Shown here one piece after another: positions 1 through 64,000 of a stretch of DNA of 64,000 nt. The first letter of the stretch is position 1; each line of letters opens with the position of its first letter. A program made the position numbers and the translations under genes. Under the pieces are notes generated by a model, which worked only from the letters and a program-made list of their open reading frames with translations, was not told the origin of the DNA and did no database searches. This stretch comes from Antennarius striatus (Eukaryota; Chordata; Actinopteri; Lophiiformes; Antennariidae). The stretch covers positions 3,788,501-3,852,500 of the forward strand of contig NC_090781.1 of the NCBI RefSeq assembly GCF_040054535.1. The letters are read 5' to 3'.

Positions 1-660
1 TTTCGGGATTTATATCTTCCTCATCTTGGATGTCAGGTGTTTAGGATGACATTCTAACATTTTCTTGGGACGGAAGTTATCAAAAACTTTTTATTTGGGG
101 TTGAACAGCGATTATAAACCTACACGTATCAATATGTTGGGGAACAATCAATGGCATGAGGGGGAGAAGCTCCTACTGATTAAAAAAATTGATGACATGA
201 CGGTGATCAACTTCTTGAGACGTGTTTGGCTCAACCTCCTGTTGTAAAGTGTTGAAACTTTGTCACATTTAATGTGTAAACACGTCAACAAACGAACAAA
301 CAAATGAACGAATACATGCGAGAACGAACGCAGTAATGCATGAATGCGTGTATCAGTGTGTGAAGCTCCCTGGACTGTTTGAACTGGTCAGCTCTAAGCT
401 TTCATCAGTTCACAATGTAGAAGTCCAAACCACGCTTCAGAGCTAGATGTCCCTGCAGAAGATGTTATCTAGTTTGCTGACTTCTTCCTCCTTCTCAGTG
501 GGTGAGCAGGAATGTAACGATCCACTGCTCACTGGTTCCGTTGACGTCTGGCTCAGTGTTTCCAAAGACGTGGGTTTGACAGACATTCCAAGACTGGAGG
601 ACAAAGAGGGTCTTTCTATACTGGTAATTTAGAGAGAAGAAATGGGAGTGCTGGTGACTT
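1..660. other. No gene seen
   Basis: Short open frames only, without splice signals or recognisable domains. AACGAACAAACAAATGAACG near 285-330 is low-complexity. Confidence 0.5.
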
Positions 661-704
661 GCTGCTCCCCACTACGGTTCACACACACACCATAATCTCA
701 ACAC

Positions 705-705
<1 letters not shown>

Positions 706-740
<35 letters not shown>
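706..740 (+). repeat. (TG)n microsatellite
   Basis: About 17 TG units preceded by CACACTG. Confidence 0.95.
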
Positions 741-742
<2 letters not shown>

Positions 743-929
743 GTTGTGATGGTGGGCCCATAATGGGTCTCTATTAGATAGGGATTCATTTTAAAGGTTC
801 CAATATATAAATAACTCAAAGCACGTCTTTGTTTTATAAAAAAAAAGTTAAAGCATTTACGGATCTGTGAGAAAATCAGGCATCTACCAGTCACATGTCT
901 ACCTCCATTCTCACCAGACCTGACCAGCG

Positions 930-1105
930 GAGGAGTCTGAAGCCCTACACGATGAAGACCAGAGCGCTGATGACCTGCAACCAGAAGACCATTGTTCTGT
1001 AGACTGTTCTGTAGCCCTACCTCCTGAAGATCCACACCCTGAAGCCTTGCCTGCTTCCTGGAGACCAGCACACTGAAGCCCTGCACCCTGAAGACCATGT
1101 CTTTG
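930..1105 (+). repeat. Degenerate minisatellite, about 15-bp units
   Basis: Loose repeats of CCTGAAGCCCTGCAC and CCTGAAGACC phrases. On the minus strand they read as an imperfect GLQ/VGLQ repeat, but with no other coding signs. Confidence 0.45.
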
Positions 1106-1805
1106 AATACACCCCAAAGATCTGGGATTCCAAATAGACCTTCTTACATATTCTGTTCAAGGTGGGGCACTAGCGCTGTTTGTCCCCCCTTCAGTGGACA
1201 AAACAACCAGGACATGAAGTTTGTGTGATATATTGATTATCCATGCAGCCGAGTAGCTTTAGAAAGCAGCTAGCAGCTAACTCAAAGAAGGAAATCAGCC
1301 AAAATGTCTTCAAATGTGGAGACAGACCTTCATCCAGGGGAGATCAGTCTTCATGTTTGCTGAGAGATTTATGATTCTTTTCATTTTTCCAATGTTTGCT
1401 AAGTGTTATTTAAAGAGCGTGTAACACAAAGCCTACATCTGCACCACCCCAACATGCTGGGGTGGTGCTTTGCTTGTCTGTACAGACTAAATAAGAAAAA
1501 CTGTCATGAAAGGTTTGTGTGGTCTGTTTTTAAAAAAGGAACAACCAGTAAAAGTAGAGGTAAGACTAGACACAAACCCACTGACTTCAGACCGCTACGC
1601 TTCACAATCACGAAGAACTATTACGTTTTTTGTTTTCTTAACTTAAAACTCAGAAAGTACAACTAAAATTCTGGTCAGCGTTCCAAACTTTCTGTCCAGG
1701 ACATTTATTTGTGCACAGGATAAATAATTGTTTTAATGACGTGACTAAAGTAGGTCATGCCTCAAAGTTCCCTTTATTTCACATTTTTAAAATCTAAAAT
1801 ATGAC

Positions 1806-2735
1806 ATGTCACTTCACTTCACTTCACTTCACTTCACAGCGTCACTACATTGGCTCCCGATTACTTATATAATACAATTCAAAGTCCTCATGATCACATA
1901 TAAAGCTCTCCACTGTAAGGCTCCATCTTACATTGAAGATCTTATTGGAGTGTATCACCCCCCCCCCCCCCCAGGGCCCTTCGATCCGAGGATGCAGGAT
2001 TTCTGGTGACCCGTCAGGTTTTTAAGAGTAGAACAGGGGGCAGAAGCTTCAGCTATCTGCCCCTTTACTCTGGAACGATCTCCTGGCTTCGGTCTGGGGG
2101 GTAGACACCCTGAGCTTATTTAAGAGTAGACTAAAAAACTCCTCTTTGATCGAGCCTACAATTGAAATAACAACCCCCCCCACCACCACCACCACTAGAT
2201 ATGCTGCTGTAGGCCTAGGCTGCTGAGGGCATTCTTCTCCGTCTCTCCCGTTAAAGGACGATACTCTGGAGCTTCTGTCACGTCTTTCTTTATCTTTCCA
2301 TGCTCCCAAAATGTATTATCACTGTCAAATCACACTCTTTGTCTGCACAACACTGCTGCTGTCTTTGTGCCTCTGTTCCACAGGTGGAGAACGCGGATGG
2401 AAGACAGGATATCCAAAGGCCTGGAAATCCCGCCCCCAATTCAGCGACAGCGCACTAAGGACATGAAACTCAAACTGGTCTCTCTCTCTCCCTCTCTCTC
2501 TTTTACTTGACCTATCTCTGTCCCCAATGTATTTCTTTTTCCCATCCAACAGATCAAGGCGGATGACCGCCCTGCAGAGCCTGGGTCCTGCCCAGAGTTT
2601 CTTCCTCAATGAGGGGGTTTATCCCCGCAGCCGTCGCTTATGCTTGCTCTGGAGGGCATTGTTGGCTTTCAATCTGTAAAGCGCTTTGAAATGTCTTCAG
2701 ATGTGATTAAGCGCTACATAAATAAAAGTGGATTG
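1806..2735 (+). mobile_element. LINE 3' end (Rex1/L2-like), truncated
   Basis: The plus strand reads LHWLPITYIIQFKVLMITYK then ALHCKAPSYI, the C-terminal signature of CR1/L2/Rex1-type reverse transcriptases, followed by frame breaks. About 600 bases of 3' UTR-like sequence follow, ending at 2680-2740 in AAAGCGCTTTGAAATG and CGCTACATAAATAAAAGTGG with an ATTGATCGATG tail. A minus-strand copy of this 3' end recurs at 22888-23060. Family assignment is tentative. Confidence 0.65.
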
Positions 2736-3752
2736 ATCGATGTTAATCACAGCACACCCCCAACAGTTGATTTTACCATAACATAGCACTAACACACTCT
2801 AGTTTGCAGCATACTCACTGCAATTTCACATGGAGGTCACTCACCGATGTGAATACAAGATGCTCTGACTCTAAGTTTATCACCATTTCCTCATGCTTTT
2901 GAATAATTTCATTACTTCCTGGGATCTAACACGATGGAACCAAAACACATTGAGAAGAGGCTTGCTGCAGTCCACTGGTGAAGATCATCTCTCTGCACTT
3001 AATAAAGACCCTGAGAGCAGCAGCACCCAGAAATGGTATTACAGCCACTGGGATGGTACTGATGTCAGGTTGAGAGTGAAGGGCGTTGAATAGAGCGCCT
3101 CTGTGCTGGCCTGATTATACTCTGAAAGGAATGAGCTCACATAACAAAGGATTTATTATCACTAGCTGAAGGGCTGCTGTGGTCTGTGAACTCCGAACAG
3201 CCGCTTCTCTGCCAGGCGCCCCAAAAATGTGTCCGATCTCTGCATCAGTCGGAAGGTTCAAACAACAAACCCTGTGTTTGCATCTTTGGGTCCATAAGGC
3301 AGCTAGTGTTGCAGGGAAATACCACACCTCACAGGCCCATGAGTTCATGGTTTCCTCTCCATCTTTAACTTCTTTCCTATGACACAGTCAGTGACTGCTG
3401 GTTGGGTAAAACAGCCTCATTACATGGACATTTACCGGATTTCACTAACAGATGATTGTGAATAGATTAATGTAAAGTAAAGGCTTTTGGAGAGTGTTGA
3501 CTTTTGTTCCTCGCAATCCATCTTTCTGGTCTCACCATAGATCAATAAAGAAATGGCACTTTGAGTGTTGAAATGCTGCAACATAACATCCTAAGATGAA
3601 CTGAAAAGCTCTGATGCTCTACTGACCACTGGTGATTGGATGTCAGTCAATGCTCTATAAGCAAACAAACATCTATGTGGTTTGGACAAACACACACATT
3701 GTGTTCTGTTGTTGGTAACACAGCACGAACATTATATTTACATTTGAACAGC

Positions 3753-3754
3753 AC

Positions 3755-3786
<32 letters not shown>
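3753..3786 (+). repeat. (TG)n microsatellite
   Basis: About 16 TG units followed by TTTGTCC. Confidence 0.95.
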
Positions 3787-3788
<2 letters not shown>

Positions 3789-4378
3789 TCCAAACCTCAT
3801 AAATGTTTCTTTGCTTACGGAGTAGTGAATGAGATCCAGGGCATGACGTGAAACTGCATCCAACCTGGAGAGGGATGGGCGCCGCTAGAGTCAACTGCCC
3901 AAGACACACCATGTGATCTCAACCGCGGGTCCACTGTGGTGCCCCAACGACCCTCCTGGGTTATGGGATAGGCTAGGCTAGGCTAACAAAGTGTGTGATC
4001 ATGCCTGTTGTTGTGATGTCCTCTTGTTTCAGAAAACAGCTGTGAGGTTGGATGTGGCTCAAGTGGTCAGAGTGTCCCCTCCAGACCTAGTCTTCCCAGT
4101 CTACATGCCAATGTGGTATCATGTATAGTTGTATGCTATGATTAAGATTCTTCTTCTCACTACGGACAAGGACATGCTAAGAGCATGCAAGCCTGTCCCA
4201 CCTGGTGTTTGCAGTGAATACAGTTCACCAAACAGCATCAACCTGGACTAGTTCTATCTGCGGTGCTGATGGCCGAAGGAAATATCTCTAGAGACCCACA
4301 GGACAAAGACGATGAACCTAAACCCTTCTGACTCATGCTGATGTCAGGTCAGACACCGTCCCATCATCACCAGCACCT

Positions 4379-4416
4379 CTTTTCTTTTCTTTTCTTTTCT
4401 TTTCTTTTCTTTTCTT
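4379..4416 (+). repeat. (TTTTC)n microsatellite
   Basis: About seven TTTTC units. Confidence 0.95.
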
Positions 4417-5559
4417 CTGTTTTGCTGTTTTGGCTCCACTTTTTAGTTCTCTGTTTTCAATTTCTTTCCTTTTGTGTTTGTTTGAAGTTACAGTACATTA
4501 TTTGTGTCTTTCTCCCATTAAATGTTTAATCTGCCCTGTTTTCCCCTTGTTCTTTTTGTATCCCAGAAAATTTACTTAGTTTGAACTATTTTCTTATTTC
4601 TTGGTTTGATTAGATCTGATTAAAATGACATTCCCCGAACTGAACATCTGGTGTCCTGGGTCGCCATTCTGAAGTCTTTCAACGTAACAATTACAGCAAG
4701 AAATATAGTAAATAATATAAATAAATCAGTCAGAAAACCACTCTATAAAAGGAAAGAGTCCTGCCAACTCTCTCTCTATGTTTCACACACACAAACACAC
4801 ACAGTTGCTTGTGTGAAAACAGCAGCCAGCCCTTAGTTTAAAATGTGGGAAGGTCATACTTTACCTGACAGAGTGTAGGGTGTTTGCGTGAGTGTCTGTG
4901 TAATGTTGATCGGAATACTCCAGTAGTACCACAGGACTTAACACACACACTCGGATGGGAGCGTCAAACGGCTGCTGGTGATCCTGAGAGGAAGCTCCTT
5001 CGTCTCCCTCTCGTGTCGCCTCTCTCCCTCTGCTCACACACTCCTGTCAAAACACACTCTGGGCTGAAGCCATGTGGCTGCTGACACACAGTCTACTAGA
5101 TCCCTCCCTCTGCTTCCCTCCCCTCGCTCTGTTTTGGCATGACATACACTCCTGAAACACATGCACCCTCTCTCTCTCTGCTTTCCTGTCAGGTCAGCCT
5201 CGCCCCGCCACAAGGCACCCATTCTTCTGCATAAAGAACCGCTGTGTTGTTGGCCAGAACCTGCAGATATGTCAGCCCTCAGCCAGACTCCGTAGGTAAA
5301 CAGGGTGGGATACTAGAGAATGTCACACTGGAACTACTGTAAATGCATTGAGGAAACACTTTCCCAGATGTTCTCAGAAACATGCTTCATGCGGTGCGGT
5401 GATGGAAGCTGTGCTGATGTTTCACTAAAGAAAGTCACATAAATGTGAGGCAATCAGATCTGCAACTGAAGCTGGAGAGATAGACACAAGATGGCTTTGG
5501 ATCAAGAGGGCAGAACCGTAGGCAGGTGCTGCTGCTACACAGGCCAGGGACTGATCACC

Positions 5560-6420
5560 CTGACCAAGTCACCTAGGCTCCAATGACCCTACGGGGAGAG
5601 AACCCCAATAGGACAAATAGAAACACGACTAGGAATCTAAGATGTAAGAATACATCTTGCCAAGATGAAACGCAGAGAGCAGAGAACATACTGCAACGCA
5701 CAGGACCGGATTCTGAGACACAGGAGGATCTCGGCCAGGAGTGCCCCCACAGAGACCAGTCCCTCCAAGAAGTAGAGACTTCCAGTCCCTGCAGAATAGT
5801 CCAACAGAAGTCGATCAAGTGGCCTTCAGCCAAGAGCAAGTCAGCATGGTCACAGTTTGACACAGACGTTAGCAGGCTCCTGGAAACCTCTACCAAAGGG
5901 GGAGTAGACCCCGAGGTTCAAGACTATGACGGCACCTGAGAGGTTTGGCCACACCGAGAGAAGTAACATCAAGCCCAGTTTCACAGTAAACCGCAGAGCC
6001 ACCCTGATTCACAAACTGTCAAGAACTACGAAGCCTCAAATAACAGTACGAGGCGATTAGCGGGGACAAAAATCAACCGCTTGCCGTGCTTCGTAACGTC
6101 TTAAGGAAGAAGCTCACGGTGCTGTGCAGAGCAGAGTGGCACCGATGGCGGAGGAAGGGAAGGGCAAGAAAGCGGGGCTGCTTTCATTTCCAACTAATTC
6201 ACTTTCAGGACGAAGCTCATCTTGTCCCCGCCGCTCAAGAAGGGGATCCCTGGAACATTTACTAAATAGCTGCCCTTGGAGACGGACGCCGTCTTTGGTG
6301 CTACAATCAGGTGCTTAGGGCAGTTGATGACAACATAGCCACCACTATCAACACCATTAAGGCCCCCTTCAAACCTAGTACCACCAGATTCCATAGTCTA
6401 GCCTCCTCTCCACCGCCACT
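5560..6420 (+). mobile_element. Degenerate non-LTR retrotransposon ORF fragment
   Basis: The frame at 5583-5939 includes IKWPSAKSKSAWSQFDTDVS followed by a stop. After frame shifts, ERFGH near 5940 and LRKKLTVLCRAEWHRWRRKG near 6100-6160 read as the spacer between endonuclease-side and reverse-transcriptase domains of a common fish LINE. Several stops and shifts show it is dead. Clade (NeSL/R2-like) is my recollection of the family and not demonstrable here. Confidence 0.55.
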
Positions 6421-6668
6421 GACTGGCAACTGGAAGTGAAAAGGGGAAAGCAGCTGAAGTTCCCTTACAGGATTACAGCAACAAGGCTCCACCCAGATAT
6501 GATTACTGATTATTGGGTTTGATGTTGAAAGACCCAAAATATTTTTATCATGCAGCTCCTGGACTTCAATTGTTCCCATAGATAACAAAAAAACACCATT
6601 AACACCATCTTATCCATCACTGAGGCAATGTCCTGACCTCAATCTGCCTGTCTGTCTGTCTGAATTTA

Positions 6669-6713
6669 TTGTTTGTTTGTTTGTTTGTTTGTTTGTTTGT
6701 TTGTTTGTTTGTA
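6669..6713 (+). repeat. (TTTG)n microsatellite
   Basis: About eleven TTTG units. Confidence 0.95.
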
Positions 6714-6840
6714 GACAGAATGACAGAAACTAAATGGAAGACATGTGCGTAGGACAGCGCTTCTCAATTATTTTTTTGTTCGGCCTCCCAGAAGGAAGAA
6801 AACAGTTTGTGCTCATCACCTTCCACCAGGCACACTCTGT

Positions 6841-6970
<130 letters not shown>

Positions 6971-7903
6971 TGTTTGCTCAGTGGAAAAAAACGTACACCA
7001 TAACAGAGGAATAAATATACTATTAACTTCGGTTAGTGACACATTGCATGTAGACATGGACGCATCACTGCCACCTACTGCAGTGGCTGTGCAATTACAC
7101 TTTATTCTGTTAAGTCGTGTACAGTATGTTCCCCGGGGTCACATGCGCCCCCCCCCCTTGAAGGGTGCGTTACACTATTTGTAAATCACTGGCATAATGT
7201 TATGTAATGCTGTTTGAAATGACCAACACACTGGTTTGAATTGTTCCATTCTGAGCCCAGACTCCCGCTGAAAGCCCTACACGGATCGTGTGTTGAACCG
7301 GTTGGATACAGGAAGAGTTTCCATGGTGACAGGGATGTTGTTCATTTTGTTATAGTCACATTTATATATAAGGAAACTTTTCCTACATTCAACCTGTTCA
7401 TCCAAGTGAAGCTCTCCTTTCTTTGCTGGAGGGAATGTGTACGTGGTTGTATGTTTAAGCGTGGCTCCACGGTACACGGGTGTGACCCCCCCCCACAGTG
7501 TAGCACTGTTGCATGAAATGTTTTGTATCAGGTCTGTTTGTGAAGATCCATTTTTGTGCCACATCATTCTTAGTGTGAGCAGCAGACAGTCACAGGACCT
7601 GGAGATGGAATCTGCTCCCCATCTCTCAGTAACTAAGACTAGAAACTCTGAACAACTAAGATCAACTATCTCCAGAATGACCGTCAAAGTCTTTTTGTCC
7701 GATAATGAAGTTGTTTCCTTTATTACAGTTGTTGACGTGCAGTATTCAGTTATCTCACTTCAGGATTTGTAGTTTTCTTGAGTAAAATCTTTATTATTTC
7801 TCTGAACTAAATATGTGGATATGCAGACAACTTTTCAAAGTGAACTGGGAGCTGGTTATAAAACCTCAAATTGTTTGCATTTCTTTTTTACGTATCAGTG
7901 CAG

Positions 7904-7996
7904 ATGGAGAGATGCAAACCAATATACAGTAACACCGAGCCTCATGTTCCTGCTGACGATGCACAGAAAAGGCAGCAGACATGCACCAGCTTCCAG
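7904..7996 (+). other. Isolated exon-like segment, gene unknown
   Basis: A T-rich tract followed by TATCAGTGCAG directly abuts ATGGAGAGATGC, which stays open for 31 codons and ends at a good donor, CCAG|GTAAGC, in phase 0. The predicted peptide begins MERCKPIYSNTEPH and ends QQTCTSFQ. I do not recognise it and find no partner exon with convincing phase or homology within several kilobases. It may be an alternative first exon of a gene outside the window, or chance. Confidence 0.25.
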
Positions 7997-8046
7997 GTAA
8001 GCACAAATCACTGAGGGGGGTTAAGGTAAAGTTGTCTTTTATGTGA

Positions 8047-8110
<64 letters not shown>
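8047..8110 (+). repeat. (AC)n microsatellite
   Basis: About 31 uninterrupted AC units, ending CACACGCAGC. Confidence 0.98.
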
Positions 8111-8111
<1 letters not shown>

Positions 8112-10400
8112 GCATAAACAGATGTCTGCAACAGTAAAAGCTCTCCCTCCTTTCATCTTTAATGAAAAGCATATTTGGTTCTGCCTCCTCCCCAGCACCA
8201 CAGCGCCCACGCTCCCATTCAAATTCTAACGCCTTTACAGAAACACACACTTGCAGCGCTGCAGGCCTGAGCTGAGGGAAACGCTCATTATGAACATCAA
8301 AGGAGAGATGGGCGCTGACGCGATCTGTTCAGATGATTGGAGAATTTCACTCAGCGAACAAAAAAAAAAGAAGCTCCACGTCTCGCCGGATGGAGATTCA
8401 ATTACTGAGCAATTCACGGATGGTAGAGGGGGAGGAATGTAAAGATTTGAAGGAAATGGGTCATCATTTTTTTTGCCAGGATGTGTTTGCAGTGGATGGA
8501 TCAGACATCCCACATGTTGCCCCTGAAGCCTGGGGGCCATACTGGAGCTCTGCTCGGCCAACAATGTGGCATGTTTCATTGAACGGCGCTATCTCTGGGA
8601 GACTCAGTATTCCCTAGGATAAGTCCGTGTCAACCTTCATGTCATGCTCCTTCTTTCAGAGCTGGAATGTTTTTCCTGTTTTCCACAATGGCCAGCTGTG
8701 TTTTCTTAATGTCTGCCAGTGTTGCTGATCTGAGGATTACTGAGAGTTCAGCCTCAGGCGTCGCTTCTCTCTGATGTCTGAGAAGAGGACAGGAGACACA
8801 GCGGAACACCCGTGCCATCTAGTGCTACGGAAGTGAACTGATTTAGGTATGCTTTGCAAGATAAATGTATTATAGTCAGAAGTTAAATTACACTTGACAC
8901 TGATTGGAAACATCCACCTCAACAAAACAGCAATGGCACAAAAGACAGTAACTTTATCGTTGTACAGTAATCATACAGTTGAAGGACCTAGACTGTCCAG
9001 TTATCCTGAGTTTGAGCCCAGGTTTGAGTTTGTTTAAGAAACAAAACCACTTTCAGGTTAGGAATGATAAACGTTTTATTTTTACATCAGAATGTTTTGA
9101 GTGGAAGAAAAACTTTAATAGTTTTGTGGAGTAAAAAGAATCGGTTCACTGAGAATCGCTCTAGGCTGGTTGAAGATAGTTCACCTCTCATCCGTGAGGG
9201 TCCTCCCCGTGTCGCAAAAACTGAAATAGGGAGACAGAATATAGCAGAACGTTGTGAGGAAACGTTCAAACACAAAGCTGCTCAGGACCCCCCCACCCCC
9301 CCGCCCCACCATCACCCCACCTGCTGCTGCTTGGAGCCCCACCAAGAGGAAATTCCACATGTGGGTACAGAATTCCTCAAATATCCTCCTCTGACTGCTT
9401 CTGGTCTCCAAACAGCCAATCCAATAAGAAAACGTTTTTTTTCCGGATATTTATTGTTTCTTTATGAAGTTTAGTATAGAAAACATGCCTTAAGGGCTCC
9501 ACAAAGACCTTGATTGTACCCAGAGAAAATCCAGTATGTGTGTTGCAGTCCTGATATCGAAGTTTTGCTCAAAGCTCAAACTCTCCCCACTTATTTTGTA
9601 AGTTTGGGGTCATTCTGGCTTGTTTCCAATTTTATATGGGATGTGTGGTGTGGGAATGTTGATTACAGTGGGTGACATCAGTGTTGGAGTGGGGGTACCG
9701 TAATCAGAGTGAAGGGGGGGGGCTGGTAAATTGCCTACAAATCTCCCCTTTAAATCGTGCTTCCACAGCCTGCTCTAGCAGAACCACCAGGGGCTCAAAC
9801 ATGACGGGTGAGTTTACTACTTGTGTCTACCAATGCAGCTGTCCTCAACAGGTGAGAGTACATGCTTCTCTTTTTCTTAATGTTACTATGGCATCCCAGT
9901 TCCCTTTTTTTTATCTTGTGGCTTTCAATGACTTTTAAACTAACTAGCTAAAGGCTACACAGATAATCAGCATTATTACTCTTCTGTTTGTAGTCGTATT
10001 AAAGAAATGCAAAAAAAATATTTTGACAATTTTGCAGTAAATTTTTGTGAGTTTTGTGGTTTTACAAGGAGATGTCGTTGTTTTATACCACTGCTGCAAT
10101 GGAACTTTAAAACTTTAAAAAGACAGTACAGCAAATAGATCCACCTAAAGACTGATGAAGCAATGACCAGCGTCTGTAGCATGAGAGAGAGGATGAGCTC
10201 GGACCGGCATCACTGCACACATAACAGTAAATCTCTCCATCTGTAGCTGCAGAGGCTCCTGAGGCCTGTAATCAACCACAGTTTGGCACGACTAAAGTAA
10301 ATATCTTATCTTAATTATGTCCTCTGTACCAGTGAGCAGCAGGCTGCAGGTTTAACCCCTTGAGGAGCAGACAGGGCTGCTGATGAGGAGCCATCAGAGG

Positions 10401-10460
10401 CACACGCTAGTACACACTAGTACACACTAGTACACACTAGCACACACTAGTACACACTGG
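10401..10460 (+). repeat. 10-bp tandem repeat, 6 units
   Basis: TACACACTAG repeated six times with one or two base changes in the first and last units. Confidence 0.95.
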
Positions 10461-11679
10461 TGCTCTTTGAAGCAGTGGGAAACAAACTGTGGATCAAAGC
10501 AGGCCTATTCAGCTGTTAAAATGAGGACTTGATGGTATTGGTTCATTTGTTTTTTATCTCTAATATCAGGCTTGTGGAAGTTTTCCCCATTACAATCACT
10601 CACACTAAATTACCAGAGAGCAATTTACAAAAAAAGGTGCATTTTCGTACCTTAAATCGCACTTTCTTGAGCATCATGGTTTGTTCCAGGGACACGGTAA
10701 CAAAAAAACAAAACAAAAAAAAGATTTCAGCAAATTTTTCCAACTCCTCCCTCCATCCAGGAGCCCAGTTCACCACTCAGTCGCCCTCTGTCTCCAGATT
10801 GGCCCATACATCCAAGCTGGACCACTTCTGCCTGTCGACTGTGGGTTCAGCATGAAAAAGACAACAGTGTCTGCTCCAGTGTCACCCTGCTCCCCCCACC
10901 CCCTCCCCTGAGACCCTTCTTAAAGCTTATCAGTCTGCTCATTCGTTTGTAGAATAGACACACCCTCTTTTTATGACCGGAGGGCTGCTATTAACACCCC
11001 CTCACCTCTAACAACATCCCACAGTCTAAATAAGGATGAGAAACTCTCTTACCATGTGCCCCTTTATAGCCCTGCCTCCCCCGTCCTTCATTTCCCAGTA
11101 TTCCCCCCATTTCGTAAAGTCAGAGAGACTCTCTCCATCTTCTGGGCTGTTTAACCAGGCTGGATCATCTCCTTTTCATTTTCACATCTTTACCTCTGCT
11201 GAATCAATTTTATATTTGGGTGGCGTAAAGATATCATTTAAACATAATTTAAACATAGAACTCAATGTACCTGTACTACTGTAGAGGTCTACCTCACACA
11301 AATCCTTATAGCAACCATTACAATATAATCTAGGACAAACATCAAGTTGGACTTCTGATAAGTCCTGTAAGAGTTCTCCTGCATATATCTGAGGAGCAGC
11401 TTAGGAGGACTCCTAATCTAGGATGCAACTGGGCTCAGAGGGTATGCAGAGGTCTATAGCAATGAGGCTGATGCAGAGCAGGTCGATTACGTTGGCCCCA
11501 CATCTGTTTGTCATCTGAAGTTCCTTGATAAAACCTATAACCTGCTGACTGTTATGTTAGGTTGTGTGGGGTTAGTTAGGTTGTGGTAGAGGTAGGGTTT
11601 GTTAGGTTAGAGCAGAAGTGAGGTTCTTGATTTTCCTCTTTGTCCACATTATCTGGAGTCGGGAGTGCAGTGGAAGCAG

Positions 11680-12440
11680 CTTTTACAGGGAGCCCCAAGC
11701 TTCCCTTTCCCTGACCACATCCACCTGCTCTGACTTGGGGATCCCAAGGCGTTCCCAGGTCAGTGTTGAGATATAATCGCTCCGCCTGGTCCTGGGTCTG
11801 CCCCGAGGTCTTTTCCTGGCTGGATGTGTCAGGAACACCTCCTTATTGAGGCACCCTAGAGGTATCCACACCAGATGCCCAAACCAGCTCAACGGACTCC
11901 TTTCTAGGTGAAGGAGCAGGACTCTACTCTGAGCCTCTCGCTAACAGCAGTGCTTCTCACCCTATCTCTAAGGGAGACACCAGCTATCCGCTGGAGAAAA
12001 CCCATTTCGGCCACGATCTTGTTCGTTTGGTCATGACCCATCGCTCATAACCATAGGTGAGGGTAGGAACAAAGACTGAACAGTAGATGGAGAGCTTCAC
12101 CTCTCTGGCTGAGCTCCCTCTTTGTGACGACAGTGTGATGAAGCAACAACAATACCGCTCCTGCTGCCCCAGTTCTCCGTCCAATCTCACGTTCCAGTGT
12201 TCCTTTACTCGTGAACAAGACCCACAGATTCGTCACTCGGAGAAGGCAATCCACCAGCTTCCTGCTAAGAACCATGGCTTCAGATTTGGAGGTGCTGATC
12301 CTCATCCCCACCGAGTCACATTGGGCTGCAAACCAGTCAAGTGAGTTCTGCAAGTCACAGGCCGATGACGCAAACAGGACCACATCATCTGCAAAAAGCA
12401 GTTTTCTTATACTTAGCTTTCTGTCTACGTACAATAATCA
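11680..12440 (-). mobile_element. LINE reverse transcriptase C-terminal fragment
   Basis: The minus strand carries the catalytic LLFADDVVLFAS motif with GMRISTSKSEAMVLSRK (12045-12434). After frame shifts comes the C-terminal RTE/I-type tail HPARKRPRGRPRTRRSDYIS (11683-11892). Conserved fish LINE blocks are present in order but in different frames, so it is a relic. The 5' part is missing. Confidence 0.8.
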
Positions 12441-12449
12441 GTTAACGTT

Positions 12450-14261
12450 CCAATCAGTCATGGTATTTTAATATAAGTTCACACAATGAAACTTTTAATG
12501 TTTCATCAGTGGTGTTGAGGCTATCAGCCTGTGGTTCTGTTAAATTCTAGAAGACAAGGTTGTTTGACAGTCTCAATCCATTCCTTGTGAAGCCCCCATT
12601 AAATTCTAGAATCAACTTTAAGACTTCTCAAGGCTGCAGTCTTAGATGCTCTACTTCTGCATGTTTCAGTACATCAGGGGGGATTCAGTTATTCTCAATA
12701 ATCCACTTACAAGAAACAGGTGTACTTCAAACTCTTCCAACATCGAAGAGATGAGTATAACTACAGTATATTATTCACTAACCCCGACACTGAGATCTAC
12801 ACATTCATACGTTAGCAATTATGTAGTTTCCCAGCAGGATTTATTCCTGGTTCTTATTAATGTGTTACAAACACCATGTCAGACTTCCATTTTCAATAAT
12901 TATTTTTATTCAATTACAGTTTTTATCTAATTGTACACTGGAATGTTAGGATTCCCCTTCAGTAATTGAGTTAAAAATGCTCAATGCAGTCATTTTCAAC
13001 TCCACTTCACTTCCCACACAACCTCAACTAAATCAAAATTTGGGGAGTACAAAGAGAATGATGTAACATGTAAATGAAGTAAAGGATGGCTGGTGGATGA
13101 GCAAGGGTGTGGAGCAGGGCTCCGGTGGTCGGTCAGTCTCTGCAATTTTTGCAAATGTTCTACAATATCACACCAATGCAGACGGCCCTCAATCATCTGA
13201 AACAGGGGTGTTGGATTAAGGGATGGCATGTTCTACCAATAGGCTGGTCACTACACCTCCACAGACCAGAATGAAGCATCACTTATCAAAAAAAAATGAG
13301 GACTGCGATGGTGTTAGATGAAGATAAATGGTTTTGTTTTCTGCTGGACGTGTCCGCCCTGTAGCTGAGGATTGCTTACAAATTTCTGCTCATTTCGGTC
13401 AAATTTAATATATTGAGTTGTGGTAAACGTGTGTGCACAAACAGTAAAAAAAAAAGTGGTTATATAAGAAAGGGCACAACGGAACAGCTTTTCTGCTAAC
13501 CATTGACATAATTGACAACGTAAGTAGGTGGAGAGTCGTTTTGCCTTTCAGTAAACCAATGAATCAGTACAGAAAGAAAAATATCAGATGTAAAACAGTG
13601 GGAGGATAAACAACAGATTAACAATCAAAGAGTGATTGGTTTATCATGTTTAGGACAAATAGAAGCCTGCAGTAATTATAGATCAGGACATCTGAAGAAA
13701 AAAACAAAACAGAAAATAAAAGTAAAGAATAAACAGCATTGTTGATGATCCACTAAGGAAGGAGGAGGCTGTGGAGGACGACCGGTTCTCAGGACGGATG
13801 CTGAACTACCAGAGCTCTTTCTGGTGGAGACTTATCCAGTAGCCTCAGGTTCCTGTTCTCCACCTCCTGCGAGGGTAGGATGCTGGTAGGTGGATGAGAA
13901 AGTGGCTGCTGGTCTCTTCTGCATTCCTGCAGTCATCCTCTACAGTCTGAAGTCTACTTTACAGTCAATGCCTTGTGACAGCATCAGTGTAGGTTTCCTC
14001 TGTGTGTGTGTGTGTGTGTGTGTGTTTGTGTGTGTGTTCAATTAACTCTATATATAGATGATCCTCTCATACAAACATAAATACACCACCGCTGCTCTGC
14101 TCCACTGCAGAAAGAGACTTTGCCAGACACAGTCTTGTCAACAGACAGTCTCTCAAATAGTATACAAGGGTGGGGCAGGCAAGAAATCTCGCAATCTCCC
14201 TCTGGAGCATGGATTTTTTTTTCTTCTTTTGATTATGATGTTTTCTTTGAATTTTTTTTTT
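12450..14261 (-). other. arcn1: Downstream region and probable 3' UTR of arcn1
   Basis: No coding sequence. A minus-strand AATAAA (TTTATT at 12905-12910) is one possible end of the arcn1 transcript but is far from the stop codon, so the 3' UTR length is unknown. Confidence 0.35.
13999..14038 (+). repeat. (TG)n microsatellite
   Basis: About 20 TG units interrupted by one TTTG; lies just beyond the arcn1 stop codon, probably in its 3' UTR. Confidence 0.92.
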
Positions 14262-17200
14262 TTACAGGATTTCATATTTGTCAACAACAAAGGAGGTTTC
14301 TGAAGAAAATTTAACTGGGCTGTCACCGTCGACGTACATCACTTTGGTAACCTGAAGAAGAGAGAACATGTTGGTCACCAGGAACACCTCCATGTCTATT
14401 CAGTCATGGCAGCCATCAAAGATAAATACTGAATAAATGTCAGTAGAATTAGTTATCGCGTATCCAATTACAATTATTCTGCTTTCCATTAAGGCTGCGG
14501 TAATCATGGACCCCTAACATAATACTGGATGTAAACCAGCTGCTCTTGTGTCAGTGTTCCCACCCACCTGGATGTCACAATAGTTGCGCTTGGACACAAA
14601 AGACACGCTGATGGGAAAGAAATCATTGGGTTGTCCAGCAATGCTGAACTCCAGGCTGCCGGTCTTGTTGTTGTCGTCGATGACAGGTAGGCACCACTCC
14701 AGGATGTTTCGCCTGCTGTCGTGTTTGTACTCTCCATCCAGATCACCAATCACAGGCGCTCCCACACCAGACCTGCAGAAGATTCATGGAACAGCCGTGT
14801 CAACACAAGTTACTCCCGTGGGACAAGAATCAATGTACAGCAGTAGCTTGAGATACGAGTTTAATTCATTCCATGATTGAGCTCGTAAGTCAAACAACTC
14901 GTAACTCAAACTACTTTTCCTCACTTAAAAATGACTAAAACCAGCCTTGTAAAAGAAGTCAAACCCCTCTAAATTATGTGGGGAAAAAAAACATGTTTTA
15001 TTAACCAACGTATAATTAATCATATATAACTTACGCAAACAAAGACAAAGTATGAAAAGAAATGCAAAAGTCACTAGAACACGCTAGCTACGTCTTTACT
15101 CCGCAATTCCTGTCTCAGCACAGCTTGTACCTTGGATTTTCGCTCGTACGTTGAACGAAAACACAGTATGGACACAGCGACGGCTCGAATCTAAAAAAAA
15201 ACTTGTATGTCCAGTGGCTCGTATCTCAAGGTACATGAAAATACAGTCAAACACATGGGGTGCCATACAAAGTCTCGCAGCAGATAGCATCCCACGCCAC
15301 AAATCATCTCAGACGTGTAACGATTATTTAACAGCTGTTCAGTGCTTACGGTACTGGGATGCTGATCACCACATCGTTCAGCTCCAGGCTCTCCTCCTGC
15401 AGCTCATATTCAATGTTGACATCACAGCCACTACCACTCTCTGAAGGCCAGCAGTTTACTGTGGGGTGAGTAGTAACGTTATTAGTAACGTTAACAGAAC
15501 ATTAAACTGGCCCAGTTACATCACACGTGCTGGTACCTACTGGTTAGTGGGATGAGGGCTTCGTCTGTGGTCTGTAGCCTCCACTTTAGCACGCCAACAT
15601 CATTGTTTAGAGGGAATGACTTCTCTGGGTTCTTCAGGCCAATCACTGACTCAGCTGTGAACAACTTTTTGTCCACATTGGGATGTGTCTGTGAACAGGT
15701 TTTAGTGCACATTAGGAGGGCCATTCACAACTGCACTGCCATCTAGTGGTCGAATGAAGCAGTGCTAGTGCCACACAAACTAAGAAAATAATGACAATAC
15801 ACTATCAACAACGTCTAAATGACCAGTTTGAACATCAACACTGTAATAAAGGCACATCACACGGCATGAGCATAAATAGAATAAAAATAGTTGATTTAAT
15901 TATTTTAAGCATGATACTTAAAATACTCTAGGAAATGTTTTTTTTCTGTGGTACATGGTTCATCTGTTTAACTTGGTATGAAATCCTCTATTTTAGGTTT
16001 TTACATTGTGTTTTTAACTTTTTTTTACAGAATGTATGCATGTGGAAAGTCTCTTTGAAAGCATACGAAGAATTTCTGAATGATACTGGTGAAACAGAAA
16101 TGATTTTAATCCAAGGAGATTTAGTATCTTCTTATAAAAAAAGTTAATTACATGCAAGAAACATAAGATGATTGGCTATGTGGCTTAAATGTCTTCAGGT
16201 TCGACCTACTTGCAGCTGTAATCCTTTGTTGTCGTTATTGTTGATAATAAGGCGGATGCGGCCGTTCTTTTCATCGCTGACCCGGAGTGTCACCATACCC
16301 AGCACCTCCATGTTCTGGAGGCCGCCGTCACGACCGCAAGTCAGTGAGATCTTCTCCTCTACACGCAGATGGATGCTGGGAAAGTAAATGCATCCACACA
16401 CAATTAATGTGCAGTACTCAACATCTACTGCATACTACACAAGATGTCACCCATAGTTCATAGTTTTGAGACCATACACTCCCCTTTAATGGTTTCTATG
16501 ACACAAATGTGTCGGTAATTATTTTTAGTTTCTGAAATAAACCGTTACAAAGATTTGAAAGGACTCAGGAGGAATCAGGCTGCTCTACTCCTGCATGATC
16601 CATGTATGCGAATGTGGCCCTTTTTAAAGTGAAAAAACAAAGATATTCGGTCATAAAACCAAAGACTTCTCCCTTCATTTAATGCATAACCGCTGCGTGA
16701 ACTTCATATCATTAAAAAATATGAACTCTGGCAGAACAAGTTCATCAGATGATCTGAAATACACCTCAATGCAAGCCATTCCACATAGAGAATGTGTGTT
16801 GTGTTTGACAGTCCATTAAAAACAGTTCATAATTAAATTAAATCAATAAGTTGATTTTTTTAAAATTTCATTTTCCGCACCACTTATTCCGCTCTCACGG
16901 GTCACAGGGGTTGCTGGAGTCTATCCAAGCGGACTTACACGCTTTAGGCAGGGAGACGCTCCGGATACGTTGCCAGCGCATCACGGAGGAGATACTACAG
17001 TGACAGTGTGTAATAAATACTGTCTTTGTGATCATCAATATGGAAATAACAATTTTATAAGCAATTATATGTGTCCCATAGTCTGTCAGCTCTGTCTGCA
17101 GGGCATGAAAAATGTATCACCAAACAGAATGATTTTAAAACTGGACAAATAAACCCACTCACCCAACAGCAGTCAGTGGAAGCATGCTTTGAGGTTCACA

Positions 17201-20200
17201 TCAACCCTATAGTTAAACATTTAATCAGATAAAGCAGGATGTTCATGTACCTCTCCATATTGACTGGTGGCGGTAAAGCTTTAGATACATCTGAGCCCCT
17301 CTTTCCTGTGGTAGGCATTATGGTTTCACCTTCAGACTTGAGCTTGTCAACAAAGTTGTCCACCTCTTTGCCTCTAGCGCCTAGTTTCAGAGCCTTACTG
17401 GGTCCGCTTGGTCTAGGAGGAGAAAAATGAACAGTAGTCTCATAGAGGTGTTTAACATAACGGCAAAAAGATCCTAAATATGTGACATTTGGGTTTCTTG
17501 GAGTCATACCTGACTGGCGCTGGTGTGATCTTGGGCTTTTCAGGCTCCACGATGGTGTCTGTAATGATGGACCCTGAAGATACGCTGGTCATGCCTGCGC
17601 TGCCGAAACCCCCGAAAGCCGGCACCTTTTTTCCAGAGCGTTCTGCATCCCGCCTGGCCTGCTGTAGCTCCTTGGCCTTTCTCCTCATCTCTGCCTTCGC
17701 CTCTCTTTCCTGTGTCTGTAGATTCACACAATTGTCAAGTGGTTACAAATGCTGACATTAACAGAGAAAATCATTTTAGCTGCTGGTTAAACTGTTTTTT
17801 TTCATGCTTTGCACTTGTTCTCATTAGAAGGCTTCTAAAGAAGACTACATTTGTCTTTGGTTCAAGAATTGTTTTGTAGGAAAAAAGGACTTTCCTTTTG
17901 TGAGCAGAAAATAAGTCGCAAAATTAAGCTGACGAGATAATTTTCAATGTCAATAAAAATAAGATACCCCTTTAAAATATCTCAATGGATTAAGAGGATT
18001 CACGAAATCGATGATCCATCCAATTTCTTGTAGAAGAAATGCTTGCAATCGTCTCATCCACATCCACAACCGCTGATCCGCCTTTTCGAGTCGCGGGTCT
18101 ACTGAAGCCCATCCCAGAATTTATAACCAAAAGGCGGGGTAAACCCCAGATGAGGTGCCAGTTCATCGCACAGCCACAAAAAAGACAAATACACGTGCAA
18201 AACTCACACCTACTGAGGGATTTAGTGTTACTGATTCACCTAAGTTGCATGTTTTTGGAGGCAGGAAGAAGCTGGTGATAGAACCCATACAAACAACTCC
18301 ACCCTTAGAATAAATCAAATTGAATTCAAATTACCAGGAATCCATAATAAGCAGAAAATTGTTATACGTGTAGTAATGACCATAGTTTTACGTTTGAACT
18401 TTCCATCTTATAAATCACTTTTCAGACTGATCTTATTAAATATTCTAAAATTCTGAAGCTGTCAGCCATAATTATCAAACATTAAAACAAAAAAAGATTT
18501 GACCTATTACAATGAATGTGATATGAATTACAAACATATAAATGTGTTCCTGTAACACAGAAAATAATGGGAGAAAAATTAACTTTTTCATGAAATTCTA
18601 ATTTTGTGAAATACAATGTAGCCCTACATTGTTTTGCATTTTTAACCAACCATTAAACATTACTGTATTTAACTCAAGTTCTACTCTTGTGCTACTTTTA
18701 ACTACTGTTCATGTCACGTTGTGTCCAGTCTGGTCTATGAACTGGATACAGACAACGTGCTATTGTGGGAAGCTACTTCTCTTTTACAATATAGAGAGTT
18801 CCTTATGTTTTCCTTTCTTTTGAACAAGATCCCACACGCTCATATCTGTGTCACAGCAACAGCAGAAACAAACACTTCAGGAACAAAATAATGTCAAATC
18901 CATTTTCTTTATGTGATGTAATGAATGAATTTTTAGCCCAAAGGATCACAGAAGTGTCATCTCACCTCTCTGACAGCACGGAAAACCTTTTCCTCGTGTG
19001 AATCCATCTCTGTGAATGTGCGGATTTGAGCGAGGTTGACGTTCTCTCTGTAGCCCAGAGCCACAATTTCATCGAAGGCAAAGATCAGGTCAAAGCAGTG
19101 CTCTGATATTTCGCTCTCTTCCAGCACACGACAGTATTCTGGGATCTGGAATGGTAACAAAAAAACATTTCCACAAATTAACCAGCGCACACATTTGGTA
19201 CACATGGCACACTGAAGTGGGTAGACACTGAACTCAAAACAAATCATACACAGATACACGCTCCAAACCTGACTGCTGATCCTATGAACATTTCATTTTC
19301 TTTAGTAGCATTTTCCCAGTAACTTTTGACATATAAATGCAACTTTCATCTATTACTAATGACTCTTTTCGGATAAAGTGATAAAGATGAAAGGCTTGTG
19401 GTTGCGTATATTAGTCCAGATGTAAGTTTAAAAAATATATATCAGCAGTCATTAGATGTACTAAGTAACAGATAACTTATTGTAATCTCGCTAATTATGT
19501 TTTATTTATGCATGATTGTAGGATAAGTCAGAAACAGAAAGTAAAGTCTATTTCCTTGCAAGTTTTATGTACAGTAAGTTTTAGCAGCTCAACAACCAAA
19601 TCCAAGTTGTATGTAAATAAATAGTACTTTTAGAATAAGTAAAATACACAAATTAGAAAATTATTTCGAACATTTTAAAAAAAGATTAATTGCAGTGATG
19701 ACATTTTCCAGACAGCAAAAGGAACAATGAAGGCAGCATGACTTTGTTACATGGCAAAAAATTTTGGCTCTCCAAAAGAGGCAATAAACCTGATTAACTT
19801 GTTAGGTAAGATAGAAACAAAACCGATCAGAGTCCTATCTTTTCCCTCTGATGATTCATTGTGATATCCTGATACAAGTCAGTATTCAGATAACGGTGAG
19901 ACCTCAATGTCAACATGACTGTGGCTCAAACCCACAACTTCCTGTTTTCTCTCGTTCTTAATTTAGTTTTGCCTGTTCTTTTGACAGCCTGGCTGTCATG
20001 CTCCTGCTACATTTGAAATTACATTTTTATTTTTACCAAAGCAGAAAGTATTTGATTCCATATAACGGAAATCCACACTGAAACTCAAACGTAAACTTTC
20101 TTTTAACATGTGCAACAAGATGCTAGAGGCATCATTCTGACAGGTTTCAATGGCAGTAAGTTAGGGATGCTTGAAGCACAAACTGATTACAACTACAGAC

Positions 20201-21570
20201 AGTAATTGCTTACTGACTCCTCTTTTTTTTCCACACTAATGTAACGACAATGGCCACTTTAAAATCACCAAAAAATCATGTGAAATAATTCTGTTTATAT
20301 CTGGACAAAGTCAGCCGTGTGTTTCCTCACCACACGAGAGAAGAGTCTGAGCGTCTCCAAGTCCTCCAGGATGTTGCTGTTCTTGGTCGTGATGAGGACC
20401 ATGTAGAGTTTCTCAAGTGGCTGGTACACATAACGGACACTGTCTGTTTCCACAAAAGTGTGCTGTTTGCCCGTGTTCATCAGTTTGGGGAATGCAGCCA
20501 GGAGACCCTCAATACGTGTCCTGGACATTTCCACAAACTGTCTTGATACGATGGCTTTGCCAGCCTTGGTGCACACCGCCGCTGCCAACAGCACCTGTGG
20601 GTAAAACAAAAACCTGACTGTTAAAGTGAGACTTGTTTTCCCAATCAAGAGGCAACACCTTCAGGCAACAGCGAGTCTCTTTTGACACAAATTCAGCCCT
20701 CAGCTACAGATTTCAACTTATTACAGTGGTTCAAGACACTCTGTTCACTTCCTATGTTGAATTTTGGTTAAAATATACTAGATAAGGTCACATTTAATTT
20801 AAAAAGGATTGCTGCCAAAATGATAAAATATATCCCAGCCTTGACAACTGTGTGAAGGGCTTGAATCCAAGTGTCAGTATGTATGATGAATCCTAATGTC
20901 TAAAAAGATCCCAAACAAGCAGTTACAAAAAGTAAATGTCATCACCCAAATGCTGCTGGGTTGTATTAAATCAACACATACAAACTGCTGGTGTGGTTTC
21001 ATGTGAGAATGCTTATTTGATTCATTGTAAATCAATTCCGGAATGAAGGGACTGCATTTATTCCACGTTGGCAAAAGCAGAGTTCAAGAGATGAAAACAC
21101 TGTTGGCTGAACTTCATGAACCAGCAACAGCTGTGATTAACCCCGACGGTCCAGCAGAACCTTGTCAAGTTGCATCACATAATAAAACACAACGTAATTG
21201 TGTGTAATTCCGATTTAAGTTTTAGAGCCACGTATCCGATGTTGTTTGTCTGGGAACAACATAGCAGGTAACGTTAGCGTTAGCTTGGGTCCGTGCAGCG
21301 ATACATCCAGCTCCATTCGCTTCAGCTACTAAAGCAATTCACGTCGAAGATGTCCAAGTGTCGCCTCACCAGGAATGAACCTCAGTAAACACGGCCACCG
21401 GTAATTTAGTAGGTAAAATAGCTAAAGTTTTCCACCTTGTTGCGTTGCTGAACCACTGGGCTAGCGGGTAGCTAGCTTTAGCAAGTTGCGAGGTTAGCCA
21501 AATGTCATAAATGCTACTAGCTAGGCCCGAAAAGACACAACTGTGCTGATTTTCGACACTCACTCACCAT
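14262..21570 (-). CDS. arcn1: Coatomer subunit delta (archain 1), 10 coding exons
   Basis: Delta subunit of the COPI coat, which drives Golgi-to-ER and intra-Golgi vesicle transport from the cytosolic face of membranes. Coding exons, highest coordinate first: 21570-21568 (start codon only), 20594-20331, 19145-18966, 17715-17510, 17412-17251, 16375-16210, 15688-15541, 15458-15350, 14772-14568, 14351-14262. They sum to 1533 nt, 510 residues plus TAA; the vertebrate protein is about 511. All introns are GT-AG and in phase. The N-terminus ([20 protein letters not shown]) is the longin-like small-coat-subunit domain. A charged helical linker with [20 protein letters not shown] follows, and residues from about 272 form the mu-homology domain ([29 protein letters not shown]-like segments, C-terminal VDKYEIL). 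The start is fixed by ATG followed directly by the GTGAGT donor, with exon 2 beginning VLLAAA. The gene is divergent from hmbs. Identification rests on known conservation of this family and is near certain. Confidence 0.97.
14841..15236. mobile_element. MITE with TTGAGATACGAG ends, in an arcn1 intron
   Basis: CTTGAGATACGAG near 14848 and CTCGTATCTCAAG near 15218 are perfect 13-bp inverted repeats. Secondary repeats GAGCTCGTAAGTCAAACAAC lie inside. A fragment of the same end (ACCTTGAGATACAAGTTGTT) is at 33988. Between arcn1 exons at 14568-14772 and 15350-15458. Confidence 0.75.
16875..16990 (+). repeat. Dispersed repeat fragment
   Basis: CACCACTTATTCCGCTCTCA, GGGTCACAGGGGTTGCTGGA and CGTTGCCAGCGCATCAC form the proximal part of the dispersed repeat family. 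In an arcn1 intron. Confidence 0.6.
18010..18305 (+). repeat. Dispersed vertebrate repeat (GGGTCGCGGGT / CATGTTTTTGGA type)
   Basis: Blocks GAGTCGCGGGTCTACTGAAG, GGTGCCAGTTCATCGCACAG, TGATTCACCTAAGTTGCATG and TTTTTGGAGGCAGGAAG occur in the order typical of a very common fish dispersed repeat. Further fragments lie at 16875-16990, 24480-24545, 41875-42010, 45465-45695 and 50640-50745. Non-coding, in an arcn1 intron. Confidence 0.7.
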
Positions 21571-21870
21571 TTTGGTCTTAATAATACAGCGATCTGTGTC
21601 TCTCGTGGGTCTTGATTGCGTGAATTTCTAGTTTCTCTAGAACACCGAGTTGTAAATGTCCAGCTGATTTGAAGTTGCGTGAATATTCGCTAGCCAGTGT
21701 CAATATGGCAGCAGCGCAGAGCCACGTCTCCACCGGAAGCGCTGCTGGATCCGCCCACAGCGCGAGACCAGTGACGTAGGCGCCAAAGTCGACCTGCTGC
21801 CTATAAAACCTCCTGCCGCGCCTGGCGGCGCTCCTCAGAAGCAGTTCGAACCGTCCATCTAGGAGAGAAA
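21571..21870 (-). promoter_or_regulatory. arcn1: arcn1 5' UTR and promoter region
   Basis: The 300 bases upstream of the arcn1 start codon are richer in CpG than the flanking DNA (for example around 21725-21835), as expected for a housekeeping gene. A CRE-like TGACGTAGG lies at about 21772. A plus-strand TATAAAACC occurs near 21802, but it is on the wrong strand for arcn1. The transcription start cannot be fixed from sequence alone. Confidence 0.5.
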
Positions 21871-22159
21871 CACGTTATAAATACCTCAAAGATCTGTTCC
21901 AATAATTCAATGCCCGTTCATAATATAATCAATAGAAAATAATTTAAACTTATAAAATAAACTTTTCTTACACTGCAGTACCAGAGCGGTACATTTTTAC
22001 ACACTGTAGTTGAACTCGGTCGTAGTGATGGGAAAGGACGCTCCATAAAGCTTTGAAGCCTTTCATCCAATTGGTTCACTGTAGCACAGTTTCTTGGTCC
22101 TGTATTTGCTCTAGTAGGACATCTACTGGATGCAAAATTTACCAGACCCCTGCTGGCAT

Positions 22160-22205
22160 TTACAGCAGTGGTCTCCAAACTTTTATTGTATGGGCCACAT
22201 ACCAT
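22160..22205. mobile_element. hAT-type element remnant
   Basis: GCAGTGGTCTCCAAACTTTT followed by ATTGTATGGGCCACATACC is the terminal motif of a common hAT-derived family. Only the end survives. Confidence 0.4.
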
Positions 22206-22334
22206 AACTTTACCCCTCTCTAATGGGGGGGGCTGCTGTCAGATTGTACCAGAAAAACTGTGTCGATCGCAGGGGTGCTTAAAAATTAACATGTATTGAC
22301 TTCCAGAAGCAAATATTTAGTGTCGCGGGATGTG

Positions 22335-22885
22335 ACTGCAACATCCCGCAACACCCCTGAATTCAACAATCTACCCTGACCGACACATTTTTGTAGTTCT
22401 GGCTTCCTGAAAATGGTGTTTTTGTTTTTTGATTATATCTCATCAGGTTTCAGAGATCTGTACTTCAAAATGTATACAGTGCGCCGTCCTTCCTCGCGAT
22501 GAATGCGTTCCAGGAACGACACAGGATTAACGAATTCCGCGCTAGAGTGACAAACTATTTTTCTCATTATTTACGGTAATTTAAACATTCGTGAACTCTC
22601 CCCACACTGATATTAAACCACCTTCTATCTGTATTACCATTTTCCACACTTTTATCAACTGTTTAACCACATTTGTGTGTCACGAAAGTCTGAGACTGAC
22701 AGAATATAGCGCACTTCCAGATGCCGTCAGTCATTAGAATGCGCGTATGGTATCACGTGACTGCTTACCAAAAATTGCGAATGTGCGAGGGCGCAATGAA
22801 AATTTGACCCTGACCTAGTTTTTCAAGGTCAAAGTTGTGATCTAATTTTCATCCCCTTGCCTCCTTGAATATAACGCCTTTTTTC

Positions 22886-22951
<66 letters not shown>

Positions 22952-23262
22952 TTGTATTTATATAGTACTGAATCATATGAGAAGACATTTCAAAGCGCTT
23001 TACAGATAGAAAGCCAACAATGCCCTCCAGAGCAAGCGTTAGCGACGGTGGCGGGGAAAAACTCCCTCTTTCTTATCCGGTTCCTGAGATATGTGCAAAA
23101 AAAATGTACAAAAGTTGAAATCATCTCATTTTCATCCCTTTTGCCACCCAAGTAATGTGCTTTTTTTTTCATCTTTCTATCTGCAACAGTTGTGAAGATA
23201 TTTGGTGGATGAATACACATACACTGACAATTACAATACATCACCGCTTCGCGGGATGTAGT
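22335..23262 (-). mobile_element. Repeat with GCGGGATG ends, interrupted by a MITE and a LINE tail
   Basis: Reverse-complement copy of the repeat at 28071-28460. It starts AACATCCCGCAAC and ends CTTCGCGGGATGT. Shared blocks are CTCATCAGGTTTCAGAGATC, TTTTCAAGGTCAAAGTTGTG, TTTTCATCCCCTTGCCTCCT, CCTGAGATATGTGCAAAAAA and TTTTTCATCTTTCTATCTGC. It is split by the diverged MITE (22475-22795) and the ATCA LINE tail (22888-23065). Lies between the arcn1 and hmbs promoters. Confidence 0.7.
22888..23065 (-). mobile_element. LINE 3' tail with (ATCA)n, minus strand
   Basis: A run of about fifteen ATCA repeats (22888-22950) is followed by TTTGTATTTATATAGTACTG, TTCAAAGCGCTTTACAGAT and CCAACAATGCCCTCCAGAGC. 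This is the reverse complement of the 3' end seen at 2610-2735. It is a short 5'-truncated insertion into an older repeat that surrounds it. Confidence 0.75.
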
Positions 23263-23689
23263 AAACATAAATGAATTATCTATAATATATGGCTAAAGTA
23301 TGACAAGCATTGATTAACACATTAAATCTAATTATGTTCAGTTTTATACAGAAAATATATGCAATACAGGAAAGGTCAAATCGCTGTTTTCTGGAGTTAT
23401 CGGTCGTTGTGTTGCTGCAGTACAGCCATCCTGCCAAAGAGGGCGCTCACGTTCTCAACGAACGGGGCGCCAAGTGATGAAACATTTTTCGGCATAATTG
23501 TGTCAAACGGTTCGAAGCCCCATGAAGCGCCATTCGGACATCACTTTTTGAATGGAGCCTAAAGGGTTAATATCGGAGCAAAATCTGTACTACTTCTTGA
23601 ATCAAAAAAGAATTAAAAAAAAATTAAAATTAAAATTTTTTTTTTAAAAATTTAAAAAAAAAAGAAAAAAAAAAAGACTCAGTCACTTG

Positions 23690-23985
23690 TCAGCCGGGCA
23701 GGGAGGCTTCCGACGTCATCATTTTCAGCTCCTCCCCCTTAAAGGAAGTAATCGTCCATTCGCGCATCGCGGAAACGCCCCCTTCCCGTACTCGGCACAC
23801 GCTTGGAAGCCTCGAAACGGAACTAGTTCCGTGACGTCACAGCTTCCGCGTTCATTCATAGGAGGTCGTGTGTGCGGGAGTCGTCGGATGTTTTCAAGGA
23901 TTTCATGTTTTTAAAATAGTTTTAGCGTCGAGCGTAGTGCGACGCGGATTCGTGCAGTACTGGCAAAGAGAACCGGACCACCGCT
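23690..23985 (+). promoter_or_regulatory. hmbs: hmbs upstream (housekeeping) promoter region with CRE sites
   Basis: GC-rich stretch just upstream of hmbs exon 1. It carries a perfect palindromic CRE, TGACGTCA, at 23832-23839 and a second GACGTCAT at about 23712-23719. In mammals the upstream hmbs promoter is the ubiquitous one, and this position and composition fit that role. A short upstream reading frame (ATG at 23888, eight codons) lies between the CRE and the start codon; whether it is transcribed is unknown. Transcription start not determined. Confidence 0.5.
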
Positions 23986-24912
23986 ATGTCGGGGGAAGCG
24001 AGCATAAAGGTAAGTTTCCTGATCCGACAGTTAGCATGCTCATCCTTACGGGAAGGGCGCACTATTTCCGGGTGCGTCACAGTTTTCTGGCCTCTGATTG
24101 GTCAGGCTCATTGTCTGTTTCAGTATTCCGTGTTTTCGTTGGACTAGTGGGAAAAAAGTTACGTCCTTCAAATTTGACATATTAGAGTACAGTGAAGCGT
24201 TCTAGTGTGATGTAAGGTTTAACTGTTTTAATTACGCAGTCTTGTAACTATTTCTTAACTATTTTTTCTTCTCCAAAAATACAGCTTTAATAGTGATAAT
24301 AAAAAGAAAAATAAATTAATATTGTGTCAAGAAGAGCAAAAAATAGATTGATAAAGCAAATCCAGTTGATTCTGTTTTGCTCGTCTCGACCTGTGTGACT
24401 TCATCACAATAAAGCAATTGTTCAACCCCTTCCCATGATAAATGTACATGTCATGTCATGTCATGTCATCTTCAGATTACCACCGCTATGTCCGCTGCAG
24501 CGGGTCACGGGGAGCCCGGAGCCTATCTCGGCGGCATGTGTATATATATTATAAATATTGTCAAACTATATTTATAATCTGGTAATAACCAAAGCAAGAA
24601 GAAGCATCTGAAAAGATTGATTGACCCTCAACAAACATAAAATGTTCACATTAGACACAAATGGTACTTTTATAGACGACTACAGTCTCTACATCATGTT
24701 TATTTTTTGTTAAAATCAATACGTTATCAACTTTTAACTTGTAATCAATTTTTATTAATCCTGGAGGAAATTGTTAGTCCACTCTAGCACAGACCGCTCA
24801 CATGCATAAATATAATGGGTACAGGCCTACAATAGAATGAAATGGTATAGAATAGAATGTCTTTAATGTCACCATGCACAAGTGTACAACAACGTTTTTA
24901 AATCCTGTGGCT

Positions 24913-24992
<80 letters not shown>

Positions 24993-27900
24993 TGGCCCAC
25001 TGTCAGTTCACACTCCGAAATTTTTGATCCAGCGACCCTGCAGGTCCCCAGTCCGAGACTTAGTGGGCTGAGCTACTGCTGCAACAATCCTGACCCCAAA
25101 GGGTTAGGGTTAAAAAATAGGCATTTAAATATAATGAAATACCTGAATTAATAGCTTCATCATCTGAGTTATGTAGTTCTCTGCAGGCATGTGCAAAGTA
25201 TTGACCAGAGCACATGTAAAAGTTCCCAGTAAGGAGTATAAACCCTTACCAGTTTTACAATTTTTTTCATTCTTATATTTCCCTTTCACAAATAAATTAT
25301 GTGATCAATATGCTTCCCCCCCCCCCATCTACTGTGCTGACTTTAAGGAAGGATTCCTGTATGTGGTGGCTGTTCATGATTATTTAGAAATAGACTTTGT
25401 GAAGATGAACATTCTGTAGCAACACAGTGTCTTTGGATGAAGCCCCACGACCACACCTCAGGCCCCTCCCTGCTTTTTATAACGGACTCAGTGAATTGGC
25501 ACTACTTATCTTTTGCAACCAGAGATATCTTGGGGTGGAGGTCATAAAGAGAAGAAGGCAGTGTCGGGTAATAAAGACCACCGTTCATCATCATCGAGGC
25601 TACATGACCTCAGCGCGGCTCCTTGGTGAGACACATCAGGCAGACACAATAGCCCCCACAGTGTAGAAGCTCAGTGGAGACGAAGAAGTATGGAAGAAAG
25701 GCCGTACAAATTCATCAGGGTGAGGCGAGCAGAGGAAATCATTCATTACATGTATGAAGTAAAAATGGAGGAGGCAGGTTGTGTGTGGTGCAGGGAAGGA
25801 TCTCTTTAAGCTGCTCGGAAGGAAAGGATTTCAAATCTCTTTGGTTTGTGTCTCTTATTTCCTTGACAGGATGGGAATGGAAAAGTTAGTCGTGTCATCA
25901 GGATTGGAACCCGGAAGAGCCAGGTACAGGAATTCGATTATGGGATGATCTCTGCTTGTTTTAATGTATTTATGAAGTTTTTAGAATGTTTTGAAGACAG
26001 AATGCATTTTGAGATATCTCTTCCTCCAGATGCTAGATGTCGAAACTTGTGTCCATCAGTGTAATTCAGCCCAAGTCAAGTATTTTTTCTGTGTTCTTCT
26101 GTCTCCAGTTGGCCCGCATCCAGACGGACAGCGTGGCGGACCAGCTGAAGGAACTGTACCCGGACGTCGGCCTGGAAATAGGTGAGGATCGTCTCTACGC
26201 TCACTTTCTGTCAGAGGACACTTACAGGCTTTGTTGGCGTGTAATTTCAGTGGTGACTTTAACAACCTCTGACTAACCATGACTAAAGCACAGGATACTG
26301 ACTGCAGACGTTCTGTTGGACATCAAACCTGCAGAAATAGCATAATTAAAAATAAACATGTAAAACTAGGGTAAATGTGAGAAAATCAAGAACACTTGGT
26401 GCACATTTACGCATATTTTTTAATATCTGCATCTTCTCTCTTTCAGTTGCCATGTCAACCATAGGAGACAAGATCCTTGACACTGCTTTATCTAAGGTGA
26501 GGCAGCAAATTGAAGGCCGCATTAGGTCATGTTCGTTGTGTTTGCCACTAATAAATAATAACTATTATATCCAGCCAAGTTTAAATAGTATTTAATGATA
26601 ATCTTTACTTATATAACACCTTAAAAAAAAGAATGTTTGTAAAGTGACATAATAAAGAGTGGAAACCCAGGTTACCAAGACAACTACGTGCTAAACCACA
26701 TAGCCAAACAATAAAACAGATTTAAAATTGAGATAATTTCAGAAACTGTCAGGACAGTACTAGACTTTCCTACGTTTTATTGGATTTTATCCCTTTACTC
26801 TTTTGTTGTATTGTCAGATGATGCCTTTTATAGTTTTATTCCCTTCTATTACGTAACCATGTTCATCCCATGTTTGTATTTGATGACTGTTATTTTGGCT
26901 TTCTCTTGTCTCTATCCTCCTTTTTTTTTTACCAACTACTGGGCATTACTTCACTGTCTCAGTTTCCTTTTGTAAATGTTTTATTTTCCAAGTTGTTGTT
27001 TAATAAAGTTATCATTATTACTCATTATTTTCTTCCTATGAATACAGATTGGAGAGAAGAGTTTATTCACCAAAGAATTGGAGAACGCTCTGGAGCGGAA
27101 CGAGTGAGTGTCTCCGTTGTTAGACCGATGATAACCTGTTGTTACACCGTTATTAAACTATTGTTACACCATACCCCCTTCAGAACTCACCATCAGACAT
27201 CCACATGAAATCTTTTGCATTTTTAGATTCCGTATGTAATGTTTTACCCCTCGTGAGCCGAGTCCCTGTCATTCCTCAGGCCCTTTACAACCGGGTGCTT
27301 CCTGTAAAACCAATGAGTGAAAACCTTTTTTTCCCCACCTCAGATGTAGCAGGTGGCTCCGTCCTGCTCACACACACTGAATGGCTGCATTATATACCAT
27401 GAGACATAATGGTACATACATGTGAACATGACTGTGTTCCCTTGTGTCCCACAGGGTCGACCTGGTGGTTCATTCACTCAAAGACCTTCCCACCACCCTA
27501 CCTCCTGGGTTCACTGTTGGTGCTGTGTTGAAGTGAGTCTGCTCACACCACTGATGAATAGCATCTCTGTCAATTCATAGGTGCATTACAGATATCACTA
27601 TCATCTTCTTTAACTTTAAAAAATCTTTATAAAAGAAAACTTTCTCGGCACGATGTCCAATCAGATTTTTTTTTTTCAAAATGAAAACCAAAACTAAACT
27701 AAATTGTAAATCATGCATTAATTTCTCTTGCCTCACACAATAACTGCAGAGAAAATTTTGAGTAAAAATGTCTCTACCTTTGGTCCAGTGGGGAACAACG
27801 CATTTATTCAGCTTTAAATTGTATTTCTGAAGCATTTTGTGATCATTTTTAAAAGGAGAATTGTGTAGCTGGCTCGTTGGCACTTGGTCAATCCTCAAAA

Positions 27901-29373
27901 CTCTGTATATTTTGTCATATAACACTGGAGTTATTTATTTATTTGTGATTTGTTTGATTGTTAAGACAAATAAATTTTAATATTGTTATAAATATTATAA
28001 TATATATATATATAAAATATATTTATTTATAAATATTATAAATAGTATAAATATTGTTTCTGTATTATTAAATCCCGCAAAGCCGTTTCAGATAGAAAGA
28101 TGAAACAAAAAAAGCACATTACTCGGGCAGCAAAGGGGATGAAAAGGAGATGATGACCTTGACCTTGAGAAAACCCGGTCAAGGTCAAATTTCAACTTTT
28201 GTACATTTTTTTGCACATATCTCAGGAACTGGATAAGATAGAAAAATGAACCAGAAGGCCTTTTATTAAGGGAGGCAAAGGGAATGAAAATTAGATCACA
28301 ACCTTGACCTTGGAAAAATTAGGTCAAGGTCAAATTTTCACTTTTATACCTTTTTTAGGTACGCGTCTCAGAAACCTGATGGAATATAATCACAAAACAA
28401 AAAACATTTTCAGGAAGCCAGAGGCACAAAAACGTGATGATGTCGCGGGATGTTGCGGTGTCTGCCTGCCTTATTGTTATTATGGAATCTAATGTTAGAA
28501 TATATAAGTAATGATTTATGTGTCACTCTCTTTCAGGAGAGAAAACCCTCATGATGCCGTGGTTCTACACCCAAAACACATGGGAAAAACTTTGAAGACT
28601 CTACCAGAAAACAGGTATGGTTAAAGAGACGCGTCAGCTGTTATTGTTTGTGCTCTTATTAAAAAAGTGTGACAACTGTTGTGTGTTTGTGTGTGTGTAG
28701 TGTGATCGGCACCAGTTCACTGCGCCGTGCTGCTCAGCTGAAGAAGAACTTCCCTCACCTAGAGTTCAAAGATATCGTATCCTTTTAGACGGCATTAAGA
28801 ACATAGGTGTTAACCCCCGACGTTTCTAGCACACAAGAATGGACCTCTGTGTTTTCCTGAGCTGCCCCCCCCCCCCCCCCCAGCGTGGTAACCTGAACAC
28901 ACGTTTGAAGAAGCTAGATGAGAAGGATGACTTCGCCGCCATCATCCTGGCTGCTGCTGGCCTCAGGAGGATGGGCTGGGAGAACCGGATCAGCCAGGTA
29001 GTTCATGACCTTTAGGGGTCATCCGTGACGCCCCAGCGAGACGCGTTTGGTCCAGAAGTCAGACAGTGTGTGTGTTTACACTCGTAGGTCCTCTGTCCTG
29101 AAGACTGCATGTATGCTGTGGGACAGGTAAGAAGCGTAGATGGAAAACATGGTTAATGAGGAGAGGAGAGCTGTAAACTATATCCAGTGCTGTCAGTATC
29201 CATGTCTGTGCTGGGGGGGGTGTGTGGAGTCAGTAGAATGTGTTTGCTGTCAGGGGGCGCTGGCTGTGGAAGTTCGAGCCAGAGACGCAGACATCCTGGA
29301 GATGGTGTCCGTCCTCCATCATCCTGACACCGTGCTGCGCTGCATCGCCGAGAGGGCCTTCCTGAGGCGCCTG

Positions 29374-29435
<62 letters not shown>

Positions 29436-30275
29436 GACCTTTTCGTTCTATCCATATAAAAGTCTGCACGTATTCAGTCTAACTTCTGTTTGTAGGAGGG
29501 GGGCTGCAGTGTCCCGGTTGCTGTAAACACTGAAGTGAAAGACTCTCAGGTGAGGCTTGGCTGAAGTGACTCAAACTCAAGGCCCGGGGGCCAAATGTGG
29601 CCCCACCACATCATTTCATGTGGCCCCCGAGAGCATAAAAGGTCAGAGTGTCTAAAATCGAATAGGTCAAAAGTGTGCTTTGACCAAAAACTACATTTCC
29701 CACAATGCAGTAATCAAGAACGTTTATGAACAAAGTTAGAAAAACAAATTTTTCTGTGCAAATGTGATGTTTATAACTTGAATAAGTAATAAATTTAATT
29801 TGAAGTTATTTAAAATTAAGGAGTCGTTACATTTACTTAACTTTGAGTTACATTTAGTTACATCTATAAGTTAGATCTGGCCCTTTGAGGACAGACATCA
29901 TGTTGATGTGGCCCTCAGAAAATGAGTTTGACCCCCCCTGCTTTGGACTGATGATGATGATGGTAGTAACTGCTTCTAATTCTTGCACCACAGGAAAAAA
30001 AAAAAAAAGCATAATAATCAGAATAAACTTTAAATGTCTTGAGCACTAATTTGTAAATGAATGACAGATTGGTGTTTGGCTGATGGTTGGGGCTCTGGGT
30101 GTGTTTGCAGCTCTACCTGACCGGTGCTGTGTACAGCCTGGATGGATCGGACAGCCTGAAGGAAACCATGCAGACGAGCGTCGCTGCCGCTCACAGGGTA
30201 ACGGGAGACGTGCTGTCCGACGTCTACATTTCCCATTTTTTTGTGTTGCTACTTTTGCGTCGTTAATTCTGATGA

Positions 30276-30307
<32 letters not shown>

Positions 30308-30485
30308 ACAGGCTGTGGAGGAGGTGGACGAGCTCGTCCAGAGGGTCGGCGTCACAGCCAACAACATCTCAGGTGAATCCCAGGACAAAGCTGAGCGGCT
30401 GGGGCTCGACCTGGCCGACTTGTTGCTGAGTAAAGGAGCCAAAGAGATCCTGACGGTGGCCAGGCAGACCAACGATGCCAGATAA
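23986..30485 (+). CDS. hmbs: Hydroxymethylbilane synthase (porphobilinogen deaminase), 14 coding exons
   Basis: Cytosolic enzyme that joins four porphobilinogens into hydroxymethylbilane, the third step of heme synthesis. Exons: 23986-24009, 25870-25923, 26109-26181, 26447-26496, 27048-27103, 27455-27532, 28537-28614, 28701-28776, 28884-28997, 29088-29126, 29254-29373, 29496-29549, 30111-30197, 30312-30485. They total 1077 nt, 358 residues; the human housekeeping form has 361. All borders are GT-AG with matching phase. Visible motifs are [17 protein letters not shown] near the N-terminus, HSLKDLP with the catalytic aspartate (Asp96), SSLRRAAQ and RGNLNTR (arginines that bind substrate carboxylates), and EGGCS with Cys258, the attachment site of the dipyrromethane cofactor. 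The C-terminal domain ends [16 protein letters not shown] polyadenylation signal follows 50 bases after the stop. Intron 1 carries a possible second promoter and first exon, listed separately. Confidence 0.97.
24430..24545 (+). repeat. TGTCA tandem and dispersed repeat fragment, hmbs intron 1
   Basis: A short run of TCATG units (24449-24470) leads into CACCGCTATGTCCGCTGCAG and GGGTCACGGGGAGCCCGGAG, the proximal part of the dispersed repeat family. Confidence 0.6.
24917..24988 (+). repeat. (CA)n microsatellite in hmbs intron 1
   Basis: About 35 perfect CA units. Confidence 0.98.
25440..25689 (+). promoter_or_regulatory. hmbs: Candidate erythroid-type internal promoter in hmbs intron 1
   Basis: Just upstream of an in-frame alternative first exon lie, in order, a CACC-type element CCACACCTC (about 25451), a CCCCTCCC run (25463-25470), a TATA-like TTTTTATAAC (25474-25483) and CTTATC, a GATA site read as GATAAG on the other strand (25505-25510). 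A second weaker GATA-like AGAGATATC is at about 25521. Mammalian HMBS has an erythroid promoter inside intron 1 with GATA and CACC elements. The parallel is an inference from motif content and position. Confidence 0.4.
25690..25719 (+). CDS. hmbs: Candidate alternative first coding exon of hmbs
   Basis: An ATG followed by ten open codons ([10 protein letters not shown]) ends at a strong donor, AGG|GTGAGG. It stops in phase 0, so it splices in frame to the exon at 25870 ([16 protein letters not shown]) exactly as the 24-nt housekeeping exon does. The product would be 360 residues. It lies about 210 bases downstream of the TATA-like and GATA motifs. It could be chance: an ATG, a short open run and a GTGAGG donor in the right phase do not prove transcription. 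Confidence 0.45.
28071..28460 (+). mobile_element. Repeat with GCGGGATG ends and palindromic TCAAGGTCA sites, hmbs intron 6
   Basis: Begins ATCCCGCAAAGCCGTTTCAG and ends TGTCGCGGGATGTTGCGG. Inside, TGACCTTGACC (28154-28164) faces GGTCAAGGTCA (28178-28188), a perfect 11-bp inverted repeat. A second pair is ACCTTGACCT (28301-28310) facing AGGTCAAGGT (28321-28330). Each arm holds TCAAGGTCA, the extended half-site of estrogen-related receptors and SF-1. Type of element unknown. Confidence 0.7.
29377..29432 (+). repeat. (CA)n microsatellite in hmbs intron 11
   Basis: About 28 CA units beginning four bases after the exon 11 donor (CTG|GTACACAC). Confidence 0.98.
29571..29940. mobile_element. hAT-type MITE in hmbs intron 12
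   Basis: Opens TCAAACTCAAGGCCCGGGGG and closes TGTGGCCCTCAGAAAATGAG followed by TTTGACCCCCCCTG. This is the well-known hAT-derived pattern of CAAACTCAAGGCC facing GAGTTTGACCCC. No coding potential. Confidence 0.7.
30279..30308 (+). repeat. (TG)n microsatellite at the hmbs exon 14 acceptor
   Basis: A TG run of about 15 units ends directly in TGACAG, the acceptor of the last coding exon, so it replaces a normal pyrimidine tract. Confidence 0.95.
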
Positions 30486-30534
30486 TCCATCCTGATTGAT
30501 GGGTGGGGGTGTCAGAGGTGACCAGTTACAGCCA

Positions 30535-30540
30535 AATAAA
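30535..30540 (+). terminator. hmbs: hmbs polyadenylation signal
   Basis: AATAAA 50 bases after the hmbs stop codon, followed by a T-rich stretch (TCATTTTTAACG). This is a standard cleavage and polyadenylation context and gives a short 3' UTR. Confidence 0.75.
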
Positions 30541-32248
30541 ACAAATCATTTTTAACGTTACACTTTTCATGTCGCTGTAGAAAAAGAAACAAGCAACATG
30601 TGAGCTTAGTAGATAAATTGTTGAGGCATTCAAACATGGAAAGTTTTGCTCAGTGACTGCGTGTCCAGAAACTGTCTCCAAGGATGAAAATAACAGGAGC
30701 ATCCGCGTCACAAGAGCACCGGGAATGTCACCGAAATCCCACTAGAAGAAATAAGACGGGGAAAATCGATTGGAGTCGTTTTCTGTTGTTTTTTTTTTTC
30801 GTTTCAAATCCTCATGAAGAAATGTCACCTGACTTCCCATCAGCATAGGGTGAGCAGATTATTACCTTTTTTTTTTTTGGTTGAACTGCTATTTTATATA
30901 TCCTAGGATTCATCTGTGATCTATGACTTGAGGTGGTTAGAATTGGAACCATAAAAGAAAATCAGTCCTTTTCTAGGAGTTCCAGTCTCTGTCTCAACAG
31001 CATTGAATCTATTAGAGGAATTAGTTTCCTGTTTTTATCACAGCGAAGCTTCCCATTGGCTAAGAGGGGACAGCTCTTGCCTTTAGAGATATAAGATTCC
31101 TTTGACCCATACCGGTGCTTTACAGCTGCATTAGTCAGCATCATGCAGCTGGTACTGGTGTGTTCTTGAGGAATTCAGCTGATATGTTATATTTATCTCA
31201 TAAAGTCATTGCTCATAATTATATCTTCTTATAAATATACAATTACTTTTCATAATTCTGAGGTGTTTATCACCTGATAATGATGTATGTCCTCTAATAA
31301 ATGTATAGTTACCTCTATTTTGTAATATTTTGTATTACATTTTTGAGACATGATCTAATTATAAGATGCGTAATCACAGTAAAGTACTGCAAAAGTCATA
31401 ATGATAGTATGTTTACCTTTATTATGTAAAGCTCATGAACTGGTAAAGCAGGTCTTTATTCTGTATCAATAGACTCAACTGAATATCTTTTTCTTGTACA
31501 AACAGACTATTGCCTCTCTGATCACTTAAACGTTACACAAACATCCTTGCTTGCTTTTTAGCTTTAATTTTTGGTTGAATAAACAGATTATTTAGATTGG
31601 TTATCACCGTGCTCATTGTTTGCGTCCGGTATTGATGACATAGTGACCTGGTGCCTTCAATAATCTGTTTTGCCTCATCTATGAACATCAAGTCAAATTA
31701 AATCACATTTGTCAACACAGAAGCAAACATTTTCTCTTGTGTATTGATAATTTGTGAGTGGAAACTTGGGACACACAGGGGCAGTGCTATATAGTATAAA
31801 TGTAGACATACAAAATCAAGAGTCATAAAATGGGTTTTAATTTTACACAAAAATTACCTTCACTTTACAAACATGATTAAATATATACGTAGATGCTGTA
31901 TAAATTACACAGAGAAATAGAATATTTACATTTTTATCAGTAACACTGATACAAGAGAATTCATCTGAATCCTCTTGAATCTCATCTAATCTGGATTAAA
32001 AAATTTTGAAATATGCACTTTTGCTAATTTTTCAAGGGAAAAAAAAAGTGATGCCTGATGTTTGAATAAATATTTTTTGACTAATTTGGTGAATAATTTT
32101 ATAATAAATTACCAAAGAGTGAATATGGGCATAGCCGTCATCGCTATTTTAAATAGATTAGATGATCCCCCAATGCAATGATTAGCCCAGGGGTATTGAG
32201 GTCCATGTCCAACCAATAACAGGTTGACTGAGGGGTGTAGAGGTGATG
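30541..32248. other. Intergenic region between hmbs and gkup (tail to tail)
   Basis: AT-rich and without exons. A minus-strand AATAAA lies at about 31452-31457 and an ATTAAA at about 31836, either of which might end gkup transcripts. Confidence 0.4.
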
Positions 32249-35203
32249 TTAGTGCTGGCCACTGGCAGTGCTGATAGATGGGTTGTATGGTCCAATGACA
32301 CAGAAGACACAGCCGGCCTCTTGGAACGCCTGTCTCATCTCCATCTAGCAGGTCAAACACAGACTGCATCACACTTCTGGGCTTTATTGTCACATAATTA
32401 AATATATTTAAATTTAATGTGGTATATCCAGCCTTAAGGTTTTGCTTTCCCACATTTTTTGTGATTTCTAAGTTTTACTAATATTAAAACATTGTGAATT
32501 CCTTCAAATCAGAAAGGTGACAATTTTAACATGAATATTAAACTCAAAGTCTCAGCTGATTATAGAAATGGACTGTCTGCTGGAGACATTTATTTCTACA
32601 TAATGCAGTCTTACCAGTCTTGCATTATCAAGACACAAACCCACTACGGCACCCCCACTGCCCGGCAACTTCACAGATGAGCCAAACTGCAAGAAGCAGG
32701 AGAAAAAATAAATGCATGAAAACGTAAAAACAACAACAACAACAACAAAACAACACACCACCCTGGTTATAGAATGTTTGGTCACTGACCTGCTTCGCCA
32801 ACTGGACCATCTTGAGATTCCCAGGACCCAAACATTCATCAGTGTAGATGGTCCTATGAAATATATGCTCATTAAACTGTAAATATATCTGCACTATGAT
32901 AAAGTCCCGCCTATATTATATAATTATATCTATTATATACTGTATATACTGTATATAATATATTTTTACATTAATCATTAATAATTATTTTTTAACTATT
33001 AATAATTATATAAAATATATAATTATGATAAAGTCCCGCCTATATTTTATGATTATATATATTATATGCTGTATATATATTACATATATAATTATATAAT
33101 AATTACTAATTAATCATTAGTAATCAATTAATTTTAATTATTTATATAAAATATTATATCAATATTATGTCATTATTATGAAGTCCCGTCTATATTATAT
33201 ACTTAAACATATTATATACTGTATATATATATATAATAATTAATCATTAATTCTCAATTATTATTAATTATATAAAATATTATATAATTATGATAAAGTC
33301 CTGCCTATATTATATAATTATATATATTATATAATTATTATATAACTATAAAAATAGTACCTCCGCAGCTCAAAGTTCTGGTCCATCAGCTGTGCTAGTG
33401 TGCTCCAGTCTCTGGTCTGAATAGCTGCCCTGAACAAAAAAAAAAGCATTTTTAAGATAAAAGGTAATTGAAACTTTTTACATGTCTCAGAATGCCAAAA
33501 GCCAGTTTTGTACCGTTGCTATACACAAATAATATAATGGTTGTTTACATCCAGCCTTTGATCTGATTTCATGGAGAAAACCTCTGAAGTCTGGATCGAC
33601 ATTTCACACAGAGATCACAAACCAACCTGGCTCTGTCAGTCAGCGCAGCAAACGTCTCCATGGCTTCAACAACTGCAGACTCCCCTGTGGAAGAAGAACA
33701 TCACATAGTTCAGAGTTCATCTTGTGCACAGCGATATGCGTTAGTTGTCAAGAGGGAAGGTGCTTTGCGGCTTGCCTGAACAGAATCCAGACTTCTATTG
33801 AAATGAAAAATATCAAGCATCCTGAGCCAGTCGACTACGACCGGCCCCTGAAGTTTTACTGTCCCAATGGACATGACTGAACATCTGAACCAGCTCAAGT
33901 TCACCCCTCATATTCACGAGTTTTATGTGCAGCGGACCGATTTGACCTGAATTACTGCACATCCCCTGGTGTCTCTGTTGGATATACCTTGAGATACAAG
34001 TTGTTGAACTGACTTGTGGGTGAACAAATTCAAATTACTGAATGAAGATTTAGAAAGACTCACACGACAGCAAGCACTTAAAAACAACTCCCCCCAGCAG
34101 ACCGACAGATCGTCAAAACTTGGAAACCGCCTCCTGTCTCACACCAAACGCTGCAGCTTGAGGGTATTACTGTATGGACTGTGTTTGGCTCTACGTATGC
34201 ATGTATGAGGTAAACAGGTACCGCTGAGCCAGCGCTGGCGAACGTTGCTGTGGATCCGTCCAGAGTCACTGGGGTCACTCAGGTAAGCCAGCCAGAATGG
34301 GGGGAGCCCATTCATGTCCATAGACACGTAATTCCCTGAGAACGGTTAAAAACAAAAACAAAAACATGTGTTTTTCTATTAAAAAAAATAAATCCAGAAC
34401 AAAATTTTTGTGTAAATTTTCAGAATGAAGAAATATAAACTGCATCAGAATTCATATAACCATGTAAACATGCTATTCCAAAAAAGTTAAGGTATTACAA
34501 TTGTTATTAGTACCAGCCGTTTAGCAACAACAGATTATGTCTTCAATACCGTATCCCTGATCTTCCATGAGTGTCTTGCTGAAATCCATGAACACTAAAC
34601 CTTCATAGACCTAGAAAGACAAATAGAGTTCATGCTATGAGGCAGCAACTGCATAAAGGCTGCGTTCAGACTGGCAGCCAAAATCTGATTTTTACCCCAA
34701 CCAGATTGATATCGGATGTCTCTTTTGTAGTGTGAATGATCACAAATCACATAAAATCGGATTTATTTATTTATTTTTTTCAAGATGGATTGAAACCACA
34801 TTCAGGAGGTTGCATTTGGACAGATGTGTTTCAGTGTGAACAGCTCCACACACAACCCTAAATATCAGATATGAAAGGGGAATCTGATCGGAAACCCGAT
34901 TTTCCTGCCGTCTGAATGCAGCCAGAAGGTAAATGAAAAAAATGCACCGTTAAATCCACTACTGACCTGCACTACTCTGTCCTGCAGACCAGCGGTGATA
35001 AAAAGCTCGTCAGTCTCCACACTGAGGATGAAGTTGGCTCGAATCGGTTTCGGGAGATCCTGGAGTGTGAAATAGAAATACGAAACATGTGGTACATTTA
35101 GTTATTTCTATATCAATGCTTCTCTTTTTCTTTTTTCTTTTTGGGTTCATTGGAGGAGCTTCCACCACCATTGTGACCTGGATTGATCTAACTTGGAAAA
35201 AAA

Positions 35204-35269
<66 letters not shown>

Positions 35270-38200
35270 ATTATAATTATAATTATTTATATTTTATTAT
35301 TTTATTTTTTTAGCCGTTAACAGTATTATGGGATGTATTTATTCAACTGAGATATTAAGTAGAACATCACTGTGAAATGCCCCGGCCCGCCACTGCTTCA
35401 TACTAAATTCAATATAAAACAAAGTCCACCTGAGTAAACAGAAAGGGTGTTTAACCCCCACACACTACTACTCCACATGTCTGCATCAGGAGATGGACAA
35501 CACCCTTACATTATCTGTGATGTTGTAGAACTTCATCAGACACTTGAGGGTGGCTGAGACGATGGCACTGTGGAAAAGGTACGTTTTGAAGAAGGGTTAG
35601 TGTTTTATATTCAAAGTATCTGTAAATGGGACAATGCTGTAATGAAATAATCAAAAATGACATTTTACCTGCTTCCTGCTAGGCCCTTGTTGGACAAAGA
35701 GACAAATCATTTCACTATTATATGACTCTTTCAGGGCTTTACTTATTAGAAAGCATGAATTCATTTAATGCTCACCACTTGTCGAGGAATGTTGGTGTCA
35801 TACTTCAGTGTGAAGTTCTGCTTTGTTAAAGCAATACTGCAGGTAAAAAACCCAGACAGAAATCCTTCAGAAATTTGTGTATGTTTGCATTTATTTAAGT
35901 TTGAAGTTTATAGATGTGCACGTTGACTACAGAAGCCTTGCCAATGACTTATACGCAAGGATATATAAATATAATGAGAGATTCCATCTAAGATGAGAGA
36001 GGATTGTCCACAATCCGACTGAAACATGTTTGCTTCCGATAAAAAACAAAAGATCAAACAGATAAATAAGTAAACACAACCCATTGCAAGAAATGACAAC
36101 GCTGACACCACATTGTTGAGAAGAGTTTGCTCCTATCAGGACCATATCTTATGTAAGTTACACCCCATTGTCTACAAAGTTTTGTGGAGTTAGCAGAGTC
36201 TTAATTAAGATGTTGAAAAAAAATCAATCTTTAATCTTTAATGTCTTTAATATTTATCTGGATTCATTCTAAAACATAAAAATCCCCACTTTGCTGATCT
36301 ACCATTCTTGAAGATCTGTTGGGTATTTTTTATTGTATGTAATCCTGATAATAAGTAAAAAACAGGTGTTGAAAAGCAAAGTGATTGATATGTGCATGGA
36401 TATCATTGGTGTTCTCTCCGTTACGCGTCTCACCCTTGTTTGGAGCAAAACTGGTAGAACTTCTTACAGGTAGCCTGGAGCAGCCGCAGACCCCCAAGAT
36501 ACCTACAGCGGACGGTGGACGGAGAATTTTCAAATGCTTTACCGAGAAAAATCCTCGTGTATCTACTTCACTGTGTACCCACCCTTCTTTCCTGCTGATG
36601 CAGAACAGATCCTGCAAGCTTCCGAACTCTGTGGGGTCGTTGAGAGGATGAGGCACCAAAACCTGCAGAGGAAACAGGAAGTAACGCGACTCCTGCACAC
36701 GACGTCCACGATGGAGGTTCTGTGGTTTATGGTTGTGAGTAGAAGTGTTAACATGCCCTACCAAAGTCTGGCTCTCTGTTAGCGTGACCTCAGCCCAGAA
36801 GTTAGAGATCGTCATGGCGATGGTTTTCCCATTGAAGCCGTCTGAGGGATTCCCTATTAACCCCACCCTGCGGGTCATCACACACTGGGAAGTGAATTCT
36901 TATTGTCTTCTTTCATTCAAGTACTCTGATCATCAGGGATTCTATTTGAAAGGAAGATAATTCACAGTAAATTAATCCAAACTGGAGTTTGTTTTCTCTT
37001 ACCTGGCGTATGATCGGCACGTGATTGGCTTTGTCGGATTGTCTAGTTGCTTGTTGGAGTAGTGGGTCAGCCACTTGGTGTAGTCTGACAGGCCCTAATG
37101 ACGAGAAAACGTGATGTAGGGTTAGAAAATTAGAACATCATGGAAATACTCGATATTTTTATCCATTATTTCAGAAAACGACATTCTGGTCTCATACATA
37201 TCAAGCATTTCTTTTAGTTTTATAACTACAGCCTGTAGCTTAAATTGTCTCACAAAACTATCACCATGCGTTAACTAATTTTTATTTAATATGAATATAT
37301 ATTTTTATTCTTACTTATTGTACAATGACAGACATGAGAAATGGGAATGAGAGTTAGTGAGTTAGTTATGAGTGGAGTTGTGTCTCTGTTCCAATTTCCT
37401 GTGTACAGAGATAAATAAAGCCTGTGTCCGCGTGTTCCATCTCTACTGCAGTTATAGTTAATACAATATTATTATTACAATATTATGTGCTTTTAACAGT
37501 TTTCTAGTGATTTTAGCAGTCCAATATTTGTGGTTGAGTGAAATGAAGTAAACCTGATTTTATTTGTCCATGTATTGTTTTTCGATGTATAATCGAGAAC
37601 GACTAAACTCAAAAGACTTGTAGCAGGTAAGTCTTAGGGAATAGTACTTTCATATTTAGAGTAGAAATGACTTTTAAATGACGTCAAATGGTGACTATGG
37701 ATTGAAATTTAATAAATAATGATTCACGAACGTTTCATCTTACAAACAACCTATCTGAACCAATCGTGTTTGTAAGTTGAGGACTATCTAAAGAAATATT
37801 CTAATTGACCAAAAGTTTGATGTCCATGAGCTGTAAACCATACTTATCAAAGGTGAGAGCTAAATTTCAAACATCAGAGGGCACGAACTACAAAAGCATT
37901 CATTCATTCATTCATTCATTCATTCAAGGTAACAAAAAGGCTTGAAATATTTCAGTTCATGTATAACAAATCTAAAATACATGAAAGCTTGTTTCACCCT
38001 CCCGGCTTCAAAATGACGTAACAGAGAGGAGAGAGCCACACACTCAACACGCACGCGGAATCATAAAATTTCACTTTATATAAATATCAGGTATTTACTC
38101 ACTTGGAAAATATACCTCATTCCATTCAAATATTCAAATTACTATTACTAACTATAATGCTGTATTGCTGCATGTACGTCTTAATACCATAACTTTATCA

Positions 38201-41169
38201 ATTTTTTGCGTGTCATTATTTCCACAACATTCTCTCATAAACTTTTACTAATTACTTACTAATTAATTTCTTTACAGTCTTTACAGTTTATAGTTGTTAT
38301 TATTATTATTACTATTGTATTTTTCTTATATTTTTTCTTTTTTACAAATCAATTGTACGTTGTTATTTGTATTTGTTTATTATTGATTATTGACCCTAGA
38401 ACTGATTTAGTTGCAAAAGTATTCAATTGTTTAAAGCTGAAGTAAGAGGAACTGCTACTCAGAGTAAAGGGGGAAATAAAAATACAAATTATTTAAGAAA
38501 TATTTCATGAGTATACATTGAATTCCAAGTAATTCAATTTAAAGTTTTTATGCCAATCTTATTTAACTTCAGAGATTTTCTGTGTTTTCAATGGGAAGGG
38601 TAGCTTCCTCCACTGCGCCACGAAATGTCATCAACCACAAAATTTTTGGCTTGGCGATAGCTTTCTCCTGGATCCTGAAGTAACTTTTCAATATCCAATC
38701 TAATCAATAATCATTCTATCAAACAAACAGCAATTCTTGAATCAATGGCAGAGAAAAACTGTATTTAATTAAAATGAAAATCTGATGCTGTACTGTCAGT
38801 GAGACTGAGACGCGTTAAGTTCTCTGCTTTTAGAAAAAATAATTTAATCCTAATTCAACTGTTTTGGTGTTTGGGAACCATTCATTCATTGACTATATAT
38901 AAGATCAACTCACTGCTCCCAAACCACACCTTTCAACATCTGTCCCCCCTCCATATATATATATATATATATAGTCTCTTCTTTCTTGTCAATTGTTATA
39001 AATATCAGGATAATTTTTATTATTCTTTTTTAATCTACCTCGTTTTATGTGTCTTTGACATATGCGGGGGAAAAAACAGAATTTAACAAAATGATTTCAT
39101 TTGTGACTTTGCTGCATCAGTTTTAAAAGTATACCATTTGTCCAATAATGTTGCTTTTCTGAGGTCTAAGTTAATAAAGATCATTTCGTCTTCGGTATAC
39201 ATAATAAATTGGGGATGAAAAAAAAAAGTACAAATTGTAGGAATTAATCTGTCTCCTTTGTAATGTATGAATCTGATGGAAAACTGTAAAACATTGGTCA
39301 TGTGATGTACTGATTTAAGGATACGAACCACTTGTCCAATGAGCTGGAAGCCGGTAGGAAGTTTCATCCCAAACACATCGAGCTGCTTCTCATTAATGAG
39401 CCACTCCTGAGGACAGAAGACAGGAAAAACAGGTTTTTACTTCAGTTCATGATTGTGGATGCGTTTTATATAGATGCAGATCCTAAAGAAGGCAAAGGGT
39501 GCTATTCACACCACAAACAAATTATTGTTAATTTGTGTATAGATAATTTGATATGAATCAAATTAAAGATATGTACTTGTTCAAACAAATGATCAGTTTT
39601 CACAGGAAAGCGATTACAATTCATCTAGCCCATTATACTCACTGGTTTGTCTTGTAATTGTACAAACCTGGGTTTGAATGGCAGTAGTATTAGTAGTAGT
39701 ACTGTGTTTTCCAGAGGAAAATGTTTTATATAACATCTATTACAGAGATCTTTTAAAAATGAAGAGTTTTGTATGATAGATAATCCAAGCAGTAAAACTT
39801 ATTCCTAATGAAATATGGACTTACGAACCCAAAATCGTCCGAAGCTCCTGTCTGCAGCTCTGGGCTGCATCTTGATGAAGTCAGACAGGAAGGACAGACT
39901 GTCTCTCTGGATGCAGTAAAACACCACGCTGGCCAGCCGGGACTGGATCACTCCATCATGTGGTTTCTCCAGGAAGCGACTTATTCTAATTTAGAAACAG
40001 TATATTTAAATCAACTCTGTAATGTAGCAAATAAAAAAATATTTGTCCATTAAGTTCTGGTCCTTTATATGTGTCTTATGAAACTAAAGAAAAACCGTCC
40101 TACCTGTGGGAGTCGGGGCAGACCTCCACGATGCCCCTTGAGCTGCTTTTCTCACTTTCCTCCAGCTCATAGTAAATTATCAGTTCTCCAGGCTGCAAAG
40201 ACCCAAACCGGTGAGTTACGACTAGTTTCCTTTAACTAATCCACAAAAAGATTCATCTGACCTTTCATTTGAACATTTTGCATTTGGCCAAGAAGATAGA
40301 AAACAATCCTTTGACTCCGCGCAACTCAACAAACAATTCAGGTGCCTGCTCTATAGGCAAACATGATTTTTTTTCATTAAAGACATAATTTTTATACATG
40401 CAATGTGGTCATCAAGATACAGATTCAAATGATTTTCATTATCTTGTTGATACCAGGTCAAGAGACCTGGTATCAGCTGAATAAAGCTGTTCTAAAATCT
40501 GCTCACAGATGGTAGAGAATACGTCTGACTATCTTTTTTGGTTGTTATATACCATAAATTCAATATTTAAATCTCAATAAAGAAAACGTCTTTTTTTACG
40601 GTCGCCTTCATTTTTATTGGGAAAATCTGACCTTTGACCTGAAGAAGCGTATCACTTGTGCAATGTCAAAGTTCTGGTCCGCACACAGCATGTCTCCCGC
40701 TATCTGTGTGCACACAGTGATAGGTATCATTGTATGACATTCAGTTCTAAAAAGAACATACCTCTTCAATAAAGTGAAACGTCACATTATTATGCATTTA
40801 GGGGCGGCAGTGGCTCAGTGGTAAAGCGGGCGGTAGAGCGGGTCGTCCTATGATTTAAGATCGGCGGTTCGATTCCCGCTCCCGCCCCCCCAAAAATACC
40901 CGGAGGTGAGCTAACAGTGGGAGGTGTCAGCTCATCTCCGGAGCACTGCCGAGGCACCCTTGAGCAAGGTGCCGTCCCCTTTACAAATTGCTCATTTGAG
41001 GCGCACCAAGAAGGAGCTGCCTGCCACTCTACCTCCCCTGCATGCCTACAGGCCCCTTTGTGTGTGTGTGTGTGATACAGGGGCCTGTACTCACAAATAT
41101 GTATGCATGCGTTTGTAATCAGTAGCTAGAGTGTGCTGTCTTAATTTCCCTTCGGGGATCAAACCAGTA

Positions 41170-41209
<40 letters not shown>

Positions 41210-42503
41210 AACGTACCACCACAATGTCGTCTTGCAGCCGGCGGCTGTGAATGACCAGCTGCAGATCAGCTACAGCCCCCAGACGATCCTCCAGGGTGGT
41301 GCTGCCGTCGTTCACTATGTTCTCCACCGGGAAGTCGTTAGCGGTGGCCCAGCGCTCGAAGTGTTTATACCTGATCCGTTTAGCATCACGACAACGAGTC
41401 AAAGCACAAAAATAGTCTGACTGCAGTCAAACTGTTAGGAGTCGAATCAACTTTGGGGTAACGGAGTTAGTACTGACTTATCTGCATTTGTGACGAGGTA
41501 CACTTCTGTGAACAGTTGTCTCCTGCGGAGGTCACAGATGCAAACAGAAGATAACTGATTTGTTTTGAGGGACTGACGACACCAAGAAAAATCTCTTCTT
41601 TCAATAAGAGAAAGGTCACATTTTGCATGTGTTACGCACGTGTTCACCGTTTCCCACCAAAAGTCAAGAATCTTTTTCCCTCCTATTCCAGGTAGTAAGG
41701 CCTTTGGTACCCCAGTCAGGTGGCTGTACAAGCCGGTGTCATCATACTGGGGGCACAATTCAAAAAGTCGAATTGTAAAAAAACAAACAAACATCAATCA
41801 ACACCCCAACAGGTCAGTGTGACCAAAGGCCTGGATGTTGTAGATTACTTGGTAGTAATTCACCAGACCAGACATGCATGTTTTTGGAGGTGGGGGGGAA
41901 GCCAAAGAACACACTCAGACATGGGGAGAACAAAGTCCACACAGAACAGGACCCACAACCGTCTTGCAGTGAGGCAACAGGGCTGTACTACCTATTGCCC
42001 CACCGTGTCGGCTTTTCTTATGAAAAATATTCTACATTTCTGTGGTTAAAATCTCTATATTTAAAGATAGTCAGAAGCAGAACACTGCAACCCTCAGTTT
42101 ATATATAAATAGTGTCATCTGTTGAAACGGATACGATACAGATCATGAATACAAATAATTCTGGTATGAAAATTGCATATGAAACAAAGTGGGAGCAATT
42201 TGTGCACAATGAATACATTTCCATTGAAGGTGACAATATCTTATCTTAGCTGAGGTGATTTAATTTATTTAAAAGTTTATCAAAATCACCCACTGATTAT
42301 TTGGTAAGTTTGTAAGTTTAAGTTAAGTTTGTGAATAAAATGCTGGTGAACAGGTAACAGGCTGTAGGAATGTAGGTCAACGACTTGTGAGGCGAACTTC
42401 TCGTCGCTGTTATTTCCTAAAACTCCCGCGTCAGCCTTGACCTCACCTTGATCTGCGTCTCCAGGACGGTTCCGTGTCCCGCTACCAGCACTATGCAGAT
42501 CAT
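32249..42503 (-). CDS. gkup: Bifunctional sugar nucleotidyltransferase / glucuronokinase fusion, 23 coding exons
   Basis: Exons, highest first: 42503-42447, 41746-41640, 41522-41478, 41370-41217, 40703-40632, 40192-40104, 39985-39829, 39406-39329, 37094-37003, 36867-36762, 36662-36583, 36502-36434, 35836-35776, 35685-35669, 35567-35510, 35059-34967, 34610-34550, 34335-34222, 33684-33627, 33429-33361, 32853-32790, 32686-32615, 32344-32249. Sum 1869 nt, 622 residues, phases consistent. Residues 1 to about 253 form a nucleotidyltransferase: LVAGHGT loop, DDTG and LTGVPKALLP, then AGDML with the metal-binding aspartate (Asp125). Residues from about 254 form a GHMP kinase: RVGLIGNPSDGFNGKT, then PRQVGLAGSSAIV (phosphate loop, 386-398), then KLPGSGGAVVG (573-583). 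The kinase half resembles plant glucuronokinase. The inferred role is salvage of free glucuronate to glucuronate 1-phosphate and then UDP-glucuronate. The 42503 start is the first ATG but follows CTTTAG, so an upstream exon is possible. The donor at 39329 could be three bases off. Confidence 0.88.
32890..33330. repeat. AT-rich diverged tandem repeat, about 4 units, gkup intron
   Basis: The phrase TATGATAAAGTCCCGCCTAT recurs with small changes at about 32897, 33027, 33177 and 33290, each followed by ATTATATAATTATAT-like sequence. The unit is about 110-150 bp, almost entirely A/T except for the GTCCCGCC core. Between gkup exons at 32853 and 33361. Confidence 0.8.
34658..34923. mobile_element. 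MITE with GGCTGCRTTCAGAC ends, in a gkup intron
   Basis: GGCTGCGTTCAGAC (34658-34671) and GTCTGAATGCAGCC (34910-34923) are inverted repeats with one mismatch in 14. The interior is rich in ATCTGATT/AATCGGAT phrases. A shortened relative, CGTTCAGACTGCAGGCATAT, is at 48072. No clear target duplication. Confidence 0.75.
35198..35266 (+). repeat. Compound (A)n(TA)n tract, gkup intron
   Basis: About 23 A followed by about 22 TA units and then TAATTATAATTATAATTA. Antisense to gkup it is a TA run followed by poly-U. Confidence 0.95.
37095..39328 (-). other. gkup: Longest gkup intron (2.2 kb)
   Basis: AT-rich intron at the junction of the nucleotidyltransferase and kinase halves. It holds an ATTC run and a short TA run (38955-38972) but no recognisable exon. 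Confidence 0.6.
37899..37926 (+). repeat. (ATTC)n microsatellite, gkup intron
   Basis: Seven ATTC units. Confidence 0.95.
40801..41206 (+). mobile_element. tRNA-derived SINE with poly-A tail
   Basis: A box TGGCTCAGTGG at 40811-40821 and B box GGTTCGATTCC at 40866-40876 form the tRNA-like head. The body includes GCCGAGGCACCCTTGAGCAA and ends TTAATTTCCCTTCGGGGATC before a long A tract (about 41172-41206). The first part is partly duplicated (GGTAAAGCGGGCGGTAGAGC). It lies in gkup intron 4 in antisense orientation, with its A tail about ten bases from the exon 4 donor. Confidence 0.88.
41870..42010 (+). repeat. Dispersed repeat fragment (CATGTTTTTGGA type)
   Basis: GCATGTTTTTGGAGGTGGGG, ACATGGGGAGAACAAAGTCC and CTATTGCCCCACCGTG match the distal half of the dispersed repeat at 18010. 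Lies in gkup intron 1. Confidence 0.7.
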
Positions 42504-42667
42504 CTAAAGGGTTAACGGTGGTCCTTACAGCAATTTCATCAAATTATTTTAAGCTTTGTTTTGGCCACGTTGTTTCCGATTTCTTAGTTCTTCTTTCAGC
42601 AAATGCATCGTACTTCCGCGCAAAAACCCTTCAAAATAAAACCACCATCATGATGAAGGAGCATGTA

Positions 42668-44286
42668 CACTGCACAGCAATATTGAGTACACCCCCCCCC
42701 CCACTGAAAAAAGAAGTTTTTCACAGTATTAAAATGAACACAAACAATATATCCCAAACACTTCCTCGATGATGTTTATTGCATTCAGTTCTTACATAAC
42801 AACTCAAACAGAAAGGTGAAACTGAAATGACTCTTATTCTGTTTCCGTGAAAGTGTGGTGGAGCCAAAATGAGTACACCCCACAGCAAACACGACTACAT
42901 CCAATACATTTAGTACTTTGTTTGGCCTCCATTACTTGCAATGACAGCCCCAACTCTCCTTGGCATGGAGCGCACAAGGCGACAACATTTGGCCACGTCA
43001 GTCTTTCTCCATTCCTCCAGGATGACCTCTTGTAGAGCCTGGATGTTGGAAGGAGAGTGATGCTCAACCTGCCTCTTCAGTATTCCCCAAAGATGCTCTA
43101 CAGGGTTCAGATCAGGTGACATACTTGGCCGTGGAATCACTCTTACCCTGTTCCTCTTCAGAAAGTCAGCAGTGGCCTTAGATGTGTGTTTTGGGTCGTT
43201 GTCGTGTTGAAAACCAACGGCCCGAAGTGATGGAAGCATGTTAGCCTTCAGTATTGACCAGTACATTTGAGAATTCATGATGCCATCAATGAAATGCAGT
43301 TCTCCAACACCCGCAGCACTCATGCAACCCCACATAAGAACACTACCCCCTCCATGTTTCAGTGGGCACCATGCACTTTTCCTTGTACTCCTCACCCTTG
43401 CAACGCCAGACCGTTTTGAAGCCATCAGTTCCAAAAAGATTGGTCTCTTTACTCCAGAGTAGAGTCCCAGTTGCCTTCATCCTCCTCAGCATGGGCCCTG
43501 CAAACTCGAGGCGTTTTTTTTGTGACTTGGCTTTAGGAGAGGCTTCCTTCGGGGACGACACCCATGCATGTCATTCCACTGCACTGTATGGCACATTGTG
43601 TCACGTGATAGTCACTCCAATTTCAGCCTCTACCTCCTTAGCCTTAGTTGTGCACTTGCATTTTCCTAAACTTTTCTCATCACAAGACGCTCCTGCCTGG
43701 GTGCTAATTTTCTTGGCCGGCCTGTACGTCACTGTACTTTGGTTGCAGTTCCATCTGTCTTGAATCTTTGGATCACTTTTGGGACCGTGTTCTTACTAAT
43801 AAGTCAGGCTTTACTGATCTTCTTGTAGCCCTCACCTCTCTTATGTAAGGCAATAATCCGCTTTCTCAGATCCAGAGACATTTCCTTGCCATGTGGTGCC
43901 ATTGCTGACAGCAGGAAATGGGAGAGGGCGGTTTGCTTCAGGTAACAGCCTTTTGTAGCCAACTGACTGATGAACACAGTGTAATGAGTATCTAGACTCA
44001 CCTGTAGTTAATGGTTTGTTCAGGTCCACATTGGGAGCCTAAAAGGTTGCTTTACTCAGAGACCTTCAGTGGGGTGTACTCATTTCTACGCCACACTAAT
44101 TTTACTAAAACGGAAAAGAAAAAACCTGAAGTTATATTATTAACCTTAGTTTTAAGTTCAAAAGCTCAACAGATCCTGTGTTTAACTTAGTCTGTGAACA
44201 TTTTGGAAATATATTTTTGTATTCCTTGACATATTGTATGAAATGTTACTTTTCAAAGAGGGTGTACTCATTATTGCTGTGCACTG
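42668..44286 (-). mobile_element. Tc1-type DNA transposon, 1619 bp, with TA flanks
   Basis: The left end CACTGCACAGCAATATTGAG matches the inverted right end (GAGTACACC preceded by CACAGCAATAAT) with two mismatches over 26 bases. TA dinucleotides at 42666-42667 and 44287-44288 give the target duplication expected of Tc1/mariner. The length is typical of Tc1. It encodes a decayed transposase on the minus strand. It sits between the 5' end of gkup and the 3' end of usf1. Confidence 0.93.
42910..44001 (-). pseudogene. Tc1 transposase, broken
   Basis: The N-terminal piece (43804-44001) has the HTH region, with SLDLRKRIIALHKRGEGYKKI. A middle piece (43343-43561) includes LLWSKETNLFGTDG. The C-terminal piece (42910-43434) holds GCMSAAGVGELHFIDG, QHDNDPKHTSK (second catalytic Asp region) and SPDLNPVEHLWG (third acidic residue), ending with a typical Tc1 tail. 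The pieces lie in different frames, with no open frame over 43562-43803, so no complete transposase can be made. Confidence 0.9.
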
Positions 44287-44760
44287 TAGTCATACAAAAA
44301 GCGCAATTAAAAAAACAACCTAGCTCCACATGTTTTAAACAAGTACAAACTTTAATAAAGACAACTGAAATTGGATGATACCATACAGTGTATTATGTCA
44401 CATTTTTATTACTATAAAGATATCATTAGACTACACACTACAATGCAATGCTTTCCATCTCCAGACAATTTAGTTACATTGTTGCAATGCAAATATTGTC
44501 CCCGGTCAGTTTTAATGAAACATACAAAAATAAAAAGAACACAGTTGATCGATGATACCTGGAATCAATTAACTTGGAATCCATTGGTCAAACTGTTCAT
44601 ACTGAAACAGATAAAAGAAAAAAAAACAAACAAGTGACGACGTGGAATGCAATGTTTTTTTTATGAGATAGTAACACAATTAGTGCATTTAACACTTGTT
44701 TAAATGTACATGGTTGTGTTTTCAGGTTTACTGTACAATCACGTTTTAAAATATGATAGT

Positions 44761-44955
44761 CGGGGCGGCGGTGGCTCAGTTGGTAGAGCGGGTCGTCCAA
44801 TGATCACGAGATTGCCGGTTCAATTCCCGCTCCTGTCCAGCCACCTCAGAGTGTGAGCTGTCTTACAGGGCCTGTACACATTATATATACATGTGATTGA
44901 CTAACTGTGTGGTAAAGTGTACTACTAATTTCCCTTCAGAATTTATTTATGTGTG
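44761..44955 (+). mobile_element. tRNA-derived SINE, short copy
   Basis: Same family as the SINE at 40801. It has a GGGGCGGCGGTGGCTCAGTT head with an A box at about 44772, B box GGTTCAATTCC at 44817-44827, a shortened body with CAGGGCCTGTACACAT and an end TAATTTCCCTTCAGAATTTA. The middle of the body is missing relative to the longer copy. Intergenic, downstream of usf1. Confidence 0.85.
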
Positions 44956-45271
44956 TGTGTGTATATATATATGATGGCATTTAATGTGGGATTTCCATAA
45001 AGTAAATTGTGAAAGTTGATGCTGAAATTTTCTTCCATATTATTAAGGTCTGTTTACCAGACATAAGATTTCAATTTTGTAAAATGAACATTCAATGATG
45101 CTGAACAGGGTTTTTGAAAAATGGTGAATTTATAAATTGATTAACTATAATTTTATCTTATATAATGCATATTCGATCACATGTGATGTGTATCAAAGCA
45201 TTTCAAGTTCTCTTCTGGCCCATGCTGGTTGTCTTCATATATACCTCAACATGTGTCATCAGTTTTCTTTC

Positions 45272-48200
45272 TCACTGTGGATCTGTGTTGGAAGACCCCA
45301 CAATGCCATGCTGTTGCAGCAAGTTCCTCAGGATCTGATTCTTGGAGTTCAAGTCTTCCACCTGAGCAAAAAGATAAATAATAAGTTTATTTTTGTGACT
45401 AAATTGTGGAAAAAGATGATCAGATTGAGTTACATAACAGTTGTTATGTTCATTTTTTCATCTTAGAACCTGGACAAGTTGCCACTTCATTGCAGGGCCA
45501 TATAGAAAAGCAAACATCCATTCACACTCACATCTATGGACATCTTGGTTTGACCAATCCACCTAAGTTGCATGTTTTTGCAATAATTCACACCGACACA
45601 TGGAGAACATACAAACTCCTTAGAGAAAGTAATCAAACCTAAGACCTTGTTGTTGTGGCAACAGTGGTATCCACTGCGCCACCGTGCTGCCCCAGCTGAG
45701 ACTTTACATTTCAATGAAACAGTAGTAAAATCTACTCGCCTAAAATAGTATCAGGACTGTATCCTTCACCAATTTCGCTGTGGAAGAAAATAATGACCAC
45801 TTTCTGAAATGTTGCAAGACAAATATCTTCTACATTTATCCATCACTAATGTCAGGGTTAGGGGGTTGAGTTCTGCTCTGTCCTAACAGTAAAGCTGACA
45901 GCTCAAGACCAGAACACTAAAAAGTAGTGGGAAGGGTCTGAGAGTCCTTCAGGAGCTTGTTTTGGAAAGAATTCCAAGAATAGCAAGGATTAAACTCCAA
46001 CACCTGACTTGAATGAGCCAAACAAAGCTTGATTTTAGTTCAACCAGTTGGACAAACTCTTGAGCACGAGGAGCAATATTTACATCACTGTTAAACAGCA
46101 GTGGCTGACTTAATTTTAAAAAAATGTAATCTAAAAAGGTAATACAGCGGCCACAAACTTTTTTCTTTTTAAATCATTTTTGTCTTTGGTTTTGTTACTC
46201 AACTGAAAACACAAATTTAAGTTGTATTAAATGTAATGATTCAATTTTTTTTATTTTATTTGAATTAATTTAACTTTACTGTTACATATATACGTGTCAA
46301 TCTCACGTTACAAACATGAGTAGTGCTGTGGGTTTAAATCGGGTCGATATAGGGTCAACCTTATAATGAGGGTTCAGATGTTGGATTGATGTCTGTGTAT
46401 GCAAAATGTTTTTGTTGCCATGACTTTGCGAGGTAAGCTAAAAAAAAAGAAATGGGGAGAATTACACTGACAACATCAGTACAATTTTGTTTCCTCTCCT
46501 TTTTAGCTTTACTGTAGTTTCCATCAACAGATCGAAAGCGACCCTCTGCATTTTTCCTCTTTGGAAAAGCAGTGATCCATTCACAAATTACTTGAACACA
46601 CCTCAGATATGACGGTTAGAAAAGTTCTCATCCCAAACCCCTGCTCAACATCGTCAGTCTTCCAAACACACGCAGACATACCTCCTGTCTCAGCAGCTGG
46701 TTATCAATCCTGAGTTGATCAATAACACTGATATCATCCCCCAACTTCAAGTTGCTTTGACGAAGCTCCTTGATGTAGTCGCAAGCCTTGGACAAGATAC
46801 CTCCCTTACTCTGAAAAAAAAGGAAATTATATCGTTATTTCTTTCTCAGTATTTGTAACATAACTATGTATATTTTGTTCCATAAGAACAGGGTAATAAT
46901 TTACCTTCCCTCCCTTCATCATCTAAGGTATTATAAAAACAAAAGTACACTCACCTGCCCTGTCTTAGTGTAGTCGATGTTGCAGTCTGGGATGACCTTG
47001 GAAAGCTGCACAATCCAGTTGTTGATCTTGTCCCTGCGGCGACGCTCAACTGTGGGAACAGTGGCTACATTTTAGGTTGTATTTTTAATTCATGATCAGG
47101 TATTTGAAATACCAAAGAGCTGCGTCTCATCACTCTAGATGGGGACAAATGACCTTCGTTGTGCTGGGCTCGCCGTTTGTCATCTCTGGATCCCGGAGGA
47201 GCTTCTTGTTTTCTGGGAAAACAGACAGGAAATCATAAAGCTGGTTGACCTTGCAGAGTGTCCTGCGTTGATCTGAAACTGAGTGTTTTTAATTAGATGT
47301 AGACAGTACAGTACTCTATTCTGATGAAATTACGCTATGTAAGGTTGAGTGCGAGGTGCAATTGTCCTTTGATTGGGACTTGTCAAAACTTCCTGGGGTG
47401 GCATCATCACATAAAGCTGCCCTGTGGAACAGAAGTTAACAAGAAGTTGAAGACATTTTATTATACACTGAACCTTTAATCTTTTGCCAATATATGGTTT
47501 GAAAATGATTAGAATTAATTGTAATGATCATCTAAAAACAGCCATGGATGCATGCATGCTGTATCGTGGTTATGTCCAAGTCACATCAGGTTGCAGTGTT
47601 ACCTGTGGGTGTCGTCTGGCCCAGCAGTGTGTCAGAGGCCTGGACTGTCGTTACCATGGTACCAGGGGCGGCATCTGCGATGGTGGCCGAGTAGCAGGCA
47701 TACTGCGTCTCTGTGCTGCCGTCTCCCTCCAAACCCTCAGACTGGGAGTACACAGCCTGACATCAAAACACACCAGCTCTACTGTTAGTATTAAAATGCA
47801 CTGCTCAACATGTACTACAGATATTAGATATCAATTGTTTAATTTACAATTGTAAATATATAAGAATACAGTAATCCCTCGTTTATTCGTGCTTCAAGAT
47901 GCACGGCTTCACTACATTGCGGACTTTTAGTAGGTAGTCACATGATACCGTGCACGCATGCTACTGGCTGAAAGCATGTGTGTGCGCTGCGTTCCGAGAG
48001 TCACGGAACGCAGCGCACTTCCGTGTTTTACAGAAACACTTTAATAAAAAAGTGTTTCAGTCTATAAGGCCCCGTTCAGACTGCAGGCATATCAGATTTC
48101 CTTCCATATCTGATTTTTAGGGATGAGTGTTCACACTAGGAAACCAGAATGGATTCACAGCTCAATGAACAACACTACAGTATTTTCCGCACTATAAGGT

Positions 48201-51200
48201 GCACTGGATTATAAGGCGCACCTTCAATGAATGGCCTACCAAAAATATATATACTGAATATTTATATTTTTTCCCATATAGGGCACACTGGATTATAAAA
48301 TACACCTGAGAACTCATCTTCAATGAATCGTCTAAAGTTTTAAAAAACTTTTCTCTTGTATAAGGCACATTGGATTATAAGAAATTGAGAAAATTAAAGG
48401 CTATTGGGTGCGCCTTACAGTGTGGAAAATACTGTACATGGAACTTATTTCTTTTCTTGCTGAGGATGACACAGACCTGCATTGTCATTTATCCACTAAC
48501 CGAGGGTTTACTGGGACATCTGGGAAAATACAAAATTACCTCATTCATGCTGTCAGAAGTGATTGGAGAAGAGGTCAAAACAGAAATCAAAAACGCACTT
48601 TTTGTTGCTGTAATGGTGGGTGAAACAAAAGATGTCTTGCGGTAAGTAACGGAGCATGTGTCAAGGAGCGTTTAGTTAAATATAAGGACGTTTTTGGTGG
48701 CCGGCGAGCTGAGAACATTGGTGCTCTTATTTTTTTTCTTTTCCCGAGGAATATAAATGTTGTCTGGACAAATTGTGGCACAGCATTGCCACAATGCTAG
48801 CATTTACTCAAATGTGAAAAATTACTGTCGTAAATGACAAATAAGTTCAAACACTGGAAAACAAAATCAATTTCAAAATGTTCCAAACACTTTTAAGTAA
48901 TGCAGTAAAAAAATATTTTTATATTTCAACCATGTCATGTTTCATAACAGCCATTATTTATGTAACTGCTACAGTGGAGTTTCACTCCCAAATACTTTAT
49001 CGTATACATGCATGATTTTAACTCACCGTTGCAGTGACTAGATATGAAGAGAGAATGCAGCAGAGATTAATTAAGAAAGGATGGAACTTTAATGACTATT
49101 ATTTTGACAATCTGACATGGTTCTTTATCTTAATTTTAATCCAGTCCTGGTGGTTTTTCACTACATAATTAACACAAAAATGGTGGCAGAGGATTCCTGA
49201 GATGGATTTTTCTACAATAATATGAAACAAAATACATTTTGAAATAAGGCATAAATTGATCGATTGATCAATTGGTAAGTCAGAAAGTCATGCTCACAAG
49301 TTTGAACAGTCTTCTCACCTTTGTCACAGTCTGATTTGCTGCAGGGAAACCAGCAGCCAGGCTGACTGCAGCACCTTCATCTGCTTGACTCTCCAAATCA
49401 CTGTCTGATACCTGGATCACTCTGTAGGTCACCTGGGACACAACATGTAATATTAAGAGGTACATTTTTAATTCTCATGGTGTTGCCATGTACACAACTG
49501 TAAATCACACAGACACAGATCTACCTGTAGGTCTCCTGCAGGCTAAACGGGACACAAGTAGTGAGACCAGGAGGTAATGGCACTTACAGTCAGATACATT
49601 AATAGTGGGATATCAGCAGAATTCTCATTTGTTTGACTCTATAAAGCATCACAATGGAACTGAAATTAAACTAACTGGATGTACTTTAACTGAAGACTTT
49701 CATCTTTGAGGGTATTTCCATCCAGATCTGGTGAATTGTGTAGGAATAACAAGTTTTTAGATGTGCCTCCAACTTTTTAAGGAATTAAAAGTAATGGGAC
49801 AGTCGATTCAAAGCTTAATTAATGGACAGGTGCGGGCTATCAATATGAAATCCAAATAGCTGTTGCTAAAAAAATTAGTTGTGCTCAATCAACTGTTTTG
49901 GAACATTCTTGAAAGGAAATATCACACCATGAGCTCAATAACATCAAAAAACTTGGAAGACCATGGAAAACAAGAACGCTCTCCAGGAAGTACACGTATG
50001 TGTATATTAAGGTAAAAAGCATTTTATCATTACTGGTTTGCTTCAGTATAAACAATAAGAGTCATTATACTCTTAAATTATAATTTGCAAAAATGCACGC
50101 ATTTAGTTGTATGCGGTATTAAAATGTTATATGGCTGTCAGGGGCATACATTTTACAGGTTCCATAATATGCTTATTCTTTTTTAAATTAATTACATTCA
50201 GCTGCCAGATGTCCAACTATAGTAATCCCTCATTGCTCGCGGTCACTGCGTTCCAGGAACCATTCCGCAATATAGCAACAAACTATTTATCTTGTTATTT
50301 ACGGTAATTTAAACATTCATAAACCCTCCCCATACTGATATTAAACCACCTTATATCTGTAATACCTTTTCCCACACTCTTATAGATTGTTTGAAGCGCT
50401 TCTAAGTTTTTCTTTAATACACGGAAGTGCGCTGCGTTACGTGAGTCTCAGAACGTTGCGCACTTCCGCATGCGGTCAGTCAATAGAATGCGCGTACGGT
50501 ATCACATGACTACCTACTAAAAATCTAAGATGAAGTGAAGCCGGGCATCTTGAAGGGCAAATACGTGAGGGATTACTGTATAACAAAAAGCAATTCTTTA
50601 CTAGGATCAATAAAGTATGTATCAATAAAGCACTGAAGGGCATGTTTTATGAGGTGGGAGGAAGCCGGAGAACCCGGAGAGAACCCACACAGACATGTGG
50701 AGAACACGCAAACTCCGCACAGAGCGGGATGCGAACCCACCGTGCTGTCCTCTACTTTAAATCGATTTCTTCAAATTATAATTTTCTGACACGTTGTTTT
50801 TCTTTTGCTTCCAGGTTTAGTTTCGGGCAAACACTTCTATCTAAATCTCTGACTTTTTCTCAGAACTCTCTTACCTGGCCACTTGTTCCTTCTGTCTTGA
50901 AGAGGTATTTAATGGGTTGGTCGCTGAATGTGGTAGCAGACTGAATATTGGCAATAGCTGAGGGGTCTTCTGCTGTGGCTACTGACCCTGAAGAACCACA
51001 AAAAAAGGCATAATATATCCAAACTTACAACTGTCGCCAAACCTGATACAACTATGATATCACAAGCAAGTTGCTAAAATAGCATCATAACTAGAAACTT
51101 GCAATGATATATGAAGTGAATGAATAGAGGGGAGAAGACGGTTGTGCTCCACTGTGGTGGGACCCGGGTGTTCATGATTCAGTTTGGACGATAACGTGTC

Positions 51201-51659
51201 TGACAACGTAATGCAGCCGCAAGAGGACATAAGCCAGTGTCTTATTGTGCCGGTCCCAAGCCTGGATAAATACAGAGGGTTTGCGTCAGGAAGGGCATCC
51301 GGCGTAAAACTTTTGCCAAATCAAACATGCGAATCAATGTAAGAGGGATGTGCCTTGCCCACCACGTGAGCCCTCTGCTATCTGTTCTTTTCTACTTTTT
51401 TGGATGACCTTGACCTGGTTTTCTCAAGGTCATCATCTCATTTTCATCCCCTTTGCTGCTTTGAAGCGGGATGTAATAACTTTTTTTTCCATTACCTTCT
51501 TCACTGGTAGCAACGCTTACATCTGACTCGGGGCTTTTCTGTTGGCTGCACGGGTGGAAAAACAAAATTGTTAAATTCTCATACGGTGTAATAAAGTACT
51601 GGTTAGTCGTCTAACAGGTAACCCATAGATTCATGGAACCATCACACTCACCTTTTCAT
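45272..51659 (-). CDS. usf1: Upstream stimulatory factor 1 (bHLH-leucine zipper), 10 coding exons
   Basis: Nuclear transcription factor that binds E-boxes (CACGTG) as a dimer. Exons, highest first: 51659-51652, 51545-51496, 50987-50875, 49432-49319, 47756-47603, 47421-47334, 47212-47154, 47049-46955, 46810-46682, 45361-45272. They total 900 nt, 299 residues; human USF1 has 310. The start MKSQQKSPES resembles MKGQQK of USF1. The USF-specific region ends YVMMPPQEVL and APRTQPY. The basic region (about 188-203) has His193, Glu197 and Arg201, the CACGTG-reading triad. Helix-loop-helix DKINNWIVQLSKVIPDC and SKGGILSKACDYIKELRQ follow, then a leucine zipper to the C-terminus. A non-coding first exon probably ends at 52274 (perfect GTAAGT donor) and joins an acceptor (TTTGTGCAG) two bases before the ATG. 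It may correspond to the fish usf1-like paralogue; sequence alone cannot tell. Confidence 0.95.
45465..45695 (+). repeat. Dispersed repeat copy (CATGTTTTTG type)
   Basis: CATTGCAGGGCCATATAGAA, CCACCTAAGTTGCATGTTTT, ACATGGAGAACATACAAACT and TCCACTGCGCCACCGTGCTG are conserved blocks of the same dispersed family. Lies in the last usf1 intron. Confidence 0.75.
47868..48065. mobile_element. Partial copy of the TGAGGGATTACT MITE, inverted
   Basis: Begins CAGTAATCCCTCGTTTATTC and continues with the reverse complement of the interior of the 50219 element (TAGGTAGTCACATGATACCG, GCGCTGCGTTCCGAGAGTCA). It carries an inverted CACGGAACGCAGCGC stretch. The far end is lost. Lies in a usf1 intron. Confidence 0.7.
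48178..48434. mobile_element. MITE with CAGTATTTTCCGCAC ends
   Basis: The left end CAGTATTTTCCGCACTATAA and right end (TTACAGTGTGGAAAATACTG) are inverted repeats with few mismatches. TA lies immediately outside both (48176-48177 and 48435-48436). Length 257 bp. The interior repeats GGATTATAAGGCGCACC-like phrases. Non-coding, in a usf1 intron. Confidence 0.8.
49690..50000 (+). mobile_element. Possible Tc1-like relic in a usf1 intron
   Basis: GGAATTAAAAGTAATGGGAC, CAATCAACTGTTTTGGAACA and CTTGGAAGACCATGGAAAAC resemble interior pieces of decayed Tc1-type elements. No ends and no open frame; weak call. Confidence 0.3.
50219..50581. mobile_element. MITE with TGAGGGATTACT terminal repeats
   Basis: The left end AGTAATCCCTCA (50221) and right end TGAGGGATTACT (50569) are perfect inverted repeats flanked by TA. 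The interior holds CGCTGCGTTACGTGAGTCTC and GGTATCACATGACTACCTAC. Related copies lie at 47868-48065 (opposite orientation, partial) and 22475-22795 (ends lost). Lies in a usf1 intron. Confidence 0.8.
50640..50745 (+). repeat. Dispersed repeat fragment
   Basis: GGTGGGAGGAAGCCGGAGAA, CATGTGGAGAACACGCAAAC and CGAACCCACCGTGCTGTCC form the distal part of the dispersed repeat family. In a usf1 intron. Confidence 0.75.
51115..51345 (+). mobile_element. RTE-like LINE/SINE 3' fragment
   Basis: The block ending GTGCCGGTCCCAAGCCTGG, then GCGTCAGGAAGGGCATCCGG and CGTAAAACTTTTGCCAAATC matches the 3' region of RTE/Rex3-type elements common in fish. Non-coding here; lies in a usf1 intron. Confidence 0.6.
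51395..51480 (-). mobile_element. Short copy of the GCGGGATG-end repeat, usf1 intron
   Basis: TTGGATGACCTTGACCTGGT, TTTCTCAAGGTCATCATCTC and TTTTCATCCCCTTTGCTGCT followed by GAAGCGGGATGTAATAAC match one end of the family at 22335 and 28071. It abuts the RTE-like fragment on its left and ends 20 bases before the usf1 exon at 51496. Confidence 0.6.
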
Positions 51660-52274
51660 GTCTGCACAAAGTCTTGGACGAGGAGGCCGTGTTCACCACT
51701 GTGACATGAGTTCACCACTTTAACAAAAGCACAGAACGAACTTTGTTTGAAACCACAGAGTACCCAGTGTCAATAAAGTGTCAAATAACGACTGTAAAAT
51801 AAAGTATTAAACCAGAGACAATGGAAAAAGTCCGGGTTTTGACTGCTAGCCGTCAGACTGTGCTAGCTTAAATCAAAGATGTCACGATGGGTAAAAACGG
51901 AAACAAGCTAGTTTTGCCTTCAAAAACCACACATCAAAACTGACAGCACCGTGCAAGAATTTGTCAATGGGGGGGTGTAATTCAATGTAACTCAAACTAT
52001 TTTGTGTTTTCATGTTGTCCTCTATCACCCAGATACATTTTAAAAGACACAAACGTTCGTCTTTAAATGTGGTGATCCCACCGGAAACCATGCTACACTG
52101 AGGTTAGCTTAACGAGGACCCATTCTGCTATATTGTTGTTCGGCCGCACGGCTATTTCGTGTGTTTAACAGCAGTAAGCACATAAATAGACACTTTAAAT
52201 GAAAGAGTTAAGAGGTAACCATTGTGATTAAGTGTAGATTAACACCGTTCGGTCTTAACAAAGGTCTACTTACG

Positions 52275-52460
52275 ACGCAGCTGTCCCTCCCCTCGTCAAC
52301 AGAATCAGCGTCGATGCCAGTAATACGCATGCGCGACAGGAAAGTCCTGTAATTCACCCGTTTCCAGATCAGCAAACAGGTTCGGCGTCGGTGACACTAC
52401 CGCGCATGCGCGGCGGGAAAGTGAGTCACCCGTTTCCAGATCAGTAAAAAGGTTCTTCAA
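52275..52460 (-). promoter_or_regulatory. usf1: usf1 non-coding first exon and duplicated promoter with NRF1 sites
   Basis: Upstream of usf1 a segment is tandemly duplicated with a 77-bp period. Each copy starts with an NRF1-type palindrome, ACGCATGCGC at 52325-52334 and GCGCATGCGC at 52402-52411, and continues with CACCCGTTTCCAGATCAG. A GTAAGT donor on the minus strand at 52273-52268 marks the likely end of a non-coding exon 1. NRF1 sites are common at housekeeping promoters. Transcription start inferred, not seen. Confidence 0.55.
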
Positions 52461-54228
52461 CTGAGCAGAAGGCCAAAATATCTGACCGGAGATCTGCGGT
52501 TGATTCGGGCATACTGTGGCGGGTCTGTGTCAAAACAAAACTACTGCGGTGAAACACGGACATGGTACATGTGGAGGAGGCTATCTGATAGACGTCTGAC
52601 ACTATTGTAGAGAATTTTTTCAAATGTCACCACATTACAAAATACATTTTTGAATTTTGAACAACAACCTGTGGAAAATTGAGCAACAGCAACACATTTC
52701 GTGTGTTTCAAACAGAACTATTCCGCGGCATTGGTTGTTTAATGTTTCAATTGTTTTCACTATATTTATGCAGCTCGGCTCAAAGTCATGAAACCATATC
52801 GTATTTAACAAAATTATGGTATCAGGTCAAAGAGAAGCAAGAAAACACTGGGCAGCACCCGTGGTTCGATCCCATGGAGGGTGAGAGAAGCTACGAAATC
52901 TTCAGAGAGATTTGTTGTTCGAAGTAACCACTGAGCTAAACCAGTGCGAGAACAATGCTGAGCATCTGCCCTTATAAACATTTGGTTTGCCTGTGCTGAT
53001 TCAGAGGAGAGATTATTCATCCTGTTAACATATATGAATGTTTAAAGGAAACAATATTACATTATAACCAAAAAAATTAACAGATTTCTAAATAAGCAAT
53101 TGCTGAACAACATGTGACTAAATAAATATGTAGCCTATTGCTACATAATAAGTAACTTCAATTGTGAAAATTGTTACAATGTTTTATGTTATTTTCTGTT
53201 ACGCCCCCCAGCAACAAGAAATTAATTCGCCCCCCCCCACTCTGTGCCGCGACTATAATTCACATCAAGTGCCTATAAAAATGTTAAAGTACACCTCTGC
53301 ATAACATCCTTATTAACATTAAAGAGAAAAAAAAAGAAAAAAAGAAATATAGTTGAATTTATAACAAAGAATTTTATTAACATTATGTTTTAGTCTATTA
53401 CAGAAAAGATTTTAAATGCATCAATTTGCCTGAAATTAAAAAAAAAAAAAACTTCTTTAAACTGTAAATATTTTTCACCCACTTATTGCAGCATTTGATA
53501 CGGAAAAATTAAATAAACTATCAAATTCAAATTCAGTTCAGCAACATTAACTGAGGAGCACAATATAACACACTTTAACCTATAAAACAAAATGAATAAA
53601 GCAATTTGTACAGATTAAATACATTAAGCAACTTAAATTGTGAGACTCATCTCAACTAACTAGCAGGCCACAGATAATTCAAACTGACACAAGTGACAGT
53701 CAACTATGGACATGGTACATGTGGAGGAGGCTATCAAAACAAAACTACTCCGGTGAAATATTGACATGGCTATCTGATAAACTTCTAACACTATGGTTGA
53801 GAATTTTTTCAAAATTCACCACATTACAAAATACATTTTGAATTTTAAACAAAACCCTGTGGAAAATTGAGTAACAGCAACACATTTCGTGTGTTTTTGT
53901 GTTTCAAAAAGAACTATTCCGCGGCATTGGCTGTTTAATGTTTCCATTTTTTTCACCATGTTTGTACAGCTCTGCTCAACGTCATAAGAGCATTTTGAAT
54001 TTAACAACATATGGTATCAGGTCAAAGAGAAGCAAGAAAGCACTGGGCAGCACCCGTGGTTTGATCCCATGGAGGGTGAGAGAAGCTACGAAATCTTCAG
54101 AGAGATTTGTTGTTCGAAGTAACCACTGAACTAAACCAGTGCGAGAACAATGCTGAGCATCTGCCCTTATAAACATTCGGTTTGCCTGTGCTGATTCAGG
54201 GGAGAGATTATTCATCCTGTTGACATAT

Positions 54229-55306
54229 CAGAATCAGAATCAGAATCAGTTTTATTTGCCTTTGTTTGTTGAAAAACAGACAAGGAATTTGTTTTTGGCA
54301 GGTGGTGTCTCAAACTGGACATTCATACATTAAATTTAGCTATGCTAAATACTTTAAATACTATAAATAACTATACTAAATACAAAACACAAGACGCAAA
54401 ACGCAGTAGGTGGACACAATGTACAAGTGCTGAGTGCATATGTAAACAGGTTGCAAAGACTGGAGACAAATAATTTAACAATTGCATTTTAAGTGTCTGA
54501 TAGCTTGGGGGAAGAAACTGTTCTTTAATCTGGTGGTTTTTGAGAGGAGGGCTCTGTAGCGCCTCCCAGAGGGTAGACTTTTAAATACTCAGTGTCCAGG
54601 GTTTGTTGGGTCTGAGATGATCTTCCCTGCCCGACTCCAAACTCTTGAGGAGTACAGCTTTTGAGTGGCAGCACCTAACCAGACTGTGATGGAGGAACAC
54701 AGAACCGATTCAATGACTGCCGTGTAGAACAGGACCAACAGTTCCTGTGGCAGACCGTGCTTCCTCAGCTGCCTGAGAAAGTACATCCTCTGCTGGGCCT
54801 TTTTGAGGATGCAGATCATGTGGAGAGTCCACTTCAGGTCCCGGGAAACAGTAGTCCCAAGGAACTTGAAGCTCTCCACCGAGTCCACAGGGCTGTCTGC
54901 GATGGTGAGGGGGAGTAGAGGGAAGGGTAACTTCCTAAAGTCCACTGTCATCTCCACAGTCTTGAGTGTGTTCAGCTCCAGGTTGTTACGACTACACCAG
55001 TCCACCAGCTGTCTCACCTCCTGTCGGTATGCAGACTCATCCCCGTCCTGGATGAGTCCAATGACAGTTGCGTCATCTGCAAACTTCAGGAGTTTGACGG
55101 CTGGGTGCGAAGATGTGCAGTCGTTGGTGTAGAGGGAGAAGAGCAGCGGAGAGAGGACGCAACCCTGGAGGACACCGGTGCTGACTGTCCGAGTGTCTAC
55201 GGTGATCGCCCCCAGCCTCACCTGCTGTGTCCTGTCTGTCAGGAAGCTGGTGATCCACTGACACATGACAGAGGGGACTGTGAGCTGGTGAAGTTTGAAG
55301 GAGAGC
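54229..55306 (-). mobile_element. LINE (L2-like) inserted in the satellite array, 5' truncated
   Basis: The minus strand encodes 225 open residues (54589-55266) with TGVLQGCVLSPLLFSLYTND and KLLKFADDATVIGL (reverse transcriptase motifs, FADD catalytic site), LKTVEMTVDFRK and FKFLGTTVSRDLKW. The 3' UTR ends in three GAATCA-type repeats at 54229-54250, the tail microsatellite. The 5' side stops abruptly at about 55306, where satellite sequence resumes (GAGCAGTTCTGCAGTGCACA). The open frame suggests a fairly young insertion. Confidence 0.85.
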
Positions 55307-55701
55307 AGTTCTGCAGTGCACAGCTGTTAAAAGTGAGGTTAAGTACATTAAGCAACTTAAATTGTGAGACTCATCTAAACTAACTAGCAGGCCACAGATA
55401 ATTCAAACTGACACAAGTGACAGTCAAATATGGAAATGGTACATGTGGATGCGGCTATCTGATAAACGTCTGACACTATTGTAGTGATTTTTTTTCAAAA
55501 TTCACCACATTACAAAATACATTTAGAATTTTGAACAACACCCTGTGGAAAATTGAGTAACAGCAACACAGGTTATTTGTTTTTGTGTTTCAAACAGAAC
55601 ACTAAACAGCATTGACTGTTTAATGTTTCAATTTCTTTCACCATATTTATGCAGCTCTGCTCAACGTCATAAGAGCATGTCGTATTTAAAAAAAAATATG
55701 G

Positions 55702-56203
55702 TAGCAGGTGAAGCATTTCTCTTCTCTAAAAACTCTAGTTCTTCATTATTCCCCGTTGTGTTTGTTAATCTTGGGTAGTGAGAATGTTGGTCACGAAAAA
55801 AGACTGGAAACAGATGAAAAGTTCTTCGAAGCTTTATTACAGACTATTCCGGGCACAGAAGTTTTACAGGTGAACAATCCAAGCTCATGTGCAAAGAATC
55901 ATAATACACACAAATTATTTATATTCTTTCTAGTAGGTGTCAACTAAACATGGGGTGATCTGACTCTCATCCTATCAGAAGGTAACAACGTAAGGTGTTT
56001 TCTATATCCACACTTTCTGTATGAGCCGATTGTTACATGTTTTGTGCAGGCCCACTCTAATATCTAGCACCTGCAAGATTATTTCGAGGACACGCTTGCT
56101 GCACAACATAATTCTTCAGTCAGAGGACACAATTAGTGAAGTGGTGATTTATCGTATACATCATTATTGCAGTGGTGATTTATGATATATGTACGGTATA
56201 TCA
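55702..56203. repeat. Unassigned insert of about 0.5 kb in a satellite unit
   Basis: Intact units read CATATGGTATCAGGTCAAAG. Here the sequence leaves the unit after ATATGGTA near 55702 and returns at ATCACAGGTCAAAG near 56203. The intervening DNA matches nothing else in the window. It has a short frame at 55708-55947 but no recognisable domain. It may be a solo LTR or an unknown element; boundaries are approximate. Confidence 0.4.
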
Positions 56204-56218
56204 CAGGTCAAAGAGAAG

Positions 56219-57559
56219 CAGTGGTGTGCGGTCAGGGCCAGCAAGGCCTTCTGTATTGGTAACCATAACCAGAGATCATGATAATATTTATAATGAAAGC
56301 TAATTATATTTTAATGCATTTTCCTTAAGTAAATATATTCAGGTATATGTATAAAAACATAATTATACATTTGGATATAATATGACATCGGCCAACACTG
56401 GTCAGTGTTCTATTTTTAGATTAGATGGGGTTTTATCCAATCAGAATTCAGATAGCTTGTGTTGCCAGGTTGAATGAAATCTGCCCAGGACCTTCAGTAT
56501 CTAGAATGCAGGTCACTCTGCACTGTGAGCGAACGGGAACATATAGTTAACAGACAGATGTGATAGCCAATCAGATCAAAAGTTGGCGACAGTAAGGCCT
56601 TCTAGCTGGCCACACGTGCACCTGACATGTACGTGTCCTGTGATTGGATACTCACTCTGAGAAGGCGGCACCATGCGGAGGGACATTTGAAGAGAAGCTC
56701 TAGTGGTTCCGAGATAACTAGCCTGTCCTAGCTAACCTGAGCTAGCTAACCTGTTCTACCTAACCTGTTCTAGATAACCTGTTCTAGCTAACCTGAGCTA
56801 CCTAACCTGTTGTAGCTAACCTGAGCTAGCTAATCTGTTATAGCTAACCTGCAACAGCTAACCTATTCTAGCTGACCTGAACTAGCTAACCTGTTCTAGC
56901 TAACGGAGTGTTCTTGAGGAAATAAAGGAGAATGGATTGTGTGTTTAAATGAGCCATTTGAACAGCTGTTTCGGTGAGTACAAGCATTTCATTTATCTAA
57001 GTTCTCATATTTAATGTTCCTGTAATTTAATGTAATTTATATCAAATTAATTATAAGGAAATAAAATGACAAATATACTAAAAATGAAAAAAATTCTTGC
57101 TCTTCTGCGATGTGTGTTAATAATGTGGTGTACTTGCACAGCTGTGTGACTGTAGTGGAGATACACATAGAGACTTGTGTACCTGCTGGAAAACAGCCTG
57201 TTTTATACCTGATAGAGGTAATGCAACATCTAGTAGTGTGTTAGTCTATGTCTATATTTTGTTTCTCTAGCTTTTGTGTCATAAATGATGATCATTTCAG
57301 TCGGTTTTGTTTTGTGACGTAGTTGTGTGACGTCTATAAAAGGTGTGGCCGCAGTCTTTCTGTGCAAGTGACAATAAAAGGAGTGGAGCTGATGCCAGTT
57401 TTTGTCCCATTTGAGAGAAGTTATAAACGCTTCAGTCCTGAATGCTACATTGGTGGCAGCGGTGGGAGCTGCTCACAGCATTATGGGATGTATATATGCA
57501 AGTTTGACTTAGGATAGCATCACTGAAGGCCTCGGTATGAAATGCACGGCCCACCACTG
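56219..57559. mobile_element. hAT-like DNA transposon, non-autonomous, 1341 bp, 8-bp target duplication
   Basis: The element starts CAGTGGTGTGCGGT and ends GCCCACCACTG, so short terminal inverted repeats of the CAGTGGTG type are visible. It is flanked by a perfect direct repeat AAGAGAAG (56211-56218 and 57560-57567). This sequence occurs once in intact satellite units (GTCAAAGAGAAGCAAG), so insertion split a unit. No transposase frame is visible. It contains a 14-bp tandem repeat. The 8-bp duplication is the hAT superfamily signature. Confidence 0.85.
56728..56905 (+). repeat. 14-bp tandem repeat, about 12.5 units
   Basis: Units of the form CTAGCTAACCTGTT, varying at the last two bases (TT or AG) and a few internal positions, repeat with exact 14-bp spacing. 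The array lies inside the hAT-like element. AGCTAGCT-type cores make it partly self-complementary. Confidence 0.92.
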
Positions 57560-59464
57560 AAGAGAAGCAAGAAAACACTGGGCAGCACCCGTGGTTCGAT
57601 CCCATGGAGGGTGAGAGAAGCTACGAAATCTTCAGAGAGATTTGTTGTTCGAAGTAACCACTGAGCTAAACCAGTGCGAGAACAATGCTGAGCATCTGCC
57701 CTTATGAACATTTGTTTTGCCTGTGCTGATTCAGTCGAGAGATTATTCATCCTGCTCACATATTTGAATGTTTAAAGGAAACAATATTACATTACAGTAT
57801 AACCAAAAAAAATAACCGATTTCTAAATAATCAATTGCTTATAAGCAACTTAAATTGTGAGACTCATCTCAACCAACTAGCAGGCCACAGATAATTCAAA
57901 CTGACACAAATGACAGTCAACTATGGACATGGTACATGTGGAGGAGGCTATCTGATAAACGTCTGACACTATTGTAGAGAATTTTTTCAAATTTCACCAC
58001 ATTACAAAATACATTTTTGAATTTTGAACAACACGCTGTGGAAAACAGAGTAACATCAACACAGTTCATGTGTTTTTTTGTTTCAAACAGAACTATTCCG
58101 TGGCATTGGCTGTTTAATGTTTCAATGTTTTTCACCGTATTTATGCAGCTCGGCTCAACGTCATAAGAGCATGTTGAATTTAACAACATATGGTATCAGG
58201 TCAAAGAAAAGCAAGAAAACACTGGGCAGCACCCGTGGTTCGATCCCATGGAGGGTGAGAGAAGCTACGAAATCTTCAGAGAGATTTGTGTTTCGAAGTA
58301 ACCACTGAGCTAAACCAGTGCGAGAACAATGCTGAGCATCTGCTTTTATAAACATCCGGTTTGCCTGTGCTGATTGAGGCAAGAGATAAATCATCCTGTT
58401 AACATATTTGAATGTTTAAAGGAAACAATATTACATTATAACCAAAAAAATTAACCATTTTCTAAATAAGTAATTGCTGAAAACATGTGACTAAATAAAT
58501 ATGTAGCCTATTGCTACATAAGTAACTTCAATTGTGAGACTTGTTACAATGTTTTATGTAATTTTCTGTTACGTCCCCCAGCAACAAGAAATCAATTTGC
58601 CCCCCCCCACTCTGTGCCGCGACTATAATTCACATCAAGTGCCTATAAAAATGTTAGAAGTACACCTCTGCATAACATCCTTATTAACATTAAAGAGAAC
58701 AAAAAAGAAAAAAAGAAATATAGTTTAATTTATAACAAAGAATTTTATTAACATTATGTTTTAGTCTATTACAGAAAAGATTTTAAATGCATCACTTTGC
58801 CTGAAATTTAAAAAAAAAACTTTTTTAAACTGTAAATATTTTTCACCCACTTATTGCAACATTTGACACTGAAAAATTAAATAAACTATCAAATTCAAAT
58901 TCAGTTCAGCAACATTAAATGAGGAGCACAATATAACACACTTTAACCTATAAAACAAAATGAATAAAACTGTTTGTACTGATTTGTTTTCTTTCATTTT
59001 TTGTCAAAATGAAATAGTCAGGATTAATGGTTGCAAAGAGCAGTTCTGCAGTGCACAGCCGTTAAAAGTGAGGTTAAGTACATTAAGCAACTTAAATTGT
59101 GAGACTCATCAAAACCAACTAGCAGGCCACAGATAATTCAAACTGACACAAGTGACAGTCAACTATGGACATGGTACATGTGGAGGAGGCTATCTGATAA
59201 ACGTCTGACACTATTATAGAGAATTTTTTTCAAATTTCACCACATTACAAAATACATTTTTAATTTTGAACAACACCCTGTGGAAAATTGAGTAACATCA
59301 ACACATTTCGTGTGTTTTTGTGTTTGAAACAGAACTATTCCGCGGCATTGGCTGTTTAATGTTTCAATTTTTTCCCCATGTTTGTACAGCTCTGCTCAAC
59401 GTCATAAGAGCATGTCGAATTTAACAACATATGGTATCAGGTCAAAGAGAAGCAAGAAAACACT

Positions 59465-59580
59465 GGGCAGCACCCGTGGTTCGATCCCATGGAGGGTGAG
59501 AGAAGCTACGAAATCTTCAGAGAGATTTGTTGTTCGAAGTAACCACTGAGCTAAACCAGTGCGAGAACAATGCTGAGCAT
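59465..59580 (-). repeat. tRNA-like module in each satellite unit
   Basis: Read on the minus strand, each unit has CACTGGTTTAGCTCAGTGG, containing a canonical pol III A box (TAGCTCAGTGG). About 60 bases on comes GGGATCGAACCAC, which fits the B box consensus (GATCGAACC), then TGCCCAGTG, which pairs with the initial CACTGG like an acceptor stem. An internal hairpin AAATCT/AGATTT lies where an anticodon arm would be. Other copies lie near 52860, 54050, 57590, 58230, 60745, 62010 and 63830. D-stem pairing and the loop sizes are wrong for a working tRNA, so I call it tRNA-derived and not a tRNA gene. Confidence 0.45.
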
Positions 59581-62500
59581 CTGCCCTTATAAACATTCGT
59601 TTTGCCTGTGCTGATTCAGAGGAGATATTATTCATCCTGCTCACATATTTGAATGTTTAAAGGAAACAATATTACATTATAACCAAAAAAATTAACAGAT
59701 TTCTAAATAAGCAATTGCTGAACAACATGTGACTAAATAAATATGTAGCCTGAAATTTAAAAAAAAAAAAAAATTTTTAAAGCTGTAAACATTTTTCACC
59801 CACTTATTGCAATATTTGATACTGAAAAATTAAATAAACTAACACATTTAATTCAGTTCAGCAACATTAACTGAGGACCACAGTATATAAAACACTTTAA
59901 CCTACAAAACAAAGTCGAATAAAACAATTTGTACAGATTTTTTCTTTCTTTTTTTATCAAAACGAAGAAGTCAGGATTCATGGCTACAAAGAGCAGTTCT
60001 GCAGTGCACAGCTGTTAAAAGTGAGGTTTGAAGTATGATGCTGAACTTCCAGTTCCTGCTCAGTGTTTCATCTCCTCTGCTATAGTGGGGCTTTTTGCAC
60101 TGAGCAGTTTGGTAGCAGACATGCCTTACTCCATATTGTTCACGTGATTCCTTGTGGCAGAAGCGCCGTGATTGGTTGGGCGCTTGATTGACAGGTAGTG
60201 TGTGGAGTTGGTGACAGCGTGACAGCGTGAAACTTTTAAGTGAGCTTATTCAAATGTATAGGTGGGGATTGACCAATTTCTAAATAAGCAATTGCTGAAC
60301 AATGTGTGACTGAATAAATATGTAGCCTATTGCTATATTGAGATTCAGAATTGAGTCTCAGTACATTAAGCAACTTAAATTGTGAGACTCATCTCAACCA
60401 ACTAGCAGGCCACAGATAATTCAAACTGACACAAGTGACAGTCAACTATGGACATGGTACATGTGGAGGAGGCTATCTGATAAACGTCTGACACTATTGT
60501 AGAGAATTTTTTCAAATTTCACCACATTACAAAATACATTTTTGAATTTTGAACAACAGCCTGTGGAAAATTGAGCAACAGCAACACAGTTCATGTGTTT
60601 TTTTGTTTCAAACAGAACTATTCCGTGGCATTGGCTGTTTAATGTTTTTCACCGTATTTATGCAGCTCGGCTCAACGTCATAAGAGCATGTCGAATTTAA
60701 CAACATATGGTATCAGGTCAAAGAGAAGGAAGAAAACACTGGGCAGCACCCGTGGTTCGATCCCATGGAGGGTGAGAGAAGCTACGAAATCTTCAGAGAG
60801 ATTTGTTGTTCGAAGTAACCACTGAGCTAAACCAGTGCGAGAACAATGCTGAGCATCTGCCCTTATAAACATACATCTGCTTTTATAAACATCATTTTGC
60901 CTGAGCTGATTCAGGGGAGAGATTATTCATCCTGTTAACATATTTGAATGTTTAAAGGAAACAATATTACATTATAACCAAAAAAATTAACCAATTTCTA
61001 AATAAGTAATTGCTGAACAACATGTGACTAAATAAATATGTAGCCTATTGCTACATAATAAGTAACTTCAATTGTGAGACTTGTTAAATTGTTTTATGTT
61101 ATTTTTTGTTACGTCCCCCAGCAAGAAGAAATCAATTCGCCCCCCCCCCACTCTGTGCCGCGACTATAATTCACATCAAGTGCCTATAAAAATGTTAGAA
61201 GTACATCTCTGCATAACATCCTTATTAACATTAAAGAGAACAAAAAAGAAAAAAAGAAATATAGTTGAATTTATAACAAAGAATTTTATTAACATTATGT
61301 TTTAGTCTATTACAGAACAGATTTTAAATGCATCAATTTGCCTGAAATTTAAAAAAAAAACTTTTTTAAACTGTAAATATTTTTCACCCACTTATTGCAG
61401 CATTTGATACGGAAAAATTAAATAAACTATCAAATTCAAATTCAGTTCAGCAACATTAACTGAGGAGCACAATATAACACACTTTAACCTATAAAACAAA
61501 ATGAATAAAAATATTTGTACTGATTTGTTTTCTTTCGTTTTTTGTCAAAATGAAATAGTCAGGATTAATGGTTGCAAAGAGCAGTTCTGCAGTGCATAGC
61601 CGTTAAAAGTGAGGTTAAGTACATTAAGCAACTTAAATTGTGAGACTCATCAAAACTAAATAGCAGGCCACAGATAATTCAAACTGACACAAGTGACAGT
61701 CAACTATGGACATGGTACATGTGGAGGAGGCTATCTGATAAACGTCTGACACTATTGTAGAGAATTTTTTTCAAATTTCACCACATTACAAAATACATTT
61801 TTAATTTTGAACAACAGCCTGTGGAAAATTGAGTAACATCAACACAGTTCATGTGTTTTTGTGTTTCAAACAGAACTATTCCGCGGCATTGGCTGTTTAA
61901 TGTTTCAATTTTTTCCCCATGTTTGTACAGCTCTGCTCAACGTCATAAGAGCATGCCGAATTTAACAACATATGGTATCAGGTCAAACAGAAGCAAGAAA
62001 ACACTGGGCAGCACCCGTGGTTCGATCCCATGGAGGGTGAGAGAAGCTACGAAATCTTCAGAGAGATTTGTTGTTCGAAGTAACCACTGAGCTAAACCAG
62101 TGCGAGAACAATGCTGAGCATCTGCCCTTATAAACATTCGTTTTGCCTGTGCTGATTCAGAGGAGAGATTATTCATCCTGTTCACATATTTGAATGTTTA
62201 AAGGAAACAATATTACATTATAACCAAAAAATTAACATATTTCTAAATAAGCAATTACTGAACAACATGTGACTAAATAAATATGTAGCCTGAAATTTAA
62301 AAAAAAAAAAAATTTTTTTAAGCTGTTAACATTTTTCACCCACTTATTGCAATATTTGATACTGAAAAATTAAATAAACCAACACATTTAATTCAGTTCA
62401 GCAACATTAACTGAGGACCACAGTATATAAAACACTTTAACCTACAAAACAAAGTCGAATAAAACAATTTGTACAGATTTTTTCTTTCTTTTTTTATCAA

Positions 62501-64000
62501 AACGAAGAAGTCAGGATTCATGGCTACAAAGAGCAGTTCTGCAGTGCACAGCTGTTAAAAGTGAGGTTTGAAGTATGATGCTGAACTTCCAGTTCCTGCT
62601 CAGTGTTTCATCTCCTCTGCTATAGTGGGGCTTTTTGCACTGAGCAGTTTGGTAGCAGACATGCCTTACTCCATATTGTTCACGTGATTCCTTCTGGCAG
62701 AAGCGCCGTGATTGGTTGGGCGCTTGATTGACAGGTAGTGTGTGGCGTTGGTGACAGCGTGACAGTGTGAAACTTTCAAGTGAGCTTATTCAAATATATA
62801 GGTGGGGATTGACCAATTTCTAAATAAGCAATTGCTGAACAATGTGTGACTGAATAAATATGTAGCCTATTGCTACATAAGTAACTTCAATTGTGAGACT
62901 TGTTAAATTGTTTTATGTTATTTTCTGTTACACCCCCCACAGCAACAAGAAATCAATTCGCCCCCCCCCCCACTTTGTGCCGCGACTATAATTCACATCA
63001 AGTGCCTATAAAAATGTTAGAAGTGCACCTCTGCATAACATCCTTATTAACATTAGAGAGAACAAAAAAGAAAAAAAGAAATATAGTTGAATTTATAACA
63101 AAGAATTTTATTAACATTATGTTTTAGTCTATTACAGAAAAGATTTTAAATGCATCAATTTGCCTGAAATTTAAAAAAAAAACTTTTTCAAACTGTAAAT
63201 ATTTTTCACCCACTTATTGCAACATTTGACACTGAAAAATTAAATAAACTATCAAATTCAAATTCAGTTCAGCAACATTAACTGAGGAGCACAATATAAC
63301 ACACTTTAACCTATAAAACAAAATGAATAAAACAATTTGTACTGATTTGTTTTCTTTTGTTTTTTGTCAAAATGAAATAGTCAGGACTAATGGTTGCAAA
63401 GAGCAGTTCTGCAGTGCATAGCCGTTAAAAGTGAGGTTAAGTACATTAAGCAACTTAAATTGTGAGACTCATCTAAACCAACTAGCAGGCCACAGATAAT
63501 TCAAACTGACACAAGTGACAGTCAACTATGGACATGGTACATGTGGAGGAGGCTATCTGATAAACGTCTGACACTATTGTAGAGAATTTTTTTCAAATTT
63601 CACCACATTACAAAATACATTTTGAATTTTGAACAACACCCTGTGGAAAATTGAGTAACATCAACACAGTTCATGTGTTTTTGTGTTTCAAACAGAACTA
63701 TTCCGCGGCATTGGTTGTTTAATGTTTCAATTTTTTCCCCATGTTTGTACAGCTCTGCTCAACGTCATAAGAGCATGTCGAATTTAACAACATATGGTAT
63801 CAGGTCAAAGAGAAGCAAGAAAACACTGGGCAGCACCTGTGGTTCGATCCCATGGAGGGTGAGAGAAGCTACGAAATCTTCAGAGAGATTTGTTGTTCGA
63901 AGTAACCACTGAGCTAAACCAGTGCGAGAACAATGCTGAGCATCTGCTTTTATCAACATTCATTTTGCCTGTGCTGATTCAGTCGAGAGATTATTCATCC

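Follow-up and report, generated by a model that had tools for sequence, protein, structure and literature searches.

The gene at positions 32,249 to 42,503 of the window (the whole 64,000-nucleotide stretch of Antennarius striatus DNA analysed here) is gkup, and its product is best read as a working glucuronokinase behind a bacterial-type nucleotidyltransferase (NTase) domain. This domain appears to keep its fold and substrate contacts. The signature arginine is missing, with Val13 in its place, and Leu249 very probably replaces the second metal-site aspartate; as a uridylyltransferase the domain would therefore be very slow at best, and a role in binding or regulation is more likely. We give this reading a probability of about 0.68. 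The fusion itself is already known. The zebrafish ortholog was cloned in 2014, and as DrGKUP has been in print since then (PMC3938481), the possibility of a novel fusion was rejected.

Rebuilt from the sequence, the gene consists of 23 minus-strand exons, with the start codon at 42503 and the stop codon ending at 32249. Their phases join throughout, giving a coding length of 1869 nt including the stop and one protein of 622 amino acids. Splice sites were inferred from the genomic letters, and all 22 introns start with GT and finish with AG. Weak donors occur at exons 7 and 8 (gttcgt) and at exon 17 (gtattg); 4 nt beyond the exon 7 donor there is a stronger one, gtaagt, but its use breaks the frame. 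The probability of 622 codons without a stop is about 4e-18 at the base composition of the window, which is an overstatement because the exons were picked for being open; the domain content is better proof of a gene than the stop-free length. The exons are as follows.

Exon 1, 42447..42503, minus strand: residues 1-19 with the start codon; GHGTV loop (residues 9-13) at 42465-42479, Val13 in the position of the catalytic Arg
Exon 2, 41640..41746, minus strand: PKALLP, including Lys34, at 41690-41707
Exon 3, 41478..41522, minus strand: exon of the gene model
Exon 4, 41217..41370, minus strand: exon of the gene model
Exon 5, 40632..40703, minus strand: AGDM, including metal-site Asp125, at 40689-40700
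Exon 6, 40104..40192, minus strand: exon of the gene model
Exon 7, 39829..39985, minus strand: Glu181-Lys182-Pro183 at 39961-39969
Exon 8, 39329..39406, minus strand: end of the nucleotidyltransferase half; FQLIGQV at 39329-39349, Leu249 in the position of the second metal-site Asp
Exon 9, 37003..37094, minus strand: linker between the halves
Exon 10, 36762..36867, minus strand: GHMP motif 1, GNPSDGFNGKT, at 36822-36854
Exon 11, 36583..36662, minus strand: exon of the gene model
Exon 12, 36434..36502, minus strand: exon of the gene model
Exon 13, 35776..35836, minus strand: start of GHMP motif 2
Exon 14, 35669..35685, minus strand: 17-nt microexon within GHMP motif 2
Exon 15, 35510..35567, minus strand: end of GHMP motif 2, which reads PRQVGLAGSSAI across exons 13-15
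Exon 16, 34967..35059, minus strand: GLQDRV, including Asp441, at 34973-34990
Exon 17, 34550..34610, minus strand: exon of the gene model
Exon 18, 34222..34335, minus strand: exon of the gene model
Exon 19, 33627..33684, minus strand: exon of the gene model
Exon 20, 33361..33429, minus strand: exon of the gene model
Exon 21, 32790..32853, minus strand: exon of the gene model
Exon 22, 32615..32686, minus strand: GHMP motif 3, LPGSGGAVVG, at 32639-32668
Exon 23, 32249..32344, minus strand: C-terminus and stop codon

The Pfam NTP_transferase domain (PF00483) matches residues 32-220 (E 3.7e-10, 40.2 bits against a gathering cut-off of 21.2), the match starting downstream of the GxGT loop. It is followed by GHMP_kinases_N (PF00288, residues 368-448, E 1.1e-7) and GHMP_kinases_C (PF08544, residues 523-601, E 5.6e-7), both above cut-off. 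An NTP-transferase followed by a GHMP kinase in one reading frame is the arrangement of GKUP, and the kinase half, having all three motifs and both Pfam models, belongs to the GHMP kinase superfamily. Both the assembly of 23 in-phase exons into one protein and the combination of NTP-transferase motifs (GHGTV, PKALLP, AGDM) with a full GHMP kinase, as proposed in the earlier note, were thus recovered. In the 548-Mb genome (42 contigs), all 17 matches to the protein among the best candidates scored fall at the gkup locus, so that, among these candidates, a second copy was rejected. A phmmer search of the PDB with the whole protein gave one match, to a heptose kinase, which aligned with the kinase half; the N-terminal half alone found nothing there below E 0.1, and scanning genome contigs with it yielded 40 pattern matches with no relative among them. 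One viral contig matched the whole protein at 26%; no match was found in phages, nor in E. coli genomes for one 106-base exon used as query.

According to Gangl, Behmuller and Tenhaken (2014; PMC3938481), zebrafish DrGKUP is a protein of 619 amino acids, with a putative pyrophosphorylase at the N-terminus and a glucuronokinase at the C-terminus; the A. striatus protein resembles it in domain pair and order, in being single-copy and in length (622 residues). A 2025 paper on European seabass describes gkup as a conserved single-copy gene across teleosts (PMC12487334). Phosphorylation of glucuronate with ATP is in print for zebrafish and Xenopus, and the DrGKUP kinase accepts specifically glucuronate (Km 31 uM) and ATP. 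Formation of UDP-glucuronate, the second step, was invisible in standard assays and in yeast; a 70-h reaction produced only a trace of it, and both domains had to be present for its detection. No better second activity came from eight nucleotides, many cations, stabilisers or yeast expression, and no hydrolysis was seen when different NTPs were given alone (PMC3938481). The earlier note was therefore right about the glucuronokinase, its fusion and the doubtful pyrophosphorylase, but in these it repeats published work on the zebrafish ortholog; the absence of the signature arginine from the N-terminal loop, which it also pointed out, is borne out by the alignment with relatives described below. 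Its idea that one protein channels glucuronate to UDP-glucuronate finds weak support: the published second activity is a trace after 70 h, and two residues shared by the aligned relatives are replaced here.

The kinase motifs are intact: NPSDG, GSGG and Asp441 are invariant in all 80 bacterial homologs, GHMP kinases 37-48% identical to the kinase half. In 71 of the 80 bacterial loci a nucleotidyltransferase gene lies on the same strand within 400 bp of the kinase gene (53 upstream, 18 downstream), and two further loci have one at distances of 412 and 830 bp. Within the 785 kb of bacterial kinase loci, the nucleotidyltransferase profile matched no other frame at E 1e-6. Among nine neighbours sampled with NCBIfam, two downstream ones scored above the galU cut-off and seven upstream ones below it. 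Pfam named four of ten neighbouring frames, and on a Rufibacter tibetensis plasmid (locus L002) the gene that follows the kinase carries the annotation galU. Across the sampled bacteria this kinase is thus widely found next to a nucleotidyltransferase, but the domain fused to it in the animal is from a different branch. The N-terminal half was rejected as an ortholog of the bacterial neighbours, as the only blastp match among the 73 GalU-type neighbours was at E 3.7e-4; most of the nearest relatives found carry NDP-sugar synthase annotations, and they have varied gene contexts and are not of the GalU type. The bacterial gene pairs support a pathway of kinase plus nucleotidyltransferase, but with a partner unlike the fish type: they consist of two genes, the GalU-like neighbour having both Arg and Asp and a predicted function, whereas here one fused protein carries Val13 and Leu249. 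Literature searches limited to open PMC papers found no bacterial glucuronokinase-GalU salvage operon.

Relatives of the N-terminal half came from 18 plasmid records and two viral contigs (n=20; identity 29.9% at best, median 26.5%), and the addition of E. coli RfbA made 21 aligned proteins. In the global MAFFT alignment Val13 stands in the position of the GxGTR arginine, which is Arg in 21/21 aligned proteins and in 72 of the 73 GalU-type neighbours (one gap); HMMER and HHalign likewise set Val13 against the Arg. An alignment of five sequences placed the insertion otherwise, with the Arg opposite Gly24 instead of Val13, there being no Arg here either way. Leu249 stands in the position of the second metal-site Asp (D-x-G, near the domain end), which is Asp in 20 of the 21 proteins (the remaining one has a gap in a truncated frame) and in 73/73 of the GalU type; this placement comes only from the global MAFFT alignment, because those of HMMER and HHalign end at residue 241-242. 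Among the features of an active NTase, the half thus lacks the signature Arg and the second metal Asp, and has the PK lysine (Lys34), the first metal-site Asp125 and Glu181-Lys182-Pro183; Gly9 and Thr12 are also kept, and an insertion of about 11 residues lies ahead of Lys34. Invariant columns are kept in 19 of 31 cases in the N-terminal half (20 relatives) versus 38 of 40 in the kinase half (80 bacterial homologs), and columns at 95% conservation in 26/44 versus 65/75, the reference sets being unlike in size and diversity; three of the 12 invariant columns lost from the N-terminal half lie outside the domain, from residue 279 onwards. Val13 and Leu249 are known from one animal sequence, A. 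striatus gkup. The 2014 authors had sought damaged residues; by their account the structures did not let the catalytic centre be named, and they gave five conserved residues, with Arg220 (E. coli numbering) counted as conserved in zebrafish (PMC3938481). In our alignment of A. striatus against these five positions Asp118 and Lys163 are kept, Ala8 stands opposite Gly11, Leu243 opposite Arg220, and Ala104 opposite position 91, where the K-12 protein has Gln.

In related enzymes, Klebsiella KpUGP R21A has 4.59% of its activity left (PMC11796359), E. coli GalU T20M/R21H loses activity by a factor of about 500, and the opposite substitutions in GalF (M15T/H16R) bring a 10-fold gain; Leishmania UGP, from another enzyme family, is functional without this Arg (PMC4643126). 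For plant VTC1, Asp111 and Asp219 are stated to be catalytically critical (PMC9168903), and in our own reading Asp219 would be the Asp of the D-x-G motif. Like the present domain, GalF, a GalU paralog with 0.004% of GalU activity (PMC11796359), is an NTase altered at the Arg position; E. coli GalF, annotated as having low activity, has His there but keeps the second Asp, unlike the present protein with Leu249. GMPPA is the catalytically inactive subunit of GMPPA-GMPPB (PMC9168903). GalF and GMPPA are separate polypeptides, whereas the NTase domain here is part of one chain with the kinase, whose product is its presumed substrate.

The best fit for the N-terminal half is a uridylyltransferase that is either crippled or regulatory. 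The C-terminal GHMP half would phosphorylate free glucuronate with ATP, as published for zebrafish (PMC3938481), and the N-terminal half, probably still folded and holding Lys34, Asp125 and Glu181-Lys182, would act as a binding or regulatory domain, as GalF does to GalU and GMPPA to GMPPB. UDP-glucuronate in quantity would then need another pyrophosphorylase or a partner protein, which probably completes the step. The replacements at Val13 and Leu249 may explain why the pyrophosphorylase half has seemed nearly inactive in the test tube. A more far-reaching version, to which we give somewhat less than an even chance, is that the animal NTase half, as a pseudoenzyme, would sense glucuronate-1-phosphate or UDP-sugars and control the kinase to which it is fused; the salvage pathway to UDP-glucuronate that is accepted for these animals would thus be without its presumed second enzyme, the bacterial kinase instead sharing a small operon with a GalU-like uridylyltransferase that is intact.

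Opposed to this is the idea that in the animal the N-terminal half works fully as a UDP-glucuronate pyrophosphorylase, needing a modification, metal or partner absent from the published assays. Its long stop-free conservation and the trace activity requiring both halves (PMC3938481) are in favour, and a coupled pathway makes sense because the bacterial kinase homologs so often (71/80 loci) adjoin a nucleotidyltransferase gene; with two residues common to the aligned relatives replaced, and with no gain from the nucleotides, cations, stabilisers and yeast expression tried in 2014 (PMC3938481), we regard it as unlikely. Still less probable is nucleotidyltransferase activity on another sugar phosphate or with another nucleotide, a role that the annotation and varied contexts of the nearest relatives would allow, but the lost Arg is common to the thymidylyltransferase RfbA and the uridylyltransferase-like aligned proteins, and different NTPs given alone were not hydrolysed by DrGKUP (PMC3938481). 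Finally, the fusion could be an artefact of exon choice at two adjacent genes: intron 8, which separates the halves, spans 2.2 kb and starts with a weak donor, and in Latimeria and Strongylocentrotus the domains are apparently on separate transcripts (PMC3938481). However, exons 8 and 9 are in phase and the product is close in length to the cloned zebrafish frame, which makes this explanation very improbable.

The Bacteroides fragilis fucokinase/GDP-fucose pyrophosphorylase (FKP; PDB 9iit, 5yys), a further related system, has fucose and GTP as substrates, and its pyrophosphorylase half is from another family. Plant UDP-sugar pyrophosphorylase is of the UDPGP type, whereas the 622-residue protein has no match to PF01704 (UDP-sugar pyrophosphorylase / UGP2 family) up to E 0.001. 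Plant glucuronokinase and UDP-sugar pyrophosphorylase carry out the same pair of reactions (PMC3938481) but are separate proteins. The remainder of the route is represented in the A. striatus genome, by matches to MIOX and to the UDP-glucose dehydrogenase N-terminal domain (UGDH-type), as well as by four UDPGP match clusters, on C7, C8, C11 and C15, which by score are presumably of the UGP2 and UAP1 types; any of these UDPGP proteins could in principle use glucuronate-1-phosphate. A bypass of UGDH through gkup is possible.

The synthesis of hyaluronan and proteoglycans draws on UDP-glucuronate. Zebrafish ugdh mutants retain some glycosaminoglycan, for which the fusion enzyme has been proposed as the cause (PMC3938481), and a paper on human UGDH deficiency suggests that glucuronate feeding might help, provided that humans have such a route. 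How far the argument from residual glycosaminoglycan holds depends on whether the fused pyrophosphorylase really works. What is new here is a specific, testable reason, Val13 and Leu249, for its apparent near inactivity, and the bacterial gene pairs are a source of a comparison enzyme having both the Arg and the Asp.

The segment of gkup that encodes GHMP motif 2 of the kinase half contains a 17-nt microexon (exon 14, 35669-35685, minus strand). In intron 4 of the same gene, reading of the sequence by eye showed a stretch similar to a tRNA-derived SINE (GGCTCAGTGG...GGTTCGATTCCCGCTCC), after which comes an extended run of A (40800-41210). A transposase frame and reverse-transcriptase fragments, as well as a group of exon-like frames, were found around the gene:

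12048-12437, minus strand: reverse-transcriptase fragment (RVT_1 Pfam match, below the RVT_1 cut-off)
14517-20660, minus strand: exon-like frames (Adap_comp_sub Pfam match in one frame)
42913-43476, minus strand: transposase frame of the DDE_3 type (Pfam match, E 2.2e-10)
54592-55326, minus strand: reverse-transcriptase fragment (RVT_1 Pfam match)

The transposase frame, which we take to be Tc1-like, is located approximately 0.4 kb upstream of the gkup start codon. The exon-like frames presumably represent the delta subunit of coatomer; Pfam yielded no match for the remaining tested frames of this group.

In most of the 80 bacterial loci with a homolog of the kinase half (L011-L090), a nucleotidyltransferase gene adjoins the glucuronokinase-like gene, the order of the two varying from locus to locus. 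The contigs are labeled Chloroflexota, Planctomycetota, Acidobacteria, Balneolaceae, Bacteroidales/Chitinophagaceae, and Verrucomicrobia. The nucleotidyltransferase frame on a Lactococcus garvieae plasmid (L004:6001-6663), a relative of the N-terminal half of gkup, is probably a decayed gene; it stops early, carries no annotation, and is surrounded by a polysaccharide gene cluster.
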